Below, one piece after another: positions 1-11,783 of a stretch of DNA of 11,783 nt. The stretch covers positions 1 to 11,783 of the forward strand of contig CADCUA010000652.1 in NCBI GenBank assembly GCA_902805755.1, in the 5' to 3' direction. The DNA comes from an uncultured Lysobacter sp. (GTDB lineage: Bacteria; Pseudomonadota; Gammaproteobacteria; Xanthomonadales; Xanthomonadaceae). Position 1 is the first letter of the stretch; the number at the start of each line of letters is the position of its first letter. The position numbers and the translations under genes were made by a program. The notes beneath the pieces were generated by a model. It ran no database searches and was not told the DNA's origin. It was given only the letters and a program-made list of their open reading frames with translations.

Positions 1-1
1 C

Positions 2-1231
2 ATCCACCAGTCCGACATGGTGCTGCTGCCGGACCCGTCCAGCGCATTCGTCGACCCGTTCACCGCCGACCCGACGCTGGTGCTGGTCTGCGACATCCTC
101 GACCCGGCCACGATGCAGGCCTACTCGCGCGACCCGCGCGGCGTCGCCAGGCGCGCCGAGGCGTTCCTGAAATCCGCCGGCATTGCCGACCAGGCGTTTT
201 TCGGCCCGGAGCCCGAATTCTTCATCTTCGATTCGGTGCGCTATGCGAACGAGATGGGCCATACGTTCTTCCACATCGATTCGGAAGAAGCGGCGTGGAA
301 CTCCGGCCGTGAATACGCGGGCGGCAATACCGGCTACCGCCCCGGGGTCAAGGGCGGCTACTTCCCGGTCGCGCCGCTGGACACGCTGCACGACATCCGC
401 GCCGAGATGTGCAAAACGCTCGAAGCGATCGGCATCGAAGTCGAAGTGCACCACCATGAAGTCGCGAACGCCGGCCAGTGCGAGATCGGCACGAAGTTCA
501 ACTCGCTGACCAAGAAGGCCGACGAGCTGCTCGCGATGAAGTACGTGATCAAGAACGTCGCGCACCGCAACGGCAAGACCGCCACGTTCATGCCCAAGCC
601 AATCGTCGGCGACAACGGCAGCGGCATGCACGTGCACATGAGCCTGGCCAAGGGCGGCACCAACCTGTTCTCCGGCGACGGTTACGGCGGCCTGAGCCAG
701 ATGGCGCTGTGGTACATCGGCGGCATCTTCAAGCATGCGCGTGCGCTCAACGCGTTCTGCAATTCCACGACGAACAGCTACAAGCGCCTGGTGCCGGGCT
801 ACGAGGCGCCGGTCATGCTCGCGTATTCGGCCTCGAACCGCTCGGCCAGCTGCCGCATTCCATACGTCGCGAACCCGAAGGCACGCCGCATCGAGATCCG
901 CTTCCCCGACCCGATGAACTCCGGCTACCTGATCTTCGCCGCGTTGATGATGGCCGGCCTGGACGGCATCAAGAACCAGATCGACCCGGGCGCACCGTCG
1001 GACAAGGATCTCTACGACCTGCCGCCGGAAGAGGAGAAGAACATCCCGACCGTGTGCCACAGCCTGGACCAGGCGCTGGAAGCACTCGACAAGGACCGCG
1101 ACTTCCTCAAGGCCGGCGGCGTGTTCACCGACGACCTGATCGACGCGTACATCGGTCTGAAGATGAAGGAAGTCACCGCGTTCCGCGCGGCGACGCATCC
1201 GCTCGAATACCAGATGTACTACGCGATCTGA
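2..1231 (+). CDS. glnA: Glutamine synthetase type I, 5'-truncated by window edge
   Basis: Glutamine synthetase makes glutamine from glutamate, ammonia and ATP in the cytoplasm, as a dodecamer in this family. The frame is open from base 2 ([11 protein letters not shown]...). This aligns with residue 61 of the 469-aa E. coli enzyme, and the 409 residues present plus 60 missing give exactly 469. Visible family motifs are [11 protein letters not shown] (metal-binding glutamates), [12 protein letters not shown], the ATP/glutamate-site stretch [25 protein letters not shown], and [14 protein letters not shown]. The adenylylation tyrosine is present in [11 protein letters not shown] (Tyr codon 1013-1015), so this is the GlnE-regulated GSI-beta form. 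It ends [12 protein letters not shown] with TGA. Its last nine codons are duplicated downstream in a tandem array. The promoter lies outside the window. Function is near certain. Confidence 0.97.
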
Positions 1232-1242
1232 TCGAACGTACT

Positions 1243-1282
1243 GGCCGGACATCCATGGCTTCGGACCGGCGGATGTCCGGCC
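1243..1282 (+). terminator. Strong hairpin after glnA, possible terminator or 3'-end stabiliser
   Basis: A perfect 12-bp inverted repeat, GGCCGGACATCC and GGATGTCCGGCC, with a 16-nt loop starts 11 nt after the glnA stop. No T-run follows, so it is not a canonical intrinsic terminator. It could be a non-canonical terminator, an RNase barrier at the 3' end of glnA mRNA, or a dispersed palindromic repeat. The right arm (GGATGTCCGGCC) recurs in later units of the array, while the left arm is complete only here. Confidence 0.5.
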
Positions 1283-1299
1283 CGGCGCAGCGCGCCGGG
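1281..1299. repeat. GC hairpin in array unit 1
   Basis: This is an inverted repeat of 8 bp, CCCGGCGC / GCGCCGGG, with loop AGC. It overlaps the right arm of the preceding 12-bp hairpin by two bases, so the two structures may compete. There is no T-run. Confidence 0.6.
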
Positions 1300-1350
1300 C
1301 GTTCGGAACCGGCGCGCGGCAATGCCGCGCAAGCGCCGCTTCCTCACCCG

Positions 1351-1380
1351 CTCGAATACCAGATGTACTACGCGATCTAA
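1351..1380 (+). repeat. Exact copy 2 of the glnA tail, with TAA stop
   Basis: This copy is identical to glnA 1202-1229 over 28 nt, then TAA replaces TGA. The bases just upstream encode PHP in the glnA reading frame, where glnA has THP. No start codon or other part of glnA precedes it, so it is not expressed as a protein in its own right. Confidence 0.95.
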
Positions 1381-1429
1381 GGCACCGCGGCGTCCGGAGC
1401 CCTGCCGCTCCAGACCGGCGCATGTCCTG

Positions 1430-1448
1430 CCCGGCGCAGCGCGCCGGG
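1430..1448. repeat. GC hairpin in array unit 2
   Basis: This is the same 8-bp stem and AGC loop as at 1281-1299, repeated at the equivalent place in the second unit. A decayed version lies at 1704-1722 in unit 4. Confidence 0.6.
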
Positions 1449-1498
1449 CGTTCGCAGCAGGCACGCGGCCATGCCGCGTAGCGCCGGCGCCTCACCCG

Positions 1499-1528
1499 CT
1501 CGAATACCAGATGTACTACGCGATCTAA
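1499..1528 (+). repeat. Exact copy 3 of the glnA tail, with TAA stop
   Basis: This copy is identical over 28 nt to the glnA end, again with TAA and the same CCTCACCCG lead-in as copy 2. It is the last perfect copy; from here the units shorten and diverge. Confidence 0.95.
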
Positions 1529-1626
1529 GGCATCCTCGCGGATGGGCATCCGTTCCCTCGGGATCGGCGGATGTCCAGCCCGGTGCAAGCACGCGGCCGT
1601 CCCGCGTAGGGCCTACGGCCCACCGG

Positions 1627-1654
1627 CGGGAATACCAGATGTATTAAGCGATCT
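1627..1654 (+). repeat. Decayed copy 4 of the glnA tail
   Basis: It keeps AATACCAGATGTA and GCGATCTGA, but a substitution puts an early TAA in the glnA frame (TATTAAG for TACTACG). The start of the unit has changed to CGGG from CTCG. Confidence 0.85.
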
Positions 1655-1748
1655 GAGGCACCGCCGGTCCGGCGCGCTGCCGCTGTAGACCGGCGGATGT
1701 CCGGCCCGACGCAACGCGCCGGGCGCGCATGCATCCCGTCCTCGCCCG

Positions 1749-1775
1749 CTCGAGTTCCGGACCATTACGCGATCT
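1749..1775 (+). repeat. Strongly decayed copy 5 of the glnA tail
   Basis: It keeps CTCGAG at the left and TTACGCGATCT at the right, is one base shorter, and lacks the CAGATGTA centre. A further, weaker relative lies at 1863-1890 (CATCGAGT ... CACGCGATC). Confidence 0.65.
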
Positions 1776-1793
1776 GGCTGCGGCGAAGTGTCC

Positions 1794-1927
1794 GGAGCTG
1801 AGCAGCTCCCGACGTTCGCAGCCGATAGGCGGCAGTGACCCGCCAGCAAGCGCTCCTCACCGCATCGAGTCGCGGGTCAGCACGCGATCGAACGTCGGCC
1901 CAGCGCCGGAGCCCGGCAGCTCCGGGC
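1794..1927. other. Array end and following region with GC palindromes, no gene seen
   Basis: Palindromes here include GGAGCTG AG CAGCTCC at 1794-1809 and overlapping alternatives CCGGAGC/GCTCCGG (1906-1925) and GCCCGG/CCGGGC (1911-1927). They occupy the place of the hairpins in earlier units and may be their decayed relatives. From 1928 to about 2176 I see no gene or further clear signal; the open frames there have an amino-acid mix unlike a protein. Confidence 0.4.
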
Positions 1928-2176
1928 ATTCGCGATGCGCATGCGACCAGGCCGTACGCGCGGCTTGCCTGCCCGCACGAGCACCTGTCACCCGCGGGGC
2001 CTAACGGCGTCCGCGCCGGCAGCGGCGCATTCCGCACATGCCGGCTCGCCCGGGCCGCTTGCACGCGTGCACCAAGCGCATCGCCGGATTTGCCGGCCAC
2101 GGTGATCGGTCAAAGACGCTGCGACGCGTGCAGGCGAGGCCGTGCCACCGGTTTGAGACGCGGCAAGCCGTATCCG

Positions 2177-2530
2177 GCGGCCCGCATCGCCCGGTTCAGG
2201 GCCTGCGACGCGCACTCGGCGACCTATAACGCCCGCTTCGCGACCTGTATCCCATGCGGCGTGACCTGTGATGCTCGCCCGACGACCTCTCACGCTCACG
2301 CCACGACCGACGACGCCCGGTTGCAAACCTCTCACGCCCGCGGCGCGACCTATAACGCCCGGTTCGCGGCCGATCACTCCCGCGCCGCGATGTATGGAGC
2401 CCGGTTCGCGGCCGATCACGCTCGCGCCGCGACCGATGGCGCCGGGTTGGCGGCCTGCCATGCCCGCGCCGCGACCCATGACGCCCGTGCAACGACCTCC
2501 GATGCGCGTTCGACAGCCGCCAACGCATGA
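2177..2530. repeat. 21-bp minisatellite, about 16 degenerate units
   Basis: Units of 21 bp start at 2177 and continue every 21 bases to 2512, with a partial unit beyond. They are often paired as 42-bp dimers. For example, the stretch from 2345 alternates a GCGACCTATAACGCCCGG-type half with a TTCGCGGCCGATCACGC-type half. Because 21 is a multiple of three, both strands stay open and give heptad patterns: ATYNARF/AADHARA in one + frame, RPITPGS/RPITPAP in another, and GVIGREP/GAIGRGA on the - strand. None has a visible ribosome binding site or a convincing non-repeat part, so I call it a repeat rather than a gene. A real repeat protein cannot be fully excluded. Confidence 0.85.
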
Positions 2531-2956
2531 AGCGCGGTCGGCAATGCCCAGCACGCAATCGTCTGTCGTAGGACCGTCGCCGGCATCGCGCCTGCCGCAC
2601 GCGAGCGGCCGAGAGGGGGGCCGCACGCTCGAGTTCAAAAGCGACAACGCGACGGCGGTCACGGCTTGATCACCTCGCGCGGCGCCGCATTCAATGAGCT
2701 GAATTAGTCAAGGTCGCACCCGGTGGCATTGGCATCCGCAGGCGAGCTCTGCAAAAACGCGCGTCGGCACAAGCACTTGCGATGGCCCAAGCGAGCGGCG
2801 GCTGATCCCCGCGCGACGCCGCCACCGGCCCTGCACGCCTAATGCTCGCGCCATGCCGTCAAATGCGTGAAGACGATGCGAAGATGGCCTGCACGGGGCC
2901 GCCCTAGACTCCCCGGTCCTAGCCCGTGGGGAACGGGCCAAGCATGAAGCCAGACC
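2531..2956 (+). promoter_or_regulatory. Upstream region of the kinase operon; weak promoter candidate
   Basis: No gene is seen in this stretch. A possible -10 (TAGACT, 2905-2910) lies 46 bases before the GTG start, but no good -35 stands at 17-18 bp spacing. A hairpin GCCCGT-GGGGA-ACGGGC (2922-2938) follows, and its loop can pair with TCCCC at 2910-2914. A ten-codon frame (ATG at 2944, stop 2974-2976) overlaps the operon's first start codon in another frame. TGAAG at 2945-2949 is a weak ribosome binding site 7 nt before the GTG. Confidence 0.3.
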
Positions 2957-8388
<5,432 letters not shown>

Positions 8389-8389
<1 letters not shown>

Positions 8390-10137
8390 TGACGGACCTC
8401 GACACGGGCGCGCCGACCGCGCCCCTGCCCGCGGCGCCCGCGCCGGTGAACATCCTGCTGGTCGACGACCAGCCGGGTCGGTTGCTGTCGTATCGCGCGA
8501 TCCTGGAGCCGCTGGGCGAACACCTGGTGGACGCGCAGTCGGGCACCGAGGCGCTCAGGCGGCTCATGGACGGCGAGTACGCCGTGATCCTGCTCGACGT
8601 GAACATGCCGGGCCTGGACGGATTCGAAACCGCGAACCTGATCCACCAGCATCCGCGCTTCGAAAAAACGCCGATCATCTTCGTCACCGCCGTGAACGTC
8701 AGCGACATGGACCGGCTGCGCGGCTACAAGCTCGGCGCGGTCGATTACGTCAGCGTGCCGGTGATTCCGGAGATCCTGCGCAGCAAGGTCATGGTGCTGG
8801 TCGAGCTGTATCGCAAGCGCCGTGAGCTGCAGCTGGCGAACGAGCGCCTGGCCGCCGCGAACGAAGCGCTGCAGGTCGAAAAGGCGCGCGAGCTCGAGAT
8901 CCTCAACAGCTCGCTGCGCCAGGCGAACGCGCAGCTCGCGAACCGCAACGCCGAACTGCTTGCGCAGGTCACCGTGCGCGAGATCGCCGAAACCCGGCTG
9001 CTGGAGCTGGACCGGCGCAAGGACGAATTCCTCGCGACGCTTGCGCATGAGCTGCGAAACCCGCTGGCTTCGCTGGGCAATGCGATTTCGCTGTTCCGCA
9101 TCGCCGAGTCGCGCGGCGAAGCACTGCCGACGGTCGACCACAACCGCCTGAATGACACCATGCAGCGACAGCTCGACCTGCTGGTGCGGCTGATCGATGA
9201 CCTGCTCGACGTCGCGCGCATCAACCAGGCCAAGCTCACGCTGCAGGCCGAGCCGACCACGTTGCAGGCGGTGCTGGAATCGGCGATCGAGACCGCATCG
9301 CCGCTGCTGCACGCCGGCCACCATCCGCTCGACGTGCAGTTGCCGGAGCCGGCGATCGCGCTGCTCGGCGACCGCCACCGCCTGTCGCAGGTGTTCTCGA
9401 ACCTGCTCAACAACGCGGTGAAGTACTCCGACCCGGGCCAGCCGATCGTGGTCAAGGTCGATTGCGACGGCGGCCAGGTCGAGGTCAGCATCATCGATCA
9501 CGGTATCGGTCTGCGCCGCGAGGACGCCCGCGAGATCTTCGAGTTGTTCACCCAGGTCGACACCTCGGTGGAACGCGCGCGCGGCGGCCTCGGCATCGGC
9601 CTGACGCTGGTGCGGCGCATCGTGGAAATGCACGGTGGCCAGGTGCAGGCGCGCAGCGAGGGACTGGGGCAGGGCTGCAGCTTCAGCGTCTACCTGCCGC
9701 TGCTGGAACAGACCCACGAACCGGCGCCGGCGCCTGCCGCGCGGCCGGCCAACGCGCCCCGCCGGCGCGTGCTGGTCGTGGACGACAACCAGGATTCGGC
9801 CGATACGCTGGCGATGATGCTGGAGCTGCTCGGTCACGACTCCCGGCGGCTGTACGACCCGCATGAAGCGGTCGACGCGGTCGCCGCGTTCGAGCCGCAG
9901 GTGGTGTTTTTGGACATCGGCATGCCCGGCCTCAACGGTTACGAACTCGCGCGCCGCCTGCGTGCCGCGCCCGGCGGGCAGGCGCTGGTGCTCGTCGCCG
10001 TGACCGGCTGGGGCCAGCCCGAGGACCGCCGCCGCACGAAGGAAGCCGGCTTCGACCACCACCTGGTCAAGCCGCCGGAAGTCGAGGCGATCCAGCGCGT
10101 GTGCACCACGCTGCCGGAGCGGGCGGTGACGTCGTGA
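8389..10137 (+). CDS. Hybrid histidine kinase, REC-HisKA-HATPase-REC
   Basis: This is a cytoplasmic 582-aa hybrid kinase. The domains are an N-terminal receiver (about 20-135, acceptor D70 in [11 protein letters not shown]), a long coiled coil (about 140-207), HisKA with H220 in AHELRNPL, HATPase with [16 protein letters not shown] and GGLGIGL, a proline/alanine linker, and a C-terminal receiver (about 465-575, acceptor D509 in [11 protein letters not shown], lysine in VKPP). The N-terminal receiver has V123 (SVPV) where receivers normally carry the switch lysine of a KP motif, so it may be phosphorylated or signal unusually. There is no membrane segment; input is probably the receiver, fed by the upstream kinase. 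The start ATG 8389 overlaps the preceding stop (TGATG), pointing to coupling. GTG 8374 is a less likely start. The stop overlaps the next gene's GTG by 4 nt. Confidence 0.92.
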
Positions 10138-10781
10138 CACGCTGGTACGACCGCATCGCGCACGACCTCAAAGGCCCGCTGGCCCCGCTGCAGACCGCCA
10201 GCTACCTGCTCAAGAGCGAGGGGTTGCCGCCCGAGCGCCAGCGCGAGCTGGCCGACGTCGTCGACCGTCAGGCACGCCGGCTGAACCGCATGATCGAGGA
10301 GCTGGGCGATTACGCACGCGCAAGCGAACATCGCCTGCGCCTGCGCATCGAGCCCTGCCCGCTGGCGCTGGTGCTCGACCTGGCGATCGGCAGCGTGCCC
10401 GGCAGCGCGATCGATCCGCGCTACGACGCCGGGCTGGACAGCGTTGCGGTGGCCGGCGACGAAGGCCGCCTCGTGCAGCTGTTCGCATCGCTGATCGCCC
10501 ACCTGCAGGCGCGCGCGCCGGGGCAGACGCCGGAACTGCGCGTCACTGCGGCCGACGGCCGCGTGCGCGTGGAACTGCTTGGCGCAGGCCCCTCGCCCGA
10601 TGCGGAGACGCTTACGGCGATGTTCGAACGAGCCGATCCGGCGCCGCATGATGAAGGTTTGGGCCTGCGGTTGATGCTCGCTTACGCGATTGCGCAGATG
10701 CACGGCGGCTCGCTCGCGGCGCACGCACCCGACGGTGGCGGGCTGATGTTCGTCTGCGAGTTGCCGCTGGCGCCGGGCTGA
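10134..10781 (+). CDS. Small degenerate histidine kinase, candidate histidine phosphotransferase
   Basis: This is a 215-aa cytoplasmic protein formed of a HisKA-like helical hairpin and an ATPase-like domain, with no sensor part. The phospho-acceptor is H10 (codon 10161-10163) in HDLKGPLAPL, only nine residues from the start. The ATP site has lost key residues. In the N box the Mg-binding Asn is H123 (LIAHL) and the preceding Asn is S119. The G1 motif DTGxGI reads GAGPSP, so the adenine-binding Asp is G150. The G2 motif GLGL (175-178) and an FERAD F-box remain. This pattern, an active-looking dimerisation/phosphotransfer hairpin joined to a dead ATPase, is how the phosphotransferases ChpT and Spo0B are built, at a similar size. 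I infer such a role from the degeneration and from the neighbours with five receivers and no HPt. The GTG start overlaps the previous stop by 4 nt (GTGA). It may alternatively be a weak or decaying kinase. Confidence 0.85.
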   Translation: MTRWYDRIAHDLKGPLAPLQTASYLLKSEGLPPERQRELADVVDRQARRLNRMIEELGDYARASEHRLRLRIEPCPLALVLDLAIGSVPGSAIDPRYDAGLDSVAVAGDEGRLVQLFASLIAHLQARAPGQTPELRVTAADGRVRVELLGAGPSPDAETLTAMFERADPAPHDEGLGLRLMLAYAIAQMHGGSLAAHAPDGGGLMFVCELPLAPG

Positions 10782-10804
10782 CCCGCACCGGGCGGTCGGC
10801 GGCG

Positions 10805-10821
10805 TGCACTAACATGGTGCA
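10805..10821. promoter_or_regulatory. NtrC (NRI) binding site abutting ntrB start
   Basis: TGCACTAACATGGTGCA is a perfect match to the enterobacterial NtrC operator pattern TGCACYA-N3-TGGTGCA. It sits in the 40-bp gap between the kinase operon and ntrB and ends on the base before the ntrB ATG. In E. coli NtrC represses the internal glnL (ntrB) promoter through such a site, so autorepression of ntrBC is the likely role here. A TAACAT hexamer (10810-10815) within it is a fair -10 whose +1 would fall at about 10822. Confidence 0.85.
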
Positions 10822-11783
10822 ATGACCGCCGCGGCCGCCCCGATCGCCCCTGCCTTCGACGCCCTGACCACGCCGCTGGCGTGGCTGGACGCGGACGGCA
10901 CGCTGCATGGCTGCAATCCCGCGTTCCCGCGCTGGCTGTCCGTCAGCGCGCGGCGGCTGCTCGGCCAGTCGATCGATCTCATCGACCCGGCCGGGCGCAT
11001 CCGTGACGCACTGCCACGCCTGCAGCTTGAGCCGCCCGCGCCGGTGCGCCTGCGCCGCGTGCGCCTGCAATTTGGCGAAGGCGAAAACTGTTTCGCCGAT
11101 GTCTGGCTCAGCCGCGACGAGACCGGCCGCGTGCTGCTTGAAGCACATCCGGTGGACGAGTTCCCCGGCGAGGACCCGGCGCTGCTGCTGCCCTCGGCGC
11201 TGTCGGCCGCGCTCAAAGGCCTCGCGCACGAGCTTCGCAATCCGCTGGCCGGGCTGAAGGGCGCCGCGCAGCTGCTGGGCCGGCGGCTCGGCGCCGACGA
11301 TGCCGACTCGCGCGGGCTGGTCGCGCTCATGGATGCCGAAGTCGCGCGCCTGACCGGACTGCTAGATCGCCTGCTCTCGCCGGCGCCGCCGCGCGCGCAA
11401 GCGCCGCTGAACATCCACGCCGTGCTCGAACGCGTGCTGCGCCTGGCCGAAGCCGACGCCGGCTGGGCGGTGCGGCTGGTGCGCGATTACGACCCGAGCC
11501 TGCCGGAGTTCGACGGCGACGCCGATCGCCTGACGCAGGCGCTGTGGAACCTGGTGCGCAACGCGATCGAAGCCGGCGCCGGGCAGGTGACGCTGCGCAC
11601 GCGCATCGAGCACGGCGTGCGCATCGGCGATGCGCTGCATGCGGTGGCGCTGCGGCTGGAGATCAGCGATGACGGCCGCGGTGTGCCGGAGGCGCTGGCC
11701 GAGCAGATCTTCCTGCCGCTGGTGTCGGGGCGTGCCGAAGGCAGCGGCCTGGGGCTTGCGCTTGCGCAGCAGGTCGCGCGCGA
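10822..11783 (+). CDS. ntrB: Nitrogen regulation sensor kinase NtrB (GlnL), 3'-truncated by window edge
   Basis: NtrB autophosphorylates and phosphorylates or dephosphorylates the sigma-54 activator NtrC according to nitrogen status signalled by PII. About 320 codons are present, against 349 in E. coli. An N-terminal PAS domain (LAWLDADGTLHGCNPAF) is followed by HisKA with H136 in [19 protein letters not shown], close to His139 of E. coli NtrB. The ATPase has LVRNAIEAG (N box), DDGRGVP (G1) and GSGLGLALAQ (G2). There are no membrane segments. The start ATG 10822 directly follows the NtrC operator, and the in-frame codon 10810-10812 is TAA, so no earlier start is possible nearby. No ribosome binding site precedes it, which suggests leaderless translation from its own promoter. 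ntrC probably follows outside the window. Confidence 0.93.
   Translation, partial: MTAAAAPIAPAFDALTTPLAWLDADGTLHGCNPAFPRWLSVSARRLLGQSIDLIDPAGRIRDALPRLQLEPPAPVRLRRVRLQFGEGENCFADVWLSRDETGRVLLEAHPVDEFPGEDPALLLPSALSAALKGLAHELRNPLAGLKGAAQLLGRRLGADDADSRGLVALMDAEVARLTGLLDRLLSPAPPRAQAPLNIHAVLERVLRLAEADAGWAVRLVRDYDPSLPEFDGDADRLTQALWNLVRNAIEAGAGQVTLRTRIEHGVRIGDALHAVALRLEISDDGRGVPEALAEQIFLPLVSGRAEGSGLGLALAQQVAR

Follow-up and report, generated by a model that had tools for sequence, protein, structure and literature searches.

Why does the end of glnA recur, unit after unit, directly downstream of the gene? The question is raised by a stretch of 11,783 nt from an uncultured Lysobacter sp. (hereafter the window), which is one contig of a 759-contig MAG. 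Integrative elements can enter the 3′ ends of genes, using attB sites in tRNA, 5S or protein genes, and restore the gene that they enter. A preliminary description of this locus had proposed, as one inference, repeated site-specific insertion at the 3′ end of glnA. Recurrence exactly at that end stands, but an integrase-bearing or lost island is not supported: what separates the tails, the short hairpin "spacer", is itself the element.

The tail array in the window

The 30-nt string CGCTCGAATACCAGATGTACTACGCGATCT is found exactly at 1200 (within glnA), 1349 and 1497, and with 25 of 30 matches at 1625, the successive starts being 149, 148 and 128 nt apart. The last 32 nt of glnA recur at the second and third of these positions, identical up to the change of the stop from TGA to TAA. 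A unit runs from the glnA tail through a spacer measuring about 37 nt, GCGGATG, hairpin 1, GTTCG and hairpin 2 (longer than hairpin 1, and bulged) to CTCACC (Table 1). The hairpin-bearing part, named element X here, was scored with R1, a covariance model built from 17 X cores. Three exact 30-mers within 300 bp rule out a chance origin of the repeats. An artefact of the MAG or its assembly is likewise ruled out, because isolate genomes such as Lysobacter bugurensis KCTC 23077 (L175) carry the same layout.

Two exact and at least three decaying copies of the glnA end had been recognized before, and all of them were recovered (exact at 1349 and 1497; decayed at 1625, ~1741 and ~1856). Copies 2 and 3 indeed share TAA and GGCA against the TGA of glnA, but the PHP read in front of them, previously taken for a variant of the glnA codons, stems from CTCACC, the right-hand terminus of the hairpin element. 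The reported gradient of decay away from glnA holds in the window and fails as a rule. In the window, G393, G043 and G019 the distal X elements have clearly lower scores than the proximal ones, and in G003, G270, G232 and G178 the scores are about equal; the gradient is therefore not general, being clear in just 4 of the 8 arrays that have at least two elements. A seventh tail in the region 1960–2075 is unsupported, its score being reached in 57 of 1000 shuffles.

Two other repeats were observed in the window. A 21/42-bp tandem repeat (~57–77% matches) lies directly 3′ of the array at 2219–2498, in non-coding or weakly coding DNA, and positions 2957–8389 encode a hybrid histidine kinase of 1810 aa, whose eight HAMP stretches come from an in-frame 276-bp repeat.

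Table 1. Features of the glnA tail array, in window positions
Feature	Position	Strand	Remarks
glnA (glutamine synthetase) CDS	17..1231	+	ORF coordinates; gene truncated by left edge of window; Pfam PF00120
S1, left junction CATC|CGC within glnA	1196..1202	+	
Tail 1, functional glnA end	1200..1231	+	stop TGA
Spacer 1	1232..1268	+	across genera, length kept, sequence hardly
S2, GCGGATG	1269..1275	+	reverse complement of S1; candidate guide
Element X copy 1, R1 model match	1269-1354		97.1 bits
Hairpin 1, X copy 1	1280..1300	+	
Hairpin 2, X copy 1	1305..1343	+	outer stem covaries between genomes
Right end of X copy 1	1344..1348	+	TCACC of CTCACC; adjoins tail 2
Tail 2, exact copy	1349..1380	+	stop TAA
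Element X copy 2	1418..1502	+	R1 67.3 bits; match takes in first bases of tail 3
Tail 3, exact copy	1497..1528	+	stop TAA
Element X copy 3, remnant	1567..1630	+	R1 16.9 bits, E 0.22; direct repeats D1, D2
Tail 4	1625..1656	+	25/30 identical; contains in-frame stop
Element X copy 4, shortened	1693..1752	+	R1 39.9 bits
Tail 5, decayed	~1741..1779	+	score above 1000/1000 shuffles (0/1000 reach it)
Tail 6, strongly decayed	~1856..1893	+	score reached in 6/1000 shuffles

Element X and the genes that it adjoins

The family to which element X belongs is dispersed and palindromic; X measures about 70 nt and has two dissimilar hairpins, a GTTCG linker and a CTCACC end. Further copies were found by DNA search in the window's own genome and in relatives. 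An exact-pattern scan placed it in at least Lysobacter, Luteimonas, Pseudoxanthomonas and Stenotrophomonas, besides other genera. With the covariance model, X was detected in all 13 family genomes tested, in at least 3 to at least 41 copies each (lower bounds, with 150 candidates scored per genome), and in neither of two genomes of other families. The hairpins covary: 51 cells show both-side (compensatory) changes versus 15.1 ± 3.3 after shuffling, a number reached by none of 500 shuffles, and a slid-structure control gave at most 12. The outer stem of hairpin 2 has changed on both sides in 8 of 9 pairs, and no compensatory change was found in the S2–S3 stem within glnA units. Rfam gave no gathering-level match in the window or at X in nine loci, where SRP RNA and tRNA were the sole hits, and a known RNA family was ruled out for X on that basis.

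A large number of X copies lack a tail and terminate where the stop codon of a convergent gene, such as xerD, lies. Among the 30 best-scoring loci (L254–L283), a sample biased to loci having X, the element ends exactly at the convergent xerD stop in about 23 by eye and in 21 by a crude pattern; its stems vary widely there and stay paired. Across genera, X also recurs at the ends of the same genes, namely acnA, those of the rplQ/rpsD region, and xerD. Some flanking direct repeat accompanies 43 of 130 copies screened, a count that includes tandem X and unrelated repeats. In addition, tail-less X occurs in plain tandem arrays with units of 71 nt (L025) or 146 nt (L024). The latter array, at the end of contig G004:C24, has two alternating X copies in near-identical units and reaches the contig end.

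At glnA, the same tail–spacer–X layout was identified in at least 26 genomes from 12 genera of the family. The glnA tail pattern has matches in 273 of 395 family genomes and at least two matches in 24, of which 23 are arrays and one is G231, whose second match falls outside the array count. Of 40 places with a single match that were retrieved, one of them too short to read, three turned out to be further arrays, in which the second tail has diverged more. The entry point, CAYC|CGCT, is constant across arrays. In the window's own genus, an array is present in 2 of 8 genomes and a single tail in 6. Copy number differs among species; variable copy number among strains was one of the signs that the preliminary description had named as support for its proposal. 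The element between two tails for which it had also suggested looking is present as well, and in G308 the native end and 600 bp of downstream sequence lie beyond it.

That description had further reasoned that an array dispersed away from glnA would turn the glnA match into a chance capture. The spacer does belong to a dispersed family, yet among the matches listed in the 395 family genomes (the second match of G231 left out) glnA tails stand only at glnA, with no ectopic tail. Since glnA tails keep to glnA and other genes have tails of their own, a chance capture of the glnA end by a dispersed repeat was ruled out. These other genes are acnA (aconitase), a NarL/MadR-type response regulator gene and an nlpD/ActS-like M23 gene, each with tail, spacer, X, CTCACC and displaced tail, in part as homogeneous arrays with units of 151–152 nt.

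A similar element (GGGGCGTTCG, a hairpin and CTCACC) adjoins the 5S rRNA tail CCCATGCGAGAG... in Halomonadaceae. The displaced 5S tail is clear in three of six loci and degenerate in the other three, and Rfam identifies 5S in four of the six. This duplication includes the terminator, and the units bear their own native terminator. Variable repeats (GGAGCGCCGCCCGGGT...) were also seen in or beside displaced 5S rRNA tails at L131, L170, L188 and L230.

Geometry, paired motifs and displaced gene ends

Of 31 glnA units, 30 have the hairpin-1 block 75–77 nt from the junction, and the remaining one is truncated; in 36 first units from four genes this distance is 75–82 nt. Spacers measure 36–38 nt in 25 arrays, and their identity between genera is 0.37 versus 0.28 when shuffled. 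Just 5′ of hairpin 1, S2 is complementary to the left junction S1 of its gene over at least 6 nt in 25 of the 36 units and over fewer in 11. For 14 distinct targets, the mean complement is 6.29 nt in the true pairing, 4.67 when swapped and 4.33 between genes. Moreover, S1 and S2 vary in concert from gene to gene, within acnA (both-side changes CTTCCGCC/GGCGGAAG and CTTCCGGC/GCCGGAAG) and within the NarL-type gene, where the pair has three versions. When 133 X copies were scanned, all 19 complements of at least 7 nt fell at −84 to −90, i.e., at the left junction. For the full set of 133 copies, complementarity does not exceed the control (4.82 versus 4.73), and the pairing is therefore specific to the gene-tail class.

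No X lies within 400 nt after the last tail in 24 of the 26 glnA arrays, which thus have N elements and N+1 tails (counting, for G019, its truncated second element). The two exceptions are the window and G003, and the distal parts of both are decayed. The closest pair of an array genome and an arrayless one is G308 and G175, in which the last 290 bp of the glnA body are identical at 284 positions. The final tail of G308 and its downstream sequence match the native gene end of G175 with 96% identity over ~606 nt, and the unit precedes this stretch; therefore, it sits between the gene body and the native end.

Similarity of X cores is 0.89 within genera and 0.73 between them, a sign of some vertical descent. 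Overall, X core similarity is unrelated to glnA-body similarity across 25 arrays (Mantel rho −0.06, p 0.71), a Mantel test on whole units gave rho −0.10 (p 0.82), and the X core of the window is nearer to that of G270, from another genus (0.90), than to that of G003 from its own (0.85). The tail nearest the gene is not unusually foreign: its tail/body rate ratio is 1.34 in 16 arrays versus 1.19 in 50 arrayless ends, and 1.91 versus 1.95 in all close pairs. These rates do not support a foreign replacement tail as a general rule, although G308 fits one.

Explanations of the array and comparison with known systems

We tentatively read the array as built up by a non-autonomous element that inserts again and again, is directed by base pairing and resupplies the gene end, an explanation to which we give slightly less than an even chance. 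A unit of ~149 nt would enter glnA each time at one position, CATC|CGC, which lies 31 nt short of the gene's end. It would open with replacement last codons and a stop, followed by the spacer, two hairpins and CTCACC. Each insertion would push the resident gene end downstream and supply a new one; the gene would therefore stay intact, and N insertions would give N+1 tails. Placement would be set by pairing of the 7–9 nt motif 5′ of hairpin 1 with its target in the gene, and each subfamily would therefore return to its own gene in a homing-like manner. We infer from these patterns that the unit is mobile as such and that pairing has a role in targeting, and likewise that a single-stranded DNA intermediate is involved and the mobilising enzyme acts in trans. 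The independence of X core similarity from glnA-body similarity also favours this reading. Counting against it are the failure to find a mobilising enzyme, the 11 of 36 units with short complements, the ordinary rates of the proximal tail, the greater likeness of X cores within genera and the decay gradient seen in only half of the longer arrays; nor did any ectopic glnA tail point to free transposition. The proposal in its fullest form is a homing-like, guide-directed single-stranded DNA element whose subfamilies each have a 7–9 nt target at a 3′ end, re-insert repeatedly, supply a replacement end (protein or rRNA) and depend on an enzyme in trans; so much taken together seems rather doubtful to us.

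If insertion of this kind is real, a minimal element of ~150 nt enters essential genes without breaking them, choosing its site by base pairing; displaced gene ends would form a readable stratigraphy, and the element would account for annotations in which gene ends are oddly repeated. Should insertion indeed be directed by guide pairing, these loci would provide a ready-made natural system for studying DNA-guided site-specific insertion, and they would bear on the long-standing question of how REP-like palindromes spread in genomes with no recognisable transposase.

The main rival, a serious one although we consider it less likely, is duplication in situ followed by recombination, with no dedicated enzyme. 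X would stand near the gene end by descent, tandem duplication at CAYCC microhomology would have made tail–spacer–X–tail, and unequal crossing-over, gene conversion and DNA uptake from relatives would have expanded, homogenised, spread and deleted units. The junctions do have CAYCC in common, tail 1 is native-like, and tail-less elements form the plain tandem arrays of L025 and L024. Units within a genome can be near-identical, spacer included (acnA in G057, the NarL-type gene in G270, glnA in G178, G043, G232 and G270), and G308 differs from G175 also in the two codons directly before the junction, as an imported tract would. However, plain duplication predicts as many elements as tails, and the surplus tail of 24 of the 26 arrays would require loss of the last X every time. 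Recombination also leaves unexplained why the distance from junction to hairpin stays fixed over 12 genera as the spacer sequence changes, and why guide and target have changed on both sides.

It is improbable that X is chiefly a functional 3′-end structure (a terminator, an mRNA or DNA structure, or REP-like) kept by selection, with tail copies as by-products and a geometry that reflects RNA folding across the stop codon. Such a role would agree with the recurrence of X at equal gene ends in different genera, with the compensatory changes that keep its hairpins and with REPs, which are often 3′ of genes and act as RNA elements according to parts of PMC3733652 and PMC12306157. On the other hand, X is missing at glnA in most relatives, as in the six single-tailed genomes among the eight of the window's genus; a terminator has no need of a coding-tail copy behind it, the 5S rRNA units have their native terminator too, and no Rfam family matches.

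Very improbable is the last alternative, REP/BIME elements of a GGTGAG-type head class moved by RAYT (TnpAREP), with RAYT lost in some genomes: palindromes, dispersed copies, gene-end placement and a guide-like motif recall such elements as portrayed in parts of PMC2817692 and PMC8266576, but the head given in the former is GT(A/G)G. PF01797 (RAYT/IS200 transposase) was detected in 8 of 13 genomes tested and not in G000, G001, G043, G057 or G178, four of which have glnA arrays; the Y1 HUH transposase expected, in cis or trans, of an IS200/IS605-type element is thus missing, by PF01797, from G043, G057 and G178, which have arrays. Just two RAYT loci among 16 have an X-like pattern in the fetched flank; the two belong to G308 and are ~1.5 kb apart. 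RAYT is therefore a weak candidate for mobilising X, and X falls short of the REPtron arrangement, in which a cognate RAYT gene is flanked by the repeat.

Compared with integrative elements of gene 3′ ends, X has the same displaced native end behind and replaced end in front (in G308/G175 and in 24 of 26 arrays) and the same tandem accretion. It differs in its unit of ~150 nt and in several housekeeping targets, each with its own guide, and no integrase was found with it: ORF clustering near the elements revealed neither the integrase-bearing element between tails that the preliminary description had envisaged nor any recurrent transposase or recombinase family, only housekeeping neighbours. 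The unit presumably bears no resemblance to the attC consensus of integron cassettes.

IS200/IS605 elements (IS608, ISDra2) and TnpAREP select cleavage sites by guide motifs 5′ of hairpins, as described in parts of PMC8266576, and in most gene-tail units of X the sequence 5′ of hairpin 1 is likewise able to pair with the target and covaries with it. Unlike them, X pairs over 7–9 nt with a target 75–82 nt from the hairpin, has no transposase gene, keeps returning to one gene end and duplicates the gene tail. By analogy, X would work like a guide-using single-strand element combined with a gene-end-restoring integrative element, departing from both where an enzyme is required.

REP, BIME and REPIN sequences with RAYT resemble X in being short, palindromic, paired, dispersed, non-coding, non-autonomous and mostly at gene ends. 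X is distinguished by its size, its unlike hairpins, linker and end, by bearing or adjoining host gene tail copies and by several array genomes without RAYT. In an alignment of 17 cores, hairpin 2 has GTTCG and GGTGAG (the latter on the reverse strand) next to it and hairpin 1 has GCGGATG-TCCG, with no GTAG or GTGG, i.e., no GT(A/G)G head 5′ of the palindrome. The CGTC-tagged REPs in the relevant part of PMC3733652 are also a palindromic family without a dedicated transposase, but differ from X in size, structure and terminal motif. Host gene-tail copies are not described in the parts of PMC8266576, PMC2817692 and PMC3733652 that were compared. Moreover, no account of gene-tail-restoring palindromic elements or of glnA tail arrays was found in open-licence PMC full texts. 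X units may represent an undescribed kind of gene-end-restoring element.

Carriage of X by phages or plasmids was set aside, as phage and plasmid records and viral contigs gave no match, near the sensitivity limits of blastn and one exact pattern. A crude pattern search for an autonomous copy, with hairpins 1 and 2 flanking a gene, returned broken or variant elements only. Near-identical longer repeats containing X were observed in Pseudoxanthomonas wuyuanensis (L134, L182, L183 and L187); two of them have a second, inverted X ~250 nt away and may represent a recent composite mobile unit.
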